Shown here one piece after another: positions 1-64,000 of a stretch of DNA of 64,000 nt. This DNA comes from Nitrospira defluvii (GTDB lineage: Bacteria > Nitrospirota > Nitrospiria > Nitrospirales > Nitrospiraceae), in the NCBI GenBank assembly GCA_011525625.1, contig WYAX01000020.1, positions 124,001 through 188,000 of the forward strand, in the 5' to 3' direction. Under the pieces are notes generated by a model. The model saw nothing but the letters and a program-made list of their open reading frames with translations, did not search any database and was not told where the DNA came from. Position numbers and translations under genes: made by a program. Within the stretch, counting starts at the first letter, position 1; each line of letters starts with the position of its first letter.

Positions 1-228
1 CGGCGCGTCCTCGCCCAGACGCCAGGCCACGGTCGAGTATCGCAAGCCGTAGAGTTGCTGTTCATGGTTATTCACGGGGCCGAACGGCTCGAACGTCATC
101 CGCTCACGGAATTGGTTGCGCTCCGTGCCGCGATCGTCCGACGGCGCCACGTCGTCCCCCTTGTCGCCTTCCCACACACCCGCCAACGCAGCCAGCGGAC
201 CAAGATACTTCAACAGATCGTCACTCAT
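1..228 (-). CDS. Heme-binding beta-barrel (nitrobindin/FABP-like) protein, N-terminal part
   Basis: The first 76 residues are inside the window and the rest runs off the left edge. The start is an ATG at 228 preceded by a strong AAGGAGG. The visible sequence shows the family pattern LGPLAALAGVWEGDKGDD near the N-terminus, then NNHEQQLYGLRYSTVAWR. This is typical of the THAP4/nitrobindin-like domain (DUF1794/FABP-like), a ten-stranded barrel that binds ferric heme in characterised relatives. The heme-ligand histidine lies near the C-terminus of the family and is not visible here. A physiological role is not established for bacterial members; NO or peroxynitrite chemistry is the usual suggestion. 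Confidence 0.8.
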   Translation of the reverse strand, partial: MSDDLLKYLGPLAALAGVWEGDKGDDVAPSDDRGTERNQFRERMTFEPFGPVNNHEQQLYGLRYSTVAWRLGEDAP

Positions 229-368
229 CGCGCATTCCTCCTTGTGATACTCCGGTGCCCGCGGTCGAACGACCGGCCCGCAGCTGGCTGCTCTTGTAGC
301 AGAAGAGAAGAGGGGGACTCAAACGAGGGGGGGCCAATGCTCGCCGACACTCAAGCGTCTTCCTGATT

Positions 369-1775
369 CTATCCCTGTGCCACCGACACGTCGGCGACCA
401 GCAGGTCTTTCAAGCGCCCCAATGCCTCTGCCACGATGCGGCCTTGCGCGTCGATGTTGGCAATAATCTCGACCGGCGTGCGCCGATCGACCACGGTCAC
501 CGCGTTGGGGTTCACCGCCTTGAGGTCGAACACTGCCGCATCGATGGCCGCCGCTTGCGACTCGAACGCGCGCACAGCCTTGTCCTTCTCGCGAATCTGA
601 ACCTCCAACGCCGTAAGCGCCTTCTCGCCGGCTTTATTTTTCTTCAGGCGCTTCAGCCGCTCTTTCAGATCCACCACTTCGGCCTTGATCTTGGCCGCCC
701 CATCCAGCAACGGCTGCATCTCGTCGCGCGCCTTCGCGCGGCGCGCCGCGAAGTCCACCGTCCAAGAGTAGCGGCTTTCGCCTTTAGGCGTCCCTCGCTG
801 CAGAAGGAGGCGGGCATAACTGGGAAACCGTGTACCGCTGTTCGATTCGTCAATCCGCCACTCCGCCACCAAGGAAGCGGGCAGGGCCGCATCGTCCAGC
901 AGCGCTCCGGTTGGAGTAAAACCAAAGTGCGCCAACGTCAGCGGGGTCTTCTTGCCCACCTTCACCGGCGAGAGGTCGTAGTACCAGATCCGTGTGGTCT
1001 TCTTGCCCTTGGTGAAAAACAACAAATTCGTTTTGACGCCCGCGCCAGCCGTGGAAAAGACGCCCCCCGGCAGGCTGACGATGGCCCAGAGATCGCACTC
1101 GTCCACCAGCTTGCGCTTGGTCTCCACGAAGGCGCTCTCGTTGGTGCGAAAGAGCAGCCCTTCGTCCAGCACCATGGCGCAAGTACCACCGGGAGCCAAC
1201 TCCGCCAAAATGTCCTGCAGAAACAGCACCTGCGTGGCACTGGTTTCAAAGGCGAAATTCTTTTGCGCGTCCTTCCCCTCTTTGCCGCCGAATGGCGGAT
1301 TGGTCAGGATCACGTTGAACTGCCTAGGCGCTTGCTCGAACAGCGCCGCCTTGCACTGGCGCTCCAGCTGCCGTTTGCTCCACTTTTCCTGTACCGCCAG
1401 ACGCACATGGAACGCTTGTTCCTCCGCCCGTTTGCTCTGGCTCAGGATGATGAGGTGATGCGTCCACGGCAATTGTGTCACCAGTGGTGACACTAATTCA
1501 TTGCCCGCATAGGCCTCATAGAATTGCCGCATTCTGAACAGGTTTCGGCGGGTAAACCCGCGCAGTCCCGGTTGCGTCTGGGCCAGATAGCGGGCCAGTT
1601 GATCCACCACGCCATCGCCCCATTCCGAGGCGGCAATTTTTCGGCTGATGTGTTCGCCGATCTGCCAATACAACTCGATCAGCGTGGTATTGACCGCCTG
1701 CACGGCACGTTCCCGGGCCGTGGCAATCAGTTGCGCGATGTCGGCAAAATCGGGGGGTTGCGGCGTAGTGGTCAT
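369..1775 (-). CDS. Chimeric DUF1016 N-domain fused to C-terminal HsdM (type I methyltransferase) segment
   Basis: 468 residues with two unrelated halves. Residues about 11-147 match the DUF1016/YhcG N-terminal helical domain (LIELYWQIGEHIS, LPWTHHLIILSQ, WSKRQLERQ). From about residue 150 the sequence is the distal part of a type I N6-adenine methyltransferase: motif IV NPPFGG at 159-164, then SLPGGVFSTAGAGVKTNLLFF and a C-terminal coiled-coil-rich tail. The AdoMet-binding motif I of HsdM, normally upstream of NPPF, is absent, and so is the C-terminal PDDEXK part of DUF1016. The simplest reading is an in-frame deletion joining two neighbouring genes of a former type I restriction locus, at about position 1334. 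Methylation activity is therefore unlikely. It overlaps the hsdS remnant by 4 nt (ATGA). Confidence 0.85.
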   Translation of the reverse strand: MTTTPQPPDFADIAQLIATARERAVQAVNTTLIELYWQIGEHISRKIAASEWGDGVVDQLARYLAQTQPGLRGFTRRNLFRMRQFYEAYAGNELVSPLVTQLPWTHHLIILSQSKRAEEQAFHVRLAVQEKWSKRQLERQCKAALFEQAPRQFNVILTNPPFGGKEGKDAQKNFAFETSATQVLFLQDILAELAPGGTCAMVLDEGLLFRTNESAFVETKRKLVDECDLWAIVSLPGGVFSTAGAGVKTNLLFFTKGKKTTRIWYYDLSPVKVGKKTPLTLAHFGFTPTGALLDDAALPASLVAEWRIDESNSGTRFPSYARLLLQRGTPKGESRYSWTVDFAARRAKARDEMQPLLDGAAKIKAEVVDLKERLKRLKKNKAGEKALTALEVQIREKDKAVRAFESQAAAIDAAVFDLKAVNPNAVTVVDRRTPVEIIANIDAQGRIVAEALGRLKDLLVADVSVAQG

Positions 1776-2185
1776 GGCCTGGCCTCTACGTCGTTGAATG
1801 CTTGGGCGAGGAGGCGTTGGGGGAAGCGATCGATCTCTTGGAGTTGCGCCCTTGCGGCTTGCTGAGTTGTATCGAGCTCGGTCAGTTGAGCTTTCAGGCG
1901 GGCGGCGAAGCGCCGTTGTTCTTCCACGGCGATCGCTGGAACGAGCATCTGACCTAATCGAATGAGCGGCAGGTGAGCGATGGTTGTCTTAGCGTTCCGA
2001 TCATCGAATGCTCCGGTAAGCGCTTGCAGGCGAATCCAGTACGCCAGAAAGTCCGAATCTGCCAAACTTGAACTTGGCCGAACGCGATGGATGGCTTTCT
2101 GATAGTAGCAATCCTCCAAATCACCACGCCATACAGCACAACGTCCCGGCTCTCCGCCAGCTACAGCCTGTAGGAGAATGGGCGG
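1772..2185 (-). pseudogene. hsdS remnant: C-terminal part of type I restriction specificity subunit
   Basis: Reading upstream from the stop at 1772, the frame is open to an in-frame TAG at 2186-2188. It contains the HsdS signature GRCAVWRGDLEDCYYQKA followed by HRVRP, then a C-terminal TRD/helical segment ending with EEQRRFAARLKAQLTELD and LLAQAFNDV. A complete HsdS has two target-recognition domains and about 400 residues. Only about 138 codons remain and no credible start with a ribosome site is seen. TTG at 2119 or an internal GTG would be needed to translate it. It immediately precedes the DUF1016-HsdM chimera, so the two together are the debris of a type I R-M locus; no hsdR is seen in the window. 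Confidence 0.8.
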
Positions 2186-2324
2186 CTATACCTGGAATCC
2201 GGCGGTGAGCGTCTGACAAGAAAAGCGGCCTGGAGCACATCCGGGCCCGGGGATTTGGTTGAGGGTGGTTGACCGTGAGACGACTGCCCCCAAATTTATG
2301 AAAATCGGAGCGGATCGCTGCCTG

Positions 2325-2666
2325 TCACGCGCCGAGCAGACGGTTTGCCAGCAAGGACTGCATATCCCGCCGGCCATCGACGATGAGGTAGATCACGACT
2401 TGCCTGGCCATAAGTCGGCAGATCAACCGGTAGGGCTTGAACTGCGTCTGGCGGTATTCCTTGATGCCCAGTGCCACAAGTTCTTTCGGGCAGCTGCCAC
2501 GCTCTGGAAACCGAGCCAGCCCCTCGACAGCCTCCATCAGCCGGTCTAGCATGTCGTTGGCATTGGCCTTACCATCGACTTCAGCAATGTAGTCGTAGAT
2601 GGACTCCAGGTCCCGCTCAGCACCCTGGGTGAGCAGCACCTCATAGCGTTTCTGCCTGCCGACCAT
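2325..2666 (-). CDS. ParE/RelE-family toxin
   Basis: 113 residues with the RelE/ParE fold pattern: ERDLESIYDYIAEVDG near the N-terminus, LARFPERGSCPKEL in the middle, GIKEYRQTQFKPYRLIC, then IVDGRRDMQSLLANRLL at the end. Relatives either inhibit gyrase (ParE) or cleave ribosome-bound mRNA (RelE); sequence alone does not decide which. Its ATG overlaps the last base of the restored antitoxin frame (TGATG), the usual coupling of such pairs. The toxin frame looks intact while the antitoxin is frameshifted, which would be dangerous to the host unless the toxin is inactive, the antitoxin is made from elsewhere, or the frameshift is a sequence error. Confidence 0.85.
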   Translation of the reverse strand: MVGRQKRYEVLLTQGAERDLESIYDYIAEVDGKANANDMLDRLMEAVEGLARFPERGSCPKELVALGIKEYRQTQFKPYRLICRLMARQVVIYLIVDGRRDMQSLLANRLLGA

Positions 2667-2943
2667 CAGGCCGTGATCCGCTTGGCGCGCAGACGCGCCG
2701 CCACGCCGGTCACAGGCTTAACCCGCCCGGCCGCCAAGTCCTGGTTACCAAGGGCCAGGATCTTGAGCAAGGCCAGGGTCTCCGGGTTTCTTCGAACGAC
2801 ACCACATCCTGCAGCACGGCCTTAGCTTCCCCGTTTTGTGTAATGATCAATGGCTCTCGCTGCTCGGCAATGTGCGTCAACACTTCTGCAGCATTGGCCT
2901 TCAGGTAGCTGATGGGTTTGACGTGAGAAGAATAGCGCATCAC
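2666..2943 (-). pseudogene. Phd/YefM-family antitoxin, frameshifted
   Basis: The N-terminal DNA-binding part is intact: HVKPISYLKANAAEVLTHI, then PLIITQNGEAKAVLQDV, typical of Phd/YefM antitoxins. After VVSFEET the frame runs into an unrelated proline- and tryptophan-rich tail that ends at 2710. A shift of one base near 2781-2788 restores the expected continuation ETLALLKILALGNQDLAAG and RVKPVTGVAARLRAKRITA, ending in a TGA that overlaps the toxin ATG. So one base (probably a G in a CGGGAG run) is missing. Either the gene is broken or the assembly has an indel here. The toxin-binding C-terminal helix is what would be lost. Confidence 0.8.
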
Positions 2944-2985
2944 GTAGCTCCTCGTGATTCAATGTAGACTGAATATCGTCTTAAT
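2944..2985 (-). promoter_or_regulatory. Short AT-rich upstream region of the toxin-antitoxin pair
   Basis: The gap between the antitoxin ATG (2943) and the stop of the MFS gene (2986) is AT-rich compared with its neighbours. It contains AGACT and AGTCT as inverted repeats (2966-2970 and 2988-2992), separated by 17 bases that include GAATATCGTCTTAATTT. Phd/YefM antitoxins usually bind palindromes overlapping their own promoter. This is the obvious candidate site, but no clear -10/-35 pair could be fixed. Confidence 0.35.
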
Positions 2986-4428
2986 TTAGTCTGAGCACAA
3001 TCGCCGCTTGATTCCCGCCTCTTCCGCAAGCAGCGGCCGTATATCGGCAGCCCGACTCACTACAGCCATGACGAGCGCGAGCAGGATGAGCGCCCCCGCG
3101 ACGGCGAACGTGATCTGCATTCCGGTGGCGACGGCCTCCGGAGGAGCCGTGGTGATGTCACTCGTGGCCGATGCAAAGGTGAACAGGGCGCCCATGACGG
3201 AGGCCCCGGTGATCAGCCCCAGATTGCGCGACAGGTTGAGCAAGCCGGAAATCACGCCCCGCTGGTCGGGATGAACATCCATCATGACCACCGTATTGTT
3301 GGCCGTCTGGAAGAACGCATACCCGACGGTGAGACCAACGAGGGGGAGGATGTAGCCCACAATTCCCGCACTGGCCGGCATTGCGGAGAGCAAGAGACAC
3401 CCGGCCGCGAGACCAATCAATCCTAAACGGGTCATGCGATGGGCGCCCATGCCGTCCACCGATCGACCGGCGGGGATCCCGGACAAGGCAGCAAACAGTG
3501 GACCGACCGACAAGACCAGCCCCAACCAGCCCGCACTGAGCCCAAGCGTTTGCGAGAGATAGAATGGCCCGACCACGAGTGTTGCCATCATCACAGTCGA
3601 GACGAGCAGGCTCATGGTGAGGCCCGTGCTCAATGAGGCATTGCGAAACAGCGCCAATCGGATCAACGGTGACCCAGCCCGTCTCTCGGCGACGATGAAG
3701 AGACCGAGGCCGAGCAGAGCCACGACCAGCAGACCGATGTTGCGAGAGCCGAACTGACCTCGTCCAATCGTCATCGCCAATGCATAGACCGCGATCGTCG
3801 CGGCCAGCAGCATGGTACCCATCACGTCGAAGCCGGGTTGAATGACCTGCCGCCTCTTCGCATCGGCAGGGAGATACCGATGGATGAGCGACAGAATGGT
3901 CAAGCCCAACGGCAGATTGATGAGAAAGATCGCTTGCCAGCCGAACGCTGAGATCAACAGGCCTCCAACGGAAGGACCCAGCGCGGTGCCGGCCGCCGAC
4001 ATCGTGCCGAGCAGCCCCATCGCACGGCCGACCCTGGCTTGGGGAACGGTTTCGCCGACAAACGCCATGGTGAGGGCCATCATGATGGCGGCTCCAAGCC
4101 CCTGCACAGCCCGGGCGGCGATGAGAAACCACAGCGTCGGGGCGATTCCGCCAAGAGCCGATGCGGTCGTGAACAACAGCACTCCGATCATCAACAGCCG
4201 TCGACGCCCCACCATGTCACCGAGCCGGCCGACACTGACCACCATCGTCGTCACCGCCAGGAGATAGGCCAGCACCACCCACTGCACTTGCTGGAACGAG
4301 GCGCCAAAGACCTGCGCCAACGTCGGCAGACTCACATTGGCAATACTCGTCCCAATCGAGGACAACAGCACGGACAACGAGAGGGCGGCGAGGATCCAAC
4401 GAACTGACATGATCCGCTGCTTCTCCAC
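2986..4428 (-). CDS. MFS drug/solute exporter, DHA2 (EmrB/QacA-like) family
   Basis: 480 residues, almost wholly hydrophobic, with a pattern of about 14 membrane helices. The MFS motif A is seen as GRLGDMVGRRR (67-77), followed by ARAVQGLGAAIMM (motif B) and GTALGPSVGGLL (motif C, found in antiporters). This layout points to proton-coupled drug or metabolite export across the inner membrane. The GTG at 4428 is used here; an ATG six codons further in (4410) is an alternative. It lies 2 nt after the stop of the thiopurine methyltransferase gene, so the two are one transcript, divergent from a LysR regulator. The substrate is unknown; the pairing suggests a detoxify-and-export function. Confidence 0.88.
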   Translation of the reverse strand: MEKQRIMSVRWILAALSLSVLLSSIGTSIANVSLPTLAQVFGASFQQVQWVVLAYLLAVTTMVVSVGRLGDMVGRRRLLMIGVLLFTTASALGGIAPTLWFLIAARAVQGLGAAIMMALTMAFVGETVPQARVGRAMGLLGTMSAAGTALGPSVGGLLISAFGWQAIFLINLPLGLTILSLIHRYLPADAKRRQVIQPGFDVMGTMLLAATIAVYALAMTIGRGQFGSRNIGLLVVALLGLGLFIVAERRAGSPLIRLALFRNASLSTGLTMSLLVSTVMMATLVVGPFYLSQTLGLSAGWLGLVLSVGPLFAALSGIPAGRSVDGMGAHRMTRLGLIGLAAGCLLLSAMPASAGIVGYILPLVGLTVGYAFFQTANNTVVMMDVHPDQRGVISGLLNLSRNLGLITGASVMGALFTFASATSDITTAPPEAVATGMQITFAVAGALILLALVMAVVSRAADIRPLLAEEAGIKRRLCSD

Positions 4429-4430
4429 AG

Positions 4431-5075
4431 CTACCGCCTTCCTTTTGTCAGCAGATACACCCGTTCCGTGGCCGGGCAGCGCCCCTTGAGGCCGCCGGGG
4501 ACATCGAGGCTGGCCAGGACGGCGATGTCGTATCGTTGACCATAGCGCTGCCGGATCTCCTCTTCACTGACTGAGAACGGCGGGCCTTCCATCGCCTGTT
4601 GATCATATTCAAACGAAATGAGCAGTTGCGGCGCCTGCGTGGTGAGCGTCGTAAGATGTGCGGCATATCGAGCACGCATGTCCTGCGGCAGAGCGACCAA
4701 AGCTGCGCGGTCATAGACGGCATCGACCTGGCCCAGCAGCTCAGGCGTCACGTTGAAAATGTCGCCCACGAAGATGTCGAGCTGCGGGGCACGGTAGTGA
4801 TCAAGAGCGCCGACCTTGGTGATCGTCGGTGTCACACCGAGCTGCGCGAACAATTGCTGAATGGCGATGCCGCTCAACTCGGCCCCCGCCACCTGAAAGC
4901 CGCGCGACAACAACCACCCGATATCCAGCGTCTTGCCGCAGAGGGGCAGAAACACACGACTGCCCTTCGGGAGGGACAGCTCGCCGAGATACTTCACCAA
5001 TAACGGATTCGCTTCACTCTTGTGAAAACCGATTTCATTGCTTGCCCACCGGTCATGCCAGAACCGTGCGTCCAT
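4431..5075 (-). CDS. tpm: Thiopurine S-methyltransferase
   Basis: 214 residues, the usual size for bacterial TPMT. The N-terminus has FWHDRW (5-10), GFHKSEANPLL, and the AdoMet-binding stretch VFLPLCGKTLDIGWL (41-55) characteristic of this family; later come VYDRAALVALP and PPFSVSEEEI. Bacterial TPMTs methylate thiopurines and also selenium and tellurium oxyanions to volatile forms, so the likely role is detoxification in the cytoplasm. A perfect AAGGAGG precedes the ATG. The inverted repeat ATTTTC/GAAAAT (5076-5097) flanks that ribosome site, placing it in a potential hairpin loop. First gene of a two-gene unit with the MFS exporter. Confidence 0.92.
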   Translation of the reverse strand: MDARFWHDRWASNEIGFHKSEANPLLVKYLGELSLPKGSRVFLPLCGKTLDIGWLLSRGFQVAGAELSGIAIQQLFAQLGVTPTITKVGALDHYRAPQLDIFVGDIFNVTPELLGQVDAVYDRAALVALPQDMRARYAAHLTTLTTQAPQLLISFEYDQQAMEGPPFSVSEEEIRQRYGQRYDIAVLASLDVPGGLKGRCPATERVYLLTKGRR

Positions 5076-5214
5076 ATTTTCGGACCTCCTTGAAAATGAT
5101 CACCAACGATGAAGCCATCTTACGCCGTGACATGACAGGGCGGAAGACGCAGCGGTTGCATGGTATTCGTGCATCTGACGCCATCTCACAGGTGAACCGT
5201 GATAGTATCCCGCC
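5076..5214. promoter_or_regulatory. Divergent promoter region between tpm and lysR-type gene
   Basis: 139 bp separate two divergent starts. The segment next to tpm holds the inverted repeat ATTTTC-N10-GAAAAT around the ribosome site. Near the LysR gene is the small palindrome GATAGTATC (5201-5209). LysR-type regulators commonly bind T-N11-A palindromes in such gaps and control the divergent gene. Assigning this role here is inference from layout. Confidence 0.4.
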
Positions 5215-6144
5215 ATGGCGAGACCGGATCTCAATCTGCTTGTGACCCTCGATGTGTTGCTGGCGGAAGGCAGCGTGGCGCGCGCCGGGCACCGGTTACG
5301 ACTCAGTCCATCGGCAATGAGCCGGGCACTCGCCCGATTGCGCGCGACAACCGGCGACCCCCTGTTGGTCAGAGCCGGTCGAGGGCTCGTGCCCACACCT
5401 CGGGCGCTTGCCCTGCGTGAACGCGTGAGTCAGCTGGTGCAAGACGCCGAATCGGTGCTTCGCCCGGCGGAGCGACTCACTCTCACCACGCTCGTCAGAA
5501 CATTCACCCTGCGGACCAGCGAAGGTTTTGTGGAGAACTTCGGCCCGCCGCTTCTGGACCGTCTCGGTAGGGAGGCGCCAGGCGTGCGCCTGCGCTTTGT
5601 GCAGAAGTCACAGAAGGATAGCGCACCGCTGCGTGAAGGCACTGTCGAGTTGGAGACCGGGGTGGTCGATAAGACGACGGCTCAAGAGTTGCGGGTGCAG
5701 GCCCTGTTCAATGATCGATACATCGGTGTCGTACGATCCGGACATGCGCTGACGAAGGGCAGGATCACGCCCTCCCGCTACGCCGCCGGCAAACACATTT
5801 GTGTCTCGCGGCAGGGATTCGAGAAGGGGCCGGTCGATGATGCCTTTGAAGCGTTCGGACTGGAGCGGGAGCTGGTCACGACTGTCGGTGGCTTTGCCAC
5901 GGCACTCGCGCTGGCTCGCGCTTCAGACCTGATCGCCACCGTTCCCGAACGACACACCGGGATCTTGCGTACCGGCATGTATAGCTTTGCCCTGCCGATC
6001 TCGACGCCGGAGTTCACCGTGTCGTTGCTCTGGCACCCGCGACTGGACGCTGATCTTGCGCATCGCTGGTTGCGCACCTGTGTTCGGGAGGTCTGCACGG
6101 AACGACTCGCGAAGTCAAAAACACCCGGCGCTGCCGAACGGTGA
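5215..6144 (+). CDS. LysR-family transcriptional regulator
   Basis: 309 residues. The N-terminal winged HTH is clear (PDLNLLVTLDVLLAEGSVAR, then LSPSAMSRALARLR, residues about 4-61), followed by a LysR substrate-binding domain up to about 295. It resembles the NodD/SyrM-like or LinR-like branch (GLVPTPRALALRERV, ending in WHPRLDADLAHRWLR) often found divergent from MFS exporters. It probably senses a small ligand and regulates the adjacent tpm-MFS unit and itself. No strong ribosome site precedes the ATG. The ligand cannot be predicted. Confidence 0.9.
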   Translation: MARPDLNLLVTLDVLLAEGSVARAGHRLRLSPSAMSRALARLRATTGDPLLVRAGRGLVPTPRALALRERVSQLVQDAESVLRPAERLTLTTLVRTFTLRTSEGFVENFGPPLLDRLGREAPGVRLRFVQKSQKDSAPLREGTVELETGVVDKTTAQELRVQALFNDRYIGVVRSGHALTKGRITPSRYAAGKHICVSRQGFEKGPVDDAFEAFGLERELVTTVGGFATALALARASDLIATVPERHTGILRTGMYSFALPISTPEFTVSLLWHPRLDADLAHRWLRTCVREVCTERLAKSKTPGAAER

Positions 6145-6327
6145 GTGATGACAAACCGGACGTTTCACGCGCATTCCGTGGCATCGCCCGCCTAACCTCT
6201 CGACCATAGCGCCAGCAAACGCCTGCACCTCACGACCACTCGCGAGTCCACTGGAGAAACCGGAGTCCCGCGCGGTCTCGGACAGCATGGGATGGGTGGG
6301 TGATGCTCTTGCTCATTCCTGCTGTTA
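6145..6327. other. Intergenic gap without a recognisable gene
   Basis: 183 bp between the convergent LysR and GH84-like genes. The sequence changes here from GC-rich to AT-richer near 6310. No clear terminator hairpin, RNA gene or repeat was found. Confidence 0.5.
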
Positions 6328-7380
6328 TTAATCTGTCAAACACTCTGCTCCAACGACATATTTACCGTTGAGCCAATCGAATAGTTCTTGGGAAAATCGA
6401 TCACTGCTCAAGGCCTGTATGATGTCCTTCTTCTTACCTTCGTCGATCTTATCAAGTCCCATTTCCAGGAATGCCGTTTTATCTCTCCTCAACAAAAGTT
6501 CCAGCCCATCTCCAGCTAACTTTGCCGCCATTCGATGGAAGGATTCTTCAGCATTGACTCCGCCGGTCAACGTTTCAACTGAGGAGGCAAAAACTATTTC
6601 AGAGAGGCTCGGTTGGTTCATCAAGTTAAATGCCCAGCCATTTGAATGCCGAAAGGCATTGCAAGTTCGACCGTCGAGATGTTTCAACTTTAGAAACTTG
6701 CATTGCTTTGGGCCGTCGTTTGCAAAGTAGTTATCCCAAATAAATGGCTTGCGCCTCAGTACCCTGGCCACCTCATTCAGCTCGTCAGCCAAAATTGATT
6801 CGGGGATAACCTTGCGTCCAGTCCAAAAAATTTGAATGTCCTTCGAGAGCTTTCCAATCCGTTCCAAATACCCGTCTGGTCGCTGGCCGAAAATCCTGTC
6901 GAGGAGCGGGTCGTCCGAATAGTAAGTCGGACAGAACAGAATGGTTGTGTTCGTAATATCTCTCACGTACTCAACGATTTCGACCTGTTTGTCCGCCAAG
7001 TCGGCGGCCCCCCGCATGTCATCGAAAAATAAACCAAGAAATTGAATGTTGAGTTCTTCGAGGCGCTTAATTTTATCCCGCAATAATGCTTGTGCCTGTT
7101 GATTCCACTCTGCATAAACCTCATATGGGCTGAGTCCCACACCGAATGCTACTCTGCTCCGATGGCATGTTGAACTCAGGCGCTGTAGTTCTTTCCATAT
7201 TTCCTCAGGATGAGTCTGCTTCCAGGTTTTTCGCAGAAAGTTATCCCGCTTAGGAGCATAGAGATAAAAATCGCCCCCGTAAGCAGGAAGGGATTCGCAA
7301 AATCGATGTCGGCTGTTCCATGACCACGCCGGGCCGAAGAAACCTTCAACAACACCCACGCCAAACATGTCGTTGTTCAT
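6328..7380 (-). CDS. GH84-type beta-N-acetylglucosaminidase (O-GlcNAcase-like) catalytic domain
   Basis: 350 residues from the ATG at 7380, chosen because AAGGAG lies just upstream; the frame stays open further but runs into ssrA. Family GH84 marks are all present: GVVEGFFGPAW at 8-18 (the G-F-x-G-x-x-W strand), FYLYAPKRD at 38-46, FGVGLSPYE at 79-87, the catalytic pair in LGLFFDDM with Asp120-Asp121, IFWTGRKV, and PFIWDNYFAND. GH84 enzymes remove N-acetylglucosamine by substrate-assisted catalysis. There is no signal peptide, so it would act in the cytoplasm unless exported unusually. Base composition and codon use are visibly AT-richer than the flanks, suggesting acquisition by transfer. 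The C-terminal 50 residues are not recognised. Confidence 0.85.
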   Translation of the reverse strand: MNNDMFGVGVVEGFFGPAWSWNSRHRFCESLPAYGGDFYLYAPKRDNFLRKTWKQTHPEEIWKELQRLSSTCHRSRVAFGVGLSPYEVYAEWNQQAQALLRDKIKRLEELNIQFLGLFFDDMRGAADLADKQVEIVEYVRDITNTTILFCPTYYSDDPLLDRIFGQRPDGYLERIGKLSKDIQIFWTGRKVIPESILADELNEVARVLRRKPFIWDNYFANDGPKQCKFLKLKHLDGRTCNAFRHSNGWAFNLMNQPSLSEIVFASSVETLTGGVNAEESFHRMAAKLAGDGLELLLRRDKTAFLEMGLDKIDEGKKKDIIQALSSDRFSQELFDWLNGKYVVGAECLTD

Positions 7381-7598
7381 GAAGACTCCTTGCAGCACGG
7401 TGATGGTATTCGGAACGATACTCCGTAGCCTTGTCAGGGGTGAGCGAGGTGGTCGGAGAGGTTTACCTGGTGAATGCCCCTGCCCGCGCACATGTGATGG
7501 GCAGGGGTTCGGACGAAAGAAAGAGAGAAACTCTAGAAGGGGTTTATCCCGTCGCCCCGGAACCATCATCATTGGCTCCGGAGCGAGCGAGCGTTGTT
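7381..7598. other. Gap between GH84-like gene and the ssrA 3' end
   Basis: 218 bp, downstream of ssrA on the minus strand. It has purine-rich stretches (AAAGAAAGAGAGAAAC near 7517) and no convincing terminator stem. No gene or att-like copy of the ssrA 3' end was seen. Confidence 0.45.
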
Positions 7599-7949
7599 TG
7601 GTGGAGGCGAGGGGAGTTGAACCCCTGTCCGAAGATCGTCGGCACATCGCATCTACATGTGTAGCCGATTCTTTAAGCTTCGCAGCGACCCACGCCTATC
7701 GGCCGGCTTAGAATCACCGCTAGCCCAGCATTGTCTCGCCCCTCGCCGCTGAGCACCGGCGTGGGACCAGTCCGCTGCATCGCGCCATTCCACCCCCGCG
7801 GACCTCAGATGGAACGACGTCTCAGCCTAAATTAGGCTGCGAGTGCCAGTTCTTGGTTGGCAGTTGCGTTTTTCCCGGAATTTTACGAGTTCCCGAGATC
7901 TCGACATGCAACGATGGCGTCAATATCCCCGTCGAAACCGGTCGCCCCC
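7599..7949 (-). ncRNA. ssrA: Transfer-messenger RNA (tmRNA)
   Basis: The 5' end GGGGGCGACCGGTTTCGACG (from 7949) and the 3' end, GGTTCAACTCCCC followed by CGCCTCCACCA (ending 7599), are diagnostic of tmRNA. The terminal segments pair as a 7-bp acceptor stem (GGGGGCG with CGCCUCC) before A-CCA, and CCA is encoded. The tag frame reads from GCA at 7867 to TAA at 7832 and gives ATANQELALAA, whose ALAA end matches proteolysis tags in other bacteria. With SmpB (46512-46991) it rescues stalled ribosomes and marks the nascent chains for degradation. A palindromic repeat starts only 5 bp upstream of the 5' end. Confidence 0.96.
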
Positions 7950-7953
7950 TAAT

Positions 7954-8075
7954 CAGAATGTTGATAAAGGCCTCCAGCTTTGTTCTCGCATCGCTCAACA
8001 CCTCGACCTACTGAATAGTAGGCCTCGGCCTTTCGCTCGCTGCAGCCTCGCTGAGAGGCCTTTCTGAACATTCTG
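7954..8075. repeat. Palindromic intergenic repeat, copy A
   Basis: About 122 bp forming an imperfect inverted repeat. The outer arms are CAGAATGTT...AAAGGCCTC and GAGGCCTTTCTGAACATTCTG; a small inner hairpin is CCTACTgaatAGTAGG. It shares the arm theme CCAGCTT.GTTCTCGC and the right arm GCTCGCTGC.GCC with copies at 11971, 50621 and 62424. It abuts the 5' end of ssrA, so it must contain or displace that gene's promoter. Confidence 0.75.
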
Positions 8076-8138
8076 GAAGACATCTACTGTTTTCTTAGAT
8101 ACTCATCTTATCGCATGGATCAAGGGGAAGCCAGCCCC

Positions 8139-8157
8139 GGAGTTCTTCCACAACTCC
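8139..8157. promoter_or_regulatory. Inverted repeat GGAGTT-N7-AACTCC
   Basis: A perfect 6-bp inverted repeat with a 7-bp spacer in the long gap before the wHTH-ATPase gene. It could be an operator or a weak hairpin. It is not followed by a T-run on either strand. Confidence 0.35.
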
Positions 8158-8192
8158 GAACTCTTCTTATCCAACATCATTCTGGGCATAGA

Positions 8193-8234
8193 TTGACAAT
8201 TGCAATGTCTACACATTGACAATACCTTGACAAT
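8193..8234 (+). promoter_or_regulatory. Three direct TTGACAAT repeats before the wHTH-ATPase gene
   Basis: TTGACAAT occurs at 8193-8200, 8216-8223 and 8227-8234, with start-to-start distances of 23 and 11 bp, about two and one helical turns. This phasing is typical for cooperative binding by a dimeric or multimeric regulator. They lie 17 bp upstream of the GTG start of a gene with an N-terminal winged HTH, so autoregulation is likely (inference). Each TTGACA could also serve as a -35 element. Confidence 0.6.
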
Positions 8235-8250
8235 GTGACACCGTCGTTAC

Positions 8251-9285
8251 GTGGGTCCCAAGCAGAAAATCCTGGCGTTTCTCGCACGGAGAGCCTCGGC
8301 TACGGGGGGAGAGCTCCGTGAACACCTCGCTCTCAGTCGGCAGGCCATGAGCCTCCATCTGCGCAGCCTGCTCGAAACACACCAGATCGTCCGATTGGGA
8401 ACAACCCGGGGCGCTCGCTATAGCTTGGCAGGAAAAGCCGAGAAGCCGGCCACGATTGCGAGGCTCCTCCCAATCCGCGACTGCGATGAGGATCGCGTAT
8501 GGAACCAGCTTGCGGTGCAACTGAACCTTGAGCGCGTGCTGAGACCTAACGTGCTGGCCATCGTTCGATATGCCTTCACGGAAATGCTCAACAACGCGAT
8601 CGATCATTCACAGGCGGAACGTTGTTCCATACGATTCACTGTGACGTCGGGTTTCGTCAGTTTCGACATCCGTGATGCCGGTATCGGCCTGTTCCATTCC
8701 ATCGCGACCAAGCATAGCTTGCCTGACGAAGAGACAGCCTTGGTCGAACTGCTGAAAGGCAAAACCACCACGATGCCGGAGGCCCATGCAGGGGAAGGGA
8801 TCTTTTTTACCTCCCGCATCGGTGACGCCTTCACCGTGCGCTCTCATCGCATACAGATGGAATGGAAGCGCGCCAAGCACGACGTCTTCGTGTCTCAACA
8901 GCGGCACCTCGCCGGAACAGCCATCCACTTCACCGTTCACCGCAGTGCCCGTCATAAGCTGGAAGAGGTGTTCGGTGAGTTTGCCCCAGCGGAATATGAC
9001 TTTCAGTTCCAGAAAACCAGAGTGTTCGTGAAACTCCTTCGGCACGATTACGTCTCTCGATCGGAGGCAAAACGTCTGCTGGCCAATCTGGAGAAGTTCA
9101 GAGAAATCAGCCTCGATTTTCGTGACGTACGCTCCGTGGGACAGGGATTTGCGGATGAAGTGTTTCGCGTGTTCGCCAGTCGCCACCCTGGCATCATGAT
9201 CCACCCTGAGCACGCCAGTCCTCCCGTCCTCGCCATGATCAAACACGTCCGCCCCGTGACTCCCTCCACGACTCCCTCTCAGTAA
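8251..9285 (+). CDS. wHTH - HATPase (GHKL) - STAS-like DUF4325 regulatory protein
   Basis: 344 residues from a GTG; the upstream stop leaves no other start. Domain order: winged HTH (about 3-60, LREHLALSRQAMSLHLRSL), a GHKL ATPase of the anti-sigma/histidine-kinase type (N-box EMLNNAIDHS 111-120, G1 DAGIGLF 142-148, G2 HAGEGIFFTSRI 179-190), and a C-terminal STAS-like DUF4325 (about 254-310, LDFRDVRSVGQGFADEVFRVF). No phospho-acceptor His or transmembrane segment is seen, so it is a soluble regulator combining DNA binding, ATP binding and a partner-switch-like module in one chain. The target is unknown; three TTGACAAT repeats lie just upstream. No ribosome site is visible. Confidence 0.85.
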   Translation: MGPKQKILAFLARRASATGGELREHLALSRQAMSLHLRSLLETHQIVRLGTTRGARYSLAGKAEKPATIARLLPIRDCDEDRVWNQLAVQLNLERVLRPNVLAIVRYAFTEMLNNAIDHSQAERCSIRFTVTSGFVSFDIRDAGIGLFHSIATKHSLPDEETALVELLKGKTTTMPEAHAGEGIFFTSRIGDAFTVRSHRIQMEWKRAKHDVFVSQQRHLAGTAIHFTVHRSARHKLEEVFGEFAPAEYDFQFQKTRVFVKLLRHDYVSRSEAKRLLANLEKFREISLDFRDVRSVGQGFADEVFRVFASRHPGIMIHPEHASPPVLAMIKHVRPVTPSTTPSQ

Positions 9286-9304
9286 CTATTCGAGCCCGTA
9301 CAGG

Positions 9305-10258
9305 TCAAGGGGATGCCAGGGGTGGGATGGGGCGCCGCTCTACCGGATACTTTCGCTCCCGCCAGGCGTCGAGGCCGCCCTCCAGCGGGCGGACGCGATG
9401 GATGCCCTTCTTCTTCAGCAGGAACGCCGTCCTGGCGCTGGACACCTCATTGGGGCAGGTGCAGTAGAGGACGATATCGCGGTCGCGCGGGATTTCTTGA
9501 TGGCGATGTTCGATCTCCTCCAACGTGAAATTGAGGGAGCCGGGAATCGTGTCCGGATCGAGTTGGACCGACAGAGGATGCCGCACGTCCACCACACTGA
9601 TCGCCTCGCCTGCGTCAAGCCGCTGTTTGAGTTCGTCTACCGAGATCTTCGACATGCGCAGGTGCCGCAGGAACGTCTGCCGGTGATAGAACTTGTAGCC
9701 GATGAATCCCGCGAGACCCACGATCAACAACGTGAGCAGCAGCCCCCCGCCTTGATCGAACAGGCTGATGAGTTGTTCGAGTTGATTACGGAAGAGTGCC
9801 CCGACTCCTGCACTTGCACCGGCCCAGATGAGGGTGCCGGCCACGTCGTAGAGGATAAACGTGAGCGCGCTCATGCCGACGATTCCGGCCAAGGGGGGCG
9901 CGACGGTGCTGAAGCCGGGGATAAATTTGGCGAGCAACAGCGCGCGCGGGCCGTTCCGATGAAACAGATTTTCCGTATCGCGCACGCACGAGTCCGGCTC
10001 CAACGACAGCCGGCAGAGGAAGCCCAGCACTTTTCCGCCTTTATAGCGCCCCAGGTAGTACCAGGCGACATCGGGCGGCAAGGACGCGGCCACCGGTACG
10101 AGGAGCGCGGCCGCCACCGATAGTTTGCCGGCCCCCACGAGAGCACCGGCGGCGATCAGCAGGGGAATAGCCGGAATGGGAAAGCCGATCTGCTCGGCAA
10201 AGATCACCCAGAAGAGGACGCTCACCCCGTGGTCGGCCAGGAATTGAAAGGTGTCCAC
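9305..10258 (-). CDS. DedA-family membrane protein with C-terminal rhodanese domain
   Basis: 317 residues. Residues about 1-190 are a DedA/SNARE-associated (VTT) membrane domain: EQIGFPIPAIPLL, then GRYKGGK and FHRNGPRALLLAKFIPGFST, with 4-6 hydrophobic helices. Residues about 203-308 form a rhodanese domain (VVDVRHPLSV, IPGSLN, EGGLDAW) whose active loop is YCTCPNEVSSAR, with Cys268 in the catalytic position. DedA proteins are linked to lipid flipping and membrane homeostasis; rhodaneses carry persulfide sulfur. The fusion tethers a sulfur-handling domain to the inner membrane on the cytoplasmic side. It lies 15 nt downstream of the BT1-like transporter gene, so the two are probably co-transcribed. 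Confidence 0.88.
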   Translation of the reverse strand: MDTFQFLADHGVSVLFWVIFAEQIGFPIPAIPLLIAAGALVGAGKLSVAAALLVPVAASLPPDVAWYYLGRYKGGKVLGFLCRLSLEPDSCVRDTENLFHRNGPRALLLAKFIPGFSTVAPPLAGIVGMSALTFILYDVAGTLIWAGASAGVGALFRNQLEQLISLFDQGGGLLLTLLIVGLAGFIGYKFYHRQTFLRHLRMSKISVDELKQRLDAGEAISVVDVRHPLSVQLDPDTIPGSLNFTLEEIEHRHQEIPRDRDIVLYCTCPNEVSSARTAFLLKKKGIHRVRPLEGGLDAWRERKYPVERRPIPPLASP

Positions 10259-10273
10259 CGTTCCCCCTGTTCG

Positions 10274-11896
10274 TCAGGCGCTCCGGAATCGCGTGAAGCG
10301 GGCGAACAGGATCGCCGCGAAGGGCAACGCCAGACCGAGCACGGTCTGGGCGATCAACAACATGCCCAACTGACTGTAGTCGTCGGGGGTCTGAATGGCG
10401 TTGGTCACCGGATCGCGCACCTCCCGGGTGACCACGAACAGTTCATTGAGATATTTCGTCCCGAGCTGGCTGAGCGACAGGGCGAGGTTCGTAAACGAGG
10501 CCATCACGGCAAAATAGGTGGCTTTCAGATTGGCCGGGGCGGAGTTCGCAATCCAAGCCAGCATGGGAATCATGGAAATCTGGCCCAAGGGCGATTCGAG
10601 CGCCGTGTTCACCAATGCGATAAACCGCGCGTCGACCAGGCCGCCGGTCATCGCCGAGGTCCACTGATGAAGACCGTAATACATACTGACGATAGGAAGC
10701 CCTAAGAAAAACGCCGCCACGGTGAGAAAGCCCACCACATAGGCGATGGACCGTTCCGCCATGAACCGGCGAAAGAGAAACATGCCCGCGAGCGTCAAGG
10801 CGCTGCCGATCAGCGACAAGACCGACAAAAACTGCTGGTCGAATTTCAGCTGGTCGATCATCCACCAGGTCGCGCCTTCACCGGGACCGGGCACCGCACG
10901 GAACACGAACACGACCAGGGCGGTGCCCACGAGCACATGTCTGGCCGGGGGATCCAGTTCGCGGGTCAAGCGGACCATCAACACCGACACGATGGCCATG
11001 GAGCCGACGAAGACGATTTCTTCGCTGTACGGAAAGTCCCCGACACCGACCGTCAGGGTAAACAACACGAAGGCCAGACTTCCGCCAAGAATCCACCAAT
11101 TGGGCTTGGTTGGCTCTTCAGTCCGGTCCAACAACGCCGCAATCTGTTCCGGCGTCAGCCCCTGACTGAGGAACCGGCGTTTCGCGCGCATCCGGAGGAT
11201 CGACGCGGTGATCACGCCGAGCACCGACACGGCCGGAATCGTCAACGCGAGCAAATAAACCTGTTGATAGATCTCAGCAACCTTGTCTTTGGGCAGGTTT
11301 TCCACACCCGTAAACAGATACAGATTGATCAGGGAGACCAGAATGCCACCGCCTATAATGGCGACGCGCCCGAGTGTTTGCATCGTGGTGTGCATGAGCT
11401 TCAGCGTCCGTTCATCGATCGGTTGCCCCCGCTCGTCCACCCGCGGGACTGCCTCGACGGTCATGGCATCGGCCACCGTGTCTTGAATCACGTAGCCGAT
11501 CGGCGACAACAACACGCTGAGCACATACCAGACTTCCGCCGGCATCACGGCCACCATCGCCTCACGATGCCCGATCAGCCCGACCATGATCAGCAGGCTT
11601 GCCGCAATCACCCCGGCCCCGACGTAGACGAGTAGACTCTTCCATCGCCAGAGCAGGTCGACCAGATGCCCGAACGGCATTTTGAGCGCCCAAGGGATCC
11701 CGGCCCAGAATCCCAGCGCAGCGAGAAATGCCGCGGAGAGGCCGAGATAGTCTTTCACGAAGAACGTCCCCACGATGCCGGTGAGCCCGGAAATGCCGGC
11801 GGCCATGTAGACCATAAGCGGCGGGAGATAGGACAGTTGGAAGTCGCGAACGAGTTCGAAAATATTCCGGTCAATCCAGTCAGAGAGCGCACGCAT
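10274..11896 (-). CDS. MFS transporter of the folate/biopterin (BT1-like) type
   Basis: 540 residues with about 12 hydrophobic helices. The N-terminal part (GISGLTGIVGTFFVKDYLGL, then IPWALKMPFGHLVD) and the central DTVADAMTVEAVPR resemble the BT1/folate-biopterin transporter branch of the major facilitator superfamily. A soluble-looking loop of about 45 residues lies between helices 6 and 7. The substrate is uncertain; family members in protists and cyanobacteria carry folates or pterins. The start has GGAGG 13 nt upstream. A strong hairpin at 11922-11949 separates it from the peroxidase gene upstream. Confidence 0.65.
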   Translation of the reverse strand: MRALSDWIDRNIFELVRDFQLSYLPPLMVYMAAGISGLTGIVGTFFVKDYLGLSAAFLAALGFWAGIPWALKMPFGHLVDLLWRWKSLLVYVGAGVIAASLLIMVGLIGHREAMVAVMPAEVWYVLSVLLSPIGYVIQDTVADAMTVEAVPRVDERGQPIDERTLKLMHTTMQTLGRVAIIGGGILVSLINLYLFTGVENLPKDKVAEIYQQVYLLALTIPAVSVLGVITASILRMRAKRRFLSQGLTPEQIAALLDRTEEPTKPNWWILGGSLAFVLFTLTVGVGDFPYSEEIVFVGSMAIVSVLMVRLTRELDPPARHVLVGTALVVFVFRAVPGPGEGATWWMIDQLKFDQQFLSVLSLIGSALTLAGMFLFRRFMAERSIAYVVGFLTVAAFFLGLPIVSMYYGLHQWTSAMTGGLVDARFIALVNTALESPLGQISMIPMLAWIANSAPANLKATYFAVMASFTNLALSLSQLGTKYLNELFVVTREVRDPVTNAIQTPDDYSQLGMLLIAQTVLGLALPFAAILFARFTRFRSA

Positions 11897-11921
11897 GCGG
11901 ATTCGGTTCCTCCATTACAAC

Positions 11922-11949
11922 AAGGGCCGGGGCTTGTGCCCCGGCCCTT
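11922..11949 (-). terminator. Strong GC hairpin between peroxidase gene and BT1-like gene
   Basis: AAGGGCCGGGGC-ttgt-GCCCCGGCCCTT is a perfect 12-bp stem with a 4-base loop. On the minus strand it follows the di-heme peroxidase gene at a distance and is trailed by TGTTGT rather than a full T-run. It most likely stops transcription before the transporter gene. Confidence 0.6.
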
Positions 11950-11970
11950 TCACCGATCTAGCAAGAGGCG

Positions 11971-12076
11971 GAAAAAGTCCGCCAGCGGCGTTCTCGCGGC
12001 ACTCAGAGGCTCACCGTACGGCGTGAGTACGATTCGCCTCTTCGCTTGCTGCGGCCTTGCTGGACGGCCTTTTGCG
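11971..12076. repeat. Palindromic intergenic repeat, copy B
   Basis: About 105 bp downstream of the peroxidase gene. The left arm GAAAAAGTCCGCCAGCGGCG continues into TTCTCGCGGC; the right arm is TTGCTGCGGCCTTGCTGGAC followed by GGCCTTTT. Folding the arms pairs AAAAAG.CCG.CCAGC with GCTGGACGGCCTTTT. It shares GTTCTCG and GCGGCCTTGCTGGA with copies C and D. Confidence 0.72.
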
Positions 12077-12106
12077 CATCTTGTGGGTGAGACCTTTGAC
12101 TGCCTC

Positions 12107-13180
12107 CTACTTGGGAAACTCCGTGGGGGCGGTCACATGCTGCCACCCCTCACCATTCAAGGATCGCAAGAAGGCTACCACATCCCGCTTCTCTTCTGCA
12201 GTGAGCTCTAACGGAATCAATGTGTTGTCGAGATGGGGATTCTTGATCCCTCCCCGATTGTAGAAATCGACAACCTCCTCCAGCGTTCCGAAGCGTCCGT
12301 CGTGCATGTAGGGAGCCGTGCGCGAGATCTCCCGCAAGGTCGGTGTCTTGAACGCCCCGATATCCTCCGGATTCTTGGTCACCATGTACCGGCCCAAGTC
12401 CACCGTGTTCGTATCCCAGCCGATCCCCAGGTTGTGGAACTTTTCATCGGAGAAATTGAACCCCGAGTGGCAACGCGTACAGCGCGCTTTGCCGCGGAAC
12501 AATTCCAGGCCTCGTTTGGCAGAGTCGGTCAGGGCTTGCTCCTCTCCGCCGAAGTCGAACCGATCCGCAGGACTATTGCCCGAGATCAGCGTGCGTTGAA
12601 AACTCGCGATCGCCTTGCCGATGTTCTGCTCCGTAATCTCGCCGTGGAACACCTCGTCGAAGAGCTTGCGGTAGCCGGAGATCATTTTCATCTTGGCGAT
12701 CATCTCATCATAGTCGAGAAAGCCATGTTCAACCGGATTGACAAACGGTCCGGTCGATTGTTCTTCCAGGGTCTGGGCTCGGCCGTCCCAGAATTGCGCC
12801 TTGCTATAGACGCGGTTGATTGCGGTGGGCGCACTTCGACCGCCTTGCAGCCGATTGATCCCCATCGACACGGCCTGTCCGTCGGTAAACGCCAGGCCGG
12901 GCATGTGGCAGTTCGCACAGGCGACGGTGTTCGTCTTAGACAGCCGCTTGTCGAAGAACAGAACCCGCCCGAGCTCGATCTTCTTCGCCGTTTGTGGATT
13001 GTCCGCCGGAATGTAGCCCGCCGGGTCCTCGAGTCCCAACGGGATCTCCTGCGTAATGGGCACCGATCCCGATTGAGGCCCCGACGGCTCGCCCATGACC
13101 CTCGTGGCCGCCAGACCGAACGCTCCCACCATGACCCCTGCCGCGACCCCTGCGACCCATCTCATCCGTGTCTTCCGCAT
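12107..13180 (-). CDS. ccpA: Di-heme cytochrome c peroxidase (CcpA/MauG family)
   Basis: 357 residues. An N-terminal signal/anchor (about 7-28) directs it to the periplasm. Two CXXCH heme sites are visible, CANCH at 88-92 and CTRCH at 234-238, in the family order, with GRSAPTAINR and WDGRAQTLEEQ between them and APYMHDGRFGTLEEVV (289-304) after the second. Such enzymes reduce hydrogen peroxide using electrons from small cytochromes. The gene lies on the opposite side of a shared promoter region from oxyR, with a small lipoprotein gene in between, so induction by peroxide is likely (inference). Length is normal for the family. Confidence 0.93.
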   Translation of the reverse strand: MRKTRMRWVAGVAAGVMVGAFGLAATRVMGEPSGPQSGSVPITQEIPLGLEDPAGYIPADNPQTAKKIELGRVLFFDKRLSKTNTVACANCHMPGLAFTDGQAVSMGINRLQGGRSAPTAINRVYSKAQFWDGRAQTLEEQSTGPFVNPVEHGFLDYDEMIAKMKMISGYRKLFDEVFHGEITEQNIGKAIASFQRTLISGNSPADRFDFGGEEQALTDSAKRGLELFRGKARCTRCHSGFNFSDEKFHNLGIGWDTNTVDLGRYMVTKNPEDIGAFKTPTLREISRTAPYMHDGRFGTLEEVVDFYNRGGIKNPHLDNTLIPLELTAEEKRDVVAFLRSLNGEGWQHVTAPTEFPK

Positions 13181-13225
13181 GGCTCCTCCTTTTCTCCTTC
13201 CCTCGTGATGCCCAGAACCGGGAAA

Positions 13226-13432
13226 TCATCGAAACATCAATGTTGAACCGGGCCTGTCCTGGCGATCCATATGCCGTTCCACCTTCTGGACGAATTCCTC
13301 GTTCGACGAAGATGCGTGCGACATCTGCGATCCAGCGACGGACCCGGGGGTAGACGGCTTCGCCTGCGTCGCACATCCCTGCATCATGACCACAACAACC
13401 ATCAGACTGAACGCCATGACAACCTGTCGCAT
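13226..13432 (-). CDS. Small lipoprotein of unknown function
   Basis: 68 residues from the ATG at 13432, chosen because AAGGAGG lies upstream; a longer frame exists but lacks a start signal. The N-terminus is a lipoprotein signal (VVMAFSLMVVVVMMQGC, Cys at about 19). The rest is short, polar and rich in Ser, Gln and Lys, with no domain recognised. It precedes the peroxidase gene by about 45 nt on the same strand and is probably its transcript partner, divergent from oxyR. A role in peroxide or envelope stress is a guess from position. Confidence 0.65.
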   Translation of the reverse strand: MRQVVMAFSLMVVVVMMQGCATQAKPSTPGSVAGSQMSHASSSNEEFVQKVERHMDRQDRPGSTLMFR

Positions 13433-13496
13433 GACCCACCTCCTTGTTGCACCCTGTTCGATTGCGACTTCATGATGAGACGATACCGGTTGCCGA

Positions 13497-13546
13497 ACTA
13501 TCAGTCCAATTGATAGTGTATGCATGAACGATTAGTACAATTAATC
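13497..13546. promoter_or_regulatory. Two phased inverted repeats in the oxyR/peroxidase divergent promoter
   Basis: ACTATCA-N7-TGATAGT (13497-13517) and GATTA-N7-TAATC (13530-13546) are perfect inverted repeats with the same spacer length. Their centres are about 31 bp apart, three helical turns. OxyR binds as a tetramer to four phased half-sites with 7-bp spacing, so this is a strong candidate operator for oxyR autoregulation and for control of the divergent lipoprotein-peroxidase unit. Confidence 0.65.
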
Positions 13547-13564
13547 CATCGAGGACTCCCGTTT

Positions 13565-14479
13565 ATGACCTTGACCGAACTGCAGTACATCGTCGCCCTC
13601 GCACAGGAGCGGCATTTCGGCCGCGCAGCCGAGCGGAGTTTCGTGACGCAGCCGGCACTGAGTCTGGCCATCAAGAAGCTGGAGGACGAGTTGGGCGTGG
13701 CGATCTTTGAGCGACGTAAGCACCAGGCCGTGCTCACGCCACTTGGGGAACAAATCGTCCACCAAGCCCAGCTGGTGCTGGAGGAAGTGGATCGCATCAA
13801 ACTTCTCGCCGCCCAAGGGAAGAATCAGCTGGTGGGAGCGTTACGGCTCGGCGCCATTGCGACGGTCGGCCCGTACCTGCTGCCGGATCTCGTGCCGCTC
13901 CTGCACAAGCGGGCACCGGAGATGCCGTTGGAGATCGAGGAGAACCTTACGGTCAACCTGACCGCCATGTTGAAGAGCGGCAAACTCGACGTCATCATGA
14001 TCGCCTTGCCGTTTGAAGAGCCTGGGATATTGGTGCAAGCCCTGTACGACGAACCGTTTAAGGCTGTCGTGCCGTCGGACCATCGACTCGCGAAGAAGGG
14101 AACCATCGACCCTTCGGCCATGACGGGCGAGCGAGTCCTGTTGCCCCATGCCGGTCATTGCTTCAGACATCAGGTGCTGGAGGCCTGCCCGGAACTCAGC
14201 CGATCGGACTCCGAGGGCTTGCAGGGGAATTCGTTGGAGACGATTCGTCAGATGGTCGCCTCCGGTCTGGGTATTACCGTCATGCCCTCCAGCGCCGTCA
14301 CCAGCAGACACTTGAACAAACGGCTCACCGTGTTGGAGTTTACGAAACCGGTGCCCGAGCGTCGCATTGCCCTGGCGTGGCGCAAGGGTTTCGCCAGACC
14401 GGCCGTCATCGGCGTGATTCAAGAAGCCGTGAAGATGTTAAAGATTGCAGGATTGGAACCGATCTCCGCGACGGCCTGA
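13565..14479 (+). CDS. oxyR: Hydrogen-peroxide sensor/regulator OxyR
   Basis: 304 residues from the ATG at 13565 (GAGGA upstream); the frame opens 15 codons earlier but that start would lie in the operator. LysR-type HTH at 1-60 (MTLTELQYIVALAQERHFGR). In the sensor domain the motif GHCFRHQVLEAC places cysteines at residues 199 and 208, the same numbers and spacing as the redox pair Cys199/Cys208 of E. coli OxyR. It should therefore activate by disulfide formation on peroxide. Divergent from a lipoprotein and di-heme peroxidase, its probable target. Confidence 0.93.
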   Translation: MTLTELQYIVALAQERHFGRAAERSFVTQPALSLAIKKLEDELGVAIFERRKHQAVLTPLGEQIVHQAQLVLEEVDRIKLLAAQGKNQLVGALRLGAIATVGPYLLPDLVPLLHKRAPEMPLEIEENLTVNLTAMLKSGKLDVIMIALPFEEPGILVQALYDEPFKAVVPSDHRLAKKGTIDPSAMTGERVLLPHAGHCFRHQVLEACPELSRSDSEGLQGNSLETIRQMVASGLGITVMPSSAVTSRHLNKRLTVLEFTKPVPERRIALAWRKGFARPAVIGVIQEAVKMLKIAGLEPISATA

Positions 14480-14642
14480 CCGGCAGCGTGAAGGGGGGAG
14501 AGCCATGTGGCCAGCGTATCTCCCGAAGCGCTCGTGGTGTGTACGGTGCAAGACGTGACGCAGCACTACCACATCCCGCTGTTACTCAGTCCCTTCGGCT
14601 CTAGCGTCTATCGCGGCAGTTGAGCATAGTACCCGAATCCAC
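14480..14642. other. Gap between convergent oxyR and ankyrin gene, with a possible 38-aa ORF
   Basis: 163 bp. A GTG at 14507 preceded by GGGGGGAG opens a 38-residue frame ending at 14623 (contains VQDVTQHYHIPLLLSP). No homolog is recognised, and the reading may be chance. No clear terminator stem was identified. Confidence 0.3.
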
Positions 14643-15326
14643 CTACTCGTGGGCTCCCGCTGCCTGCAACAGGTCCGCCATCACCCGATACCCCTTCTGT
14701 CTGGCGTGCCGGAGCGGCGTCACACCATCGTGGTCGGCGAGATTCGGATTCGCCCCACCGGCCAACAACAGCCGAACGATCTCTTGATGCGTCGTCTCCC
14801 CGTCGCTCAATAGAATCGCTTCCAACAAGGCCGTCCACCCTAGTCGGTTGACGTGGTTCACATCGATCGTCGTCTTCAAGAGTTCCCGCACCACCTCGAC
14901 ATGGCCCCGTTCACAGGCTGGAATGAGCGCCGTCCCGCCGAATCGGTTGTAGACGGTGAAATCGGGAGCAGCGCCCAAGGCGAGCTTCAGAATGTCCAGG
15001 TAGCCGCTGGCGCCGGCCAGGAGCAGCGGGCTGTTCTGTATCAGGTCCTGTGCATTGACGTCGGCTCCGGCTTGGATGAGCAACCCGGCGCTTTCCACGT
15101 GATTCTGATAGGTCGCCGCCATCAAGGCGGTACGCCCGCGTCCGTCACGCGCGCGGAGGTCGGCCCCGTCAGCCACCAACTGCCGGACCAGCGCGACATC
15201 ATTCCCTGCCGCCGCCGCGATCAACGCCTGGTCACGGTCCCCCGCCCCCGGCGCCGCACCCGTCTTCGCGACAACACCGAGGCACAGGCCAAGCACGCAG
15301 GAGAGCGTGAGGAAAGAGAGGTTCAC
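14643..15326 (-). CDS. Secreted ankyrin-repeat protein
   Basis: 227 residues from GTG 15326, which overlaps the stop of the MBL gene by 4 nt (GTGA), indicating translational coupling. Residues about 1-25 look like a Sec signal peptide (LSFLTLSCVLGLCLGVVA). The rest is about six ankyrin repeats (DGADLRARDGRGRTALMAA, GADVNAQDLIQNSPLLLAGA, GGANPNLADHDGVTPLRHA). Ankyrin arrays bind other proteins; periplasmic examples such as AnkB accompany catalase in Pseudomonas. A partner here could be the peroxide-response proteins nearby (inference). Confidence 0.85.
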   Translation of the reverse strand: MNLSFLTLSCVLGLCLGVVAKTGAAPGAGDRDQALIAAAAGNDVALVRQLVADGADLRARDGRGRTALMAATYQNHVESAGLLIQAGADVNAQDLIQNSPLLLAGASGYLDILKLALGAAPDFTVYNRFGGTALIPACERGHVEVVRELLKTTIDVNHVNRLGWTALLEAILLSDGETTHQEIVRLLLAGGANPNLADHDGVTPLRHARQKGYRVMADLLQAAGAHE

Positions 15327-16198
15327 GTGCGAACCCCTTGCCTGCGAAGGATCAGATCCTCGACGGCCGCCCGCATGTCCTGTTGCGGCAAGCCGATCCG
15401 CCCCCCATGGCCGGCCAAAACCCATTCAAAAGGATGTCGGGCGAGCCGCTCGCAGGACCGGAGGAGTGCATCGGCGTTCCATACCAACTGCCGGGGAGTT
15501 TCCAGTCGTCGAGTATCCGGCTCCCACCACAGATGATCGCCCGTGAATAAGAACCGATCCCGATACAAGAGGCAGAGGCTCCCTTCGGTGTGACCGGGCA
15601 CCGGAATGATGCGAAACTCCGGTCGGTACACGATCTCGTCCAATCCTTCGATGATCTCCTCCGCTTCCGGCATGGCATGGGCATCTGCTCGATGAATGAT
15701 GCGTGTCGCGCCGAAACGGCGCGCATAGCGTGCCGCATCCGCCACATCATCTTCATGCGTCAGGAACATGTACGACAGGCCGCCCAGGCGATCGAAGGCA
15801 TCCACTAGGTGCTTCAGATACCGCGGCGAATCGATCAACCAATTTCCATCGGGGTGCCGTACGAAGAAACTGTTCGCCCCGAACGACTGCTCCGAATTGA
15901 ACCCGCAGTAATATACGTTCTCGGCAATGGGAAGGGGAAAGTCGGCCCTGGCTGCATCCAGCGCACCCTTGTCACCCTGAATGGTACCGATCGCCCCGGT
16001 GGGGCAGGCGAGCAGGGCGTGATAGGCCTCTCGAATCTCGCGGCTCGTGACCGGCTGACGAGTCACGGCCGAATAGTCCCCGGCTTCCGCGAAACTGGCC
16101 GGAGCCAGTTGACGGCAGGCATCACAGTTGATGCACCGGACATCGACGTAGAAGTTGCCTTCCACATTCTCGATCAATCGTTGCGTCGGGTTTGCCAT
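15323..16198 (-). CDS. MBL-fold metallo-hydrolase with N-terminal ferredoxin domain
   Basis: 291 residues from ATG 16198. The N-terminal 75 residues are a 4Fe-4S ferredoxin-like domain with CINCDAC (Cys22, 25, 28) and a distal ACPTGAI (Cys65). A metallo-beta-lactamase fold follows: FLTHEDDVADA replaces the usual HxHxDH, then PVPGHTEGSLCLL, FTGDHLWW and LAGHGGRIG supply the remaining metal ligands. The altered first motif (THEDDVAD) may be characteristic of this subfamily. Likely a redox-linked hydrolase or oxidoreductase in the cytoplasm; the substrate is unknown. Coupled to the ankyrin gene downstream by a 4-nt overlap. Confidence 0.82.
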   Translation of the reverse strand: MANPTQRLIENVEGNFYVDVRCINCDACRQLAPASFAEAGDYSAVTRQPVTSREIREAYHALLACPTGAIGTIQGDKGALDAARADFPLPIAENVYYCGFNSEQSFGANSFFVRHPDGNWLIDSPRYLKHLVDAFDRLGGLSYMFLTHEDDVADAARYARRFGATRIIHRADAHAMPEAEEIIEGLDEIVYRPEFRIIPVPGHTEGSLCLLYRDRFLFTGDHLWWEPDTRRLETPRQLVWNADALLRSCERLARHPFEWVLAGHGGRIGLPQQDMRAAVEDLILRRQGVRT

Positions 16199-16241
16199 AA
16201 CATGCTTCGCGTATTCGTACCGGTTCCACAGGTGAGGGCGT

Positions 16242-16883
16242 TCACACCGCCGGCGGCATCCGTCGCTTCGCCGCATCCACCGCGCGCCAGAGATACCAGG
16301 CTGCGGCGGTACGATAGGGCCGCCACCGTTCTCCGTATTGCATCACTTCCTTCTGTGTCGGCATGCTCGACCGGCCGTACGCCAGTCGGAACCCCTTGCG
16401 CACACCGAAGTCGTCGACGGGTAGGACATCCTGCCGCCCGAGTTGGAAGATGAGCAACATTTCGACGGTCCATCGCCCGACACCACGCACGGCCGTCAGC
16501 CGCTCGATAATGGCCTCATCGTCCAGCCGTTGAATCGCGGCCGTCGTCGGCACCGTTCCATCAAGCGCCTTTGCCGCCAGATCCTGCAGTGCGGCGATCT
16601 TGGCGCGGGAAAACCCCGCCGCTCGAATCGCCTCGGCTGGAGCCACTAACACATCGGCCGGGCGCGGAAACCGGCGATCGGGAAACAAGGCCCTAAACCG
16701 CTTCAGAATGCTCTCCGCCGCCTCCTCATGCAGTTGCTGAAACGCGATGGCACGAACCAGCGACTCGAACGGTGAGCGACGTGCCCGGGTCACGATCGCA
16801 TAGGGGCCGACCTGCCCGATCAGACGCTTCATCACCGGATCGACCCGACACAGGTGTGCGACCTCTGGTGACAGCTTGCTCAT
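16242..16883 (-). CDS. DNA-3-methyladenine glycosylase-like (HhH-GPD) protein
   Basis: 213 residues from ATG 16883; a longer upstream frame overlaps the RidA gene and is unlikely. The HhH-GPD hallmark is present: LTAVRGVGRWTVEML (129-143) followed by the Gly/Pro-rich strand and catalytic aspartate in LPVDDFGVRKG (Asp157/158). AIAFQQLHEEAAESI is the typical AlkA/MAG helix pair. The enzyme should excise alkylated purines from DNA, starting base-excision repair. It lies 8 nt downstream of the RidA stop, in a run of minus-strand stress genes. Confidence 0.87.
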   Translation of the reverse strand: MSKLSPEVAHLCRVDPVMKRLIGQVGPYAIVTRARRSPFESLVRAIAFQQLHEEAAESILKRFRALFPDRRFPRPADVLVAPAEAIRAAGFSRAKIAALQDLAAKALDGTVPTTAAIQRLDDEAIIERLTAVRGVGRWTVEMLLIFQLGRQDVLPVDDFGVRKGFRLAYGRSSMPTQKEVMQYGERWRPYRTAAAWYLWRAVDAAKRRMPPAV

Positions 16884-16891
16884 CCGGCCGG

Positions 16892-17275
16892 CTACGACAG
16901 GATCGCGTCGGCTTCGATTTCGATGAGCATATCCGGATCGATCAGCCGTTTCACTTCCACCATCGTGGTCGCCGGCCGGACCGAACCGAAGACTTCTCCA
17001 TGCGCCCGGCCGACTTCCTGCCACTGATCGATATTGGCCATATAGATCCGTGTGCGAACCACATCGGCAATCGACGCGCCGGCCTCCACCAGCGCCGCCT
17101 CAATCGTCTTCAACGCCTGAATCGTCTGTGCATAGGGGTCGCCCTTGCCGACGAGTCCGGCCCCCGTCATGGCAGTCGTCCCCGAAACCTGCACCGAGTG
17201 GCCGACGCGCACTGCGCGCGAATAGCCGATTTTTGCTTCCCACGGGCCCCCTGTCGACACATTACGTCTGCTCAT
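16892..17275 (-). CDS. RidA/YjgF/YER057c-family protein
   Basis: 127 residues, the normal size. Family segments include YSRAVRVGHSVQVSGTTA, AQTIQALKTIEAALVEAGAS, and VRTRIYMANIDQW with the substrate-contacting Arg, ending in IEIEADAI. RidA proteins hydrolyse reactive enamine/imine intermediates and protect PLP enzymes; this one belongs to a divergent subgroup with GTTA in place of the common GQ motif. A GGAGG lies upstream of the ATG. It sits between an SDR gene and the AlkA-like gene. Confidence 0.9.
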   Translation of the reverse strand: MSRRNVSTGGPWEAKIGYSRAVRVGHSVQVSGTTAMTGAGLVGKGDPYAQTIQALKTIEAALVEAGASIADVVRTRIYMANIDQWQEVGRAHGEVFGSVRPATTMVEVKRLIDPDMLIEIEADAILS

Positions 17276-17293
17276 GATTCCTCCTGAATCGCC

Positions 17294-18025
17294 TCACATC
17301 ACAATGCCGCCGCCGGCCTGAATCGTCTGTCCCGTCAGCCATCGCGCCTCTTCACTCACGAGAAACGCCACCACATCGGCAATATCCCCAGGCAATCCAA
17401 GGCGCTGCATCGGCGAGCCCTGAAGCCCGATCTGCCGGTACTGCTCGGTCAAGACTCCGGTATCGGTAATGCCGGGCGACACGGCGTTCACGGTAATCCC
17501 TCGCGGGGCCAGTTCCTGAGCGATCCCCTTGGTAAATTGTTCCAACGCCCGTTTGCTGCCCAAATATGCGCTGGCAGCATGAAAATGCAACTGCGTGCCG
17601 GCGGTGGTGATATTCACGATGCGCCCATGCTCCGAAAGCACCTTTGCCGCTTCCTGCATCGCAAAATAGGGACCCTTGGCGTGTAACCCGATCAACGCAT
17701 CGAAATCCGCCTCGGTGGTTTCGAGAAATGATTTCGGCGCGAACTTCCCGGCATTGTTGACCAGGATGTCCAGACGACCGAATCGCGCAACGGTCTCCGC
17801 AATCACGCGGCGAGCCTCATCCGCGCGGCTCATGTCGGCCTGGATCATCCACGCCGTGCCGCCCTGTTCCTGGATCACCGCAACCACCTCACCCGCCTGT
17901 TGTGCGCGCGTGCGGCAATGGACCACGAGCGCAGCCCCGTCTTTGGCCAGCCTCAAGGCGATGGCTTTTCCGATACCGCTGGAAGACCCGGTGACGATCG
18001 CCACCTTTCCGCTCAACGAACCCAC
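17294..18025 (-). CDS. Short-chain dehydrogenase/reductase (SDR)
   Basis: 243 residues from GTG 18025 (AGAGG upstream); other in-frame starts up to 18094 run into the divergent methyltransferase region. The classical SDR features are intact: TGSSSGIGKA for NAD(P) binding, LVNNAGKF, the catalytic Tyr-x-x-x-Lys in AYLGSKRAL, and VNAVSPGITDTGV. The C-terminal WLTGQTIQAGGGIVM is typical of FabG-like reductases. Substrate unknown. It ends 18 nt before the RidA gene, so both are probably co-transcribed. Confidence 0.9.
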   Translation of the reverse strand: MGSLSGKVAIVTGSSSGIGKAIALRLAKDGAALVVHCRTRAQQAGEVVAVIQEQGGTAWMIQADMSRADEARRVIAETVARFGRLDILVNNAGKFAPKSFLETTEADFDALIGLHAKGPYFAMQEAAKVLSEHGRIVNITTAGTQLHFHAASAYLGSKRALEQFTKGIAQELAPRGITVNAVSPGITDTGVLTEQYRQIGLQGSPMQRLGLPGDIADVVAFLVSEEARWLTGQTIQAGGGIVM

Positions 18026-18129
18026 TCTCGACACCTCTACTCCCGTCGCACCCTCAGCAGACCTCGCCCGAAGCGATGCACCATCCTCCGGCACTCGTCT
18101 CCGTCCAAACGATCTGCTACTGTCCGTCC

Positions 18130-18813
18130 ATGAGTATTCGCTTGGATCAGACCGTGCCGTTCGGCCGTTCGTTAGGCGAATACGAGCGGATGTTTTCGCT
18201 GAGCGCGTTCGACCGTCGAGACCGCATTCTGGATTGCGCCGCCGGGCCTGCCAGCTTCAATGCGGAGCTCACGGCCGCCGGTGGCACGGTCTGCTCATTC
18301 GACCCACTGTATCAATTCACCGGATCCGAGATCCAACGGCAATTCTTCGACAAGCTGGACCAGGTCGTCGATCAGATCCGGGCGACTCCCGAGCATTGGG
18401 TGTGGCGCTACCATCGCAACCCCGACGAACTCCGGCAACATCGAATCGGTGTCATGGAACGATTTCTTGCGGACTACCGGACAGGGCAAGGCACAGACCG
18501 GTATGTCTGCGGCGCACTGCCGACCTTGCCGTTCGAGCCCGATCAGTTCGACCTCGCACTCTCGTCCCATTTTCTGTTTCTGTACTCGGACCACTTCTCC
18601 CAGGCGTTTCACCTGGAGTCGATTCGCGCCATGACACGAGTCGCGTCCGAGGTGCGGATCTTCCCATTGATCGCGCTACGGGCCGAGCGGTCGCAACACC
18701 TTGAGCCGGTCTGTGAGCGGCTGCAAGACGACGGGTACCGCGTCTCGATTGAACCGGTGGGGTACGAACTTCAACGCGGCGGCCATGAGATGCTGCGCGT
18801 CCATCGACCGTAA
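18130..18813 (+). CDS. SAM-dependent methyltransferase-like protein
   Basis: 227 residues from ATG 18130. A class I motif is seen in RILDCAAGPASFNAEL (about 34-49), followed by SFDPLYQ. The middle is unusual, rich in Gln and charged residues (FFDKLDQVVDQIRATPEHWVW), and a motif LALSSHFLFLYSDHF precedes the C-terminal third. Such proteins are common in bacteria but uncharacterised. It is the only plus-strand gene in this stretch, divergent from the SDR gene, from which it is separated by about 100 bp. Confidence 0.7.
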   Translation: MSIRLDQTVPFGRSLGEYERMFSLSAFDRRDRILDCAAGPASFNAELTAAGGTVCSFDPLYQFTGSEIQRQFFDKLDQVVDQIRATPEHWVWRYHRNPDELRQHRIGVMERFLADYRTGQGTDRYVCGALPTLPFEPDQFDLALSSHFLFLYSDHFSQAFHLESIRAMTRVASEVRIFPLIALRAERSQHLEPVCERLQDDGYRVSIEPVGYELQRGGHEMLRVHRP

Positions 18814-18838
18814 CGCCCGCCAAATCGTCTCAGTCGGC

Positions 18839-19435
18839 TTACCAGTCCGGGGGCTCGTTCCAGCGCCCGACGGCGACAAACTCCCTGGCGGACTTCCGCT
18901 CGCGCGGCGCCAGTTCACGCTGACGCAACCGCTCGTCCAATATCGCCGGATCACCAGGATATCCGAGCGCAATCATCGCCACCGGTTCGAACCCCGCGGG
19001 AATCCCGAGATCGGCGCGCGCCTTCTCCACATCGAAGCCCGCCATCTGGTGGGCAATTAACCCGAGCGCGGTAGCCTGCAAGGAGAGACTGATGGCAGCC
19101 ATCCCCGTATCGTGCCAGGCATGCCGGTTCGGCGTGCCTTCGTCCTCGAAATTCAGTCGTGCGACCGACAAGATCAGTACTGGAGCCCGGAACGCCCATT
19201 TCTTGTTGCCTTCCTTGAGACAGGCCAACAGCCGGTCATAGCCGGACGGATCCGCCTTCGTGCCGAGGATGAAATGCCACGGCTGCTCGTTGTTCGACGA
19301 AGGCGCCCACCGGGCTGCCTCGAACAGGCTCCGCAACGTGTCCGGCTCCACCATACGCTCCGCAAAGGCTCGCGGGCTCCATCGACGCTGCAGCAGATCG
19401 TGAATGGGAAACTGTGTCTCGGCCGGCTTGTCCAT
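18839..19435 (-). CDS. Nitroreductase-family FMN oxidoreductase
   Basis: 198 residues. FMN-binding family signatures: RRWSPRAFAER near the N-terminus, EAARWAPSSNNEQPWHFI, then ATALGLIAHQMAGFD and MIALGYPGD at the C-terminal end. These enzymes transfer electrons from NAD(P)H to nitro, quinone or related compounds via FMN. The gene lies 48 nt downstream of an OsmC-like gene on the same strand. This suits a role in electrophile or oxidant detoxification, though the actual substrate cannot be told. Confidence 0.88.
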   Translation of the reverse strand: MDKPAETQFPIHDLLQRRWSPRAFAERMVEPDTLRSLFEAARWAPSSNNEQPWHFILGTKADPSGYDRLLACLKEGNKKWAFRAPVLILSVARLNFEDEGTPNRHAWHDTGMAAISLSLQATALGLIAHQMAGFDVEKARADLGIPAGFEPVAMIALGYPGDPAILDERLRQRELAPRERKSAREFVAVGRWNEPPDW

Positions 19436-19483
19436 TCGTCTCTCCTCGCTGCGCGGATCGCGTGCGGCTCACTTCGAGAGCCA

Positions 19484-19909
19484 CTACACCTCCAGGTTTG
19501 CCTCCATCGTTATCGTCGTATTGAGCAGGCGGGAAATGGGGCAGCCGGTTTTGGCCGCCGTGGTCGCCTTTTCCCAGGCCACCGCATCCGCCTTGGGCAC
19601 TGTTCCCTTCACATCCAAATGAATGCCGGTGACGGTCCACCCCGCATCCAGTTTTTCCATGGTGACCGTCGCCGTCGTGGCGAGCTGATCGGCGACCAGA
19701 TTCGCCGCGCCCAGCTGCGCGGAGAGCGCCATGGTGAAACAGCCGGCATGGGCCGCCGCGATCAGTTCTTCGGGATTGGTCCCATGGCCGTTCTCGAACC
19801 GCGTCGAAAAGGAGTATTGGGTCTGAGACAGGACCCCGCTTTGCGTCGAGACCGTCCCCTTGCCGGTTTTCACATCGCCGCTCCATTGTGCCGAGGCGTG
19901 ACGTTTCAT
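19484..19909 (-). CDS. OsmC-family organic hydroperoxide reductase
   Basis: 141 residues from ATG 19909, chosen for the GAGGAGG upstream. The two reactive cysteines of the OsmC/Ohr fold are present in HAGCFTMAL (Cys57) and TGCPISRLL (Cys123), and [14 protein letters not shown] is the usual OsmC segment. The product reduces organic hydroperoxides with thiol or lipoyl reductants in the cytoplasm. The motif [12 protein letters not shown] favours the OsmC rather than the Ohr branch. It precedes the nitroreductase gene and lies 50 nt after the GH65 stop. Confidence 0.92.
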
Positions 19910-19958
19910 GTGATCCTCCTCATACGTATCGTTGATGACACAGGGGGAGCCGATCGGA

Positions 19959-22346
19959 CTACCGCTTCGATTCCTGCCAGGCACTCCAACCGGGTCCGAC
20001 CCGATGGGCGACATAACGATGGTGGGGCATGATCCTTTGCATGGACCCCTGACTCAACTCAATGGTCATCGGTTCACCGCTCCGGACCTCGACGGTCACC
20101 TGTCCCGGCTCGCGATCGATCGTCACGGAGATGCGCCGACCTCTCCATTGCAGGGGAAACGATAACCGATCCCAGTTCGATGGAAGGTGCGGGTCGACGA
20201 CAAGTCCATCCTCTCGAAGCCTGATTCCCCCCATCCCCAACACGGCGGCCTGCCAGAGTCCCCCCAGGGTGGCGATGTGCACGCCCCCGGCCGACTTGCC
20301 ACCGTGCTGCGCAAGATCGATCGCCGCAGCGTCGTGAAAGTACTGCGCCGCCAGATCGGCATCCCCGAGCCTGGCGCTCACGAGGGCATGAAGGGCCGGA
20401 CTTAGCGAGCTGCCATGTGCGGTACGCGGCTCATAGTAACGAACGTTCGCCTCATGGACGGCAACGGGGAACCGCTCCCAGAGGAGGGCGCTCAGCGCGA
20501 TCACGTCGGCCTGTTTCACGACTTGAGCGCGCTGCGTCCTCTCGCGTCCGATCGTCACATCGATGGGAACCGACATCGGACGGTATGGCTGGAGGTCGAG
20601 TTCCTCCAGGTCAAAAAACCCGGCAAATTGCTCGAACAGATTGGTCGTACGATCGAATCCCGTGACCATGAGCGCCGCGGTCCGACGCCAGGAGTCCGGT
20701 TCGTCGGGCGTGACCTGCACCCGTTCGCTGATGACAGGCCAGACATCGGCACGGCGGGAGCGGAGCCAGTCGACCGTCTCTGCGGCCCGTTCGAGATTCC
20801 ATTGCGCCATGACATTGGTATACGCATTGTCGTCCACCGATTCATGGTATTCATCCGGGCCGATCACCGTTCGAATGTGGTACCGCCCGTCAGGCTCTAC
20901 CCGACCACGACTGGCCCAGAATCGCGCGGTCTCGATGAGGATGTCTGCACCGGCCGTGAGAACAAACTCCTCATCCGCCGTCGCCTGCCAATATTGCCAG
21001 ACCGCATAGGCGATGTCCGCGCTGATATGGTGCTCCTGAATCCCCGTGAGCACCTGAACCACCCGGCCGTCCGGCGCGCGGACCGTCTCCGGCGTGACAT
21101 CCGCTCCCGTATCGGCAGACTCCCAGGCATACAACGCTCCTTGATATCCCAGGCGCCGAGCCCTGTCGCGAGCGGCCGGAAGCGTATGGAAGCGGTACTG
21201 CAAGAGGGACCGCGCCGCCGCAGGATCGGTGAAGGTGTAAAACGGCAGCACATAGATCTCCGTATCCCAGAAGACATGCCCCTTGTAGGTCGGACCGGTG
21301 AGAGCCCTGGCGCCGATGGAGACACGCTCGTCCCGCGGATTCACCGCACTGTTGAGATGATAGGCGGCAAAGCGGAGCGCACGCTGCGCCGTCTCATCGC
21401 CGACCACCTCGACGTCGCTCGCACACCACCGCTCCTCCCATGCCTGGGCGTGTCGTAACAGGTGCGCGTCCAGCCCCGTCTCGGCAGCTCGGCGAACATG
21501 GCCGATGGCTGCCTCGGCAGGATCCGGAACCTCGCGAGACGAATAGACGACGACGGAGCGATCGAACCGAGCCACCGCGCCCCGCTGGGCTCGCCATACC
21601 CACTGCTCGGCGCACGCTTCACCCGAGCCGTTCCCCACATTCTCCAGACCCTTCTCCTGCCGCAACCGGCTGTGAGAGGCCATGGCGATCGTCGTGCCTC
21701 TGTTCGTCTCTCCAAGGAGCAGGGCGGTATCGCCCTTCAGGTCGAAAGACCATGGAATCTCCGACCGAGGATTGTTCGTGGCGGATTGGATCGTGATGTC
21801 TCCCTCATAGTTGTCCGGCGTGACCGTGAGGGACTGGAGCAGGAGGTGTCGATCGTGAAGACAAACGGCGCGCGCATAGGTGAGCGCCGTCACTCGGCCC
21901 CGATCATCCCGATGCCGCCACTGTCGAAACAGCACCCCGTGCTGCAGGTCGAGGATGCGCCGGTGATCGAGCGTGGTTCCGGTTTCGAGCGACAGCGAGA
22001 CCCCGTCCACCAGCACGCGAAGATACGTCCAATCGGGCAGCTCCGCGAGTTTCAGGACGCCTCCTGCTCCCCCGGTACCCGTAAACACGCCGGCCAGATA
22101 CGTCACCGGAGAGGACGGGCCCGCACGTTCGTCGAGCGAACCCCGCGTTCCCACATACCCATTAGCCACGGTAAAGATCGATTCGATCCCAGGTTCGCAA
22201 TTCTGGTCGAACCCTGCTTCGACCAGGGCCCAGCGTGGGTCGACGGCGAATGGCAACCTGGCCGACAAGAGCGGCGTAGCCGCGTTCACCCCTTCTTCGC
22301 CCTGATCCGGCACGGACAGGATCGCTTTGTCGTGAGGTTTCCACAT
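19959..22346 (-). CDS. Glycoside hydrolase family 65 phosphorylase (trehalose/maltose/kojibiose-type)
   Basis: 795 residues, the normal length for GH65 phosphorylases. Features: ANGYVGTRG in the N-terminal beta domain, GHVFWDTEIYVLPFY (357-371), the catalytic acid Glu499 in IGPDEYHESVDDNAYTN, VVKQADVI (609-616), and the phosphate-binding HGSSLSP (644-650). These enzymes split alpha-linked glucose disaccharides with phosphate to give beta-glucose-1-phosphate. The divergent neighbour encodes beta-phosphoglucomutase, which converts that product to glucose-6-phosphate, completing a short disaccharide-use route. Which disaccharide is used cannot be decided by eye. Confidence 0.93.
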   Translation of the reverse strand: MWKPHDKAILSVPDQGEEGVNAATPLLSARLPFAVDPRWALVEAGFDQNCEPGIESIFTVANGYVGTRGSLDERAGPSSPVTYLAGVFTGTGGAGGVLKLAELPDWTYLRVLVDGVSLSLETGTTLDHRRILDLQHGVLFRQWRHRDDRGRVTALTYARAVCLHDRHLLLQSLTVTPDNYEGDITIQSATNNPRSEIPWSFDLKGDTALLLGETNRGTTIAMASHSRLRQEKGLENVGNGSGEACAEQWVWRAQRGAVARFDRSVVVYSSREVPDPAEAAIGHVRRAAETGLDAHLLRHAQAWEERWCASDVEVVGDETAQRALRFAAYHLNSAVNPRDERVSIGARALTGPTYKGHVFWDTEIYVLPFYTFTDPAAARSLLQYRFHTLPAARDRARRLGYQGALYAWESADTGADVTPETVRAPDGRVVQVLTGIQEHHISADIAYAVWQYWQATADEEFVLTAGADILIETARFWASRGRVEPDGRYHIRTVIGPDEYHESVDDNAYTNVMAQWNLERAAETVDWLRSRRADVWPVISERVQVTPDEPDSWRRTAALMVTGFDRTTNLFEQFAGFFDLEELDLQPYRPMSVPIDVTIGRERTQRAQVVKQADVIALSALLWERFPVAVHEANVRYYEPRTAHGSSLSPALHALVSARLGDADLAAQYFHDAAAIDLAQHGGKSAGGVHIATLGGLWQAAVLGMGGIRLREDGLVVDPHLPSNWDRLSFPLQWRGRRISVTIDREPGQVTVEVRSGEPMTIELSQGSMQRIMPHHRYVAHRVGPGWSAWQESKR

Positions 22347-22447
22347 CGTGACGTTCCTTCACATCTTCGAAGGGGAGAATGGTAGCATGCAGGGACTACC
22401 ACGTATTCCGCATGCCGACACACACTGAATTATGAGGACAATCGAGG

Positions 22448-23224
22448 ATGACACAAGGCGCAACCGGAGAACAACCTTTTCATCCGCCGTCCATCGATCC
22501 GACCAGATTCGATGCGGTGCTCTTCGACCTTGATGGAGTCCTCACCAAAACCGCTGTCGTGCATGCCACCGCCTGGAAACGATTGTTCGATGAGTACCTC
22601 CAGGCGAAAGCCCTGCGCGATCACGTGCCTTTTCATCCCTTTGACGCCCTACTCGACTATCAACGATACGTGGACGGCAAACTTCGGTACGATGGGGTCC
22701 GAGCCTTTCTGGAATCTCGCCACATCGTCCTGCCCAACGGCACGGCGCACGATGGCCCGGAGCAGGAAACCGTCCAGGGACTCGGGAACAAGAAGGACGG
22801 GTACTTCCAAGCGCATCTCGCACAGCATGGCGTCGAGCTGTATGACGACGCGGTGCGGTTTCTCCGGAACGTACGGGCACAGGGCATGCGAACCGCGGTC
22901 GTCTCAGCCAGCAAGCACACCGCGGCCGTGCTGCAAAAAACCGGCCTCGCGGAGTTCTTCCAGACTCGGGTTGACGGTATCGAAAGCGAACGGCTCCATC
23001 TTGCAGGCAAGCCGGCTCCAGATGGTTTTCTCGAAGCGGCCAGGCGACTGCAGGTCGATCCGCCGCGAGCCATTGTCGTCGAGGACGCCGTCGCAGGCGT
23101 GCAGGCCGGGCGTAACGGTGGATTCGGACTGGTCATCGGGGTCGATCGAACCGGGCATGCGGAGGACCTCATCCGGAACGGGGCGCACGTCGTGACGGCG
23201 GACCTGACGGAACTCTGTCCATAA
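22448..23224 (+). CDS. pgmB: Beta-phosphoglucomutase-like HAD phosphatase
   Basis: 258 residues. HAD motif I is FDAVLFDLDGVLT (Asp27 nucleophile, Asp29 acid/base); motif II lies in TAVVSASKHT; the Lys of motif III is in LAGKPAPDGFL; motif IV is in IVVEDAVAGVQAG. The helical cap between residues about 38 and 115 is of the beta-phosphoglucomutase type (TAWKRLFDEYL, RYDGVRAFL). Its position opposite a GH65 phosphorylase gene strongly supports conversion of beta-glucose-1-phosphate to glucose-6-phosphate. The start has GAGGA upstream. Confidence 0.9.
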   Translation: MTQGATGEQPFHPPSIDPTRFDAVLFDLDGVLTKTAVVHATAWKRLFDEYLQAKALRDHVPFHPFDALLDYQRYVDGKLRYDGVRAFLESRHIVLPNGTAHDGPEQETVQGLGNKKDGYFQAHLAQHGVELYDDAVRFLRNVRAQGMRTAVVSASKHTAAVLQKTGLAEFFQTRVDGIESERLHLAGKPAPDGFLEAARRLQVDPPRAIVVEDAVAGVQAGRNGGFGLVIGVDRTGHAEDLIRNGAHVVTADLTELCP

Positions 23225-23281
23225 CCTGTTCTCAGCGCCTCTTCTCACCACGTCGCACACTCCTGCGCAGCCGCCCACGAG

Positions 23282-23304
23282 GCGGGGAGGCGAGACCTCC
23301 CCGC
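23282..23304. terminator. Bidirectional hairpin between pgmB and a minus-strand gene
   Basis: GCGGGGAGG-cgaga-CCTCCCCGC is a perfect 9-bp stem between two convergent genes (stops at 23224 and 23317). It is symmetrical and lacks a clear T-run, so it may work in both directions. Confidence 0.6.
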
Positions 23305-23316
23305 TCGGAGCTGCCG

Positions 23317-23655
23317 TCATTGCACCTCGACCGTGATCGTGTCGGTCGCGGCCACATGGTCGTGATCGTGGGTCGCGGCTTGAACCTTGATCTCATGTTT
23401 GCCCTTGCTCAGGCCCTTGAAGGTACCGGGAAACTTCTTCTGGGGTGCACCGTCCAAGTACACATGCCCGTGTGCAGCCTGAGACCCTTTCGTGAGCTCA
23501 TATTTCAGCTCGAACGTATCTCCGACTTTGGCTCCGTCCTGCGGCGACGTGATTTTGATGTGTGATCCGTCATCAACCTCGGCGAACAGCGAAGCGGCCG
23601 GGGCAATCAGGGCGGCCGTCAATAACATGGTGGAGAATCCTTTTATGTGTCGCAT
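23317..23655 (-). CDS. Secreted DUF4399-like beta-sandwich protein
   Basis: 112 residues with a Sec signal peptide (about 1-26, FSTMLLTAALIAPAASLFA). The mature part reads like an Ig-like/DUF4399 domain: ITSPQDGAKVGDTFELKYEL, GHVYLDGAPQKKFPGTFKGL, GKHEIKVQAATHDHDHVAAT. The His-rich HDHDH could bind metal. It is periplasmic and probably small and stable; function unknown. It ends the minus-strand run that begins with Spy-like copy 1, about 110 nt downstream of that gene. Confidence 0.6.
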   Translation of the reverse strand: MRHIKGFSTMLLTAALIAPAASLFAEVDDGSHIKITSPQDGAKVGDTFELKYELTKGSQAAHGHVYLDGAPQKKFPGTFKGLSKGKHEIKVQAATHDHDHVAATDTITVEVQ

Positions 23656-23763
23656 CGCACCCTCCTTGGTTAGGCCCTAAGGGTCGTCCATCGACCGCTC
23701 AGGCTTCATCACCAGCACACTCCACCCTTCGATGGTGATTGTCGGTTTGGCTATCTTTTCTCG

Positions 23764-24201
23764 CTACTCTCCATACCGGTCCATCCACTTGCGGATATGC
23801 TCCACTGCTTCCGCCTTCTGTTCCGATTTGAGGGTCGCGTGCCACTCCGTCACCTTAGGCAATACACGCTGCATGACGCGCTTCTGCTCGGCTTGGTGAC
23901 GATCCATCAGTTGCGTCAGCTTGGCCTGGTCCAGCCGGTCGCCCTTCACCTGAGCGATCACCTCCTCCATGATCCCTTTGTGCTCCTGCTGCGATTCGGC
24001 ACGAGCCGCCACCATTTCGTCTCTGACGGCCGTCAACTTCGCCTTCTGCTGATCATCGAGGTCCAAGTGTTTGGCGATCTTGCTCGTCATCCAATCCGCT
24101 CGCTCCGCCGGCGTATGGTGGCGATGACACCCGGCGCCCACCAACGCCCCCGCCAGAACCAGCGCCCCGATCGCGACCCGAACCGTATGCCGCATCTTCA
24201 T
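23764..24201 (-). CDS. Spy/CpxP-like periplasmic lipoprotein, copy 1
   Basis: 145 residues. Lipoprotein signal with lipobox LVGAGC (Cys25), then HRHHTPAERADWMTSKIAKH, a long amphipathic helical region (LDLDDQQKAKLTAVRDEMVA) and a repeated helix ending in EHIRKWMDRYG. Spy/CpxP proteins are ATP-independent periplasmic chaperones or sensors that tune envelope-stress signalling. A paralog at 32084-32524 is about three-quarters identical over its full length without gaps. AAGGAGGG precedes the ATG. Confidence 0.8.
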   Translation of the reverse strand: MKMRHTVRVAIGALVLAGALVGAGCHRHHTPAERADWMTSKIAKHLDLDDQQKAKLTAVRDEMVAARAESQQEHKGIMEEVIAQVKGDRLDQAKLTQLMDRHQAEQKRVMQRVLPKVTEWHATLKSEQKAEAVEHIRKWMDRYGE

Positions 24202-24259
24202 GCTGCCCTCCTTCGTAAATGACCTGGTGCTTGAGCGATACCCCTCGTGAATATTTGAA

Positions 24260-24559
24260 TCAGTATTCGAACGCGACGTGGTAGAGCGCCGGCGTCATCT
24301 CAACGCCGAGTTGCCCCAACTTCTCCTTCATAGGCGTGACACTTTTCTCGTAGGCTTTCCAGTAGAGGGTCTCATTGTCCCAGATAGCCACGTTGATGTA
24401 GTTGAACCGGCTGTCCGGCTTGAGGCTTTTGTGAAACGTACCCCTGATGAATCCCTCCTGCTTGGTGATGTGCTCCTTGACGTCCTTCCACCACTGCACG
24501 AATTCCGCTTCTTTGGCAGCAGGGACCGAAAACACATTGATCAATGTCACCGGCATCAT
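24260..24559 (-). CDS. Antibiotic biosynthesis monooxygenase (ABM) domain protein
   Basis: 99 residues from ATG 24559 with AAGGAGGTG upstream. The ABM/dimeric alpha-beta barrel pattern is visible: PVTLINVFSVPAAKEAEFVQ, GFIRGTFHKSLKPDSRFNYI, NVAIWDNETLYWKAYEK. Family members act as cofactor-free monooxygenases, heme-degrading enzymes or simple ligand-binding dimers. No heme-ligand histidine is evident in the canonical place. Position between two envelope-stress genes suggests a stress role, but this is weak. Confidence 0.8.
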   Translation of the reverse strand: MMPVTLINVFSVPAAKEAEFVQWWKDVKEHITKQEGFIRGTFHKSLKPDSRFNYINVAIWDNETLYWKAYEKSVTPMKEKLGQLGVEMTPALYHVAFEY

Positions 24560-24606
24560 GCACCTCCTTGTATATGTTCGATGTTGACGATCACGACCCA
24601 CCTGCG

Positions 24607-24636
24607 GTCTGGCGGGAGCGTGGACACCCGCCAGAC
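24607..24636 (-). terminator. Inverted repeat just after the 307-aa duplicated-domain gene
   Basis: GTCTGGCGGG-N10-CCCGCCAGAC is a perfect 10-bp stem placed 9 bases past the stop at 24646. It should end the minus-strand transcript or protect its 3' end. No T-run follows. Confidence 0.6.
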
Positions 24637-24645
24637 CCATTCAGG

Positions 24646-25569
24646 TTACTGCGCCTTCCGCAGATCGATCACGGTTCCTTCTTCGTTCAACTCGACCACG
24701 ATGTGGGACCCTTCCGCGATCGGCTTGGTCTTCACTTCCATCCGCTCCAACGGAAATTCTTTTACGCCTTCCGGCGTCGCCAGCTTGATCACATTCTTCG
24801 TCGTTCCCGCATAGATCAATTTGCCGAAGATCAGCCGGTGGCTGCCGGCCTTGTGCTTTTCTTTTCCGTGATGATCGATGACCATACCCTCTTCATTGAT
24901 CCAGAGCGACACGTCATCGCCGACTGCCGCATCGGCAGGGGCGGTGTTCGCGCTGATCGTGTATTGTCCGGCCGGCGTCTTCACATAGATCAAGCCGGAC
25001 TGGATCTTGGTCACCGTTCCATTCGCCTGAATGACATAGCCCGGCTTCGTGCGCGGGTGTTCGTTGAAGCTCATCTCCACGGTGAACCGGTTGATGTCGA
25101 TCATCTTCCCCGCCTCGTTCAACTCAACCGTCACCGGCGCCCCTTCTTCTAACGCCGATAACTTGGATCGGCCGGTTTGCACATCGATGGCCTTCTCGCC
25201 TTCCGGTGTCCACACCTTAATCTCCTTCTTATCCGGCGAGGTGTAGGCCAGGTTGCCCGTCACGAAGCGATGGGAATGCCCCGCCTGGCCTTTCCGATGG
25301 ACATCGATCACGGCATTGTTTTCATTGACCTGCATGTCCACTTCTTCCCCCACCTCAAGATTCTTCGGCGTGAGGGTCGACGCGATTTTCATCGTCCCCC
25401 AGGGGGTCTTCACGGTGGTGATGCCTGACGCGACATTCGACACCACACCGCTGACCTTCATATGTGTCGCGTTCTTTCCGGCCGCCCCGCCTTCCGCAGC
25501 AATTCCGTAGGGCGCGGACATCGACAAGCTGAGAACCATTGAGCTGAGCATCACCATTGTGCGTGTCAT
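24646..25569 (-). CDS. Periplasmic protein with tandemly duplicated domain, unknown function
   Basis: 307 residues from ATG 25569 (AAAGGAG upstream), with an N-terminal signal peptide about 1-24 ending near PYGIAAEGG. The mature part is a tandem duplication of about 130 residues. Each copy starts with a variant of SGLIYVKTPAGQYTI, continues through VGD.V...INEE.MVIDHH and G.SHR...GKL.Y, then K..IK..TPEG and finally VELNEEGTVIDL. The repeats look like small beta barrels with an acidic end segment. No catalytic motif is seen. It ends with a hairpin (24607-24636) and follows a STAS gene. Confidence 0.7.
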   Translation of the reverse strand: MTRTMVMLSSMVLSLSMSAPYGIAAEGGAAGKNATHMKVSGVVSNVASGITTVKTPWGTMKIASTLTPKNLEVGEEVDMQVNENNAVIDVHRKGQAGHSHRFVTGNLAYTSPDKKEIKVWTPEGEKAIDVQTGRSKLSALEEGAPVTVELNEAGKMIDINRFTVEMSFNEHPRTKPGYVIQANGTVTKIQSGLIYVKTPAGQYTISANTAPADAAVGDDVSLWINEEGMVIDHHGKEKHKAGSHRLIFGKLIYAGTTKNVIKLATPEGVKEFPLERMEVKTKPIAEGSHIVVELNEEGTVIDLRKAQ

Positions 25570-25582
25570 CGTATGACTCCTT

Positions 25583-25870
25583 TCATCCATGTTTGTGAAC
25601 GCTTGTCCCGTCTAAACTCTGCACGATGGCCCTCGTCAGGCAGCCTGATGCCTGAATCGTGACCCCCTTGCGGGACATCTGAGCCAGCAGCCTCGTGCCC
25701 GCTTCATCGATGAAGCTCACGTCCCGAAGGTCGACCCGACATGGCCTCGGATCGTCCATGTCCGTCATCAGCCAGCATTGCCGGAGCTCTTGGACCCAGG
25801 GACCGACCAGACGCCCGGAGAGCGTGAAGGTGATCCCTGGATGCTCGTGCGACACCGTAATTTTCAACAT
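25583..25870 (-). CDS. STAS-domain protein (anti-sigma antagonist-like)
   Basis: 95 residues from ATG 25870 (GGAGG upstream). The STAS pattern is LSGRLVGPWVQELRQCW, CRVDLRDVSFIDEAGTRLLAQM, VTIQASG. In typical antagonists the loop reads D-S-x-G with a phosphorylatable Ser; here it is D-E-A-G, so regulation by Ser phosphorylation is unlikely. It could be a constitutive binder or a domain working with a partner. It lies about 40 nt downstream of the DoxX gene. Confidence 0.8.
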   Translation of the reverse strand: MLKITVSHEHPGITFTLSGRLVGPWVQELRQCWLMTDMDDPRPCRVDLRDVSFIDEAGTRLLAQMSRKGVTIQASGCLTRAIVQSLDGTSVHKHG

Positions 25871-25910
25871 GGTCGTACCGGCCTCCGCGTGATCCGACTT
25901 CGTCTTCGCC

Positions 25911-26417
25911 TTACAAGGTGCGGAACGCATACTTCTGGTCGGGTGCTTCCGCTGGCTGACTCTTCGCCGGCTGACCCAGCCACTTAGCGATCAGCCCGTC
26001 CAGCGACCACTTGCCGCCACCGATCACCAGCAGCGCCAGACTCATCGCGATCACGAGCAGGTGAAACTCAAAGCCTTCGCCTTGTTGCTGTCCGAACCAG
26101 TTCATGAAAAACCCTTGCGGCAAATGCACGGTCACGATCGCACCCAGCATGATCACGATGAAGCTGGCCGCCGTGAATCGTGTCAGCAAGCCCGCCATTA
26201 AGCCCAGGCTTCCGATGGACTCTCCGATGATGACCAGAAACGCGATCAGCCAGGGCAGCCCCATCTTCTGCGTAAAAAATCCCATCGTGCCTTCGAAGCC
26301 GAATCCGCCGAACCAGCCGAGCAACTTCTGCGCGCCATGCGCGAAGATCACGCCGCCCAACGCAAGTCGCAAGATCAACCCGGCCCAGGACTCATCTGTC
26401 TTGAACAATGCCTGCAT
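25911..26417 (-). CDS. DoxX-family membrane protein
   Basis: 168 residues with four hydrophobic helices typical of Dox[65 protein letters not shown] and [21 protein letters not shown]. DoxX-like proteins occur in quinone-linked and oxidative-stress membrane complexes. A sigma-54-like element lies about 50 bp upstream of the ATG. Followed by a STAS gene and the duplicated-domain periplasmic protein on the same strand, with short gaps. Confidence 0.87.
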
Positions 26418-26684
26418 GCTGCACCTCCATTGTGAGAATGATAAACGCCGTTGTACCTAGGCTATGGCAAGGGCCGTTCCCGTTCGGCGCCACAGAGGAA
26501 ACAGGGACTAACACATTGATTCTATGGTGAAGTGCCTCGATGGACTCTGATGAGCCCCGATGTGGGGAACTGATGTGACGAAAGAGAGACGACGATCTAT
26601 CGTCAGGTGACGAAGGCCATCGTCACGAGATGGCTAGAAGGAGTAGGTGTACGGCAGCGCGCAGGGCGATCTGGTGATAGGTGC
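26418..26684. other. Gap between DoxX gene and ABC permease gene
   Basis: 267 bp. Apart from the sigma-54-like element it holds a run of GATG/CATC-type small repeats and a weak CCCCgatgtGGGG stem near 26557. No gene, RNA or terminator could be supported. Confidence 0.4.
26467..26481 (-). promoter_or_regulatory. Candidate sigma-54 (-24/-12) promoter before doxX-like gene
   Basis: On the minus strand GGGAAC-N5-TTGC matches the sigma-54 consensus TGGCAC-N5-TTGC at 8 of 10 positions, with correct GG-N10-GC spacing. It sits about 50 bp upstream of the DoxX start. A sigma-54-dependent activator gene lies at 32627-34816. This is a sequence match only. Confidence 0.45.
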
Positions 26685-27839
26685 TTATTGGAATTGCCGC
26701 CGGAAACGCCACATGCCGAAGCCGAACAGGGTTCCACCCAACAGGAGCATGGCACCGACCGACTTCCATAGCACGGGGAAGCCTGCGCCCTTGAGCATCA
26801 CGCCATAGGTGATGTCGATGTAGTAGCGCAGCGGTGAGAACGTCATGATCGCCTGCACCCACGTCGGCATGGACTCATACGGTGAGGTAATGCCCGACAA
26901 CAAGAGCATCGGCCCCACCACGAAGAGTGTCATCATGCCCACCTGGGCCTGGTTCTTCGCGAGTGTCGCTGCCACCAGCCCGAATCCGGCAGTGGTGAAG
27001 ACGTGCAACGCGGTCAGGAGAAAAAAGAGTCCGGTCGACCCCTTCATCGGTACATGAAACACGGGATGCAGTACGCCGTACAGCGCGAGACTGAGCGCGA
27101 GGAGGATGACTCCGGACATCGCGAGCACTTTGGCAAACATGATCTGGAAGGGAGACAGCGGCGACACCAGCAACTGTTCGACCGTGCCGCGCTCCTTCTC
27201 ACGCACCAGCGCAGCCGCCGGCAACAACACGGCAAAGATGGTCGTCATGCGGAGGACATGGGCGATGGATTGGAACCATCGTTCATCTTGGGTGGGATTG
27301 AACCAGACGCGATGGGCGCTGGTCACCATCGGCAGGCTCGCCGTCGCACCGGAAAGACCAGCGGACGCCAGGCCCCGCTCGGCGCCGAAGAGGCCGGCGA
27401 TTCGCACGGTATAGGCGGCTGCCGACAGTCCTTGAGGGGCGTTGGTGGTGTCGACGAGCAGCTGGACCGCCGTTCGCTCCCCACTCATCAGCGCCTCGTG
27501 AAATCGGGGAGGAATCTCCAACAGCAGCATCGCGCGGCCCGCATCCAGGTGTCTGAGCCCCTCGCGCGGATCACGGATCTCGCCGGCGAAGGCGAAGTAC
27601 GGAGGCTGAAACCGGTGGATCAGCTCCCGGGACGAAGGACTGTGATCCGCATCGTGCACCAGCAATTCCGCGTTGGTGAGCTGCATCGTGATCCCGGCGC
27701 CGCTGACGAGCACCGAGAGGGAAAACGAATAGAGCAAGAACAATAACAGCGGTAGGTCGCGCGTCAGTTGCAACAGTTCTTTCCACGTCAGTGCCGCGAG
27801 CCGTCGCCCCCACGTGGTTGCCTGCCGGCGAGCCGTCAT
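26685..27839 (-). CDS. ABC-2 type permease (YbhR-like), second of a pair
   Basis: 384 residues from ATG 27839. An N-terminal helix (LLLFLLYSFSLSVLVSG) is followed by a large periplasmic domain, then five helices with VREKERGTVEQLLVSPLSPFQIMFAK, the ABC-2/YhhJ family signature. It should form half of the membrane channel of an exporter with the permease encoded at 27850-28980, powered by the twin ATPase at 29001-30980. Such YbhFSR or YhiI/RbbA/YhhJ-type systems export cationic or drug-like compounds. A further upstream in-frame start is ignored because it lies in the preceding gene. Confidence 0.88.
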   Translation of the reverse strand: MTARRQATTWGRRLAALTWKELLQLTRDLPLLLFLLYSFSLSVLVSGAGITMQLTNAELLVHDADHSPSSRELIHRFQPPYFAFAGEIRDPREGLRHLDAGRAMLLLEIPPRFHEALMSGERTAVQLLVDTTNAPQGLSAAAYTVRIAGLFGAERGLASAGLSGATASLPMVTSAHRVWFNPTQDERWFQSIAHVLRMTTIFAVLLPAAALVREKERGTVEQLLVSPLSPFQIMFAKVLAMSGVILLALSLALYGVLHPVFHVPMKGSTGLFFLLTALHVFTTAGFGLVAATLAKNQAQVGMMTLFVVGPMLLLSGITSPYESMPTWVQAIMTFSPLRYYIDITYGVMLKGAGFPVLWKSVGAMLLLGGTLFGFGMWRFRRQFQ

Positions 27840-27849
27840 GCTCCATCCC

Positions 27850-28980
27850 TCATGCCTTGGGCCTCTTGGTAAAGAGCCGATAGGTGACGCCGCTGATGGC
27901 GGCGGCAAACATCCCCAGCGCCAGCAGGTCGAACCACAACACGTCGGCACCGACGCCTTTCAGGAAACTACCTCGTACGATGTTGGTGTAGTACATGGCA
28001 GGGTACAGATGGGCCTGGACCTTCGCACCGCGCGTCAATGAAGCGATGGGGACCAGGAGCCCGGAAAACAGGATGGTCGGAATCATCGCCACGATCATGG
28101 TGATGATCAACGCCGCCATTTGCGTCTGTACCAACAGAGAAATCAGCAAGCCGATCCCTGTCGTACAGAACACGAACAGCACCGACGCGGAAAAGAACAG
28201 GAGAAAGTTTCCCTTAAACGGCACCTGGAACAGGCCGACGGCCATGAGCCACAAGACGACGACGTTCACGAGGGAAATGACGATATAGGGCAGCAGCTTT
28301 CCGGTAAGGAATTCGGCACGGCTCACGGTGGAGCTGTAGATATTGTAGATCGACCCGGTTTCTTTTTCCCGCACGACCCCGAGCGCCGTCAGCAGGGGAG
28401 ACGCGAGCATCAACGTAAACATAACCAGCGCCGGCACCATGGACCAGGTGCTGCGGACTTCCTCGTTGTACAGATAGCGCACCTCGACGCTGAGCGGACG
28501 CACGAGCACGCCGGCGTGCTCCTGAGTGAGACCTCGGGAGCGGCGCAGGAAGTCGATCAGTCGGTCCTCGGTAAAGGCCTGGTTGATGGCGATGACATAC
28601 CCTTTGGCGATATCCGTATGGAGAGGGAAGGTTCCGTCGAGCAACGTCTGCACGGCGACCGGTTCACCTGCGACCAATTGTTCCTGGAACCGCTCGGGAA
28701 CGATGATGGCCGCTCGGATCTTCGTGTCGGTCAACAGGCGATCCAGAGCGCGCTCTTCATCAGCGTAGCCTTGAAAGGAAAAGTAACGCGACTGGATAAA
28801 CCGCTGGAGATAATCCCGGCTCAACTCGCTGTGATCCCGATCCAGAACCGCGAACGGAATGTCCTCCACATCCAGATTCAACCCGTATCCGAACACCACG
28901 AGCCACAGAGCCGGCAGGAGAAAGGCCAGCAGCAGGAACAGCCGGTCTCTGGTGGTCTCCTTCCATTCCTTGAGCGCCAC
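27850..28980 (-). CDS. ABC-2 type permease (YbhS-like), first of a pair
   Basis: 376 residues from GTG 28980; an upstream CTG next to the AAGGAGGGG that overlaps the ATPase stop could extend it by eight residues (LNLQRISA). An N-terminal helix (LFLLLAFLLPALWLVVFGY) and periplasmic domain precede a five-helix membrane part with VREKETGSIYNIYSSTVSRAEF. The paired permease gene follows 10 nt later. Both have the long periplasmic insert typical of YhhJ/YbhS permeases. Confidence 0.88.
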   Translation of the reverse strand: MALKEWKETTRDRLFLLLAFLLPALWLVVFGYGLNLDVEDIPFAVLDRDHSELSRDYLQRFIQSRYFSFQGYADEERALDRLLTDTKIRAAIIVPERFQEQLVAGEPVAVQTLLDGTFPLHTDIAKGYVIAINQAFTEDRLIDFLRRSRGLTQEHAGVLVRPLSVEVRYLYNEEVRSTWSMVPALVMFTLMLASPLLTALGVVREKETGSIYNIYSSTVSRAEFLTGKLLPYIVISLVNVVVLWLMAVGLFQVPFKGNFLLFFSASVLFVFCTTGIGLLISLLVQTQMAALIITMIVAMIPTILFSGLLVPIASLTRGAKVQAHLYPAMYYTNIVRGSFLKGVGADVLWFDLLALGMFAAAISGVTYRLFTKRPKA

Positions 28981-29000
28981 GGCGCTGATGCGTTGCAGAT

Positions 29001-30980
29001 TCAGACCTGCCCCTCCTTCTGCGCCGCCCGTTCCAGTGCCATGACCCGCGACACGAACACGTCTTCCAAACTGAGCATTCGCAACCGTACTGCCTCGACG
29101 GAGAGGCCGACCTGCGCCAACACCTCCCGGAGACGCGCCTCGTCACGGGAGGGATCGCGTGAGAGCAGATGAATCTTCGTACCGAAGAGCGCGGCGCCGG
29201 AGAATCCGGCTGCCAACATATGCGTAAGTGCGACCCCAGGCCTGTCCACGGCGATCTCCAGCAATTGCCCGACTTCCTGCTCCAGCTGGATTTTGAGATC
29301 CGCCGGAGTCCCCTCGGCCACGATACGCCCGGCATACATGAGGGCCAACCGGTCGCAGTGTTCCGCTTCGCTGAGGTAATGTGTGGTGATCAGAATCGCC
29401 ACGCCTTCCTCGCGAGCCAACCTGGACAGCAACTCCCAGAACCGTCGACGGCCGATGGGGTCCACGCCGGATGTCGGTTCGTCCAGGAATAAGACGCGCG
29501 GGTTGTGGACCAGGGCACACCCCAGCGCCAGACGTTGCCGCACTCCCATGGGAAGGCGCCCCGTCCGATCGCGCACATAGTCGCTGAGACCCGCCATCGC
29601 CACGATCCATTCCATCCGCTCCTGCGCCTGTCGGCGAGCCAAGCCGTAGATGCCGGCAAATAGTCGAATGTTCTCGAGCACGGTCAGGTCGAGATAGAGA
29701 GAGAAGGCTTGAGACATGTAGCCGATGCGTTCCTTGATCGCCCCGCCTGCCGTCCGCATATCCTCACCGGCCACGCGCCCCTCTCCACCCGTCGGAGGCA
29801 CAATCCCGGTCAGCATCTTGATAACGGTCGTTTTGCCTGCGCCGTTCGCCCCCAACAGGCCGAAAATTTCCCCTTGCTGCACATCGAAACTGACCCGGTC
29901 CACGGCGCGAAACGAATTATAATCACGAACCAGTTCTCTAGCCTGAACGGCCAGTCCGTCAGACTGTGAGATGGTCGCCGAGTGGGCAGCCTGACCCGAT
30001 CGTCCCGACAGCCCCGCCTGCCCATCCTGCTCTTTCAACAGAAGCGCCACGACGACATCTTCCAGTTCCGGTTCATTCGTGTGGAGATGCTCCAGCGGCA
30101 AATCGCCCAACACCTCGCGGATTTCTGCCACGGCGGCGCCCGCGTCCCGCTCCGGCGTGAACAGGTGCACCGAGGGACCCAAGGCTTCCACCTGAGCATA
30201 GCGGCGCTTCAACCGGGCAACCGCTTCCAATTGCGGAGTCGATACGAAGGTGACGACCAGGCCCGGGACCAGCGCCGTGACTTCTGCCGGAGTTCCCGAG
30301 GCCAGCACCCGGCCATGGGACAGAAATGAGAGCCGGTGAAACCGGGCCGCTTCGTCCATGTAGGCGGTCGACACAATCGCGGTCATGCCTTTGGCTGACT
30401 GCCATTCGGCAAGAATGGCCCAGAAGTCGCGCCGCGAGACCGGATCGACGCCGGTCGTCGGCTCGTCGAGAATGGCGAGCTCCGGTTCGTGAATCAGCGT
30501 GCAGATGAGGCCGAGCTTTTGCTTCATCCCACCCGAGAGCTGTTTCATCAACCGGCCACGAAAACGATCCAAGCGTGTGATGGCCAGCAACCGTGCCTTG
30601 CGTTCACGAAGGTCCGCCTCGGGAACCAGCCGGAGTTTGGCAAAAAAGTCGATGTTCTCCTCGACGGAGAGCTCAGGGTAGAGATTGAGCCCCAGCCCTT
30701 GAGGAAGAAATCCGATACGCGGCTTCACGTGTTCGGCCGCCCGCTCGGAATCCACGACGGTCCCGAACACTTCCGCGGACCCGCCTTCGTACTGCAAGAC
30801 TCCGGCGAGCGCCTTCATCACGCTGCTCTTCCCCGAGCCATCGGGCCCGATGAGGCCGTAGATCTCCCCTCGGTTCACGGTGAAGTCGAGGCCGTCGACC
30901 GCGAGGTGCTGCTTGTACCGCTTGACGAGGCCGGAGACTCGCACGACCGGGTCCGGTGACGATGCGGTGAGGCTCGTCAT
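29001..30980 (-). CDS. Twin-domain ABC transporter ATPase (YbhF-like)
   Basis: 659 residues made of two ABC cassettes. The first (about 8-230) has Walker A GPDGSGKSS, signature LSGGMKQKL and Walker B LAILDEPTTGVDP. The second (about 345-570) has GANGAGKTT, a modified signature PMGVRQRLAL in place of LSGG, and VLFLDEPTSGVDP. This asymmetry is common in twin exporters. It provides energy for the two ABC-2 permeases downstream; the HlyD-like gene upstream overlaps it by 4 nt. The four-gene order (adaptor, ATPase, permease, permease) matches E. coli ybhGFSR. Confidence 0.92.
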   Translation of the reverse strand: MTSLTASSPDPVVRVSGLVKRYKQHLAVDGLDFTVNRGEIYGLIGPDGSGKSSVMKALAGVLQYEGGSAEVFGTVVDSERAAEHVKPRIGFLPQGLGLNLYPELSVEENIDFFAKLRLVPEADLRERKARLLAITRLDRFRGRLMKQLSGGMKQKLGLICTLIHEPELAILDEPTTGVDPVSRRDFWAILAEWQSAKGMTAIVSTAYMDEAARFHRLSFLSHGRVLASGTPAEVTALVPGLVVTFVSTPQLEAVARLKRRYAQVEALGPSVHLFTPERDAGAAVAEIREVLGDLPLEHLHTNEPELEDVVVALLLKEQDGQAGLSGRSGQAAHSATISQSDGLAVQARELVRDYNSFRAVDRVSFDVQQGEIFGLLGANGAGKTTVIKMLTGIVPPTGGEGRVAGEDMRTAGGAIKERIGYMSQAFSLYLDLTVLENIRLFAGIYGLARRQAQERMEWIVAMAGLSDYVRDRTGRLPMGVRQRLALGCALVHNPRVLFLDEPTSGVDPIGRRRFWELLSRLAREEGVAILITTHYLSEAEHCDRLALMYAGRIVAEGTPADLKIQLEQEVGQLLEIAVDRPGVALTHMLAAGFSGAALFGTKIHLLSRDPSRDEARLREVLAQVGLSVEAVRLRMLSLEDVFVSRVMALERAAQKEGQV

Positions 30981-32080
30981 CGGGGCTTCGACCAGGCGAC
31001 GTCGTCCTTCCAGCGGATCACCGCATCCGCCGGAAGACCCGGTGTCAGCCGATGATTCGGATTCGCCGTGAGATAAAGCCGGACGGCGTAGATCAGCTTG
31101 ACGCGTTCGTCGGGAGTCTGGACTTCTTTGGGAGTGAATTCCGCTTTCGAGGCAATGTATCGGACCGTCGCCTCGAAGGGTTCGTCGGGAAAGGCATCCG
31201 TATGGATGCGGGCGGGCAGATCGAGGCGGACCTTGCCGACTTGGAGTTCCGGGACATAGACCTGCAAATAGAGGCGGTCGAGATCCACCAGTTCGAGCAG
31301 GGGCGCGCCGGCCGCCACGACTTCGCCGACGTCCACCATGCGCGTGGTCACCGTCCCGCTCGTCGGGGCCACGATCGTCAGATCGTCGAGCACGCTGCGG
31401 GCTTCCGCGAGTGCCGCATCCGCTTGGTCACGCTGCCGTTCGAGCGCGGCCACCTCCGCTTCCTTCGATCGGATTCGCTCCCGCCCCAATTCGGCCTGAG
31501 CGAGTTCCTTCCCGGCCTGGTCGAGGGCGGCCTGCGCCACCGCAATGTCCGTGACCGCGACTTTCCAACGCGCATCCGCCTGGTCCACATGCTGCTGTGA
31601 CACGGCCCGCTCGGGAAGCAGAGTGCGCACACGCTCGGCGTCCCGGCGGGCTTCATACTCGACGGCGTTCGCCTTTCGGATGAGAGCGCGCGCGCTGGCG
31701 ACTTTGGCGTCCGCCGCTTCGATGCTCAGAGGCACTTCGAGATTCAGAACCGCGAGTGCCGTATGGGCCGCCTCCACCTGCGACATCAAGCTCTCGACGA
31801 ACCGCGAGGCTTGGGCGACTTTCGCCTTCGTCTGGGCATCGTCAAGCCGTATCAGCACCGTGCCTTTGACGACCTCAGCCCCTTCGCGCGCCGCCAGGTC
31901 TACGACTCGCCCCGGGAACTTGCTGGCCACGGTGACATGGTCGCCTTCGATCCGTCCATTGGCCTGAATCAGCCCCTCCGGAAGGCCGTCCTGCCACACC
32001 AGCCGATCGAGGACCACGTATCCGGCGATCAGCACCGATGTGAGGACGGCCGCGGCAATAGTCGAGGTCCGAAGGCTCAC
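30977..32080 (-). CDS. HlyD-family membrane fusion (adaptor) protein
   Basis: 367 residues. An N-terminal membrane anchor (about 8-27, IAAAVLTSVLIAGYVVL) is followed by the split biotinyl-lipoyl half GRIEGDHVTVASKFPGRV, a long coiled-coil with repeated Glu/Ala/Arg heptads (about 85-215), then VAPTSGTVTTRMVDVGEVV and a beta-barrel. It should connect the ABC exporter to an outer-membrane channel (TolC type, not in this window). It starts 3 nt after the stop of Spy-like copy 2, so periplasmic chaperone and exporter are made together. Confidence 0.9.
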   Translation of the reverse strand: MSLRTSTIAAAVLTSVLIAGYVVLDRLVWQDGLPEGLIQANGRIEGDHVTVASKFPGRVVDLAAREGAEVVKGTVLIRLDDAQTKAKVAQASRFVESLMSQVEAAHTALAVLNLEVPLSIEAADAKVASARALIRKANAVEYEARRDAERVRTLLPERAVSQQHVDQADARWKVAVTDIAVAQAALDQAGKELAQAELGRERIRSKEAEVAALERQRDQADAALAEARSVLDDLTIVAPTSGTVTTRMVDVGEVVAAGAPLLELVDLDRLYLQVYVPELQVGKVRLDLPARIHTDAFPDEPFEATVRYIASKAEFTPKEVQTPDERVKLIYAVRLYLTANPNHRLTPGLPADAVIRWKDDVAWSKPR

Positions 32081-32083
32081 GAA

Positions 32084-32524
32084 TCAGTGGTCTCCGTAGC
32101 GCTCCATCCACTTGCGAAGGTGTTCCACGGCTTCCGCCTTTTGTTCGGGCCGCAGGGTCGCATGCCATTCCGCCAGCTTGGGCAACACACGCTGCATCAG
32201 GCGGGTCTGTCCCGCTTGGTGCTGCTCAAACAAACGAGCCAGTTTGGCCTGATCCAGCCGGTCGCTCTGGACCTGAGCGATGACCTCTTCCATGGTCGCC
32301 TTGCGCTCCTTCTCCGACTCCGCGCGGACGGCCATCGCTTCGTCCTTCACGGCGGCCAGCTTGGCCTTCTGCCGATCGTCGAGGTCCAAGTGTTTGGCGA
32401 TCTTCCCCGTCATCCAGTCGGCTCGCTCCGTCGGCGTATGGTGTCGGTGACACCCGGCACCCACCAGCGCCCCGGCAATGACCAACGCCCCGATCGCCAC
32501 CCTGACCGTGCTCTGCATCTTCAT
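32084..32524 (-). CDS. Spy/CpxP-like periplasmic lipoprotein, copy 2
   Basis: 146 residues from ATG 32524 (AAGGAGGG upstream); an in-frame start 17 codons earlier lacks such a site. Lipobox LVGAGC at Cys25, then HRHHTPTERADWMTGKIAKH and the same amphipathic helices as copy 1 (23764-24201), about three-quarters identical in protein and close in DNA. It heads the HlyD-ABC operon. The duplicate pair brackets the whole envelope block and suggests either gene duplication or ectopic recombination. Confidence 0.82.
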   Translation of the reverse strand: MKMQSTVRVAIGALVIAGALVGAGCHRHHTPTERADWMTGKIAKHLDLDDRQKAKLAAVKDEAMAVRAESEKERKATMEEVIAQVQSDRLDQAKLARLFEQHQAGQTRLMQRVLPKLAEWHATLRPEQKAEAVEHLRKWMERYGDH

Positions 32525-32626
32525 GCTGCCCTCCTTGGTGAATACTGTGAGATTCGCAGGACGTTCCCCCTTCACATTGAATCAGGAATCGAGACCACGC
32601 GGTAGGGGCACCAGACGATTATTCTC

Positions 32627-34816
32627 TTATTCTCTCGGGCGCGAGAGCCCGAGCTTTTTGAGTTTGGACGTGAGGGTGGTGCGCTTCAAACCTAAGCGAG
32701 CCGCCGCGCCGTCCGGTCCGCCGATCGTCCACTTCGTCTCTCGCAGGACACGAAGAATCTGTTGGCGTTCCGCATCCTGCAAAGTTGGGGACGCAGCCGC
32801 GCGCTCCGGTTCCAACAGCCTCAGTTCCTGCAGCGGCACGTGCAGTTGCGTCCCCTGGGTCAGAATGACGGCCCGCTCGACCAGATTTTCCAGTTCTCGA
32901 ATGTTGCCGGGCCAGTGATAACGGGACATGGCCTCCAGGGTCGGGGCGGGAATCGACTCGATGGTTTTCTTCATGCGCGCGGCATAATGCTGCGCAAAAT
33001 ACCGCACGAGCATGGGGATGTCCTCGCGACGCTCGCGGAGCGGCGGCAACGTCAGGGGAAACACGTTCAACCGGTAGTACAGATCGTTTCGAAACCGGCC
33101 CTCTTCGGCCAGCTTCGCCAGGTCCCGGTTCGTGGCGGCCACCAGCCGGATGTCCACGCGGATCGTGCGGGTGCTCCCGAGCCGTTCGAATTCCTGTTCC
33201 TGCAACACCCGAAGCAGTTTGGACTGGAGCTCCAGCGGAATTTCCCCTACCTCGTCCAGAAAGATCGTCCCGCCATGGGCCAATTCGAACCGACCCACCT
33301 TCTGCGCAATGGCGCCGGTGAACGCGCCCCGCTCATGACCGAACAATTCACTCTCCAGCAGTCCCGTTGGGATCGCGGCGCAGTTGAGCTTGACGAACGT
33401 GCGTGTGCGGCGACCGCTGAGGCGATGGATCGCCCTGGCAATCAGTTCTTTCCCCGTACCGGTTTCACCCAGGATCAGCACCGTTGCGTCGGTCGGCGCC
33501 ACGATCTCTACCTGTCCCAACACCTGCCTCAACGCACGGCTCTCGCCGATGATATCGTCGAAGCCGTGTTCCACACGGATTTCTTCCTCCAAGTACAACT
33601 TTTCCTCGGTCAATCGATCTTTGAGCGTGTGAATCTCCTGATACGCCAAGGCATTGTCGACGGCCAGTGCGATCTGCCCGGCCACTTGGCTCAAGAATTC
33701 CACATCCTGCTCGCTGAACGCCTGCTCATGACGACTGGCCAGATTCAGGCAGCCGATCACGCGATCACGCGACAACAGGGGCAAGGAACACATGGACTGG
33801 AAGCCTTTCATCACCAGGAGCTGCGGGACGGCGTGAGAAAACGCCGTGAGGTCCGACCGACTGTTGGCGACCGCGGGGCGCCTCCGCTCCAGCGCCAGGC
33901 CTGCCAGAGAACCGGCAACATCGGACATCGCCCCCTCCGTCAACGCGCCCTGGTTTTCAGGAAAGTCCAAGGCATGGAGGCGGACGCGGCCGTGCTCGCC
34001 GTCGCACAGAATCAGGCTGGCGTATTCCTGCGGCACCATCTCGCGAAGACAGAGGCTCACGGCCTTGAACACCTCGCGAAGATCCAGCGTCGACGCGATG
34101 GTGTTCGTCATCCGCAGCAACAGACTGAAGCGATCGCGCTGCCGTTCGACGTCGCGCCGGGAGGCCTCCGCTGCTTCACGATTGAGCACATTCTCGACCG
34201 CCACCGCCACTTGGCGCCCGATCTGCTGCATCAATTCCATATCGGCGATGCCATAGGCCTGTGGTTCCAGGCTCGAAAACTCCAAGGCTCCCAATCGTTG
34301 AGTGGCGGAGGTCAGCGGCACGACGCAACCGGATTGCACGCCGTCCTCACGCATCAATCCGATCATCGTGGGCCAGCGCCGTTCATTGGATAGATCGCTG
34401 AGCAACAGCGGCTGCTGGGTGTCCCAGACCAGGCCGGCCGGCGTGTCAGCCGGATCGCCTTCATGGCCGCCGATGAGGTCGACAGGGACATTCGCGCGGA
34501 GCGCATGCAGACGCATGACGCCGCGCCGGGCATCGTAGAGAGACAGGCCGACAAAGTTGACGGGGACGACCGACGGCAACAAGCGCGCGAGATCCTGCAC
34601 GAGTGCGGATATCTCGGCGTGATTGGCGATCGCCGCCGCCACGCGCAACAGGGCGCGATAGCGTTCGAGGTCGGAGGGGCGCGTCTCAGCAGATGGGTCG
34701 TGGGTCATGCGGGCACTAGTATGCCCGGCGCTCCAGCCTTGCGCAACGTTGTCCTTCTGCATTGATTCGTTCCATTCGCCTGGCTCAATCCTTTCCCGGC
34801 ATTCAAGGCTTGGCAC
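32627..34816 (-). CDS. Sigma-54-dependent activator with two GAF domains
   Basis: 729 residues from GTG 34816, preferred because GAGGGGG sits 7 bases upstream and the preceding small ORF ends 13 bases before; ATGs at 34762 and 34708 are weaker. Two GAF sensor domains (about 55-215 and 228-390) are followed by an AAA+ domain with Walker A GETGTGKE (450-457), the sigma-54 contact loop GAFTGA (497-502) and Walker B FLDEVGE (519-525), then a Fis-type HTH ([12 protein letters not shown]). It would sense small molecules through GAF and open sigma-54 promoters. Immediately downstream of an aryl-alcohol/cresol oxidation operon, it is its likely regulator. Confidence 0.92.
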
Positions 34817-34829
34817 GATCGATTCCCCC

Positions 34830-34970
34830 TCACTGCATATCGATGACCGCCCCGGCCTGTTGGGTCACGACGCTGGTGAACTCCCAGTGGCCTTGCAGAA
34901 GACGCTCTGCCACGGTCACCGCAGACGCGGCAGGTCAGGCCATGAGGCCGCGACCCATCTGACGATTCAT
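34830..34970 (-). pseudogene. Small ORF with in-frame TGA before the sigma-54 activator
   Basis: From ATG 34970, with AGGAAG well placed upstream, the frame reads MNRQMGRGLMA, meets TGA at 34935-34937, then continues PAASAVTVAERLLQGHWEFT and [14 protein letters not shown] to a TGA at 34830-34832. The distal part looks protein-like. Either a small gene is interrupted by a nonsense codon, or the base call is wrong, or only the 11-residue leader is translated. It sits between the alcohol dehydrogenase gene and the activator, all on the minus strand. Confidence 0.4.
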
Positions 34971-35008
34971 GATGCACTTCCTGCGGTCTCGAACCTCGTA
35001 TCGTTCGG

Positions 35009-36139
35009 TTACAAGGCAAGGCGCACGATCGGCTTGATCGTGATGCCCTTCTCACTATCCTCCGCCGCCTGATTGATCTGGTCGAGGCTGTAAAATTTCA
35101 CCAGCCTATCGAACGGGAAGCGGCCCTGCGCATACAATTCCACGAGACTGGGGATAAACAGGTCCGGCACGCTGTCGCCTTCGATGATGCCGATAATCCG
35201 CTTGCCGGTCGTCATCACCCCGTTCACATCGAAGCTGGCTTCCGTGCCCAGCGCCGGCGCCCCCACGATGCCGCAGACGCCTTTGATCGCCAAGGCGTCG
35301 ATCGCCTGGCGCAGCACGGCGGGCCTGCCGCTCGATTCAAGCGAGAAATCTACGCCGCCGCCGGTAATCTTGCGGACCGCTTCGACGGGATCGGTCTCAC
35401 GGCTGTTCACGGTATGGGTGGCTCCCAGTTCCTTGGCCAATGCAAGACGCGACGGGACGACATCCGCGGCGATGATCGTGGTCGCCCCGGCCACCCGCGC
35501 CGCCATGACGGCGCTCAGGCCGACGGCTCCGCCCCCGAACGCCGCGAAGCTGCTGCCGGGACGAACCTTCAAGCCATTCATCACCGCTCCCGCGCCGGTT
35601 TGGATGCCGCACCCGAGAGGACCGAGTAGTTCCAGCGGCGCATTGCCGGGAACCTTCACGACGTTACGCTCGTGAGCGAGTGCAGAGGTGCCGAACGACG
35701 ACTGTCCGAAAAAGTGATCGTGAACCGTTCCCTGCGTATCGCGCGTCGCGGTGCTGCCGTCTTCGCGGGCGCCCCCGAAATTCAACGGGTAGAAATTCGC
35801 GCAGTAGGTCAGGTCGCCGTTCAGGCAGGGTTTGCAATGGCCGCACCACATATAGGTCAACACCACATGGTCGCCCGGTGCTATTTTTTTGACGCGGCTG
35901 CCGACTTGCTCAACCACACCCGCGCCCTCGTGCCCGAGCACGACGGGAAGCGGAACGGTGTAGAGCTGGTCACGCGCCACCATGTCGGTGTGGCACATGC
36001 CGGTCGCGACAATGCGAATCAAGACCTCGTCGGGACGTGGCTCTTCCAAGATGAGGGTCTCGACCTGGAACGGCCCGCCCTTTTTACGGACCACCGCCGC
36101 TGTGATCTCTCGGGTCTGTGTCCTGGGTTTGTCGGCCAT
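35009..36139 (-). CDS. Zinc-dependent aryl-alcohol dehydrogenase (XylB-like)
   Basis: 376 residues. Zinc-dependent medium-chain ADH: catalytic zinc ligands in GMCHTD (Cys49) and GHEGAGVVE (His70, Glu71); structural zinc cysteines 99, 102, 105 and 113 in [30 protein letters not shown]; and a Rossmann site [14 protein letters not shown] with AADVVPSRL after it. It resembles benzyl/aryl alcohol dehydrogenases such as XylB. Next to a PchF-like flavoprotein it would oxidise 4-hydroxybenzyl alcohol to 4-hydroxybenzaldehyde. AAGGAG lies before the ATG. Confidence 0.9.
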
Positions 36140-36197
36140 CTGCTACTCCTTCATGCGCGATCGTCATCGCATCGGCTGAACAGAACGAGTCGCCGGG

Positions 36198-37742
36198 TTA
36201 TCGAATACCGGATTTGCCCGGCGCAAGAATTCCATTGGGATCGAGCGCCTTCTTGAGCGTCTTATGGACGTGGCGTTGCACAGGACCATAGGTGTGCGCG
36301 ACCTTATCCATGAAGGCCGTGTTGACCCGGTAGGTGCCGTACCCTTCATTTGAAAACTCGGTCAGCAACTCATCGAAGCACTGAAAGGCGGCCTTCGTCA
36401 TGGCCGGATCCGTTTTGTCATACAGCACATCCACGATGTGGTGCATGTCCCGCATGCCGACGATGAACTCGCCGGAATAGTCCAGTCCGTACTTCCCCAG
36501 AATGCGCTTGGTCATGGCCATCTGTTTGAGGGTCTCGCTTCCCCGCGCCTGCGACACCGGCGCGAACCACATCGAGCCTCCGCCGCCCCGCCAGTTGTAG
36601 AGCGAGAATTCCTTGAGGGTCATGTCGCCGCGCATCAGGGCGGCGCGATACTGGAACGCCGGATCGTCAGCCGCTTCCTGTTCCGTCAGAATCTTTGCCT
36701 TGCCGGATTTGCTGAACGCGTCCGTCACGATCTTCCAATTCACGTCGATCTGTTCTTGCGTGCCGTACAGCGCCGCGTAGACGTTCCACGCCCCTAGCTT
36801 ATGGTCCTTCATGATCTGCCGCACCGCGTCATCGGTGATCGCCCCGGTGCCTGTCACATAGTCATTCCGCTTGGCTTTCGTCGGCGCTTCATAGAGCGCA
36901 TGGGCAATCACGATCGCATTGGGGATGACGCCGCTGATGCGAAGCGGCCTGATGGTCTCGACGATTTCCACGATATCGTCTTCATGCTCGTACTGAATGA
37001 CGAACGGTTTGAAGGCGGGAGGGGCGGGCATCAGCCAGAATCCGAATTTGGTCACGATGCCGTAATTCGATTGTGTAAAGATCCCATCCAGGTACGGTCC
37101 ATATCCCCACTTGAAGACCTGCCAGGTGTTGGACTTCGGCAGCGAGCCCATCCCGGTGCGCAACACCTCGCCGTTCGCGAGCACGACTTCCATCCCGCAG
37201 GCAAAGAGAAAATGTTCTCCATAGGGCGTATACCCGACGCCGCGATCCAACGTATTGCCGGTCGGCCCGGCAATGGCAGAGGGGGCGGGACAGGAGAGCC
37301 AGAGCGGATACTTGTGTTCCTGGATGTAATCGTAGAGCTGTTTGTACGTGACACCCGGTTCGACGAGGGCGAAACAGAGATCCGGATCGACTTCCAGAAT
37401 GCGGTTCATCCGCTTCAGATCGAGCACCACCTGACCCCGTTCGGCCGGCGCGGCAGAACCATACCCGAAGTTCCGACCGGTCGAGATCATCCAGATCGGC
37501 ACCTTGTATTGATTGCACACTCCCACGATCTGCTGAATCTGCTCAACCGTCGTCGCCAGAAGCGCAGCGGACGGGGCATGATCTGCATCGGGCACCGGCA
37601 TCATGGTCTTGATGTAGGGGGCCAGCTGTTCCGCCGTGACAAGGACGGAATCCTGGCCCAGGATACTGCCGAATTCGGCGATCGCTGCCTCAAAGGTTTT
37701 CTCCGAGACACCTTTCGGTAACGCGATAAATTTGCTGGCCAT
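36198..37742 (-). CDS. pchF: 4-cresol dehydrogenase/vanillyl-alcohol oxidase-family flavoprotein (PchF-like)
   Basis: 514 residues, close to the 521 of the Pseudomonas flavoprotein. The FAD-binding PCMH domain is visible in the first 240 residues (STGRNFGYGSAAPAERG, IAGPTGNTLDRGVGYTPYG). The substrate domain contains LYNWRGGGGSMWFAPVSQAR; its Tyr382 lies where Pseudomonas PchF has the Tyr384 that binds FAD covalently (position inferred from memory of that enzyme). It ends in LDPNGILAPGKSGI, as in this family. No signal peptide. The reaction would be hydroxylation of a para-alkylphenol methyl group by dehydrogenation and water addition, with electrons passed to the cytochrome encoded two genes upstream. 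Confidence 0.88.
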   Translation of the reverse strand: MASKFIALPKGVSEKTFEAAIAEFGSILGQDSVLVTAEQLAPYIKTMMPVPDADHAPSAALLATTVEQIQQIVGVCNQYKVPIWMISTGRNFGYGSAAPAERGQVVLDLKRMNRILEVDPDLCFALVEPGVTYKQLYDYIQEHKYPLWLSCPAPSAIAGPTGNTLDRGVGYTPYGEHFLFACGMEVVLANGEVLRTGMGSLPKSNTWQVFKWGYGPYLDGIFTQSNYGIVTKFGFWLMPAPPAFKPFVIQYEHEDDIVEIVETIRPLRISGVIPNAIVIAHALYEAPTKAKRNDYVTGTGAITDDAVRQIMKDHKLGAWNVYAALYGTQEQIDVNWKIVTDAFSKSGKAKILTEQEAADDPAFQYRAALMRGDMTLKEFSLYNWRGGGGSMWFAPVSQARGSETLKQMAMTKRILGKYGLDYSGEFIVGMRDMHHIVDVLYDKTDPAMTKAAFQCFDELLTEFSNEGYGTYRVNTAFMDKVAHTYGPVQRHVHKTLKKALDPNGILAPGKSGIR

Positions 37743-37760
37743 GCTGATCCTCCTGTGCGC

Positions 37761-38639
37761 CTACAGATCCATCACGAATGAGACGAATCGTTGTGGTGGC
37801 CGCAATGGATTAGGATTGAACGTTCGATGGACGAACGCGCGGATAGAGCAGATTTCCTGACCCTCATTCACTCCAAGAGCCGAAGCCGCCACCGCATACC
37901 CCACGGATTCCACCCACTGTCGAGACTGCCGCGAGACCGTTTCACTGGCGGAGATGGGGGGTGGGATGGGCATCCATTCCTCACCTCCGGTCAAGCCCAG
38001 CTGTGCACAGCCTTCCAGGAGCGACAGTCCCGAACAGTGGAGATGCATCGCGTCGGATCCGGCACGCCGATAGGAAGAAAACCCCGGTGCAGACCAACCG
38101 GTCGGCATGCTCGTGGCAGATGATTCGTTGAGGAAGCGTTCGGTCATCGAAAAACTTTCACGCGCCGCGATGAGTCGGGAAGCAAGGCAGCCACCAACAC
38201 CCTGAGCAGATGAGGCCGTGAGCCACGTATGCCGAAGCGAGCAGGCCTGGTCGTTCACGGAGGCATGAGAACCGACTGAGAGGAACCGACCTCCGGCTGT
38301 CCGCGCCAGCTCCTGAAACACCGCCGCGCTCGCGTCGTCCATGACGGCAATCCAGCGCGCTCCGCTCGTCTGTTCGAATAACGAGACCAGCTTGCCGGGA
38401 TCGGACAGGAGTCCTCCGTACACCTTCATTATTTCCAGCTCATCGGATTCCACTTCCTGACAGGCCGCACGGACACCGTTGGCAAACTGGTCGTCCACGG
38501 TGGCGTCTCCCAGGAAGAGCAGACACCGCTTGGAATTCCTGGTCGGCCCCTCTGCACACGTCCACGACGGAGTCCCGAGCGCCAGCAGAGCTCCTCCCGC
38601 CAACAGACCTTTCATGAGGCTGCGTCGATCGATATCCAT
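37761..38639 (-). CDS. Tat-exported protein of unknown function in PchX position
   Basis: 292 residues from ATG 38639 (GGGAGGG upstream). A twin-arginine signal is visible, DIDRRSLMKGLLAGGALLAL, so export of a folded protein is predicted. The body is moderately conserved-looking (CLLFLGDATVDDQF, YGGLLSDPGKLVSLFEQ, GARWIAVMDDASAAVFQEL) with a faint resemblance to ABC-type substrate-binding proteins, and several Cys in the C-terminal half. No cofactor motif. The order cytochrome - this gene - flavoprotein parallels pchC-pchX-pchF of Pseudomonas, where PchX is also of unknown function; sequence homology with PchX was not tested. Confidence 0.6.
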   Translation of the reverse strand: MDIDRRSLMKGLLAGGALLALGTPSWTCAEGPTRNSKRCLLFLGDATVDDQFANGVRAACQEVESDELEIMKVYGGLLSDPGKLVSLFEQTSGARWIAVMDDASAAVFQELARTAGGRFLSVGSHASVNDQACSLRHTWLTASSAQGVGGCLASRLIAARESFSMTERFLNESSATSMPTGWSAPGFSSYRRAGSDAMHLHCSGLSLLEGCAQLGLTGGEEWMPIPPPISASETVSRQSRQWVESVGYAVAASALGVNEGQEICSIRAFVHRTFNPNPLRPPQRFVSFVMDL

Positions 38640-38653
38640 GTGGTGAGCCCTCC

Positions 38654-38995
38654 CTACTGGTTGGCTGCGGCTTTCGAGACATACTCGGCTACCCTCGCCA
38701 GCGACTCGTCGTCGATCTCCCCGGCGCGAAAGGATGGCATCGCACGGTTGCCGTGTCGGACGATGAATGTGATGTAGGCGGGAGCAAGGCCACGCCCGCG
38801 AATGGTCGGACCGACCTTGGCCTCGTGACAAAACGCACAGACCTTCGCATAGACTTCGGACCCGTCTTTCCATTGGAACCCAGGCCCGTGAGCCTCTTGA
38901 GATGTGGCCCCTGCGATGCTCAGCACATTCCCGATCACCACGAATGCCGTCAGGATCAAGGCCGGCACCGCCCATACTGCTTTTAGCGCTTGCAT
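38654..38995 (-). CDS. Monoheme c-type cytochrome (PchC-like)
   Basis: 113 residues. N-terminal signal/anchor (about 5-28, KAVWAVPALILTAFVVIGNV), then one heme site CAFCH (53-57), GPTIRGRGL, and the axial methionine in NRAMPSF (Met86). Cytochrome subunits of 4-cresol methylhydroxylase have this small size and heme arrangement. It should accept electrons from the flavoprotein and pass them to the respiratory chain. First gene of the minus-strand operon, with GGGAGGAG before the ATG and a sigma-54-like promoter about 90 bp upstream. Confidence 0.85.
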   Translation of the reverse strand: MQALKAVWAVPALILTAFVVIGNVLSIAGATSQEAHGPGFQWKDGSEVYAKVCAFCHEAKVGPTIRGRGLAPAYITFIVRHGNRAMPSFRAGEIDDESLARVAEYVSKAAANQ

Positions 38996-39081
38996 GGCGT
39001 CTCCTCCCTATCCAATCGGACCTCGACTTTCTCGCAAGCCACGGAGCTGTTCCTCCAAAACTTCTCGGTAGCACTCGTGCT

Positions 39082-39096
39082 GCATATCCTGAGCCA
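39082..39096 (-). promoter_or_regulatory. Candidate sigma-54 promoter before the cytochrome-pchF operon
   Basis: On the minus strand TGGCTC-N5-ATGC matches TGGCAC-N5-TTGC at 8 of 10 positions with GG-N10-GC spacing. The predicted start would lie near 39070, giving a leader of about 75 bases. A sigma-54 activator gene is the last gene of the same locus (32627-34816), which makes the match more credible. Confidence 0.55.
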
Positions 39097-39259
39097 ATCA
39101 CGAGGGGACGGTGGGAAGATGGCGCAAAGGTCCCTCGTCGATTCGACGAATAGCCCGATCCTCACCGGCACATAGCGAGCATGTCAGCATTCAAACCGGG
39201 ACGATCAACAACGGCACGGGCTCTGAGGCGTCGGTGTCGGTAGGCGGGGGCATCATTGC

Positions 39260-39280
39260 CTGCGTTTCAGAGGAACGCAG
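39260..39280 (-). terminator. Hairpin downstream of the FNR-like gene
   Basis: CTGCGTT-N7-AACGCAG is a perfect 7-bp stem about 28 bases past the stop at 39308. It probably ends the long redox array transcribed from 46 kb. No T-run. Confidence 0.45.
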
Positions 39281-39307
39281 ACAACGACGGGATGAAGGCG
39301 TCTTGCG

Positions 39308-40048
39308 TCAGTAACCTGCAAACTTTTCGGTTCGAATATCGCTGTCTTCGATGCGGGCTTCTTTCAACATCGCCCGTAGCGCGGTCACCATACCCGGCGG
39401 GCCGACCACGTAATAGATCGGCTTCTCCACATTTCCGAGATATTTGGACAGCAGAGCCGCGTTGAGGTATCCCTTCTCGCCCTGCCAGGGTCGGGAAGAT
39501 TTCTCGGGTTCGGTCATGGTGCCCACGAAGCGATAGTGGGGATTCTTGTCCTGCAAGGCCTGCAATTCGTCCAGGAACGGCGCATCCTCCGGTCGTCGGT
39601 TGGAGTAGAACAGCACCATGGGGTGCGGCGACCGCTGCATCGCCGCCTGCACCACCATGCTGCGAAACGGGGTGATGCCGATCCCGCCTGCCAGAAAGAC
39701 GGCAGGGCGGGTCTGGTCGGCATGTAGGACCAATCTTCCGAACGGCCCTTCCATCCGGACGATTGAGCCGATCGGCATACGCTGCAGTTCGCGCTTGAAG
39801 GCGGTATCGCGGAGCCGGGTGGCCACCATCAGGGTCGATTCCTGCGGCGCGCTCGCGATGGAAAAGGCCCTGGTATTACCCGCCGCATCGGTCTCAGAGG
39901 GCTCTGGCAGCGTCAGGTCGACAAACTGACCCGGCGTGAAGGTGAACTGCGGCGGCTTCTCGAAATGGAACGCCATCGTCCCTTCCGCCACCAGCCGCCG
40001 GTCGGTCAGCGTCATCGAATACCCATTCTCGCTCACCGCCTCACCCAT
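39308..40048 (-). CDS. Ferredoxin-NADP reductase-type FAD oxidoreductase
   Basis: 246 residues, without a 2Fe-2S domain. FAD-binding segment RAFSIASAPQ, then MEGPFGRLVL, and the NAD(P)-binding GGIGITPFRSMVVQAAMQ, VLFYSNRRPEDAPFLDEL and YYVVGPPGMVTALRAML; it ends in a short tail DIRTEKFAGY typical of FNR proteins. It moves electrons between NAD(P)H and an iron-sulfur or flavin partner; candidates encoded nearby are the CDGSH protein and the Rieske-flavodoxin fusion. AGAGGTGA before the ATG. Last gene of the minus-strand redox array. Confidence 0.9.
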   Translation of the reverse strand: MGEAVSENGYSMTLTDRRLVAEGTMAFHFEKPPQFTFTPGQFVDLTLPEPSETDAAGNTRAFSIASAPQESTLMVATRLRDTAFKRELQRMPIGSIVRMEGPFGRLVLHADQTRPAVFLAGGIGITPFRSMVVQAAMQRSPHPMVLFYSNRRPEDAPFLDELQALQDKNPHYRFVGTMTEPEKSSRPWQGEKGYLNAALLSKYLGNVEKPIYYVVGPPGMVTALRAMLKEARIEDSDIRTEKFAGY

Positions 40049-40093
40049 GATTCACCTCTTGTGTCACGCGCTGCAAGCCGGTCAACCAGGAGC

Positions 40094-40330
40094 TCACAAC
40101 GATTTGTGGGTCCCGTCGCAGAACGGCGGGTTCTTGGTGTGCTTACATTGGCACAAGGCCACGGTTTTCTTTTCGGTCGTGGTGAACTCCATGGGCGTGA
40201 AACTGGTTCCCTTGTGAGACCCATCACAAAAGGGCTGCTGCTTCGAGCGCCCGCACCGGCACCAATAGTGCGTCCCGGCTTCCAACTCCATGACCGCCGG
40301 CTGCTTCGCTGCAATGACTGGTTCTTCCAT
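40094..40330 (-). CDS. Tandem CDGSH iron-sulfur protein
   Basis: 78 residues with two CDGSH [2Fe-2S] binding motifs: CRCGRSKQQPFCDGSH (Cys24, 26, 35, His39) and CQCKHTKNPPFCDGTH (Cys60, 62, 71, His75). Each C-x-C-x8-C-x3-H set binds one 2Fe-2S cluster through three Cys and one His, giving a redox- and pH-sensitive cluster. Bacterial tandem forms are electron carriers or cluster donors. Located directly upstream of an FNR-type reductase gene, with AGGAGGG before the ATG, so electron exchange between the two is plausible. Confidence 0.94.
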   Translation of the reverse strand: MEEPVIAAKQPAVMELEAGTHYWCRCGRSKQQPFCDGSHKGTSFTPMEFTTTEKKTVALCQCKHTKNPPFCDGTHKSL

Positions 40331-40650
40331 GGTCTGCCCTCCTGTGTAATCGAGTCATGCGATTTCCGCACACCTTCTTGCCCTACCGGGCTCCGATCGC
40401 TCATACGCATCAGAGGCAAATCGCCTGCCATCTCCAGCAGGCGAGGAGCTCGCTCTGTCGCGTACCGACACGCTGAGAACCGACACCGTTGAGGAGAAAT
40501 GCGCCAGGCTCCGTCCGCGTCGTGCAGCAGAAAGGGGCACGGATGATCCAACCCAGCAAGTGTCAGCCATGCCACGCATGGCGGCCACATCACCCGATAG
40601 TTGCGCAACGGGGCTGGATCAATTCGTGCGCCGTTTCAGTACCAGACCTG
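40331..40650. other. 320-bp gap in the redox array with one hairpin
   Basis: No gene supported. It contains CGCCTGC-N8-GCAGGCG (40422-40443), a perfect 7-bp stem that may end transcription after the VOC gene or process the mRNA. It makes co-transcription of the CDGSH-FNR pair with the upstream array uncertain. Confidence 0.4.
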
Positions 40651-41097
40651 CTAGAGCGACAGCGGCTTGATCGGCGACACCACCGCCGAAGGATTGTTTT
40701 TCCACAAGGCTTCATCGGCGTCCACGTAGACCTCGACTTCGTTTCCGTCCGGATCGCGAAGGTAGAGGCTCTGGCTCACGGTATGATCGCTCATGCCGTC
40801 GATGACCACGCCTGCCGCTTCCAATTCCTGTTTCGCCGCACGAAGCTCATCCAGGCTGTCGCCGACTTTGATACCGATATGATAGAGCCCGCGCCGTCGG
40901 CCTTGCGGAGGAGCCGGCGCATCACCCACCTGGATCAGCAGCAGCTCATGGTGCGTGCGACCGGAGGTCAGTGCCGAGGCGGCGCCGTTGAAAATCCGCC
41001 CGACTTCCTGAAAGCCCAGGAGATCGCGATAGAACGCCAGCGAGCGCTGGAGATCCTTGACGTAGAACACTACATGCCCGAGGTAGTGCGCCTTCAT
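40651..41097 (-). CDS. VOC-family (glyoxalase/dioxygenase-like) protein, copy 1
   Basis: 148 residues. VOC pattern: YLGHVVFYVKDLQRSLAFYRDLLGF at the N-terminus with a metal-ligand His in GHVV, THHELLLIQVG, LYHIGIKV (His), and LRDPDGNEVEVYVD with Glu in the usual ligand place. The family covers glyoxalase I, extradiol dioxygenases and fosfomycin or bleomycin resistance proteins; the spacing here is dioxygenase/glyoxalase-like. AAAGGAAA upstream. Substrate unknown; the setting suggests reactive carbonyls or aromatic compounds. Confidence 0.85.
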   Translation of the reverse strand: MKAHYLGHVVFYVKDLQRSLAFYRDLLGFQEVGRIFNGAASALTSGRTHHELLLIQVGDAPAPPQGRRRGLYHIGIKVGDSLDELRAAKQELEAAGVVIDGMSDHTVSQSLYLRDPDGNEVEVYVDADEALWKNNPSAVVSPIKPLSL

Positions 41098-41206
41098 GAT
41101 TTCCTTTCGTCGTTCGTGACGCGTCTCTCGTCATCAGATGACGGCGAGTGCCTATTCCAACGATTCACGCCTCACGAGACACCGTGCACTCAGGATCGGA
41201 CGGCCG

Positions 41207-41599
41207 TTACCGAAGCAAGGCCCTGACCGCCGCATGCGCCAGCACCACATCCGGCTCACGCTGCAGGGCATCGTAATAATGCCGGCCGAACCCATCGCCC
41301 TCTTCGGACGGTGTCAACATGGTCCGCACCGAGTCGATTGTCATGGTCATCTCCGTCCGATCCTCGATCTCATCTTGCTCCGACAATTCATCGATCTTGA
41401 CCATCAACTGAGACAAGGGCCGCAACCAGGCGAACCATGCGTCTCCCAACACGAGCTGAAAGAATGCGCCGGTCGTCTCGATCCGCCCATGCACCCGCTC
41501 ATAGGAGACCCGTTCGCTGTCCAGCAGGGCCTTGTGCAAGCGCAGCAACGACCGCGACAGGTTACCCAAATGCGCGCGCATGTGATGGTCGTCCGGCAT
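41207..41599 (-). CDS. Conserved-looking alpha-helical protein, unknown function
   Basis: 130 residues from ATG 41599, preferred because GGAGG lies 7 bases upstream; an earlier ATG (41632) overlaps the upstream stop by 4 nt. Mostly helical with acidic middle (KIDELSEQDEIEDRTEMTMT) and HLGNLSRSLLRLHKALLDSE at the N-terminus. No domain recognised. Its tight link to the Rieske-flavodoxin gene suggests a partner role in that redox unit. Confidence 0.55.
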   Translation of the reverse strand: MPDDHHMRAHLGNLSRSLLRLHKALLDSERVSYERVHGRIETTGAFFQLVLGDAWFAWLRPLSQLMVKIDELSEQDEIEDRTEMTMTIDSVRTMLTPSEEGDGFGRHYYDALQREPDVVLAHAAVRALLR

Positions 41600-41628
41600 G
41601 ATGTCGCCTCCTTGCGAATCGGTCTCGC

Positions 41629-42735
41629 TCATCCGGTCGGTTCACTATCCAGTTGGTGCGCCTTCCGGCCGCCACGGATCAGTGGTGGCGCAGCCAGCCG
41701 TCCCTCGACCATCAGCCGCGCCATCTCCACGGCTCGCGTGACGAGCGCCTGCGCACCATCCCGCAATTCACGGCTGTTCTGCACTTCGGAATTGTTCCGT
41801 TCCATGTCTTCCGCGCTCCATCCCCGCGAATGGGCGATGAACGGGAATTGAGGGAACTGGCAGCCGACCTCGGCAAAGAAGGTCATCATTTGTCCCGCAA
41901 CGCCCTGCACATTGTCCTGCCCGCCCATGATGATGAACGCGGCCACCTTGTTCTTGAGCAGATGCCGGTTCGCGACCGTCTCCTGGTTCTGAATGCAATT
42001 CATGCGTTCAACCATTTTGTAGTAGAGACTGCTGGCGCCGCCCCATCTGATCGGGGTGGAGACCAGAATCACGTCCGCCCAATGCACGACCCCTTCGTAG
42101 ACCTGGTCCATCTGGTCGGCCGGATCAATCTGGGTGATGGAACAGGGCCAGGTGCAGGCTTCGGCCGCCTTGGAATAGAACCCTTCACAAGGCCTGAACG
42201 ACAGGTCGCGCAGCTTGATGAGCCGCGTGTCGGCCTGGAGTTGCTCACGCGCATGCGACAGGGCAACCTCCAGTAACGCATCCGAAGCGCTGTACCGTGG
42301 TTGGTCGACCGTCATCGCTGTGGTAGCAAGACCCAACACGCGAATCGGACCTTCTGCGCGAACAATCGGACGGGCCAGGGGATGGGGTGTCTTCGGCAGC
42401 TTCTTCCGCTTGGTGGCGGACGTGAGGTCGACATACAAGCGTCCCCCGTCGATCATGAGCGAATAGCTGGGCACGCAGTCCCCCTCATACCCCGCTTCAC
42501 CTTGACCTGTGTCGCGATGAAACTTCCAGTAGTGCCAGGGACAGACCACATAATCGCCGTCGAGCCGACCCTGTCCCAGCGGCCCGCCGATGTGATTGCA
42601 GATGCCCGAAATGGCCGCGAACCTGCCCTCGTGATAACTCAGAGCAAGTGTGGTCTGGCCACAGACGACTTCCTGCAGCGGCTTGTGCTTCAGCTCGTCG
42701 ACCTGGCCGACTTCTGTCCAGTTAGCATCCGGCAC
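41629..42735 (-). CDS. Rieske - flavodoxin-like (FMN reductase) fusion protein
   Basis: 368 residues from GTG 42735 (GGGAG upstream). The N-terminal 105 residues are a Rieske [2Fe-2S] domain with CNH (Cys46, His48) and CPWH (Cys65, His68) in the spacing of ferredoxin-type Rieske proteins. From about residue 125 a flavodoxin-like NADPH-dependent FMN reductase domain follows (RVLGLATTAM, DVILVSTPIRWGGASSLYYKM, FIIMGGQDNVQGVAGQM). A single chain thus joins one-electron iron-sulfur and FMN chemistry. Close relatives of the second domain act as quinone or chromate reductases. Confidence 0.87.
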   Translation of the reverse strand: MPDANWTEVGQVDELKHKPLQEVVCGQTTLALSYHEGRFAAISGICNHIGGPLGQGRLDGDYVVCPWHYWKFHRDTGQGEAGYEGDCVPSYSLMIDGGRLYVDLTSATKRKKLPKTPHPLARPIVRAEGPIRVLGLATTAMTVDQPRYSASDALLEVALSHAREQLQADTRLIKLRDLSFRPCEGFYSKAAEACTWPCSITQIDPADQMDQVYEGVVHWADVILVSTPIRWGGASSLYYKMVERMNCIQNQETVANRHLLKNKVAAFIIMGGQDNVQGVAGQMMTFFAEVGCQFPQFPFIAHSRGWSAEDMERNNSEVQNSRELRDGAQALVTRAVEMARLMVEGRLAAPPLIRGGRKAHQLDSEPTG

Positions 42736-42771
42736 GGGATCTCCCTCTCACGTGAAGAAACACGATTACGA

Positions 42772-43230
42772 CTAGAAACGTTTCTCTTCCAGATCGTACA
42801 CATCGAAGTAGGTGTACACCGGGCGATGCGTCGGTACGTATTTCGGGATGTAGTCTTCCATATACGCCTGCACCGACGGTGCCATCTCTGACAGACGCAG
42901 ATCCCGCATCTTGTTGTTCCATTCAATCATCGCCTGTCGGTCCTGCACCTGGCTGTGGTTTTTGAGCCATGTACCGAGCTCTTCATCGGTCGCCCCGGTT
43001 GCCACGACCTCCTTGAACTGGTCAGGGGTGATCCCCGTATAGGCGAACAATAGCCCGGCCAGCGAACAGGGCCAGTAGTTATATTCTCCATTGATGCCGA
43101 GCAGAAACGCCCGGCACTTATCCACGCAGCGAGCCGCGATCACATATCCGCCGAGCATCTCCCTCGGGCTGCGAGGATAGGTCTTCGTGAGATCCTTCGC
43201 CAGCTTGCGGACCTGTTCCATATCAGTCAT
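42772..43230 (-). CDS. DUF5069-domain protein
   Basis: 152 residues from ATG 43230, which overlaps the upstream VOC stop by 4 nt. The DUF5069 pattern is clear: YPRSPREMLGGYVIAARCVD, then KCRAFLLGINGEYNYWPCSL, GLLFAYTGITPDQFKEVVAT and GATDEELGTWL. Function unknown; the domain is found widely in bacteria near redox and sulfur genes. Cys residues in ARCVDKCRA and WPCSL are striking but no cofactor can be assigned. Confidence 0.85.
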   Translation of the reverse strand: MTDMEQVRKLAKDLTKTYPRSPREMLGGYVIAARCVDKCRAFLLGINGEYNYWPCSLAGLLFAYTGITPDQFKEVVATGATDEELGTWLKNHSQVQDRQAMIEWNNKMRDLRLSEMAPSVQAYMEDYIPKYVPTHRPVYTYFDVYDLEEKRF

Positions 43231-43673
43231 TTGGTCGCTCCTTTCCCTGCTCCCGCGCGCGGGGGCTTGGAGAAGATGATGCCCGCCTTTTGAACCTCCT
43301 GATAGGGGAGGAGCCAGACCAGCGACTCGTCCGACAGATCTCCCACCTGAATGCGGTTCCCCCACGGGTCGCGAAAATCACATCGGAAACGCGGCTCCAT
43401 CTTCAATTTGTATTTCTTGGTGAGTTTGCGCCGCACCTCTTTGATCTGCTCCGCATCGCGAACCATCAACCCGAAATGCTTCACGCGATCCGGCTGCACC
43501 TGCTCGACTTCAAAAATGGCCATGAACTGATGCTCGCCGAGCTTGCACCAGGCCGCGCCTTCGCCGCCGCGCAACATTTCGAGCCCGAATACATCCGAAT
43601 AAAACTTCACCGCCGCCTTGGCGTCGGTCACTTCGATCACGATATGGTTGCATCCGTAGACCTGGACCGCCAT
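43227..43673 (-). CDS. VOC-family protein, copy 2
   Basis: 148 residues. VOC pattern: VYGCNHIVIEVTDAKAAVKF with YSDVFGLEML, then DRVKHFGLMVRDAEQIKEV and FRDPWGNRIQVGDL. It is closer to dioxygenase/glyoxalase-like members than to resistance proteins. It overlaps the DUF5069 gene by 4 nt, so the two proteins are made together. The tail after 120 (VWLLPYQEVQKAGIIF) is specific to this protein. Confidence 0.85.
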   Translation of the reverse strand: MAVQVYGCNHIVIEVTDAKAAVKFYSDVFGLEMLRGGEGAAWCKLGEHQFMAIFEVEQVQPDRVKHFGLMVRDAEQIKEVRRKLTKKYKLKMEPRFRCDFRDPWGNRIQVGDLSDESLVWLLPYQEVQKAGIIFSKPPRAGAGKGATK

Positions 43674-43685
43674 GTTCGTTGCTCC

Positions 43686-44327
43686 TTACGCACTCGCCTG
43701 GTTGATCGCGGCGACAAATGTCTCGACCGGTTGCGCACCCGATACGGTGGCCTTTCCGTTCAAGACGAAGTAGGGGACGCCTCTGATGCCCAATTGCCGC
43801 CCGCGGGCCTCCTCCTGTCGCACGCCCTCCGCCCCGTCGTTCGACTCCAGGAACCGACCGACCGCCGCCCCGTCCAACCCAGCCCCGGCGGCCAGCGAGA
43901 TCAGCTGGTCGGCCTCACCCACATTCACACCCTCAGTGAAATAGCCGTGAAACAAGGCCTCGACCATTGCGTCTTGCCGGCCCTGTTGCTGGGCGAACCA
44001 CACGAGCCGGTGCGCATCGAACGTGTTCGGAGTGCGCGTAATTCGGCCGAACGCGAACTCAATGCCTGCACTCACTCCTGCAACGGTGATGCGGTCATGA
44101 ATCGCTTGCACCTCGCCCTGCCCGCCGAACTTCGCCTCAAGATACACACGGCGATCCATGCCGGCCTTGGGCATGGTCGGGTTCAGCTGGAACGGGCGCC
44201 AGAAGACACGGGCGCGTTCCTGCACCTGCACCGATTCGAGCGCCTGCTCCAGCCGCCGCTTCCCGATATAACACCAGGGGCAGACCACGTCCGAATAGAT
44301 GTCGATGGTGAGCGATCTCTCGCTCAT
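43686..44327 (-). CDS. DsbA-family oxidoreductase (FrnE-like)
   Basis: 213 residues from ATG 44327, overlapping the pirin stop by 4 nt (ATGA). Thioredoxin-fold with active site CPWC (Cys16, Cys19) in YSDVVCPWCYIGKRRLE, a large helical insert, and the cis-Pro loop GIRGVPYFVLNGK near residue 188. FrnE-type proteins are cytoplasmic disulfide isomerases or thiol-oxidant response enzymes, sometimes linked to polyketide or radiation resistance. No signal peptide. Confidence 0.92.
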   Translation of the reverse strand: MSERSLTIDIYSDVVCPWCYIGKRRLEQALESVQVQERARVFWRPFQLNPTMPKAGMDRRVYLEAKFGGQGEVQAIHDRITVAGVSAGIEFAFGRITRTPNTFDAHRLVWFAQQQGRQDAMVEALFHGYFTEGVNVGEADQLISLAAGAGLDGAAVGRFLESNDGAEGVRQEEARGRQLGIRGVPYFVLNGKATVSGAQPVETFVAAINQASA

Positions 44328-45208
44328 GACAAATGGCCCATCTTTCCGGCCTGGTAGTCGTGCACCGCCTGAATGATCTCCTCTCGCGTGTTCATCACGA
44401 ACGGGCCGTACCGCGCAATCGGCTCCTCGATCGGCTGACCGCTCATCACGAGCAGGGTGCTGTCCTGCTTGGCCTCGAGCGTCACCCGTTCGCCACGCTT
44501 CCCGAGGAGTGCGAGTTCCACGTCGCCCACGGCTTGCGCGCCATTCACCACGACCTGTCCGTGCAGCACAAAGCACGACGAATTGAACCCTTCAGGCAAT
44601 GCCAGTTCGACCTGGTGTCCTGCCGTCATCCGCACATCATACAGATGAACCGGGCTGAACGTCCTCGCAGGACCGTTCACGCCGCGAAACGCGCCGGCGA
44701 TCACCCGGAGTTGACCGGCCCCTCCTCCGAGATCCACCACCGGGATGTCTTCCTTCACCAGCGTCTGGTACCGTGGCGTCGTCATTTTGAAGGCCCTCGG
44801 CAAATTCACCCACAGCTGAACGCCTTCCAGCAACCCACCCTGCCGCGCGAATTCCTTTTCGTGCAGTTCTTCATGTACGACCCCGGATGCGGCCGTCATC
44901 CACTGTACATCGCCGGGCCCGATGACACCGCCGCTACCGGTCGAATCCCGATGCGCCACCTTTCCGTGATACATGATTGTCACCGTCTCGAACCCGCGAT
45001 GCGGATGTTCTCCCACCCCGCGTTGTCTTGCGCTGGGCGGAACCTGGTCGGGTCCCATATAGTCGAGCATCAAGAACGGAGACAGCTGTTCGTCGACACC
45101 GGCGCCCGGAATCATATTGCGCACAGGAAATCCATCACCCACCATATGATGAGAGCCCGGTTGATAGACACCGACGAGTTCCTTCGTTCCGATTGTCTCT
45201 GTGTGCAT
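44324..45208 (-). CDS. Pirin-family quercetinase-like protein
   Basis: 294 residues. Two cupin domains; the metal-binding residues of the first are in EHPHRGFETVT (His68, His70) and SGVVHEELH (His112, Glu114), the full pirin set. Bacterial pirins act as quercetin dioxygenases or redox sensors. Strong AAAGGAGG before the ATG. Central in the redox array, 14 nt after the NmrA gene and overlapping the DsbA gene. Confidence 0.93.
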   Translation of the reverse strand: MHTETIGTKELVGVYQPGSHHMVGDGFPVRNMIPGAGVDEQLSPFLMLDYMGPDQVPPSARQRGVGEHPHRGFETVTIMYHGKVAHRDSTGSGGVIGPGDVQWMTAASGVVHEELHEKEFARQGGLLEGVQLWVNLPRAFKMTTPRYQTLVKEDIPVVDLGGGAGQLRVIAGAFRGVNGPARTFSPVHLYDVRMTAGHQVELALPEGFNSSCFVLHGQVVVNGAQAVGDVELALLGKRGERVTLEAKQDSTLLVMSGQPIEEPIARYGPFVMNTREEIIQAVHDYQAGKMGHLS

Positions 45209-45222
45209 CTCGGCCTCCTTTC

Positions 45223-46080
45223 TTACGCCATCCCTCGCGCAGCCTCGGCGAAGGAGATGGTTCCGCGCACCACTGCCTTGGGAAACTCATACCCGATCGT
45301 GCCCTTGGAGAAGGAGGTGTACATTTCTTCGAACAGTCTGGCCGCCTCATCGGAAAAACCGAATGACGTCATGGTCGGCACCACGGCACTGAGCGGCGCA
45401 GCCTGCGCCTCGACCGTGCGCCCGAGGATCCGGCCGAATTCCACCGCCACCTGCTCCGGACTGTACTCCTCCGGGCCTGCAAGTTCCACAATCTCATGCC
45501 CCGATCCGCCGGCCATCACTCGATCCGCCGCCACACGGCCGATATCGCTCGTCGAGATCATCGGTATGCTGGCTTGCGGAGGTATGAAGGTGGGGAGCAC
45601 TCCCTGTTCCTTGGCCATGCCGAGACCGATCGCCCAATTCTCCATGAAATAACAGGGGCGCAGCACCGTCAGATTGCGCGTCACCACACGCAACTGTTGC
45701 TCACCATACCGGACTGCCCGGATCGGGCCGGTCCCATCCGGAAGCTGCGCGCCGACAGACGACAACAACACGACATGCGCCACGCCGCCGGCTTTCACCG
45801 CTTCCGCCGCCTGGTCCACCCGTTTCCGCTGTTCCGCGAGCCAGGATGAGGCGCCATAGTTTGGCGGAATCAGCAGATACAGACCTGAAGCGCCTTGCAC
45901 GGCTCGCGTCAAGGCCGGCACATCATCCAGCGAGGCCAGAGCCACCTCCGCCCCCTTGGTCCGCCATGCCGCGCCTTGGTCGGCCGATCGCACCACAACC
46001 TTCACCGGCTGCCTGCGCGCCAGCAATGTCTCTGCCACGACCTTCCCGGTATGTCCGGTCACTCCCAGTACGACAAACAT
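45223..46080 (-). CDS. NmrA-family NAD(P)-binding protein
   Basis: 285 residues from ATG 46080 with AAAGGAG upstream; the first gene of the redox array. Rossmann motif VVLGVTGHTGKVV (3-15), VVVRSADQ, and an atypical-SDR body (VLLSSVGAQLPDGTGPI, VLRPCYFMENW). NmrA-like proteins sense NAD(P) redox state or reduce quinones (QOR2-like). The promoter contains a perfect palindromic operator. Confidence 0.9.
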   Translation of the reverse strand: MFVVLGVTGHTGKVVAETLLARRQPVKVVVRSADQGAAWRTKGAEVALASLDDVPALTRAVQGASGLYLLIPPNYGASSWLAEQRKRVDQAAEAVKAGGVAHVVLLSSVGAQLPDGTGPIRAVRYGEQQLRVVTRNLTVLRPCYFMENWAIGLGMAKEQGVLPTFIPPQASIPMISTSDIGRVAADRVMAGGSGHEIVELAGPEEYSPEQVAVEFGRILGRTVEAQAAPLSAVVPTMTSFGFSDEAARLFEEMYTSFSKGTIGYEFPKAVVRGTISFAEAARGMA

Positions 46081-46194
46081 CGCGCTCACTCCTTTCCCCT
46101 GTCTACCAGTCCGGCCCGTCACAATCTTGCCCAGGCGCAACTTCCGTCATCCGCAAGGCCGCCGCTATCCCGGACGACTCTCACCAGCCCCAGT

Positions 46195-46222
46195 ATAATA
46201 GTTCTAGTTAGAACAAAGTCAA
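46195..46222 (-). promoter_or_regulatory. Promoter with palindromic operator heading the redox array
   Basis: On the minus strand TTGACT (46222-46217), 16-bp spacer and TATTAT (46200-46195) form a sigma-70-type promoter. The spacer contains a perfect palindrome GTTCTAgtTAGAAC (46201-46214), so a bound regulator would block RNA polymerase. Start codon about 115 bp downstream. No regulator gene is adjacent, so the regulator is encoded elsewhere. Confidence 0.65.
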
Positions 46223-46511
46223 CCCCGTGCCAGCGATCGAGCATCGTTGCATGGCTCGAGGGCCGGTGACTCCCGACCCGCGACACACCGAGCCGGGCAC
46301 CACGCGCCGGAGAATCCTCTCCTCGTGGAGGACAGGAGCAGGAGCACGCACGCGTCGCCCCGACAGTCACCGCGACGAGAGAGCTGGAACAGGACACACT
46401 GGCTCACAAGGGCGGGCGGCCTGAGCGGGCCGGCCGACACACAGCGACAGGAGGGGACGTGATGTCAGGGTGACGAATCGTGGGGGAACGGCCAGGCGGC
46501 GGGAGACTGCG
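46223..46511. other. GC-rich gap between redox-array promoter and smpB, no gene supported
   Basis: 289 bp, very GC-rich with several short inverted repeats (for example around GGGCGGCC and GGCCGGCC at 46413-46437). Not recognised as RNase P RNA, SRP RNA or a repeat copy. It may hold the smpB transcript end or an unknown structured RNA. Confidence 0.35.
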
Positions 46512-46991
46512 TTACTTTCGACTCTTGATCGCCCGCTCCACCTCGCGCCCTGCTTCACGCGCCTTGATGGATTCACGACGATCGTACTGTTTCTTTCCCT
46601 TGGCCAACGCCAGTTCGACTTTGGCATGGCCACGCTTGGAAAAGTAAATACGCAACGGCACCAGGGTCAGACCCTTCAGTTGAGTCTTCCCGATCAGCTT
46701 ATTGATCTCCTTCCGGTGCAGGAGCAGCTTCCGCTTACGAAGCGGATCGTGATTCATGAGGTTGCCGTGCGAATAGGGGCTGATGTGGCAATGATTCAGA
46801 TAGACCTCGCCGTCATCGACCGAGGCATAACTGTCTTGCAGGTTCACCCGCCCTTCGCGCAGGGACTTGACCTCCGTCCCCCGCAAAATGACGCCGGCTT
46901 CGAACTTCTCCTCGATAAAGTAGTCGTGATAGGCCTTCCGGTTGGTGGCCACCACCTTGAATTGATCGTCGTGATCCTGTGTCTTTGTCAT
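46512..46991 (-). CDS. smpB: SsrA-binding protein SmpB
   Basis: 159 residues, normal length. Family segments: [40 protein letters not shown], and [20 protein letters not shown]; basic C-terminal tail from [20 protein letters not shown]. SmpB binds tmRNA and mimics part of a tRNA in the stalled ribosome A site. Its partner ssrA is in the same window at 7599-7949. Divergent from the DciA-like gene with 51 bp between them. Confidence 0.97.
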
Positions 46992-47042
46992 GGCCTTCCG
47001 CCGGCGACTGTTCCCGCCGGGCGCATTTTGTTATGATGCCCC

Positions 47043-47543
47043 ATGCGCGGACAGAGCAGGCTCGATTCATTCGGTACGATTTTAGCCGGGGTTGCTCACC
47101 GACTGGGCCTGGAGAGCAAACTCTTCGAGGCGCGTCTGCGACGCCACTGGCCTGAAATCGTGGGCGAGCCCATTGCCACGCACACACGCCCTGACCAACT
47201 CCGCTTCAAGAAGCTCTACATCCTCGTACACAACTCGGTCTGGCTGCAACAACTCACCTTTCTCAAACCCGAGCTGCTGGACAAGGTCAACTCGACGGCC
47301 GGGGAGAAGCTGGTGACGGAACTCGTGCTGCGCATCGGAGACGTGTCCCGGGACCGCGCCTCGCAGCCGCCGGCTTCCGTTCCCGACGCCGGACCGCCCC
47401 AGCCGAGTGCCGAACTGCTTCGAGAAGCGACCGCCCATACCCAAGGCATTCAAGATCAGGCGTTGCGCGAACAGTTGGCGGCCGTCATGGCGCAAGCGTT
47501 GGCGATGACGCAGCCGGGAGGCTCTTCCCGACCGGCCCCTTAA
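47043..47543 (+). CDS. DciA/DUF721-family protein
   Basis: 166 residues. The N-terminal DUF721 domain is visible: DSFGTILAGVAHRLGLESKL, HWPEIVGEPIATHTRPDQLR, LYILVHNSVWLQQLTFLKPE and LLDKVN. DciA is the ancestral bacterial replicative-helicase operator in lineages without DnaC or DnaI. The C-terminal half is Pro/Ser-rich and poorly ordered. It lies close to the replication genes, and its 3' end overlaps the convergent membrane-protein gene by 59 nt. Confidence 0.82.
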   Translation: MRGQSRLDSFGTILAGVAHRLGLESKLFEARLRRHWPEIVGEPIATHTRPDQLRFKKLYILVHNSVWLQQLTFLKPELLDKVNSTAGEKLVTELVLRIGDVSRDRASQPPASVPDAGPPQPSAELLREATAHTQGIQDQALREQLAAVMAQALAMTQPGGSSRPAP

Positions 47544-48102
47544 AGAGCTGGCGCGAGTAGGCGGCACTCGCGGCGTTGTCCGTTCCTTTCGGAACCGGGC
47601 CGATGCGGCCTTCCTCCTCCTGCTCATCCAGCTTGTAGTACCCGCGCACGGATCCCTCGAACCCATCCCGCACCGCTTGATCCTGCCCGGTCACGTACCG
47701 ATGCACCATCTCCGGCTCCGTCCATCCCTCGTCGGTGAACACGTAAATCGCAATCCGTTGATAGCGCCCTTTTGGATCATCCGCGGTGGTCGGCTGGATT
47801 TTCATGGGACCGAAATTTCTGGTCTCTTGGCCGACCTTGCGGAACCGTTCGATCAACGTTTCGATTTCGGTGTCGCTGGTCCAGGAAGGAACATGCACCG
47901 CCACGACGGAGCCTTCCTGAGAGCCGATGCTGTAGGGAGGGATGGAACGGTCGGGCCGGCTGAGAAACATACCGCCCCAGATCAACGCAAAGGAGCAGAA
48001 GAGCACCCCCAGCGCCAGCTTGACCACCGTATCCAGCGGACGCTTGGCAGGGGAGCCGGCGGACGATCCGGCCGGCGAGGGAGTCTGATGATTCATAACC
48101 AT
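47485..48102 (-). CDS. Single-pass membrane protein, unknown function
   Basis: 205 residues. One membrane helix (about 26-48, VVKLALGVLFCSFALIWGGMFL) after a polar N-terminus, then a periplasmic-type domain (GSVVAVHVPSWTSDTEIETL, TRNFGPMKIQPTTADDPKGR, YQRIAIYVFTDEGWTEP) and a low-complexity tail. No family recognised. It follows gyrA by 41 nt on the same strand. The convergent overlap with the DciA-like gene means the two transcripts are complementary at their ends. Confidence 0.65.
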   Translation of the reverse strand: MVMNHQTPSPAGSSAGSPAKRPLDTVVKLALGVLFCSFALIWGGMFLSRPDRSIPPYSIGSQEGSVVAVHVPSWTSDTEIETLIERFRKVGQETRNFGPMKIQPTTADDPKGRYQRIAIYVFTDEGWTEPEMVHRYVTGQDQAVRDGFEGSVRGYYKLDEQEEEGRIGPVPKGTDNAASAAYSRQLFKGPVGKSLPAASSPTLAP

Positions 48103-48143
48103 GGTGAGCAGGGCCGCCCGGCCCCAGGCGGCTCACGGCGTGC

Positions 48144-50603
48144 TTACTCGCTCTCCTCGGGCACCCCGTCTTCGCGCTCGACGAGCCGTACCACCGCGAC
48201 CACGCGATCGTCATCACCATCCATGTCAAGCAGCCGAACGCCCTGCGTATTGCGCCCGATTTCACGAATGTCGTCGACCTTACAACGCAACACCTTCCCT
48301 TGGGCGGCCATCACCATGATTTCATCTTCGCCGCGCACCTGAAGGAATCCGACCGCGGGCCCGTTCCGCTCCGTGGTTTTGACACTGATGATGCCTTTCC
48401 CGCCTCGGCCCTGCACCCGATACTCGTTCACCGGTGTCCGCTTGCCGTATCCGCCCTCGGTGACGGTCAGAATGGCGGTCGTCGAGTCTGGAGTGATGGT
48501 CTCCATGCCGATGACCTCATCACCGGGCTCCAACGTGATCCCGCGCACCCCGTGAGCCGTCCGCCCCATGGCACGTACATCCTCTTCCTTGAATCGGATG
48601 GTAATGCCCTGTTTCGTGCCCAACAAAATTTCGCGTTGGCCGTCCGTCAGGTCCACCCCGATCAGTTTATCACCCTGATCGAGGGAGAGGGCAATGATGC
48701 CGCCTTGGCGCGGATTGCTGTAGGCCGACAATTCCGTTTTCTTGATGACACCCTGTTTCGTGCCCATGATCACGAAGCGATCGGTACGGAACTCTTTCAC
48801 CGGCAACGTTGCCGTGACCTTTTCGTCTTTCGCGAGCGCCAGCAGGTTGACCAGGGCCTTGCCCTTCGCAGCTCGGCTGGCTTCAGGAATTTCATGCACC
48901 TTGAGCCAATAGACTTTTCCCGCATCGGTGAAAAAGAGCAGGGAGTCGTGCGTGGAGGCCGTGAAGAGGGTTTCGACAAAATCCTCTTCCTTGATGCCCA
49001 TGGCGATCTTGCCCTTGCCGCCGCGGCGCTGGGCTCGATAGAGCGTGACCGCATTGCGTTTGATGTAGCCGGCATGAGAAATCGTCACAACCACTTCTTC
49101 TTCGGCAATCAGGTCTTCGAGCGTCAGTTCGGCTTCCTCCTTGACGATCTTGGTGCGCCGCTCGTCCTGATACTTCTCCTTGATCTCGATCAGTTCATCC
49201 TGGATGATCTTCCGCACCAAGGCCTCGCTGCCGAGCACCGAGCGCAGATACTCGATGGTCTTCAGCACTTCGCGGTACTCTTCCACAAGCTTGTCGCGTT
49301 CGAGCTGGGTGAGTCGCTGCAGCCGCATTTCCAGGATGGCATTGGCCTGAATCTCCGACAACCGGAACTGCTGCATCAGGCCCGTACGCGCCACATCCGG
49401 CGATTGCGACCGGCGAATCAAGGCGATCACGGCATCCAGATTGTCGAGCGCGATCTTGAGCCCTTCGAGAATGTGCGCGCGCTCCTCCGCCTTGCGCAGA
49501 TCGTAGGCAGTGCGTCGCACCACCACTTCGCGGCGATGCTCGACAAAGGCTTCCAGAATCCGCTTCAGGTTGAGCACTTCCGGCCGGTTGTTGACGAGCG
49601 CCAGCATGTTCACGCCGAAGGTCGTCTGTAACTGGCTGTGCTTGTAGAGATTGTTCAAGACCACGAGCGGAATCTCGTTTCGCTTCAGCTCGATCACGAC
49701 CCGGACTCCTTCGCGGTCGGACTCGTCACGGATATCGGAAATGCCGGTGACGCGGTCTTCCTGCGCCAAGTCGGCAATCTTCTCGATCAGCTTCGACTTG
49801 TTCACCTGATACGGAATCTCCGTGATGATGAGGCGCTCGCGATCGGTGCGTTCATCCGTTTCGATCGCGACCTTGGCCCGGACCGTCAGGAGCCCGCGTC
49901 CCGTCTCATACGCGTCCTTGATGCCGGCCGTGCCGTAGATGAAGCCGGCCGTCGGAAAGTCGGGCCCGGGAATTTTCTTCATCAGTTGCGCGATGGTGAC
50001 GTCGGGATTCTCCAGCAACAAGAGCAACCCCTCGATGACTTCACCCAGGTTGTGCGTCGGAATGTTGGTCGCATAGCCGACGGCAATGCCGCCCGCACCG
50101 TTCACCAGGAGGTTCGGCACCCTGGAGGGCAGCACCAGCGGCTCCACGCGCGACTCGTCGTAGTTGGGCCCGAAGTCGACCGTCTCCTTTTCGATATCCG
50201 CCAGCAGCTCTTCGGCCAGCTTCGTCAACCGGGCTTCGGTATACCGCATGGCGGCCGCTGCGTCGCCGTCCATGGAGCCATAGTTGCCCTGGCCGTCCAC
50301 CAGCATGTAGCGCATGTTGAAGTTCTGGGCCATGCGTACGAGCGTGTCGTAAATCGCGGAGTCGCCATGGGGATGGTAGTTACCCATGATTTCGCCCACG
50401 ATCTTGGCCGACTTGCGGTAGGGCCGGTTCGAGGCAAGCCCCATCTCGTTCATGCCGTGCAGAATGCGACGGTGCACCGGCTTCAATCCGTCCCGGACAT
50501 CGGGCAGCGCGCGACCGACGATCACGCTCATCGCGTAATCGAGGTACGACGAGCGCATCTCATCTTCGATCGCAATCTGGCCTAGTCGTTCATCTGGCGG
50601 CAT
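48144..50603 (-). CDS. gyrA: DNA gyrase subunit A
   Basis: 819 residues. Breakage-reunion domain with catalytic Tyr121 in AAAAMRYTEARL; the quinolone-resistance region reads HPHGDSAIYDTLVRMAQ with Ser82 and Asp86 at the sensitive-type positions. The C-terminal wrapping domain shows the GyrA-box region RVQGRGGKGI. GyrA cuts and rejoins DNA to add negative supercoils with GyrB. GGAGG before the ATG. A palindromic repeat copy lies between gyrB and gyrA. Confidence 0.98.
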   Translation of the reverse strand: MPPDERLGQIAIEDEMRSSYLDYAMSVIVGRALPDVRDGLKPVHRRILHGMNEMGLASNRPYRKSAKIVGEIMGNYHPHGDSAIYDTLVRMAQNFNMRYMLVDGQGNYGSMDGDAAAAMRYTEARLTKLAEELLADIEKETVDFGPNYDESRVEPLVLPSRVPNLLVNGAGGIAVGYATNIPTHNLGEVIEGLLLLLENPDVTIAQLMKKIPGPDFPTAGFIYGTAGIKDAYETGRGLLTVRAKVAIETDERTDRERLIITEIPYQVNKSKLIEKIADLAQEDRVTGISDIRDESDREGVRVVIELKRNEIPLVVLNNLYKHSQLQTTFGVNMLALVNNRPEVLNLKRILEAFVEHRREVVVRRTAYDLRKAEERAHILEGLKIALDNLDAVIALIRRSQSPDVARTGLMQQFRLSEIQANAILEMRLQRLTQLERDKLVEEYREVLKTIEYLRSVLGSEALVRKIIQDELIEIKEKYQDERRTKIVKEEAELTLEDLIAEEEVVVTISHAGYIKRNAVTLYRAQRRGGKGKIAMGIKEEDFVETLFTASTHDSLLFFTDAGKVYWLKVHEIPEASRAAKGKALVNLLALAKDEKVTATLPVKEFRTDRFVIMGTKQGVIKKTELSAYSNPRQGGIIALSLDQGDKLIGVDLTDGQREILLGTKQGITIRFKEEDVRAMGRTAHGVRGITLEPGDEVIGMETITPDSTTAILTVTEGGYGKRTPVNEYRVQGRGGKGIISVKTTERNGPAVGFLQVRGEDEIMVMAAQGKVLRCKVDDIREIGRNTQGVRLLDMDGDDDRVVAVVRLVEREDGVPEESE

Positions 50604-50620
50604 CTATCCTCCACGGCACG

Positions 50621-50738
50621 GATGCTGAAAATGGTCCCCAGCTTCGTTCTCGGCTCGCCAACTTCTCGATGTACCCCGAGGGTACACCTGCGGCGTCGGC
50701 GTCGCCTGCGGCCTTGCTGGATGACCATTTTGAGCATC
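50621..50738. repeat. Palindromic intergenic repeat, copy C (between gyrB and gyrA)
   Basis: 118 bp. Outer arms GATGCTGAAAATGGTC..CCAGC and GCTGGATGACCATTTTGAGCATC are complementary with few mismatches. Inner hairpin GTACCCcgaGGGTAC; right internal segment TGCGGCCTTGCTGGA. The best-preserved copy. Being in an operon gap, it is transcribed and would form a long RNA hairpin. Confidence 0.82.
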
Positions 50739-50785
50739 CTCTGTATCCACAAAAATAAGTTTTCGCGCCTGCGCGTAGGAGCTGG

Positions 50786-53260
<2,475 letters not shown>

Positions 53261-53352
53261 TCAGCTCCTTGGTCGATGTGTTCAATCTTCAGCCATCAGC
53301 TTCAGCATGGGGCGATCCGCTGATCCCTGGAGGCTGACTGCTGATCGCTCGT

Positions 53353-54483
53353 TCAGATCTTGATCGGCATCACGACGCATCTGAAGCCGGGACTCTCGGG
53401 CTCCTGAATCAGACAGGGGCTCAAGGCCGTATCCATTTGCAGCGACACCGATTCTCCGTCCATGACGCTTAAGGCGTCCAAGAGGTAGCGGGCGTTGAAG
53501 CCGGTATGGAGCACGTCACCTTCATACCGGGCCGCCAGTTCTTCAGTGGCTTCACCATAGTCCGGGTTGCTGGAGAATAATGTCATACCGCCCGGGGCGA
53601 ACGAGAGTTTCACGGCATTGGCCTTATCCTTCGACAGCACCGACACCCGGCGGAGGGCACTTTCCAATAAACTTCGATTGACCACAATGCGCCGGCCGCT
53701 CTCCTTCGGTACGACCTGCTGATAGTTCGGATAGTTCCCTTCCATGAGACGGGACGTGAGCAGCAGCCCGCTTTTCCGGAAAATCATGAGGTTCTTGGTG
53801 AACCCGATCAACGGTTCTTCGTCGCCGCCTTCTTCGAGGAGGCGCCGCATTTCATGAGCCGCTTTCTTGGGAATGATCGCCTTAATGTCCTGCGTCAGCG
53901 GCTTCGCGTTCGGGCCGCCGACCTCACGCTCCGCGACGGCCAACCGGTGGCCGTCGGTGCCGACCAGGCGCAACAGCGTGGTCTTTTTGTCGGTCGTCGT
54001 GAGGCTGACCAGCAGACCGTTCAGAATGTACCGCGCATCGTTGTCTCCGGCGGCAAACAGCGTCTTCCGGATCAATTCCAGCAATCCCGCGCCGGCCAGC
54101 GGCGTCAACCCCTCGCGCTCGATCGACGGCAAGGCCGGATAGTCGCTGCTTGGAAGCCCGACGACCTTGAACTGGCTCTTACCTGCCTGAATCGTGGTCC
54201 AATTATTGTCCCCCGAAGTCAGCTCGATCTCGCCGCTCGGCAATTCCTTGATGATCTCGTACAACTTCCGGGCGGAAATGGTCACGCCACCGGCTTCCAA
54301 CACGGACGCCTTGTAGAGCCCGCGCATGCCGAGTTCCAAATCGGTCGCCACGATTTCAGCGCCGTCATGCTTGGCTTCCAACAGAATATTCGAGAGGATG
54401 GGCATGGTGTTCCGCTTTTCGACGACACCCTGCACCCGTTGCAGGCCCGTCAAAAGTTCCTCTCGTCCGATGCGTACCTTCAT
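53353..54483 (-). CDS. dnaN: DNA polymerase III sliding clamp (beta)
   Basis: 376 residues forming three clamp domains. Seen features: EELLTGLQRVQGVVEKRNTM at the N-terminus, LPSGEIELTSGDNNWTTI, LVGTDGHRLAVAERE, and the C-terminal PCLIQEPESPGFRCVVMPIK, which shapes the protein-binding pocket. The ring tethers polymerase to DNA. GGGAG before the ATG. 23 nt downstream of dnaA. Confidence 0.97.
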   Translation of the reverse strand: MKVRIGREELLTGLQRVQGVVEKRNTMPILSNILLEAKHDGAEIVATDLELGMRGLYKASVLEAGGVTISARKLYEIIKELPSGEIELTSGDNNWTTIQAGKSQFKVVGLPSSDYPALPSIEREGLTPLAGAGLLELIRKTLFAAGDNDARYILNGLLVSLTTTDKKTTLLRLVGTDGHRLAVAEREVGGPNAKPLTQDIKAIIPKKAAHEMRRLLEEGGDEEPLIGFTKNLMIFRKSGLLLTSRLMEGNYPNYQQVVPKESGRRIVVNRSLLESALRRVSVLSKDKANAVKLSFAPGGMTLFSSNPDYGEATEELAARYEGDVLHTGFNARYLLDALSVMDGESVSLQMDTALSPCLIQEPESPGFRCVVMPIKI

Positions 54484-54506
54484 GGTCGATCTCCCTCAGA
54501 GCGCGG

Positions 54507-55850
54507 TCACGCCCGCAAAATCTGTTCTTTCAGGCCTTCCAGCGTGGTGTGCAAGGCGCTGTCGGCCTCTTTCGCCTTGCTGATCTGCCGGCACGCGTGA
54601 ATGATCGTGGTATGGTCCTTTCCCCCGAACTGACGACCGATCTCGGGAAATGACGCGTCGGTCAGCTCCCGGCAGAGGTACATGGCGATCTGACGAGGGT
54701 GAACCAGAGTTTTGCTTCGCCGGCGGGATTTCAGGTCGGCAATCTTCACGTGATACTTCGACCCCACCGCTTCCTGGATGTCTTCGATCGAGACGATCTT
54801 CTTCTTGTCGCCGATGAGATCGCGCAAGACGTTCTTGGCCATCTCCAGCGTGATCGCTTGGCCGGTGAGCGAGGAATAGGCCCCGACCCGCACGAGGGAG
54901 CCCTCCAGTTCACGGATGTTGTTCTTCATCGTCGTGGCGAGAAAATGAATCACCTCTTCGGGCAGCGCGATCCGTTCATCCTCGGATTTCTTCCGCAAGA
55001 TCGCGATACGGGTCTCGACATCCGGAGGCTGCAGGTCTGCAATGAGCCCCCATTCGAACCGGGAACGGAGCCGCTCCTCGATGTCGGGCATATCTTTCGG
55101 AAAACGGTCGCTCGACAAGACGATCTGCTTCCTGGCCTCGTAGAGCGTGTTGAAGGTATGAAAGAATTCTTCCTGCGTACGTTCCTTGCCCGCCAAGAAC
55201 TGAATATCGTCGATCATCAGCATGTCGACGTTGCGGTAGCGTTTGCGCAGGTCGATCATTTTGTCGTACCGGATTGAATTGATCACTTCGTTCGTAAACT
55301 GTTCCGTGGTCAGGTAGGCGATACGCAAATCGCTCCGTTCGGCCAGATAGTTCCCGATCGCATTCAACAAATGCGTCTTCCCGAGTCCCACTCCGCCATA
55401 CAAAAACAGCGGATTGTAGGCCTTGGCCGGCTGTTCCGCCACCGCCATGCAGGCCGCATGGGCGAACTGGTTCCCCGCTCCGACGACGAAACTCTTGAAC
55501 GTGTACTTCGGATTCAGCTGAATGCCGCGCTTCGATCGGGACGCCGCAAAACCGCGCCCACCCACATCGAGAGAGGACACTTCTTGTTGGACAGGAGCGG
55601 GCGTCTGCTTATGATTAATGACAAAGGAGACGTCCATTCGACCACCTCCCTGTGCCGCCGAGACGGCCTCCGCCAACAGGTCGTGGTAATGCTCGCCAAG
55701 CCACTCGCCGAAAAACTTATTCGGCACCGCAAGGTAGGCAGTCGTATCTTCAACCCGATCCAGGACTACCGGTGTGAACCAGGTTTCATAGACCTGTTTC
55801 GGCACCTTCTCCTGAATATAGACAAGGGCGTCATCCCACATCTGATTCAT
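54507..55850 (-). CDS. dnaA: Chromosomal replication initiator DnaA
   Basis: 447 residues. Domain I (about 1-75, YIQEKVPKQVYETWFTPVVL), a short linker, AAA+ domain III with Walker A GGVGLGKTHLLNAIG and Walker B DMLMIDDIQFLAGKE, and domain IV with the DNA-binding helix FGGKDHTTIIHACRQI. DnaA melts the origin and loads helicase. The upstream gap holds DnaA boxes. Confidence 0.98.
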   Translation of the reverse strand: MNQMWDDALVYIQEKVPKQVYETWFTPVVLDRVEDTTAYLAVPNKFFGEWLGEHYHDLLAEAVSAAQGGGRMDVSFVINHKQTPAPVQQEVSSLDVGGRGFAASRSKRGIQLNPKYTFKSFVVGAGNQFAHAACMAVAEQPAKAYNPLFLYGGVGLGKTHLLNAIGNYLAERSDLRIAYLTTEQFTNEVINSIRYDKMIDLRKRYRNVDMLMIDDIQFLAGKERTQEEFFHTFNTLYEARKQIVLSSDRFPKDMPDIEERLRSRFEWGLIADLQPPDVETRIAILRKKSEDERIALPEEVIHFLATTMKNNIRELEGSLVRVGAYSSLTGQAITLEMAKNVLRDLIGDKKKIVSIEDIQEAVGSKYHVKIADLKSRRRSKTLVHPRQIAMYLCRELTDASFPEIGRQFGGKDHTTIIHACRQISKAKEADSALHTTLEGLKEQILRA

Positions 55851-56198
55851 CTTGGTATTTCAATAATTTATAAATGTTCACAGGCTTATCAACAGGTGTG
55901 GATAATAGATCGGGACACCCTTGTTTTCCTCGTTGCGCGGCGGGACTCTCTGCTCGGTTCTTGTGGACATCCTCAACCCATTCCGACCGTCGGCAGATCT
56001 CCTACACAGTCCCCCTCACCTTATCCCACAACACACCCTGCCTTATACACCATCTCATCAACATGGGCTAGGTTCTTCCATCGCCAACAATCACGCGCCC
56101 CTTCACCTCCATCCACAGAACTCACAACGCCTACTCCTACTCCGACGACTACGGATTCTCTCTTTCTATAGAAGATAGATAAGAGAAGAGTGATCGGG
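55851..56198. other. oriC: Probable chromosomal origin of replication (oriC)
   Basis: 348 bp upstream of dnaA. It has an AT-rich stretch next to the gene (TTCAATAATTTATAAATG, a likely unwinding element), a near-consensus DnaA box TTATCAACA at 55886-55894 and a perfect TTATCCACA on the minus strand at 55897-55905. More degenerate sites occur (TTATCCCACA at 56021-56030, TTGTGGACA near 55963). Position and motifs together make an origin likely; it has not been tested by skew analysis. Confidence 0.75.
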
Positions 56199-56471
56199 TC
56201 ATAACACAATGGTGGTCTCATGCTCGGTGATCAAGGCGACGAGATCGCGATACGAGATGACCGAGTTCGAACCGCGGCTAGCCGAGGCCTCCGACTCCGG
56301 TGAGAGCACATACACAGGACCCGGAAAGGGTGGGGCCGAACCCACGGCCTGTTCGAGAAGGACCAACGTTACAAGATCGGCCGCGTGAGGGTCCTCCGTC
56401 GAAGGCAACAGCGAGTGGCTGGAATCCTGAATCGGTTGCCGAAGCAGATATAACGTCTTACGAGTGGTCAT
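56199..56471 (-). CDS. DsrH/TusB-like protein lacking cysteine
   Basis: 90 residues. The C-terminal half resembles TusB/DsrH (GPVYVLSPESEASASRGSNS, VISYRDLVALITEHETTIVL). The active cysteine that carries sulfur in TusB/DsrH is missing: the protein has no Cys at all. It may keep only a structural role in a DsrEFH-like complex. Last of three DsrE-superfamily genes on the minus strand, 15 nt after the TusC-like gene. Confidence 0.65.
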   Translation of the reverse strand: MTTRKTLYLLRQPIQDSSHSLLPSTEDPHAADLVTLVLLEQAVGSAPPFPGPVYVLSPESEASASRGSNSVISYRDLVALITEHETTIVL

Positions 56472-56486
56472 CTGGTCGTATCCTGA

Positions 56487-56843
56487 TTAAAAGACCAAGA
56501 CGCGATCGGCTGCCGTCATGGCGCGCCGTGCCGATTCCAAGGTCCCGTCCGTGACGGCAAATCCCTCCTGCAGCGCAGGCCGTGGCCCCGGAGCCTGCAC
56601 GAGGAGAAAGGGGATTCGGAGATGCTCGAATGAGGGGAGGTATTTTTCAAGGATGTCGATATCGACGATCTCGTCCGTGTCCTCGGCTAAGAGGAGAACA
56701 GCCGACCCCATGAGCACGACGGTAATAGGATTCTCTCCGGCGGCCAAACCTAAGGCGATCCGAAGTGCCTCAACCGGCAGGGCGGAGGTGCGCGGATCTT
56801 GGCGGATGATCAACACGATGGAAGCAGTCGCGGCCACAGTCAT
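56487..56843 (-). CDS. DsrF/TusC-like (DsrE-superfamily) protein
   Basis: 118 residues with the DsrE-superfamily alpha/beta pattern (SIVLIIRQDPRTSALPVEAL, NPITVVLMGSAVLLLAED, PFLLVQAPGPRPALQEGFAV). It also lacks cysteine. Middle gene of the DsrE-like trio; 16 nt separate it from the Cys-containing DsrE gene. A scaffold role is inferred. Confidence 0.65.
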   Translation of the reverse strand: MTVAATASIVLIIRQDPRTSALPVEALRIALGLAAGENPITVVLMGSAVLLLAEDTDEIVDIDILEKYLPSFEHLRIPFLLVQAPGPRPALQEGFAVTDGTLESARRAMTAADRVLVF

Positions 56844-56859
56844 GTCCTCAGAAGCTTCG

Positions 56860-57180
56860 TCAAGTGAAGGCTAGGAAGCGGTCGCAGCCGTTGACGATAT
56901 TAGAAAGCACCACCAAACCACAGAGGGAAATCCTGGAATCCAGCTGATCCGTGGAGACCCCATGTTGCTGACAGCCGTAGGCACAGACGAACAACTTCAT
57001 GCCGCGTCCGACGAGGTCGGCATAACGAGGGTCACGAAGGTTTTTCACCCCCTCGTCGATGCAATACAGATAGACATCATGGCCTTGGGTGATGGCTTCG
57101 GACGACAACCGGGCGACCGTCTCCACACTGGGGTGGGACGGGGGTGTGGATAAAAGGATTCCGACCTTCTTGGCGCTCAT
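56860..57180 (-). CDS. DsrE/TusD-like sulfur-relay protein
   Basis: 106 residues. DsrE pattern: KVGILLSTPPSHPSVETVAR, GHDVYLYCIDEGVKNLRDP, and KLFVCAYGCQQHGV with Cys66 and Cys70, where family members have the persulfide-carrying Cys. It would pass sulfur in a DsrEFH/Tus-like relay. Since the two companions lack Cys, it would be the only active subunit. No ribosome site is visible before ATG 57180. Confidence 0.78.
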   Translation of the reverse strand: MSAKKVGILLSTPPSHPSVETVARLSSEAITQGHDVYLYCIDEGVKNLRDPRYADLVGRGMKLFVCAYGCQQHGVSTDQLDSRISLCGLVVLSNIVNGCDRFLAFT

Positions 57181-57277
57181 AACACGTCGACTGTGGAAAA
57201 AGTTAAGGAGTGCTTAATAATCAATGGTTTGTATGTACTGAAGTGCAAGCGGAGCGTACGAATTTTAGGAAGGAAAG

Positions 57278-58558
57278 TCAACTAGAAAAAGGGGTGGATA
57301 TGCTGGTGAGGAGTCGGCTCTGCAGGGAGGAAACCAGGTCTCGAATCGGGAGATCCTCCTGTGCTTTCGTCTGCATATTCCGGAGCGTGGCGATCCCCTT
57401 GTCGATTTCGTCGTCGCCAAGGAGGATCGTATAAAGAGCCCCGAGACGGTCCGCCTGACGTAAATGGGCTTTGAGTGACACGGAGCGGAAGTCCATATCT
57501 GCTGGAACACCAGCCCGGCGAAGTTCGTCAAGGAGCGAGAACCCCGCATCAGCGCCTTTCGTGCCAAAGGCAGCGACATAAACCCGTGGGGTGGAAGGGA
57601 TGACGACGGCCTCCGGCAACATCAACGCGATCCGCTCAAGACCGACGGCAAACCCAACCGCCGGGATGGCCGCACCGCCGAGTTGTTGGACAAGGCCGTC
57701 ATATCGCCCGCCGGCGCCGACGGCATTCTGCGCGCCGAGATGCGAACAGGTGACTTCAAAGGCCGTGAGGCAATAATAATCGAGACCGCGGACCAGACGA
57801 GGGTTCATGTGAAACGGAATGCCGATCGCGTGCAGGCCGGTCGTGACCCGTTCAAAGTGGTCGCGCGCGGCCGGCGAAAGGGAATCGGCCAGGCGGGGCG
57901 CATCCTCCGTGGCAATCCGGCAATCCGGGACCTTACAGTCCAGCACGCGCAAGGGATTCGCTTCGATCCGGCGCTGACAGTTCGCGCAGAGACGCTGTTC
58001 CACGCCCTTCAGAAAGGCGACGAGTACAGGTTTGTACCGCGCCCGATCGTCCGTATAGCCGAGGTTATTGATTTCCAAGGTCAGCCCGGGAAGCGACAGA
58101 TCGGACAACAGACGCCAGAGAAGGGACATGACTTCGACATCGGCACGCGGGTCCGCGACACCGAAGGATTCTACCCCGAATTGGTGAAATTGCCGGAGGC
58201 GCCCGGCTTGTGGGCGCTCGTGGCGGAACATGGGGCCGGCGTAACAGTACTTCTGCGGCCTGGGATCGGCGGCGCGATTATGCTCGATGAACGCGCGCAC
58301 CGTGCCGGCCGTTCCTTCCGGGCGGAGGGTCAGGGAGGAGCCATCTCGATCGGCGAAGGTGTACATCTCCTTTTCCACGATGTCGGTCGTCGCGCCGATG
58401 CTCCGCGCAAACAACGTCGTGGTTTCGAAGATCGGAACGCGGATCTCCTGAAATCCGTAAGCGAGTGCCCAACGCCTAGCGGTCTCCTCGATGAACCGCC
58501 AGCGTGGAGACTCTTCCGGCAGCAGATCCTTCACGCCTTTAATCGCTTTAATCATCAC
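57278..58558 (-). CDS. hisS: Histidyl-tRNA synthetase
   Basis: 426 residues, class II synthetase. MIKAIKGVKDLLPEESPRWR at the N-terminus, motif 2 region DRDGSSLTLRPEGTAGTVRA, the histidine A motif (RLVRGLDYYCLTAFEV), AVGAGGRYDGLVQQLGG, and a C-terminal anticodon-binding domain (VYVAAFGTKGADAGFSLLDE). Charges tRNA-His. Start at ATG 58558, or the next codon. Divergent from thyX-like gene. Confidence 0.97.
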   Translation of the reverse strand: MMIKAIKGVKDLLPEESPRWRFIEETARRWALAYGFQEIRVPIFETTTLFARSIGATTDIVEKEMYTFADRDGSSLTLRPEGTAGTVRAFIEHNRAADPRPQKYCYAGPMFRHERPQAGRLRQFHQFGVESFGVADPRADVEVMSLLWRLLSDLSLPGLTLEINNLGYTDDRARYKPVLVAFLKGVEQRLCANCQRRIEANPLRVLDCKVPDCRIATEDAPRLADSLSPAARDHFERVTTGLHAIGIPFHMNPRLVRGLDYYCLTAFEVTCSHLGAQNAVGAGGRYDGLVQQLGGAAIPAVGFAVGLERIALMLPEAVVIPSTPRVYVAAFGTKGADAGFSLLDELRRAGVPADMDFRSVSLKAHLRQADRLGALYTILLGDDEIDKGIATLRNMQTKAQEDLPIRDLVSSLQSRLLTSISTPFSS

Positions 58559-58690
58559 GCTGGTGGCCCGTTTCCGGTTGTTCGTGCGGGACTATAGCGG
58601 CGGGCTTGCGGGCAAGTCAACGCAATCTGTCGTGATGCGCTCCGGCGTGAGGCCAACCGGAGTCGTAGGCCCCGTCCGGCTATCGTGCGG

Positions 58691-58746
58691 AGCGGAACGG
58701 TGCGGCCCTTCCTGGGGATTGTCCCCAAGGTTGCACCCTGTCCGCT
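58691..58746. repeat. Long imperfect hairpin in the hisS/thyX divergent gap
   Basis: AGCGGAACGGTGC pairs imperfectly with GCACCCTGTCCGCT; the inner part has TGGGGattgtCCCCA. It lies in the 287-bp gap between hisS and the thyX-like gene. It may be an attenuator, a leader structure, or a distant relative of the palindromic repeats. Confidence 0.4.
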
Positions 58747-58845
58747 GCGGAGGTATAGTGCCGAGCTTGTATAAAACCCGGCGGTTCATTGTGCCTTCTT
58801 CGTAAGGCCCGACTACTCTAGCGCCGTGCCCAACGTGGGATACTT

Positions 58846-60327
58846 ATGACGACCCCTGTCCGCCGCGTCATTGCCCTGGCTCCGATGCCACCGGAAAAGT
58901 CCGCCTACGCCTTGGCGCGCTACAGCCGATCTCCGGATTCCATCGAAGAGAGTCTGAAGTGGGTCCACGGCCACTCCTCGGAAAAATTCTGGGAGCAGTT
59001 TTACTTCGACTACGGTCACGGCTCGATTGCGGACCTCGGCCACGTCATCATCTGTTTCGAACAGATTTCGGAGTTGGCGGCGATCCGCTTGGAAGATGAA
59101 CAGGTCTGGGATGGCCAGGCCAAATCAAGCCGGTATCAGAATTTTTCGTCCACCGGCTGGTATATGCCGGACACCATTCGCGGGCAGGAAACGGAGGCAG
59201 TGTATCTGGGCATTCTGCGAGGACTGTCGACCGTTTACCGCGCCTTGCATGATCCCTTGAGCCAGTTCCTCACGGAGCGCGACCCGCGCCCTGACAGCAT
59301 GACCCCTGCGGCGTATCAACGGGCGATTGCGGCGCGGGCGTTCGACGTGACCCGCTACCTCCTGCCCCTGGCGGCACAGACCAATGTCGGGCAAGTGGTC
59401 AGCATTCGCACGCTCGAAAAGCAGATCACCCGCCTGTTGTCCTCGCAGATCCCGGAACTTCGCCAGATCGGGGAAGAATTGCAGGACGCCTGTCGCAAGC
59501 CGCCGGTGAATGTGTGGGGGGACTTGTGCGGGCAGACGGCGGGAGCCGGGGAGCCGATGGCCCCGACGCTGGCGCGGTATGCCAAACCGAATGTGTATCA
59601 AGCCGAGGTCTATAGCGACCTTGCCCGTCACGCGAAAGAAGCCTTGAAGGGGACCGGATTGGATCAGTCGTCTGCCTGGGGGGCTGTGGAGCCGGTGGAT
59701 TTGATCGAGCCGCACGATCCGCTCGATGAAGTGGTCACGACGCTCCTCTATCGTGCCTCGCAAGCCCCCTACCGAAACATCCTCGCGGTGGTGCGCGACT
59801 GGACCGAAAAGCAAAAGCAGGACACCTTGGAAGTCGCCTTTCACAAACGGGGCCCGTACGACGAATTGATCAAAGAGTTCCGCAGCGGATACGCGTTGAT
59901 CTTCGATGTGTTGATGGATATCGGCGGCTGGCGCGACATGCATCGGCATCGGCGTTGCCAGCAGGTGCAGCAGAATTTCACCACGGTGCACGGGTTCGAC
60001 ACGCCGCCCATTCTGACCGAGGCCGGCCTCGAACAGGAGTATCGCGAGGCCATGGGGCATGTAAAATCCGATATCGAGCAACTCCGCAAGTCGAGCCAGG
60101 AAGCTGCGCTCTATGCCATCCCCTTCGGCTTTTCCGTGCGCTGTCTCTTCAAGATGGACTTCGCCGAGGCGGAATACATCGCCAAGTTACGATCCGGGGT
60201 GAAGGGACATTGGTCCTACCGCACCATCGCCTGGCTCATGAAAGAAAAAATCACCGAACGATATCCCGTGCTCGGCGCGCGCATGCAGGCCACTCCGCCC
60301 GATGTGCAGGATGCATTGACCCGCTGA
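58846..60327 (+). CDS. FAD-dependent thymidylate synthase (ThyX)-like, double-domain protein
   Basis: 493 residues, about twice a classic ThyX. The N-terminal half has EKFWEQFYFDYGHGSIADLG and SSRYQNFSS, resembling the ThyX SxRY strand; the C-terminal half has MHRHRRCQQVQQNF (about 365-378), an altered RHRxxSxNExS signature in which the usual Ser is not kept. A duplication of the ThyX fold with the FAD site shared between halves is likely. Whether it makes dTMP is uncertain; no other thymidylate synthase gene is seen in the window. Confidence 0.72.
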   Translation: MTTPVRRVIALAPMPPEKSAYALARYSRSPDSIEESLKWVHGHSSEKFWEQFYFDYGHGSIADLGHVIICFEQISELAAIRLEDEQVWDGQAKSSRYQNFSSTGWYMPDTIRGQETEAVYLGILRGLSTVYRALHDPLSQFLTERDPRPDSMTPAAYQRAIAARAFDVTRYLLPLAAQTNVGQVVSIRTLEKQITRLLSSQIPELRQIGEELQDACRKPPVNVWGDLCGQTAGAGEPMAPTLARYAKPNVYQAEVYSDLARHAKEALKGTGLDQSSAWGAVEPVDLIEPHDPLDEVVTTLLYRASQAPYRNILAVVRDWTEKQKQDTLEVAFHKRGPYDELIKEFRSGYALIFDVLMDIGGWRDMHRHRRCQQVQQNFTTVHGFDTPPILTEAGLEQEYREAMGHVKSDIEQLRKSSQEAALYAIPFGFSVRCLFKMDFAEAEYIAKLRSGVKGHWSYRTIAWLMKEKITERYPVLGARMQATPPDVQDALTR

Positions 60328-60345
60328 CCGGCATTCAGCCATTTC

Positions 60346-61383
60346 ATGAATCAACCTCTCGCCAAGATCGAAACGGCCCTCCTTGCGGGCGACTGGGACC
60401 GGTTGGGGTATGAAGCCGGGGTTTGGGTCCGTGCGATCGAAGAGGCCGGCGAAAAGGACCCGCGTCCCTATTTTGCGTTGAATGTCACACACCTGATTCG
60501 CGGTGAATTTGCCGACGCCTGGCGGGTCCACGCCCATGCGCTGCAAGAAGCCGCCGACATCGACCGGGTGGGAGACTGGCTCCGCACGATTCTGAAACAG
60601 CATCCCGACAATGCACAGATGAACCTCATACAGGGGATGTTTCTGGCGCAGTCCGGGCAGTCGGAACAATCGATAGTGTTTTACAAAGAAGCCGCGAAGC
60701 TCGCCCCTCAGTCGGCCTATCCCCATTACTTTTTAGCGCAGATCCACGAACGGGCAGACCATCTTGAAATGGCCATCAAGGAGTATCGTGAAGCGGTGAA
60801 ATTAGACCCCTCATTCGCCGCCGCGCGCACCAACCTCGGCGTCGCCTATCAGGAACAGGGTCGGCTTGAAATGGCCATCCCGCAATATCGTGAAGTCATC
60901 AAGCTGAATCCGCACGACGCGCTGGCCCATGCGAATCTCGGCTGCGCGCTGGCTGAGCAGGGGAAGGTGGAGCCGGCGCTGCAATCGTACAAAGAGGCGC
61001 TGCGGCTGAATCCGAACGATGCCGAAATTCACTTTGCGCTCGGCGGTGTTTATGAAACCAAAGGCCGCATGGATCTCGCGATGAAGGAGTATCGCGCCGC
61101 CACGGAGGCCAATCCGGCTCTGGCCCCCGCCCATACCGCCATCGGCTGGTTGTTGATGGAGCAAGCCCGACCGACCGAGGCGATGGATGCATTTAACCGG
61201 GCCGTCAAAGCCAACCCCGAAGACGCGCAAGCGCTGTACGGTATCGGCCGGATTTACGCGGCCAAGGGGAAACGGGAAAGTGCCGCTGAAAACTTCTCCA
61301 AAGCCATCCGCTTAGAAAAAGATCCCGCCAAAAAAAATGCCATCATGAACGCCCTCCTTGCCAGCGGTCAGGTAGGGGATTGA
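60346..61383 (+). CDS. TPR-repeat protein
   Basis: 345 residues. From about residue 75 on it is a series of tetratricopeptide repeats with 34-residue spacing (SEQSIVFYKEAAKLAPQSAY, LEMAIKEYREAVKLDPSFAA, VEPALQSYKEALRLNPNDAE, PTEAMDAFNRAVKANPEDAQ). The first 75 residues are helical but not repeat-like. No signal peptide. TPR arrays act as protein-binding scaffolds. 18 nt after the thyX-like gene on the same strand. Confidence 0.9.
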   Translation: MNQPLAKIETALLAGDWDRLGYEAGVWVRAIEEAGEKDPRPYFALNVTHLIRGEFADAWRVHAHALQEAADIDRVGDWLRTILKQHPDNAQMNLIQGMFLAQSGQSEQSIVFYKEAAKLAPQSAYPHYFLAQIHERADHLEMAIKEYREAVKLDPSFAAARTNLGVAYQEQGRLEMAIPQYREVIKLNPHDALAHANLGCALAEQGKVEPALQSYKEALRLNPNDAEIHFALGGVYETKGRMDLAMKEYRAATEANPALAPAHTAIGWLLMEQARPTEAMDAFNRAVKANPEDAQALYGIGRIYAAKGKRESAAENFSKAIRLEKDPAKKNAIMNALLASGQVGD

Positions 61384-61397
61384 GGCCGTGAACGCTT

Positions 61398-61462
61398 CCC
61401 CTTCTGTGCTCGCGCAACGCGCGGCCTCAGAAGGCCCTCGTTGGACGCGCGCAGTGGAAGGG
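61398..61462. repeat. Palindromic element, copy E (different type)
   Basis: CCCCTTCTGTGCTCGCGCAACGC-type left arm pairs with GCGCGCAGTGGAAGGG; centre GGCCTCAGAAGGCC. About 65 bp. It differs in sequence from copies A-D but shares the plan of an intergenic GC palindrome after a gene end. Confidence 0.5.
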
Positions 61463-61555
61463 CAAGCCCTCCCGGCCTGGGGTAGGGGAAGGGGGGCATC
61501 GGTCGACACGTCCTTTTGAGGAGGCAACTCGGGGAGTTTTAAGGCGCGAACGATC

Positions 61556-61726
61556 ATGGCTATTCATGAGTCGAAGCGACAGGTCATTGCTGCAGAAACA
61601 CCTTCTGGCACGTACACGATTTTCGCGCTTGGCTACAGCAATAAGGACAGCAGCCTATTCATAGATTTGCCATACTTAGAGCGTGATGGATTAATCGGCG
61701 TGGCCACTGGAACACGTAATGGATGA
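61556..61726 (+). CDS. N-terminal part of a split (frameshifted) low-GC gene
   Basis: 56 residues (MAIHESKRQVIAAETPSGTY, FALGYSNKDSSLFIDLPYLE, VATGTRNG). It ends in TGA at 61724, overlapping the ATG of the next frame (ATGA). Sequence flow suggests one protein divided by loss of a single base near 61722, just before a run of five G. AT-richer than its neighbours. No family recognised. Confidence 0.5.
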   Translation: MAIHESKRQVIAAETPSGTYTIFALGYSNKDSSLFIDLPYLERDGLIGVATGTRNG

Positions 61727-62364
61727 GGGGGTCTTTCTACCAGGGCTTCATGCCTATGGTACACACGAAGCACTGCATCAAGTTTTCCTACCATCCAGAT
61801 GGGCGAACCCAGTTCTCTCAAGATGGAAAGATATTCACGACTCTTCGCCATGATGGTGTGCCGCTCTCGGAGAAGACGGGCCCGATCTGTACGATTACCG
61901 CTTATGGTTTAAGCGGGTTTCCATGCGTAACCCAAAAAGATCTTCGAAAAGATCCTGCCACGAAGGGTGTCTGGGCCTTGACCTCCTCCACTGAGTTACC
62001 CGGAGCAATTTTCACGGTTTTCTTAAAATCCGAGAATGATCTGCGGACCCCATCCCCTGGAGGAATAGGTTCACCAGTCGGAACAATGACAACACAATCA
62101 GGCTCAATGATTATTCCAGCCATTGCAATTGGTCAGCCCACTGCCGGCAGACGTCATGACAGAGTACTAGTTGTTGCGTATCGACCACTAGCCACAGTCC
62201 CCACGTTTTCTGAACCTTGTCTGCTCTTTCGAGGTCCGTATGTCGAAATTCAAAAGCCTTTATCGAGCCAAACAGAATTTGTCGCTCAGTCCGTTGTATA
62301 TCCAGCTAGCTTGGCAGGTCACCTCTCCGAATTGATTCCATCCGTGGACCTTCCGAATGATTAA
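61723..62364 (+). CDS. Unknown protein, probably C-terminal part of the split gene
   Basis: 213 residues: FMPMVHTKHCIKFSYHPDGR, FSQDGKIFTTLRHDG, then a Pro/Ser/Thr-rich beta-type body and VYPASLAGHLSELIPSV at the end. No domain known to me. If a base is restored near 61722 it joins with the preceding 56 residues into one protein of about 268. No ribosome site precedes ATG 61723. Lower GC than surroundings and flanked on both sides by palindromic repeats, so likely acquired. Confidence 0.55.
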   Translation: MRGSFYQGFMPMVHTKHCIKFSYHPDGRTQFSQDGKIFTTLRHDGVPLSEKTGPICTITAYGLSGFPCVTQKDLRKDPATKGVWALTSSTELPGAIFTVFLKSENDLRTPSPGGIGSPVGTMTTQSGSMIIPAIAIGQPTAGRRHDRVLVVAYRPLATVPTFSEPCLLFRGPYVEIQKPLSSQTEFVAQSVVYPASLAGHLSELIPSVDLPND

Positions 62365-62423
62365 TCAGAGAGAGTAAATGCCATCCATATTCCTGGGAGC
62401 TTTCAACATCCTCTGACTTCACC

Positions 62424-62545
62424 GGTTGCTCAAACGGGTGGCCAGCAAGGGCGCAGGCGAGGAAAACACCGCAGGCGTACCCTCTGGGTACGTCGAGGAT
62501 TTTTTCGAGCTGAGAACGAAGTTGGTCGCCTGTTTCAGCAACCGG
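62424..62545. repeat. Palindromic intergenic repeat, copy D
   Basis: 122 bp. Outer arms CCGGTTGCTCAAACGGGTGG and CGCCTGTTTCAGCAACCGG are complementary with few mismatches; the inner hairpin is GTACCCtctGGGTAC as in copy C; GAGAACGAAGTTGG is the reverse complement of the CC.GCTTCGTTCTC segment of copy C. So copy D is inverted relative to C. Confidence 0.8.
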
Positions 62546-62546
62546 G

Positions 62547-62816
62547 TTAGAGTTCGCGGATGGCGCCTTGCAGGACGGTCATCTGGGTCATGGGGTCGCC
62601 GGAGGCTTGGAGCTCTGCGCGGATCTGTTCTTTGAGGTAGGCGGTGTAGCCGATTTTGTCGACGAGGAGGTCGAGGAAACGTTCGGAGGACAACAGGCTC
62701 TGCGCCTTCAGTTCGTCGAGGGTCTCGTCGCTCACCGGTACATAGCTGCTGCCGATGTGGAAAATGATGTTGTAGTGGCGATCCCGCCCGAGCCGTTCGA
62801 ACCGTAGTCCCTTCAC
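62547..62816 (-). CDS. Small protein of unknown function
   Basis: 89 residues from GTG 62816 (GAGGAAGG upstream). KGLRFERLGRDRHYNIIFHI, SYVPVSDETLDELKAQSLLS and LLVDKIGYTAYLKEQIRAEL. No family recognised; likely soluble alpha/beta. It follows the PII-like gene on the same strand, separated by a hairpin. Confidence 0.55.
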   Translation of the reverse strand: MKGLRFERLGRDRHYNIIFHIGSSYVPVSDETLDELKAQSLLSSERFLDLLVDKIGYTAYLKEQIRAELQASGDPMTQMTVLQGAIREL

Positions 62817-62902
62817 GTGCCGTCCTTCCTCTTACAGGCCAACGGGGGCACATTGTAGACAATCACCGGGGAGAAGACAAGGTCAGCTGTGCCCGAAACG
62901 AC

Positions 62903-62928
62903 AGGCCGGCTGGGCTTCCTGCCGGTCT
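62903..62928 (-). terminator. Hairpin after the PII-like gene
   Basis: AGGCCGGC-N10-GCCGGTCT, an 8-bp stem with one mismatch, about 8 bases past the stop of the PII-like gene. Likely end of the dabA-PII transcript. Confidence 0.5.
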
Positions 62929-62934
62929 CTGGCT

Positions 62935-63276
62935 TCAGGATTTCCCGCTTTTCTTGCCGAAGTAGTCGCGCCGGCTGACGGCCACGTCCGACACGAACAT
63001 CACACCGGAATGACGGTCGAACAGCGGCCGGAGTCCGGCGAGCACCGGCTCGACTTTCTCTTCCGGTACCACGGCCATGATCATGATCAGGCTCTCCTGC
63101 TCGCTGAACATGAAGTGGGCTTCGCGAACGCCGTGATGGCCCTTTCCCGAGATGTTGCCGATGATGGTGTACCCGGTCGCTTCCACCTTGTCCAGCAACT
63201 CCGTGACAAACGGCCGATGCTCCCCGGATACGATGACACGAATTTCCTTCATGGGATGCAACGTGAGTGCGGCCAT
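62935..63276 (-). CDS. PII-like regulatory protein
   Basis: 113 residues from ATG 63276 (AAAGGAG upstream). The GlnB-like fold is seen: KEIRVIVSGEHRPFVTELLD, VEATGYTIIGNISGKGHHGV, ESLIMIMAVVPEEKVEPVLA and VMFVSDVAVSRRDYF. It lacks the uridylylated Tyr of classical PII. PII-like genes in dabA loci probably tune inorganic-carbon uptake in response to nucleotides (inference). Ends 8 nt before a hairpin; follows dabA by 54 nt. Confidence 0.85.
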   Translation of the reverse strand: MAALTLHPMKEIRVIVSGEHRPFVTELLDKVEATGYTIIGNISGKGHHGVREAHFMFSEQESLIMIMAVVPEEKVEPVLAGLRPLFDRHSGVMFVSDVAVSRRDYFGKKSGKS

Positions 63277-63330
63277 CTCTCCACTCCTTTGAAAAAGATC
63301 CTGCGAGGGCTTCCTGATGTCTCGTCTGCG

Positions 63331-64000
63331 CTAAGTGTCGCCGGGGTGCCTGATCCGACGCCAGACGCCCGACGGCATGTAGCGGTACCAAATTCCATCC
63401 TCAGGGTCCAGTGCGGCCAGATGGACCCACTCGTTGTGGTAGAAATGCTGCAAAATCTCATGCCGGGCGATGAGTGGTTCGATCCGGCTCCGCGAGGCCT
63501 CCACCAGTGTCAGCAGACGCATGGGTTCGTGGTAGGGGACCTCACCGTTCATGACGGTCTGCCAGGCCAGACCGAGCCGGAGGTCGCTCCAGGGACCGGC
63601 CATGATGCCGATGCGTCCGACGACGTTGTGATAGATCTTGCTCCCGCTTCCATACACGTCGTTGTCGACAGCCGAGAAGTAATGCTCCATGTTGATCCAC
63701 TGCGCCACGACCTGCGGCGCGGTCAGGAGCACTTCCAGCCAGCGGGCGGTCGGATCCTCGCGAGCGTCGTAGGAATGCAGAAAGACGCGCCCGCCTAGAT
63801 TCAGCCCCTTCGTCAATTCTCGGCGGCCGATGATGAACGTCGTGTTGTCGGAGAGGCCCCATTCCGGGCGTACCTGACTCCAGTCCGCGCTGCGGCCGGC
63901 CACATGGGCCGAGGCCTCGTCGAGGGCCAGGACCGCACCGACGTCGGGAAATCGCGTGCAGCGCTCCTGGCTGGTGAGCTGGGCCGCCTCCCGCAAGTCG
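63331..64000 (-). CDS. dabA: Inorganic-carbon transporter subunit DabA (DUF2309), C-terminal part
   Basis: About 223 C-terminal residues are inside; the gene continues past the right edge. The segment WGLSDNTTFIIGRRELTKGL, GGRVFLHSYDAREDPTARWL, MEHYFSAVDNDVYGSGSKIY and HNVVGRIGIMAGPWSDLRLG is the conserved distal region of DabA. DabA resembles a beta-carbonic anhydrase and, with the membrane protein DabB, drives energy-dependent CO2 hydration and bicarbonate accumulation. The zinc ligands lie mostly upstream of the window edge. Confidence 0.92.
   Translation of the reverse strand, partial: DLREAAQLTSQERCTRFPDVGAVLALDEASAHVAGRSADWSQVRPEWGLSDNTTFIIGRRELTKGLNLGGRVFLHSYDAREDPTARWLEVLLTAPQVVAQWINMEHYFSAVDNDVYGSGSKIYHNVVGRIGIMAGPWSDLRLGLAWQTVMNGEVPYHEPMRLLTLVEASRSRIEPLIARHEILQHFYHNEWVHLAALDPEDGIWYRYMPSGVWRRIRHPGDT

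Follow-up and report, generated by a model that had tools for sequence, protein, structure and literature searches.

A solitary wHTH-GHKL-STAS gene of Nitrospira defluvii and its relatives, with a predicted private array of direct repeats at a fixed helical phase

In Nitrospira defluvii, a single gene that encodes a predicted winged helix-turn-helix (wHTH) domain, a GHKL ATPase domain and a STAS-fold domain is probably a self-contained, horizontally movable and autoregulated switch, judging from sequence comparison with its relatives. The gene (8251..9285, + strand) lies in a 64-kb window, which is the whole stretch of DNA that was analysed, and begins with a GTG codon to give a protein of 344 amino acids. 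A row of short direct repeats precedes it, and in the loci compared such a putative operator array accompanies the gene from one phylum to another, with a motif that differs. The placement of the array over the gene's own start in many relatives suggests a switch that controls itself.

The box array and the predicted promoter

Three exact copies of TTGACAAT stand on the + strand ahead of the gene (box 1, 8193..8200; box 2, 8216..8223; box 3, 8227..8234), with no further copy in the 64-kb window. A preliminary description of this DNA had reported three identical upstream 8-mers 23 and 11 bp apart, and they are indeed present at 8193, 8216 and 8227. Its interval of 8193-9285 is correct but leaves out flanking repeats at 8120-8134 and 9305-9319, and it did not mention box 2 as a likely -35 element, other motifs at equal phase or a cassette at an insertion hotspot. 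The bare count of three boxes in the window is not significant (mean of 1.42 expected; at least three in 15 of 100 shuffles) and could be chance. The finding is their tight clustering together with their conservation.

TTGACA is the consensus -35 element of sigma-70 promoters, and the copy within box 2 (8216-8221) is the putative -35 element of the gene, with a conserved nA...T hexamer exactly 17 bp downstream. Of 23 aligned upstream regions, 21 have A as the second base of this hexamer and 20 have T as the sixth. In the window it reads CACCGT (8239..8244, + strand), which would be a weak -10 element, and in one relative (L044) it reads TATATT. The start codon follows 6 nt after the hexamer here and 6-9 nt after it in the relatives that keep it, and because this distance is only 6 nt, the mRNA is predicted to be leaderless. 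Because box 2 coincides with the putative -35 element and box 3 lies within the -35/-10 spacer, autorepression is the best reading of the box placement, while activation through box 1 instead of repression is possible.

Given that TTGACA matches the consensus and that box 2 is seemingly used in this way, the boxes might be nothing other than -35 elements that happened to be repeated and were then kept through common descent. However, boxes 1 and 3 lie off the presumed -35 position and yet are about equally conserved, other subfamilies carry TTGTCGA or TTTAAGAAA at 22 bp, and off-phase repeats are nearly absent, which makes this explanation scarcely credible.

Conservation of the array with the gene in the Nitrospira family

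The 147 genomes of the family were searched for the pattern TTGACAAT-N15-TTGACAAT-N3-TTGACAAT, allowing up to 3 mismatches in 24 positions, with the reversed pattern as control. This search found 24 arrays in 19 genomes versus none for the control, and 21 of these arrays immediately precede a wHTH-GHKL-STAS gene. Relatives of the protein are present in 33 of the 147 genomes by protein search. A copy at least 65% identical is found in 17 genomes, all 17 of which have the array at 23 and 11 bp (the copy in G025 is split); the array occurs in only 2 of the 130 other genomes, both without the gene. The preliminary description had tied the boxes to the gene and named homologs without conserved boxes as the counterexample to look for, and among the close homologs none was found.

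The remaining three arrays, one in G011 and two in G015, are left-behind operators, in that the gene is absent and other ORFs follow. Such conserved arrays without the gene, or "ghost operators," are seen at loci L073 and L070, and at L070 an XRE-like HTH ORF, read by eye, comes directly after box 3. Across the 23 aligned upstream regions, which include MAG contigs labelled Rokubacteria, Beta-, Delta- and Gammaproteobacteria and Acidobacteria (labels unchecked), the boxes are constant and the bases between them are variable. Box conservation is weaker in five of these regions (L042, L043, L044, L045 and L046), with 2 to 7 mismatches of 24, and the count for L043 is inflated because its first step is 24 bp. 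Five genomes (G010, G013, G015, G020 and G029) have a further row of boxes 64-66 bp upstream of the array.

Other motifs at the same helical phase

By profile search, relatives are present in 31 of the 369 genomes searched from the class of Nitrosomonas nitrosa and in 7 of 391 from the class of Frisingicoccus. Just ahead of the start codons of many relatives, other motifs stand in rows (TTTACAAT, GTTGTCGAT, CCTTTAAGAAA, AAAGTTTACA and GTTACAAT), and rows of AAAGTTTACA are also found upstream of distant copies in the Nitrospira family. A row was defined as at least 3 copies of an 8-mer, with no more than 1 mismatch allowed, that are spaced 10-12 or 21-24 bp apart inside 130 bp. Such a row is present in 54 of 72 upstream regions, while 18 fail this strict three-copy test, compared with 49 of 2880 dinucleotide shuffles (1.7%) and, among other genes at the loci concerned, 1 of 82. 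Three off-phase step sets gave rows in 1, 2 and 2 of the 72 regions. The step set was picked after the first sequences had been viewed, and its checks are a spacing scan of the upstream regions, which peaks at 21-22 bp, and provirus copies that were fetched later.

Grouping at 60% identity gave 31 clusters, and a row is present in one or more members of 22 of these. When each cluster was reduced to a single representative, exact 7-mers were repeated at a distance of 21 bp in 13, of 22 bp in 10 and of 23 bp in 5 of the 31, against a shuffle background with a mean of 0.2-0.7 per distance. In the 18 non-duplicate provirus copies, an exact 7-mer recurs at 21 bp in five and at 22 bp in eight; five of the 18 pass the strict three-copy test, although one or two of those look low-complexity.

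Start codons were picked by script or by hand out of candidate lists. Left out of the 72 regions were duplicates (L032-L035, of L004, L005, L006 and L008), two loci with the same genes as L148 and L147 (L050 and L053), a copy with no start codon and one internal stop (L007), a split copy (L018), one with Ns (L028), fragments (L049 and L051) and unrelated or partial entries (L002, L176 and L177). The provirus test left out 9 of 27 copies, seven for an incomplete N-terminus or a short upstream region (L204, L205, L212, L213, L214, L218 and L224) and two as duplicates (L210 and L229).

Changes in motif are accompanied by changes at residue 30, the first of the recognition-helix motif, which is R in TTGACA/TTTACA loci, K in three of three TTGTCGA loci and P or A in four of four TTTAAGAAA loci. 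Past residue 30 the link between motif and recognition helix is weak (partial r 0.20), and distant pairs have a mean helix distance of 0.60 for the same motif class versus 0.63 for different classes. In the clostridial subfamily, direct arrays of three copies are not clearly recognisable by eye, and the operator layout may be inverted. Four provirus copies (L221, L222, L225 and L226) have, by eye, GTTAAA boxes in direct and inverted orientation around TTTACA...TATAGT, which would be a different operator layout of that subfamily.

A predicted private operator and a lone gene

The preliminary description had also called for a genome-wide search for box clusters, and the organism's own genome holds only the array upstream of the gene. 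All other box pairs at 11 or 23 bp in this genome have 3 or more mismatches, and thus no second array was found. AGTTTACA arrays number 7 in 5 of the 147 Nitrospira-family genomes and are directly upstream of the gene in all seven cases, with 5 chance matches for the control pattern. Among the 369 genomes, 11 TTTACAAT arrays in 9 genomes were found versus 1 control match; 6 of them (4 genomes) are at the gene, and 5, with 2-3 mismatches, are in genomes without a listed copy.

When flanking ORFs were clustered across sets of 36 and 37 loci, no recurrent partner gene emerged, in agreement with the orphan status first proposed, and no neighbour family recurs that would represent the adjacent sigma factor or antagonist gene of an anti-sigma partner switch. 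Small neighbour clusters in a few Nitrospira loci are fixed flanks (dedA, BT1, tmRNA side) or shadow ORFs. With no other array of such layout in the genome and no recurring partner, the array is, as a predicted operator, private to the gene.

A further possibility is that the protein is a transcription factor of the usual kind that controls a wider regulon through single boxes, and that the array is no more than its own promoter. The wHTH domain is of the ArsR/MarR type, which speaks for this, and single boxes are indistinguishable by sequence from -35 elements. However, the own genome has no 11-bp or 23-bp pair with fewer than 3 mismatches elsewhere, and the gene is patchy (33 of 147 genomes) and has no linked genes, so an ordinary regulator of this sort is unlikely.

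Domains and ATP site of the protein

The protein consists of a predicted wHTH domain, a GHKL ATPase fold whose ATP site is intact, and a STAS fold, and the architecture given in the preliminary description stands, with Pfam and fold matches in agreement. A full-length AlphaFold2 (AF2) model, from an input of 33 sequences, has a mean pLDDT of 79.6. The wHTH domain (aa 1-62; 8251..8436, + strand), whose recognition helix is SRQAMSLHLRSL, resembles ArsR/MarR-like wHTH folds in structure comparison of this model (Z about 10-11), and its Pfam match to HTH_20 (aa 6-48) is weak and under the cut-off. The GHKL domain (aa 65-233; 8443..8949, + strand) resembles SpoIIAB (1til_E; Z 13.7, rmsd 2.9, 136 aa) in the same model and matches HATPase_c_2 at aa 96-198 (E 3e-7). 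The C-terminal domain (aa about 253-337; 9007..9261, + strand) is a member of Pfam DUF4325 (aa 272-326, E 3.4e-14, 52.7 bits versus a cut-off of 23), and when this part was folded separately (pLDDT 77.7), STAS structures topped the list of matches (RsbS, Z 8.0; RsbV, 7.8; SpoIIAA, 7.4). Structural matches of this kind speak to the fold alone.

The GHKL domain has the Bergerat fold with the N, G1 and G2 motifs of a SpoIIAB-type ATPase. In 72 of 72 sequences E111, N114, N115, H119, G144, G146, G181 and G183 are invariant, and the motif positions that vary are D118 (D in 55, E in 17) and D142 (D in 70, E in 2). In the STAS domain, Gln298 is found in all 72 sequences at the start of helix 2, the phospho-serine position of SpoIIAA and CapS; the position was located by where the predicted helix begins and not by residue-level superposition. 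Because this position is Gln throughout, a classical phospho-partner-switch is unlikely as the mode of action, and the earlier term "partner switch" is not supported in its SpoIIAA/RsbV sense.

A true phospho-partner-switch would make the gene a single-protein counterpart of CapK/CapS, in which the GHKL domain acts as a serine kinase on the STAS domain, in cis or in trans, and so releases DNA. The SpoIIAB fold, the intact ATP site and the E111-x-x-x-N115 arrangement are all consistent with a kinase, and CapK phosphorylates Ser54 of CapS, which frees DNA (PMC13373217). Other conserved residues, namely S120 (70 of 72), T173 (72 of 72) or T174 (71 of 72), could still be the phosphorylation target. 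Nonetheless, the invariant Gln298 and the domain order, wHTH-GHKL-STAS as opposed to HTH-STAS-GHKL plus STAS-wHTH, leave this explanation distinctly improbable.

A repeat-flanked cassette at an insertion hotspot

In its own genus (g1) the gene stands between the tmRNA gene (7599..7949, - strand), a divergent neighbour and fixed flank, and a dedA/VTT-rhodanese gene (9305..10258, - strand; VTT_dom and Rhodanese in Pfam), whose 3' end is the insertion site. Locus comparison shows a 15-bp direct repeat on each side: the upstream copy, TCAAGGGGAAGCCAG (8120..8134), repeats the 3' end of dedA, and the downstream copy, TCAAGGGGATGCCAG (9305..9319), is the reverse complement of the last dedA codons and stop. 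Both copies, with at most 3 mismatches, are present at every one of the 8 g1 loci where this subfamily has a near full-length gene (that of G061 is a pseudogene), and empty sites (L108, L117 and L119) consist of the tmRNA gene, a single repeat copy and dedA. Truncated remnants keep both repeat copies in G030 and one in G055.

The gap between tmRNA and dedA (7950-9304 in the window; loci L094-L142) is an insertion hotspot for single genes, and no integrase was noticed inside it. Relatives that are 36-38% identical and have other boxes occupy the same site (L097, L107 and L109). Other single-gene cargo includes an anti-phage dCTP deaminase (G098, L134; PADLOC E 1.5e-153), a MUG113/GIY-YIG-type protein and unknowns. 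A protein of about 220 aa adjoins dedA at the hotspot in six loci (L126, L131, L132, L139, L141 and L142), and its L126 copy has no Pfam match. In another genus (L011, L013 and L036), repeats of 80-97 bp, which by eye resemble the 3' terminus of a BT1-type transporter gene, flank the gene and one further ORF. It is as if gene 3' ends serve as attachment sites. In G072 the tmRNA is in two overlapping pieces 1.2 Mb apart (C1:1571332-1571617 and C1:2752181-2752361), one of which adjoins the gene. Beyond the tmRNA gene, the window has an ORF (372-1775) in which DUF1016_N is fused to an N6 DNA methylase domain and, near it, a ParE toxin gene (2328-2666), which form a small restriction/toxin cluster.

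Decayed copies are common (G025, G030, G055, G061 and G118). Single-protein searches found no relative in 72,556 plasmid records (two queries) or in phage records. In viral contigs, a single-protein scan found none and an alignment-based scan found 27 relatives; the early null resulted from the lower sensitivity of the single-protein scan. The exact window array was not found in viral contigs. Ten provirus neighbours compared with PHROGs gave endolysin in two cases, a tail protein, a terminase small subunit and a transposase, the rest being of unknown function or unmatched, and ten compared with PADLOC gave no matches. For the window protein, no PADLOC model matched over the whole length, with only weak Csa3 matches over the wHTH part. 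The repeat-flanked cassette, the decayed copies and the proviruses form the pattern of accessory, mobile cargo.

Another conceivable reading is that the repeats are replication iterons or the partition site of a former mobile element, with the protein as initiator or centromere binder. Tandem 22-bp repeats beside an autoregulated wHTH gene recall plasmid iterons, and the best PDB sequence match of the wHTH domain is AspA, a centromere-binding protein. Against this stand the lack of relatives among the plasmid records, the chromosomal or proviral setting, the overlap of the repeats with the promoter, their number of only about 3 copies and the absence of a recurring neighbour gene family. Such an origin is therefore very improbable.

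Proposed mechanism

As an autoregulated switch, the protein might work as follows. Using their wHTH domains, several protomers would occupy neighbouring boxes along the same face of the DNA. They would mask the -35 element together with the -35/-10 spacer and thereby keep their own transcription low; with boxes 2 and 3 occupied, RNA polymerase would be shut out. OmpR/PhoB-type operators are built in a comparable way, with 11-bp direct repeats on which wHTH protomers are placed head to tail, one per helical turn, whereas the family described here is without a receiver domain, mostly has a 22-bp period and carries GHKL and STAS domains instead. Because the repeats are direct and not inverted, a head-to-tail contact is called for. 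The candidate is the GHKL domain of one protomer on the STAS domain of the next, a contact of the SpoIIAB:SpoIIAA type without phosphorylation. We infer that a symmetric STAS-STAS contact would suit palindromes and that a GHKL-STAS head-to-tail contact would suit direct repeats.

ATP or a ligand at the GHKL-STAS pair, perhaps single-stranded DNA by analogy with CapK, would then break or re-set the row and free the promoter for a burst of protein. Because the ATP site is invariant and the STAS position is Gln in 72 of 72 sequences, ATP more likely drives shape or contact than a phospho-switch. That the burst serves an anti-phage or stress response is speculative, and is suggested by the cargo that shares the insertion site and by the provirus copies. 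A counterpoint is that it is hard to see what is gained from a lone autorepressor that has no other targets, unless the protein is itself the effector. The fullest version of this model, which should be regarded as tentative and rather doubtful, is of a widespread family of one-gene circuits in bacteria and proviruses, in which the wHTH-GHKL-STAS protein would polymerise head to tail on its own 11/22-bp operator row, sense phage or DNA damage via GHKL-STAS, free its promoter and itself act as the effector, without regulon or partner.

Relation to known systems and significance

The closest known system is CapK/CapS, in which a GHKL-STAS kinase and a STAS-wHTH repressor form a DNA-damage switch that is activated by single-stranded DNA (Chambers et al. 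2026, EMBO J, PMC13373217). According to that paper, capK is always followed by capS, 348 of 443 such pairs precede immune operons, and CapS may, as a proposal, assemble into filaments on DNA. Both systems combine an ArsR/MarR-type wHTH, a STAS domain and a SpoIIAB-like GHKL domain as a repressor switch, demonstrated for CapK/CapS and proposed here; further points in common are autoregulation, predicted here, and a proposed cooperative or filamentous mode of binding. According to the same paper, however, CapK/CapS consists of two adjacent proteins by immune operons, CapS has an invariant phospho-Ser at STAS helix 2, and CapS binds palindromic TTAA sites, whereas the system described here is one solitary protein without an operon, has Gln at that position and is preceded by direct TTGACAAT repeats. 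VapKSC likewise has a GHKL-STAS module in a mobile-defence setting, but VapS inhibits a toxin directly (PMC13373217), and no toxin gene recurs at the loci compared here. CapS and VapS are absent among the sequence-search matches, an absence that proves nothing. For SpoIIAB/SpoIIAA and RsbW/RsbV, both folds were found by structure comparison, but here there are no recurring partner genes and no phospho-Ser, and a DNA-binding domain is fused.

In the literature searched, mentions of DUF4325 were found only in table cells. Neither a one-protein wHTH-GHKL-STAS family nor its arrays are described in the literature searched, most subscription papers being outside the search, and a one-protein GHKL-STAS switch with its own array is a variant so far undescribed in that literature.

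If this interpretation is correct, the gene would be a compact module that can be transferred and whose recognition domain and operator change in concert at a fixed helical spacing, and the family would offer a natural series for reading protein-DNA recognition codes. It would also test whether the GHKL-STAS contact can serve polymerisation instead of phosphorylation, and would provide a first testable role for DUF4325 proteins. Furthermore, the cassette setting links the gene to the defence and stress switches that are emerging around CapK/CapS.

Follow-up and report, generated by a model that had tools for sequence, protein, structure and literature searches.

What are the long palindromes that lie in four gaps between genes of the window, i.e. 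the whole stretch of 64,000 nucleotides analysed here, and why do their arms still pair? Nitrospira oxidise nitrite and perform complete nitrification, and the hairpin in question is present in dozens of copies in nearly all of their genomes. The earlier note, made from the sequence alone, had described four copies with a common fold; all four are present, and each is a long imperfect hairpin of about 124 nt built to one common architecture. The outer arms of about 26 nt terminate in CCAGC/GCTGG, and are followed by an unequal internal loop, CGTTCTCG facing TGCGGCCTTG, inward of which lie a middle stem that varies, a second loop with CTCAA facing CCT(C/G), and an apical stem, CGTAC/GTACG. The apical GTACCC/GGGTAC pairing noted earlier is real and nearly invariant, and the four places stand, with the one correction that copy B, previously set at 11971-12076, was slightly short and is extended by the covariance model to 11961-12083. 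The features concerned are as follows.

7599 to 7949, minus strand: tmRNA gene adjoining copy A (Rfam RF00023, 181.5 bits)
7949 to 7952, plus strand: CTAA, the NTAR-type 5' flank of copy A, as read from the sequence
7953 to 8075, plus strand: copy A, hairpin-only, beginning directly after CTAA (covariance model, 105.6 bits)
11958 to 11961, plus strand: CTAG, the NTAR-type 5' flank of copy B
11961 to 12083, plus strand: copy B, hairpin-only, of the GCGGAAAAAGTCC arm type, with 5' flank CTAG (118.9 bits)
48144 to 50603, minus strand: gyrA, downstream neighbour of copy C (NCBIfam NF004043, 1252 bits)
50617 to 50741, plus strand: copy C, the hairpin in the gyrB-gyrA gap, with orthologs in 12 species (108.1 bits)
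50786 to 53260, minus strand: gyrB, upstream neighbour of copy C (NCBIfam NF011501, 1183 bits)
62422 to 62546, minus strand: copy D, hairpin-only, with an ortholog in N. defluvii (L387) (101.6 bits)
62547 to 62550, minus strand: CTAA, the NTAR-type 5' flank of copy D, which includes a stop codon

Copy A stops, on its left side, 3 nt short of the 5' end of the mature tmRNA, which is encoded on the opposite strand, so that any tmRNA promoter would have to be located within the hairpin or past it; a search of 7850-8350, covering the copy and its surroundings, gave no sigma-70-like promoter. The same place beside tmRNA is also occupied in three other species (L316, L322, L313). Copy D begins, at its 5' end, directly next to the TAA stop codon of a gene called upstream at 62547-62816 on the minus strand. 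At Rfam gathering scores the tmRNA is the sole match within the window, the hairpins belonging to no described Rfam family, and in the literature searched the hairpin family in Nitrospira is apparently undescribed; for N. moscoviensis, RepRanger gives REP counts only.

The earlier proposal of a dispersed family is borne out well beyond a handful of copies. About 80 members were found in the window's genome with the covariance model, whose matches number 94 places at E<=0.01, including a few palindromes matched on both strands and some weak fragments, and represent some 80-85 distinct copies; all 40 other Nitrospirales genomes searched also gave matches. The model was built from 38 seed copies pre-filtered for pairing arms, which inflates the paired fraction. 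Two independent criteria, both applied genome-wide, gave 48 places in the window's genome by blastn with copy C as query, and 19 exact matches for the gapped pattern GTTCTCG-N30-60-GCGGCCTTGCTGG compared with 0 for a reversed control. N. defluvii (G023) has 120 matches at E<=1e-4, and among the matches listed the numbers range from 1-3 in some small Nitrospirales to at least 86 in several Nitrospira; the family amounts to about 80-120 copies per Nitrospira genome. A closed congener, G004, has only 2 copies and its relatives at least 37, which may reflect either loss or an ancestor predating the expansion. A scan of named genomes with a short pattern returned almost exclusively Nitrospira and Nitrospirales; four contigs of Nitrospirales or Nitrospirae with the short pattern pass the covariance model, and the seven non-Nitrospirota and three viral contigs that carry it fail.

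The nature of the mobile unit can be read from N. defluvii, where the sequence common to 20 near-identical copies extends well past the hairpin, to about 199 bp, and begins abruptly at its 5' edge. The intact unit consists of NTAR, CAGGNTGC(G/T)GAAAAAG, the hairpin (about 124 nt), about 60 nt, TTTTTCCGCANCCTG and the same NTAR again, with the right terminus, GAGTTTTTCCGCA(A/G)CCTG, lying about 76 nt past the hairpin in the N. defluvii units. Both ends are flanked by the same tetranucleotide, which varies among the copies of this genome (CTAG, TTAG, GTAG, ATAG, CTAA), and units of 196-203 bp are also present in many other species. Across all the sequences analysed, exact 4-bp duplications, mostly NTAR, flank 54 of 82 units, as compared with 24.9 (maximum 35) when left and right flanks were shuffled 2000 times. 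An empty site is provided by the counterpart (L109) of one unit (L214): once joined, the flanks of the unit give an ungapped alignment of 304 nt to it, with a single CTAG. The IS5-type right end and the NTAR duplication are present in all the sets of high-scoring, near-identical copies that were examined (in N. defluvii and G014).

A candidate source of transposase was found from pairs of the terminal sequence placed 1.3 kb apart. This autonomous element of about 1.3 kb has CAGGCTGCGGAAAAA ends, identical to the right end of the 199-bp unit, and between them encodes a transposase of 342 aa in which DUF772 and DDE domains are recognised (PF05598, 82 bits; PF01609, 48 bits). IS5-family elements with these ends occur in N. 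defluvii (L335), where the flanking duplication is TTAG, and in two other species (L336 and L344 in G001, L337 in G019), where all three relatives are flanked by CTAG, the duplications being exact in each. More distant relatives, with about 43% identity, have CAG(G/T)(C/G)TGTTGACAAAC ends and NTAR flanks that mostly match. IS5 itself is reported to duplicate Py-T-A-Pu, most often CTAG (PMC5493358). Since the unit duplicates NTAR and has the ends of an IS5 element, it is an IS5-type MITE with the palindrome as its left end, and the common ends indicate that an IS5-type transposase very probably moves the 199-bp units in trans into NTAR sites. Two observations count against this account, namely that no close relative of the IS5 transposase turned up in the window's genome at E<=1e-20 and that the autonomous element itself lacks the hairpin. 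On balance we consider it probable that the hairpin family is the left end of an IS5-type MITE of Nitrospira and its order, in which the hairpin has been kept after the right end was lost. The earlier note had seen no transposase genes in the copies; a link to transposons is nevertheless given by the terminal repeats and NTAR duplications that the family has in common with an IS5-group DDE element, and the window copies themselves cannot reveal the link because the right end has been lost in all four, copies A, B, C and D having neither a right end nor a matching 4-mer alongside and being remnants rather than complete units.

Such hairpin-only copies are the common state, the right end being absent, by the stricter criterion, in 104 of 156 copies, or about two thirds. 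They would descend from the 199-bp unit by later loss of the right end with the hairpin retained, a descent suggested by the common 5' junction and the hairpin. Target-site duplications, which the earlier note had considered, exist in the intact units and are not seen at the hairpin's 3' edge, where hairpin-only copies gave 3 matches with 4.6 expected; right ends matching each old copy's own left arm were also as frequent as in shuffles.

The 5' junction has a clear relationship with stop codons. Where the upstream gene is in sense, the element's 5' end lies at most 2 nt from its stop in most of 96 cases, and the element usually starts on the last base of that stop codon. The codon preceding hairpin-only copies (n=86) is TAG in 24, TAA in 6 and TGA in 3. 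The stop codon alone was rejected as the cause of the NTAG, TGA being rare (3 of 86) and the 4-mer duplicated; the rarity of TGA indicates that NTAG is the insertion target, rather than stop codons as such. Insertion at an NTAG stop would duplicate the stop and leave the protein intact, and so may be tolerated there. The claim that the palindromes always sit between genes is roughly right: of 156 copies in two genomes, 133 are clearly intergenic, 16 overlap a gene call made by a crude caller and 7 are at locus edges.

Considering our second question, why the arms still pair, the earlier observation that arms differ between copies and compensate within them is upheld, both across the family and in situ at one orthologous locus (below). 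The covariation score is 0.354, against 0.130 in shuffles and at most 0.106 in slid controls, and changes on both sides are seen at 26 of 33 pairs. Covariation by itself is no evidence of a functional RNA. Under selection on RNA, G-U pairs are better tolerated than A-C mismatches, and a tmRNA control, drawn from 23 of the genomes and processed in the same way, has 64 G-U and 12 A-C. The stems of the hairpin, over both genomes, have 140 G-U and 190 A-C, from which it follows that the GTTCTCG strand has no wobble preference and the other strand at most a weak one. The lack of a wobble preference points to constraint on DNA pairing, which is favoured over RNA, so that of the two kinds of folding previously offered as the object of selection it is the DNA half that survives. 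In DNA folding energy the complement strand is slightly more stable (-31.2 versus -29.4 kcal/mol).

A structured RNA on transcripts, acting as a 3'-UTR stabiliser, an attenuator or a bidirectional terminator, would fit the place directly after stop codons, the strong covariation with its conserved internal loops, and the conserved copy that lies 8-13 nt ahead of the gyrA start. We regard it as unlikely given the absent wobble preference on the sense strand, the absence of a T-tract past the hairpin, and an orientation that tracks the replication fork over the gene where the two differ (below). The numerous antisense and convergent copies also speak against it: the context of 133 copies in two genomes, as assigned by a simple and crude gene caller, is co-directional sense in 59, antisense in 34, convergent in 37 and divergent in 3.

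Constraint on the DNA can be followed at single loci. Comparison of flanks identified 30 places with a hairpin in both the window's genome and N. defluvii, of which about a dozen plainly hold the same copy and a similar number a different family member; in one pair (L190 versus L382) a new copy lies beside the surviving half of an old one, which shows that new copies land beside old ones. The place of copy C in the gyrB-gyrA gap is occupied in 12 Nitrospira species, shortened in two, and absent or reduced elsewhere; its absence from about ten congeners means that it is not essential. Among the 12 species its loops are 87.1% and its stems 85.8% identical, versus 61.5% at four-fold sites of gyrB/gyrA, and in ten species the element is 89.4% identical versus 65.3% for the adjacent spacer. 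These orthologs contain 15 double-changed stem cells, compared with 5.7 in shuffles and 0-3 when slid, and half-compensated states are also seen, L277 and L289 having AACATG facing CATTTT where L275 has AACATG facing CATGTT. Two further loci, L280 (1918-1983) and L281 (1390-1455), hold the gyrB-gyrA copy minus its centre, with both outer arms kept. Central deletion is typical of palindromes.

Two explanations that dispense with selection have to be weighed against these data. In the first, arm complementarity is mutational, arising by template switching within the palindrome or by exchange between copies, as might be read from two-sided changes without G-U intermediates, from the central deletions in L280 and L281 that spare the outer arms, and from the two species with different family members at one place. 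Arm correction should nevertheless erase the G-G mismatch that separates pairs 8 and 9 of the outer stem, yet this is kept in 132 of 160 copies, and the unequal loops likewise persist; together with conservation of the gyrB-gyrA copy in loops as well as stems and the half-compensated intermediates in L277 and L289, this makes a purely mutational origin doubtful. In the second, the copies are functionless, decaying MITE relics of which the model search picked the best preserved. Copy finding was indeed conditioned on a recognisable pairing hairpin, right ends and duplications have decayed, and copies have been lost in some lineages, but neutral decay is hard to reconcile with an element so much better conserved than its spacer and the four-fold sites, or with compensation in situ at gyrB-gyrA, and we think it improbable.

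A further property of the retained copies is their orientation relative to replication. Among the N. defluvii copies, those that lack the right end lie with the fork by 49 to 14 (p=1.1e-5), whereas those that have it are evenly divided at 12 to 13 (Fisher p=0.01 for the difference); in the full list of 101 matches, 71 are with the fork. On lagging-strand genes, old copies are antisense in 10 cases and sense in 2, so the fork is followed, on small numbers. A second genome, G001, in which the replichores were verified by GC skew, has 35 of 44 with the fork (p=1e-4). G009 was tried as a third genome and set aside: 29 of 58 copies there lie with the fork, and a patchwork GC skew prevents the assignment of replichores. 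This single contig (G009:C1) switches GC skew sign many times, pointing to an unusual assembly order or history. The fork bias was noticed post hoc, rests on two genomes, and has gene direction as a partial confounder; it may belong to the retained copies as such, or it may reflect a second mode of movement.

In retained copies the GTTCTCG strand is the lagging-strand template, and it is for this reason that binding at the single-stranded lagging-strand template is proposed. We infer that the retained copies have a function: what is conserved would be a Watson-Crick folded DNA strand, as hairpin or cruciform, in which the G-G mismatch and the two internal loops are kept, and the folded strand would probably be bound by a putative protein while the lagging-strand template is single-stranded.

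Strand bias of this kind also follows from the mechanism of IS200/IS605 elements (PMC5371812), and the earlier note had suggested looking for a REP-type transposase (RayT). On such a REP/REPIN-type reading, a RAYT or other HUH/Y1 transposase would excise the hairpin from, and insert it into, the lagging-strand template 3' of NTAG without duplication. NTAG does lie directly 5' of the hairpin, hairpin-only copies lack a 3' duplication, and the lagging-template orientation with conserved mismatch and loops resembles IS200/IS605-type ends (PMC5371812); moreover, genes next to a GTAG REP often take their TAG stop codon from it (PMC3733652). A RAYT origin is not supported by the distribution of the enzyme: no Y1_Tnp match was obtained in 18 of 41 genomes, among them four (G024, G009, G011, G005) in which the hairpin has at least 67 copies, and the single match in the window's genome is not flanked by copies. 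The near-identical sets examined in N. defluvii and G014 have instead an IS5-type right end and an NTAR duplication, the guide is NTAG rather than GT[AG]G, and the units are 124 nt rather than 20-65 nt, all of which leaves this reading little probability. A further idea is that the hairpin is an older, independent element, i.e. a single-stranded DNA structure on the lagging-strand template, recognised by a putative host or mobile protein and placed at NTAG stops without duplication, which IS5-type transposons later captured as their left end because its arms mimic terminal repeats; this we judge rather unlikely.

The IS5-type MITE, our preferred reading, agrees with IS5-family MITEs and the IS5 group in being a short non-coding unit with terminal inverted repeats in common with an autonomous IS5-family element, and in its 4-bp Py-T-A-Pu duplication, mostly CTAG. 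It differs in that the Nitrospira unit has a conserved, asymmetric 124-nt hairpin at one end that is unrelated to the parent's interior, and in that most copies are hairpin-only, order-wide and old. With GTAG REP/REPIN systems and their RAYTs the family shares palindromes scattered through intergenic DNA, an NTAG at the 5' foot, many copies per genome, the provision of stop codons and the shunning of divergent gaps, but the Nitrospira hairpin is six times longer and without RAYT linkage, and intact units are two-ended with a target duplication. Like IS200/IS605 ends and integron attC sites, it is an imperfect hairpin in lagging-template orientation whose mismatch and loops are conserved while the stem letters vary; unlike IS200/IS605 ends, it has no tyrosine HUH enzyme linked to it and its intact units behave as double-strand DDE elements, and inspection by eye found no GTTRRRY-like, attC-type end in the hairpins. 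ERIC, Correia (NEMIS) and RUP elements, also palindromic and MITE-like, are intergenic repeats of about 100-200 bp that in some cases lie beside essential genes; they presumably differ from the Nitrospira family in sequence, target site and parent IS family. Stop-codon-tolerant insertion, orientation with replication and a hairpin that is long-lived and covaries at the level of DNA come together in this one element, and the combination opens an old question to testing: are the dispersed palindromes of bacteria preserved for their DNA structure, or are they simply debris that decays slowly?

Two further repeats were also observed. Within the window, 23768-24067 and 32091-32390 form a 300-nt direct repeat, 77% identical, that lies within co-directional genes and is unrelated to the palindromes. 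Elsewhere in the same genome, hairpin units form a tandem array with a period of about 174 bp (L202 1501-1972; G000:C32:288250-288721).
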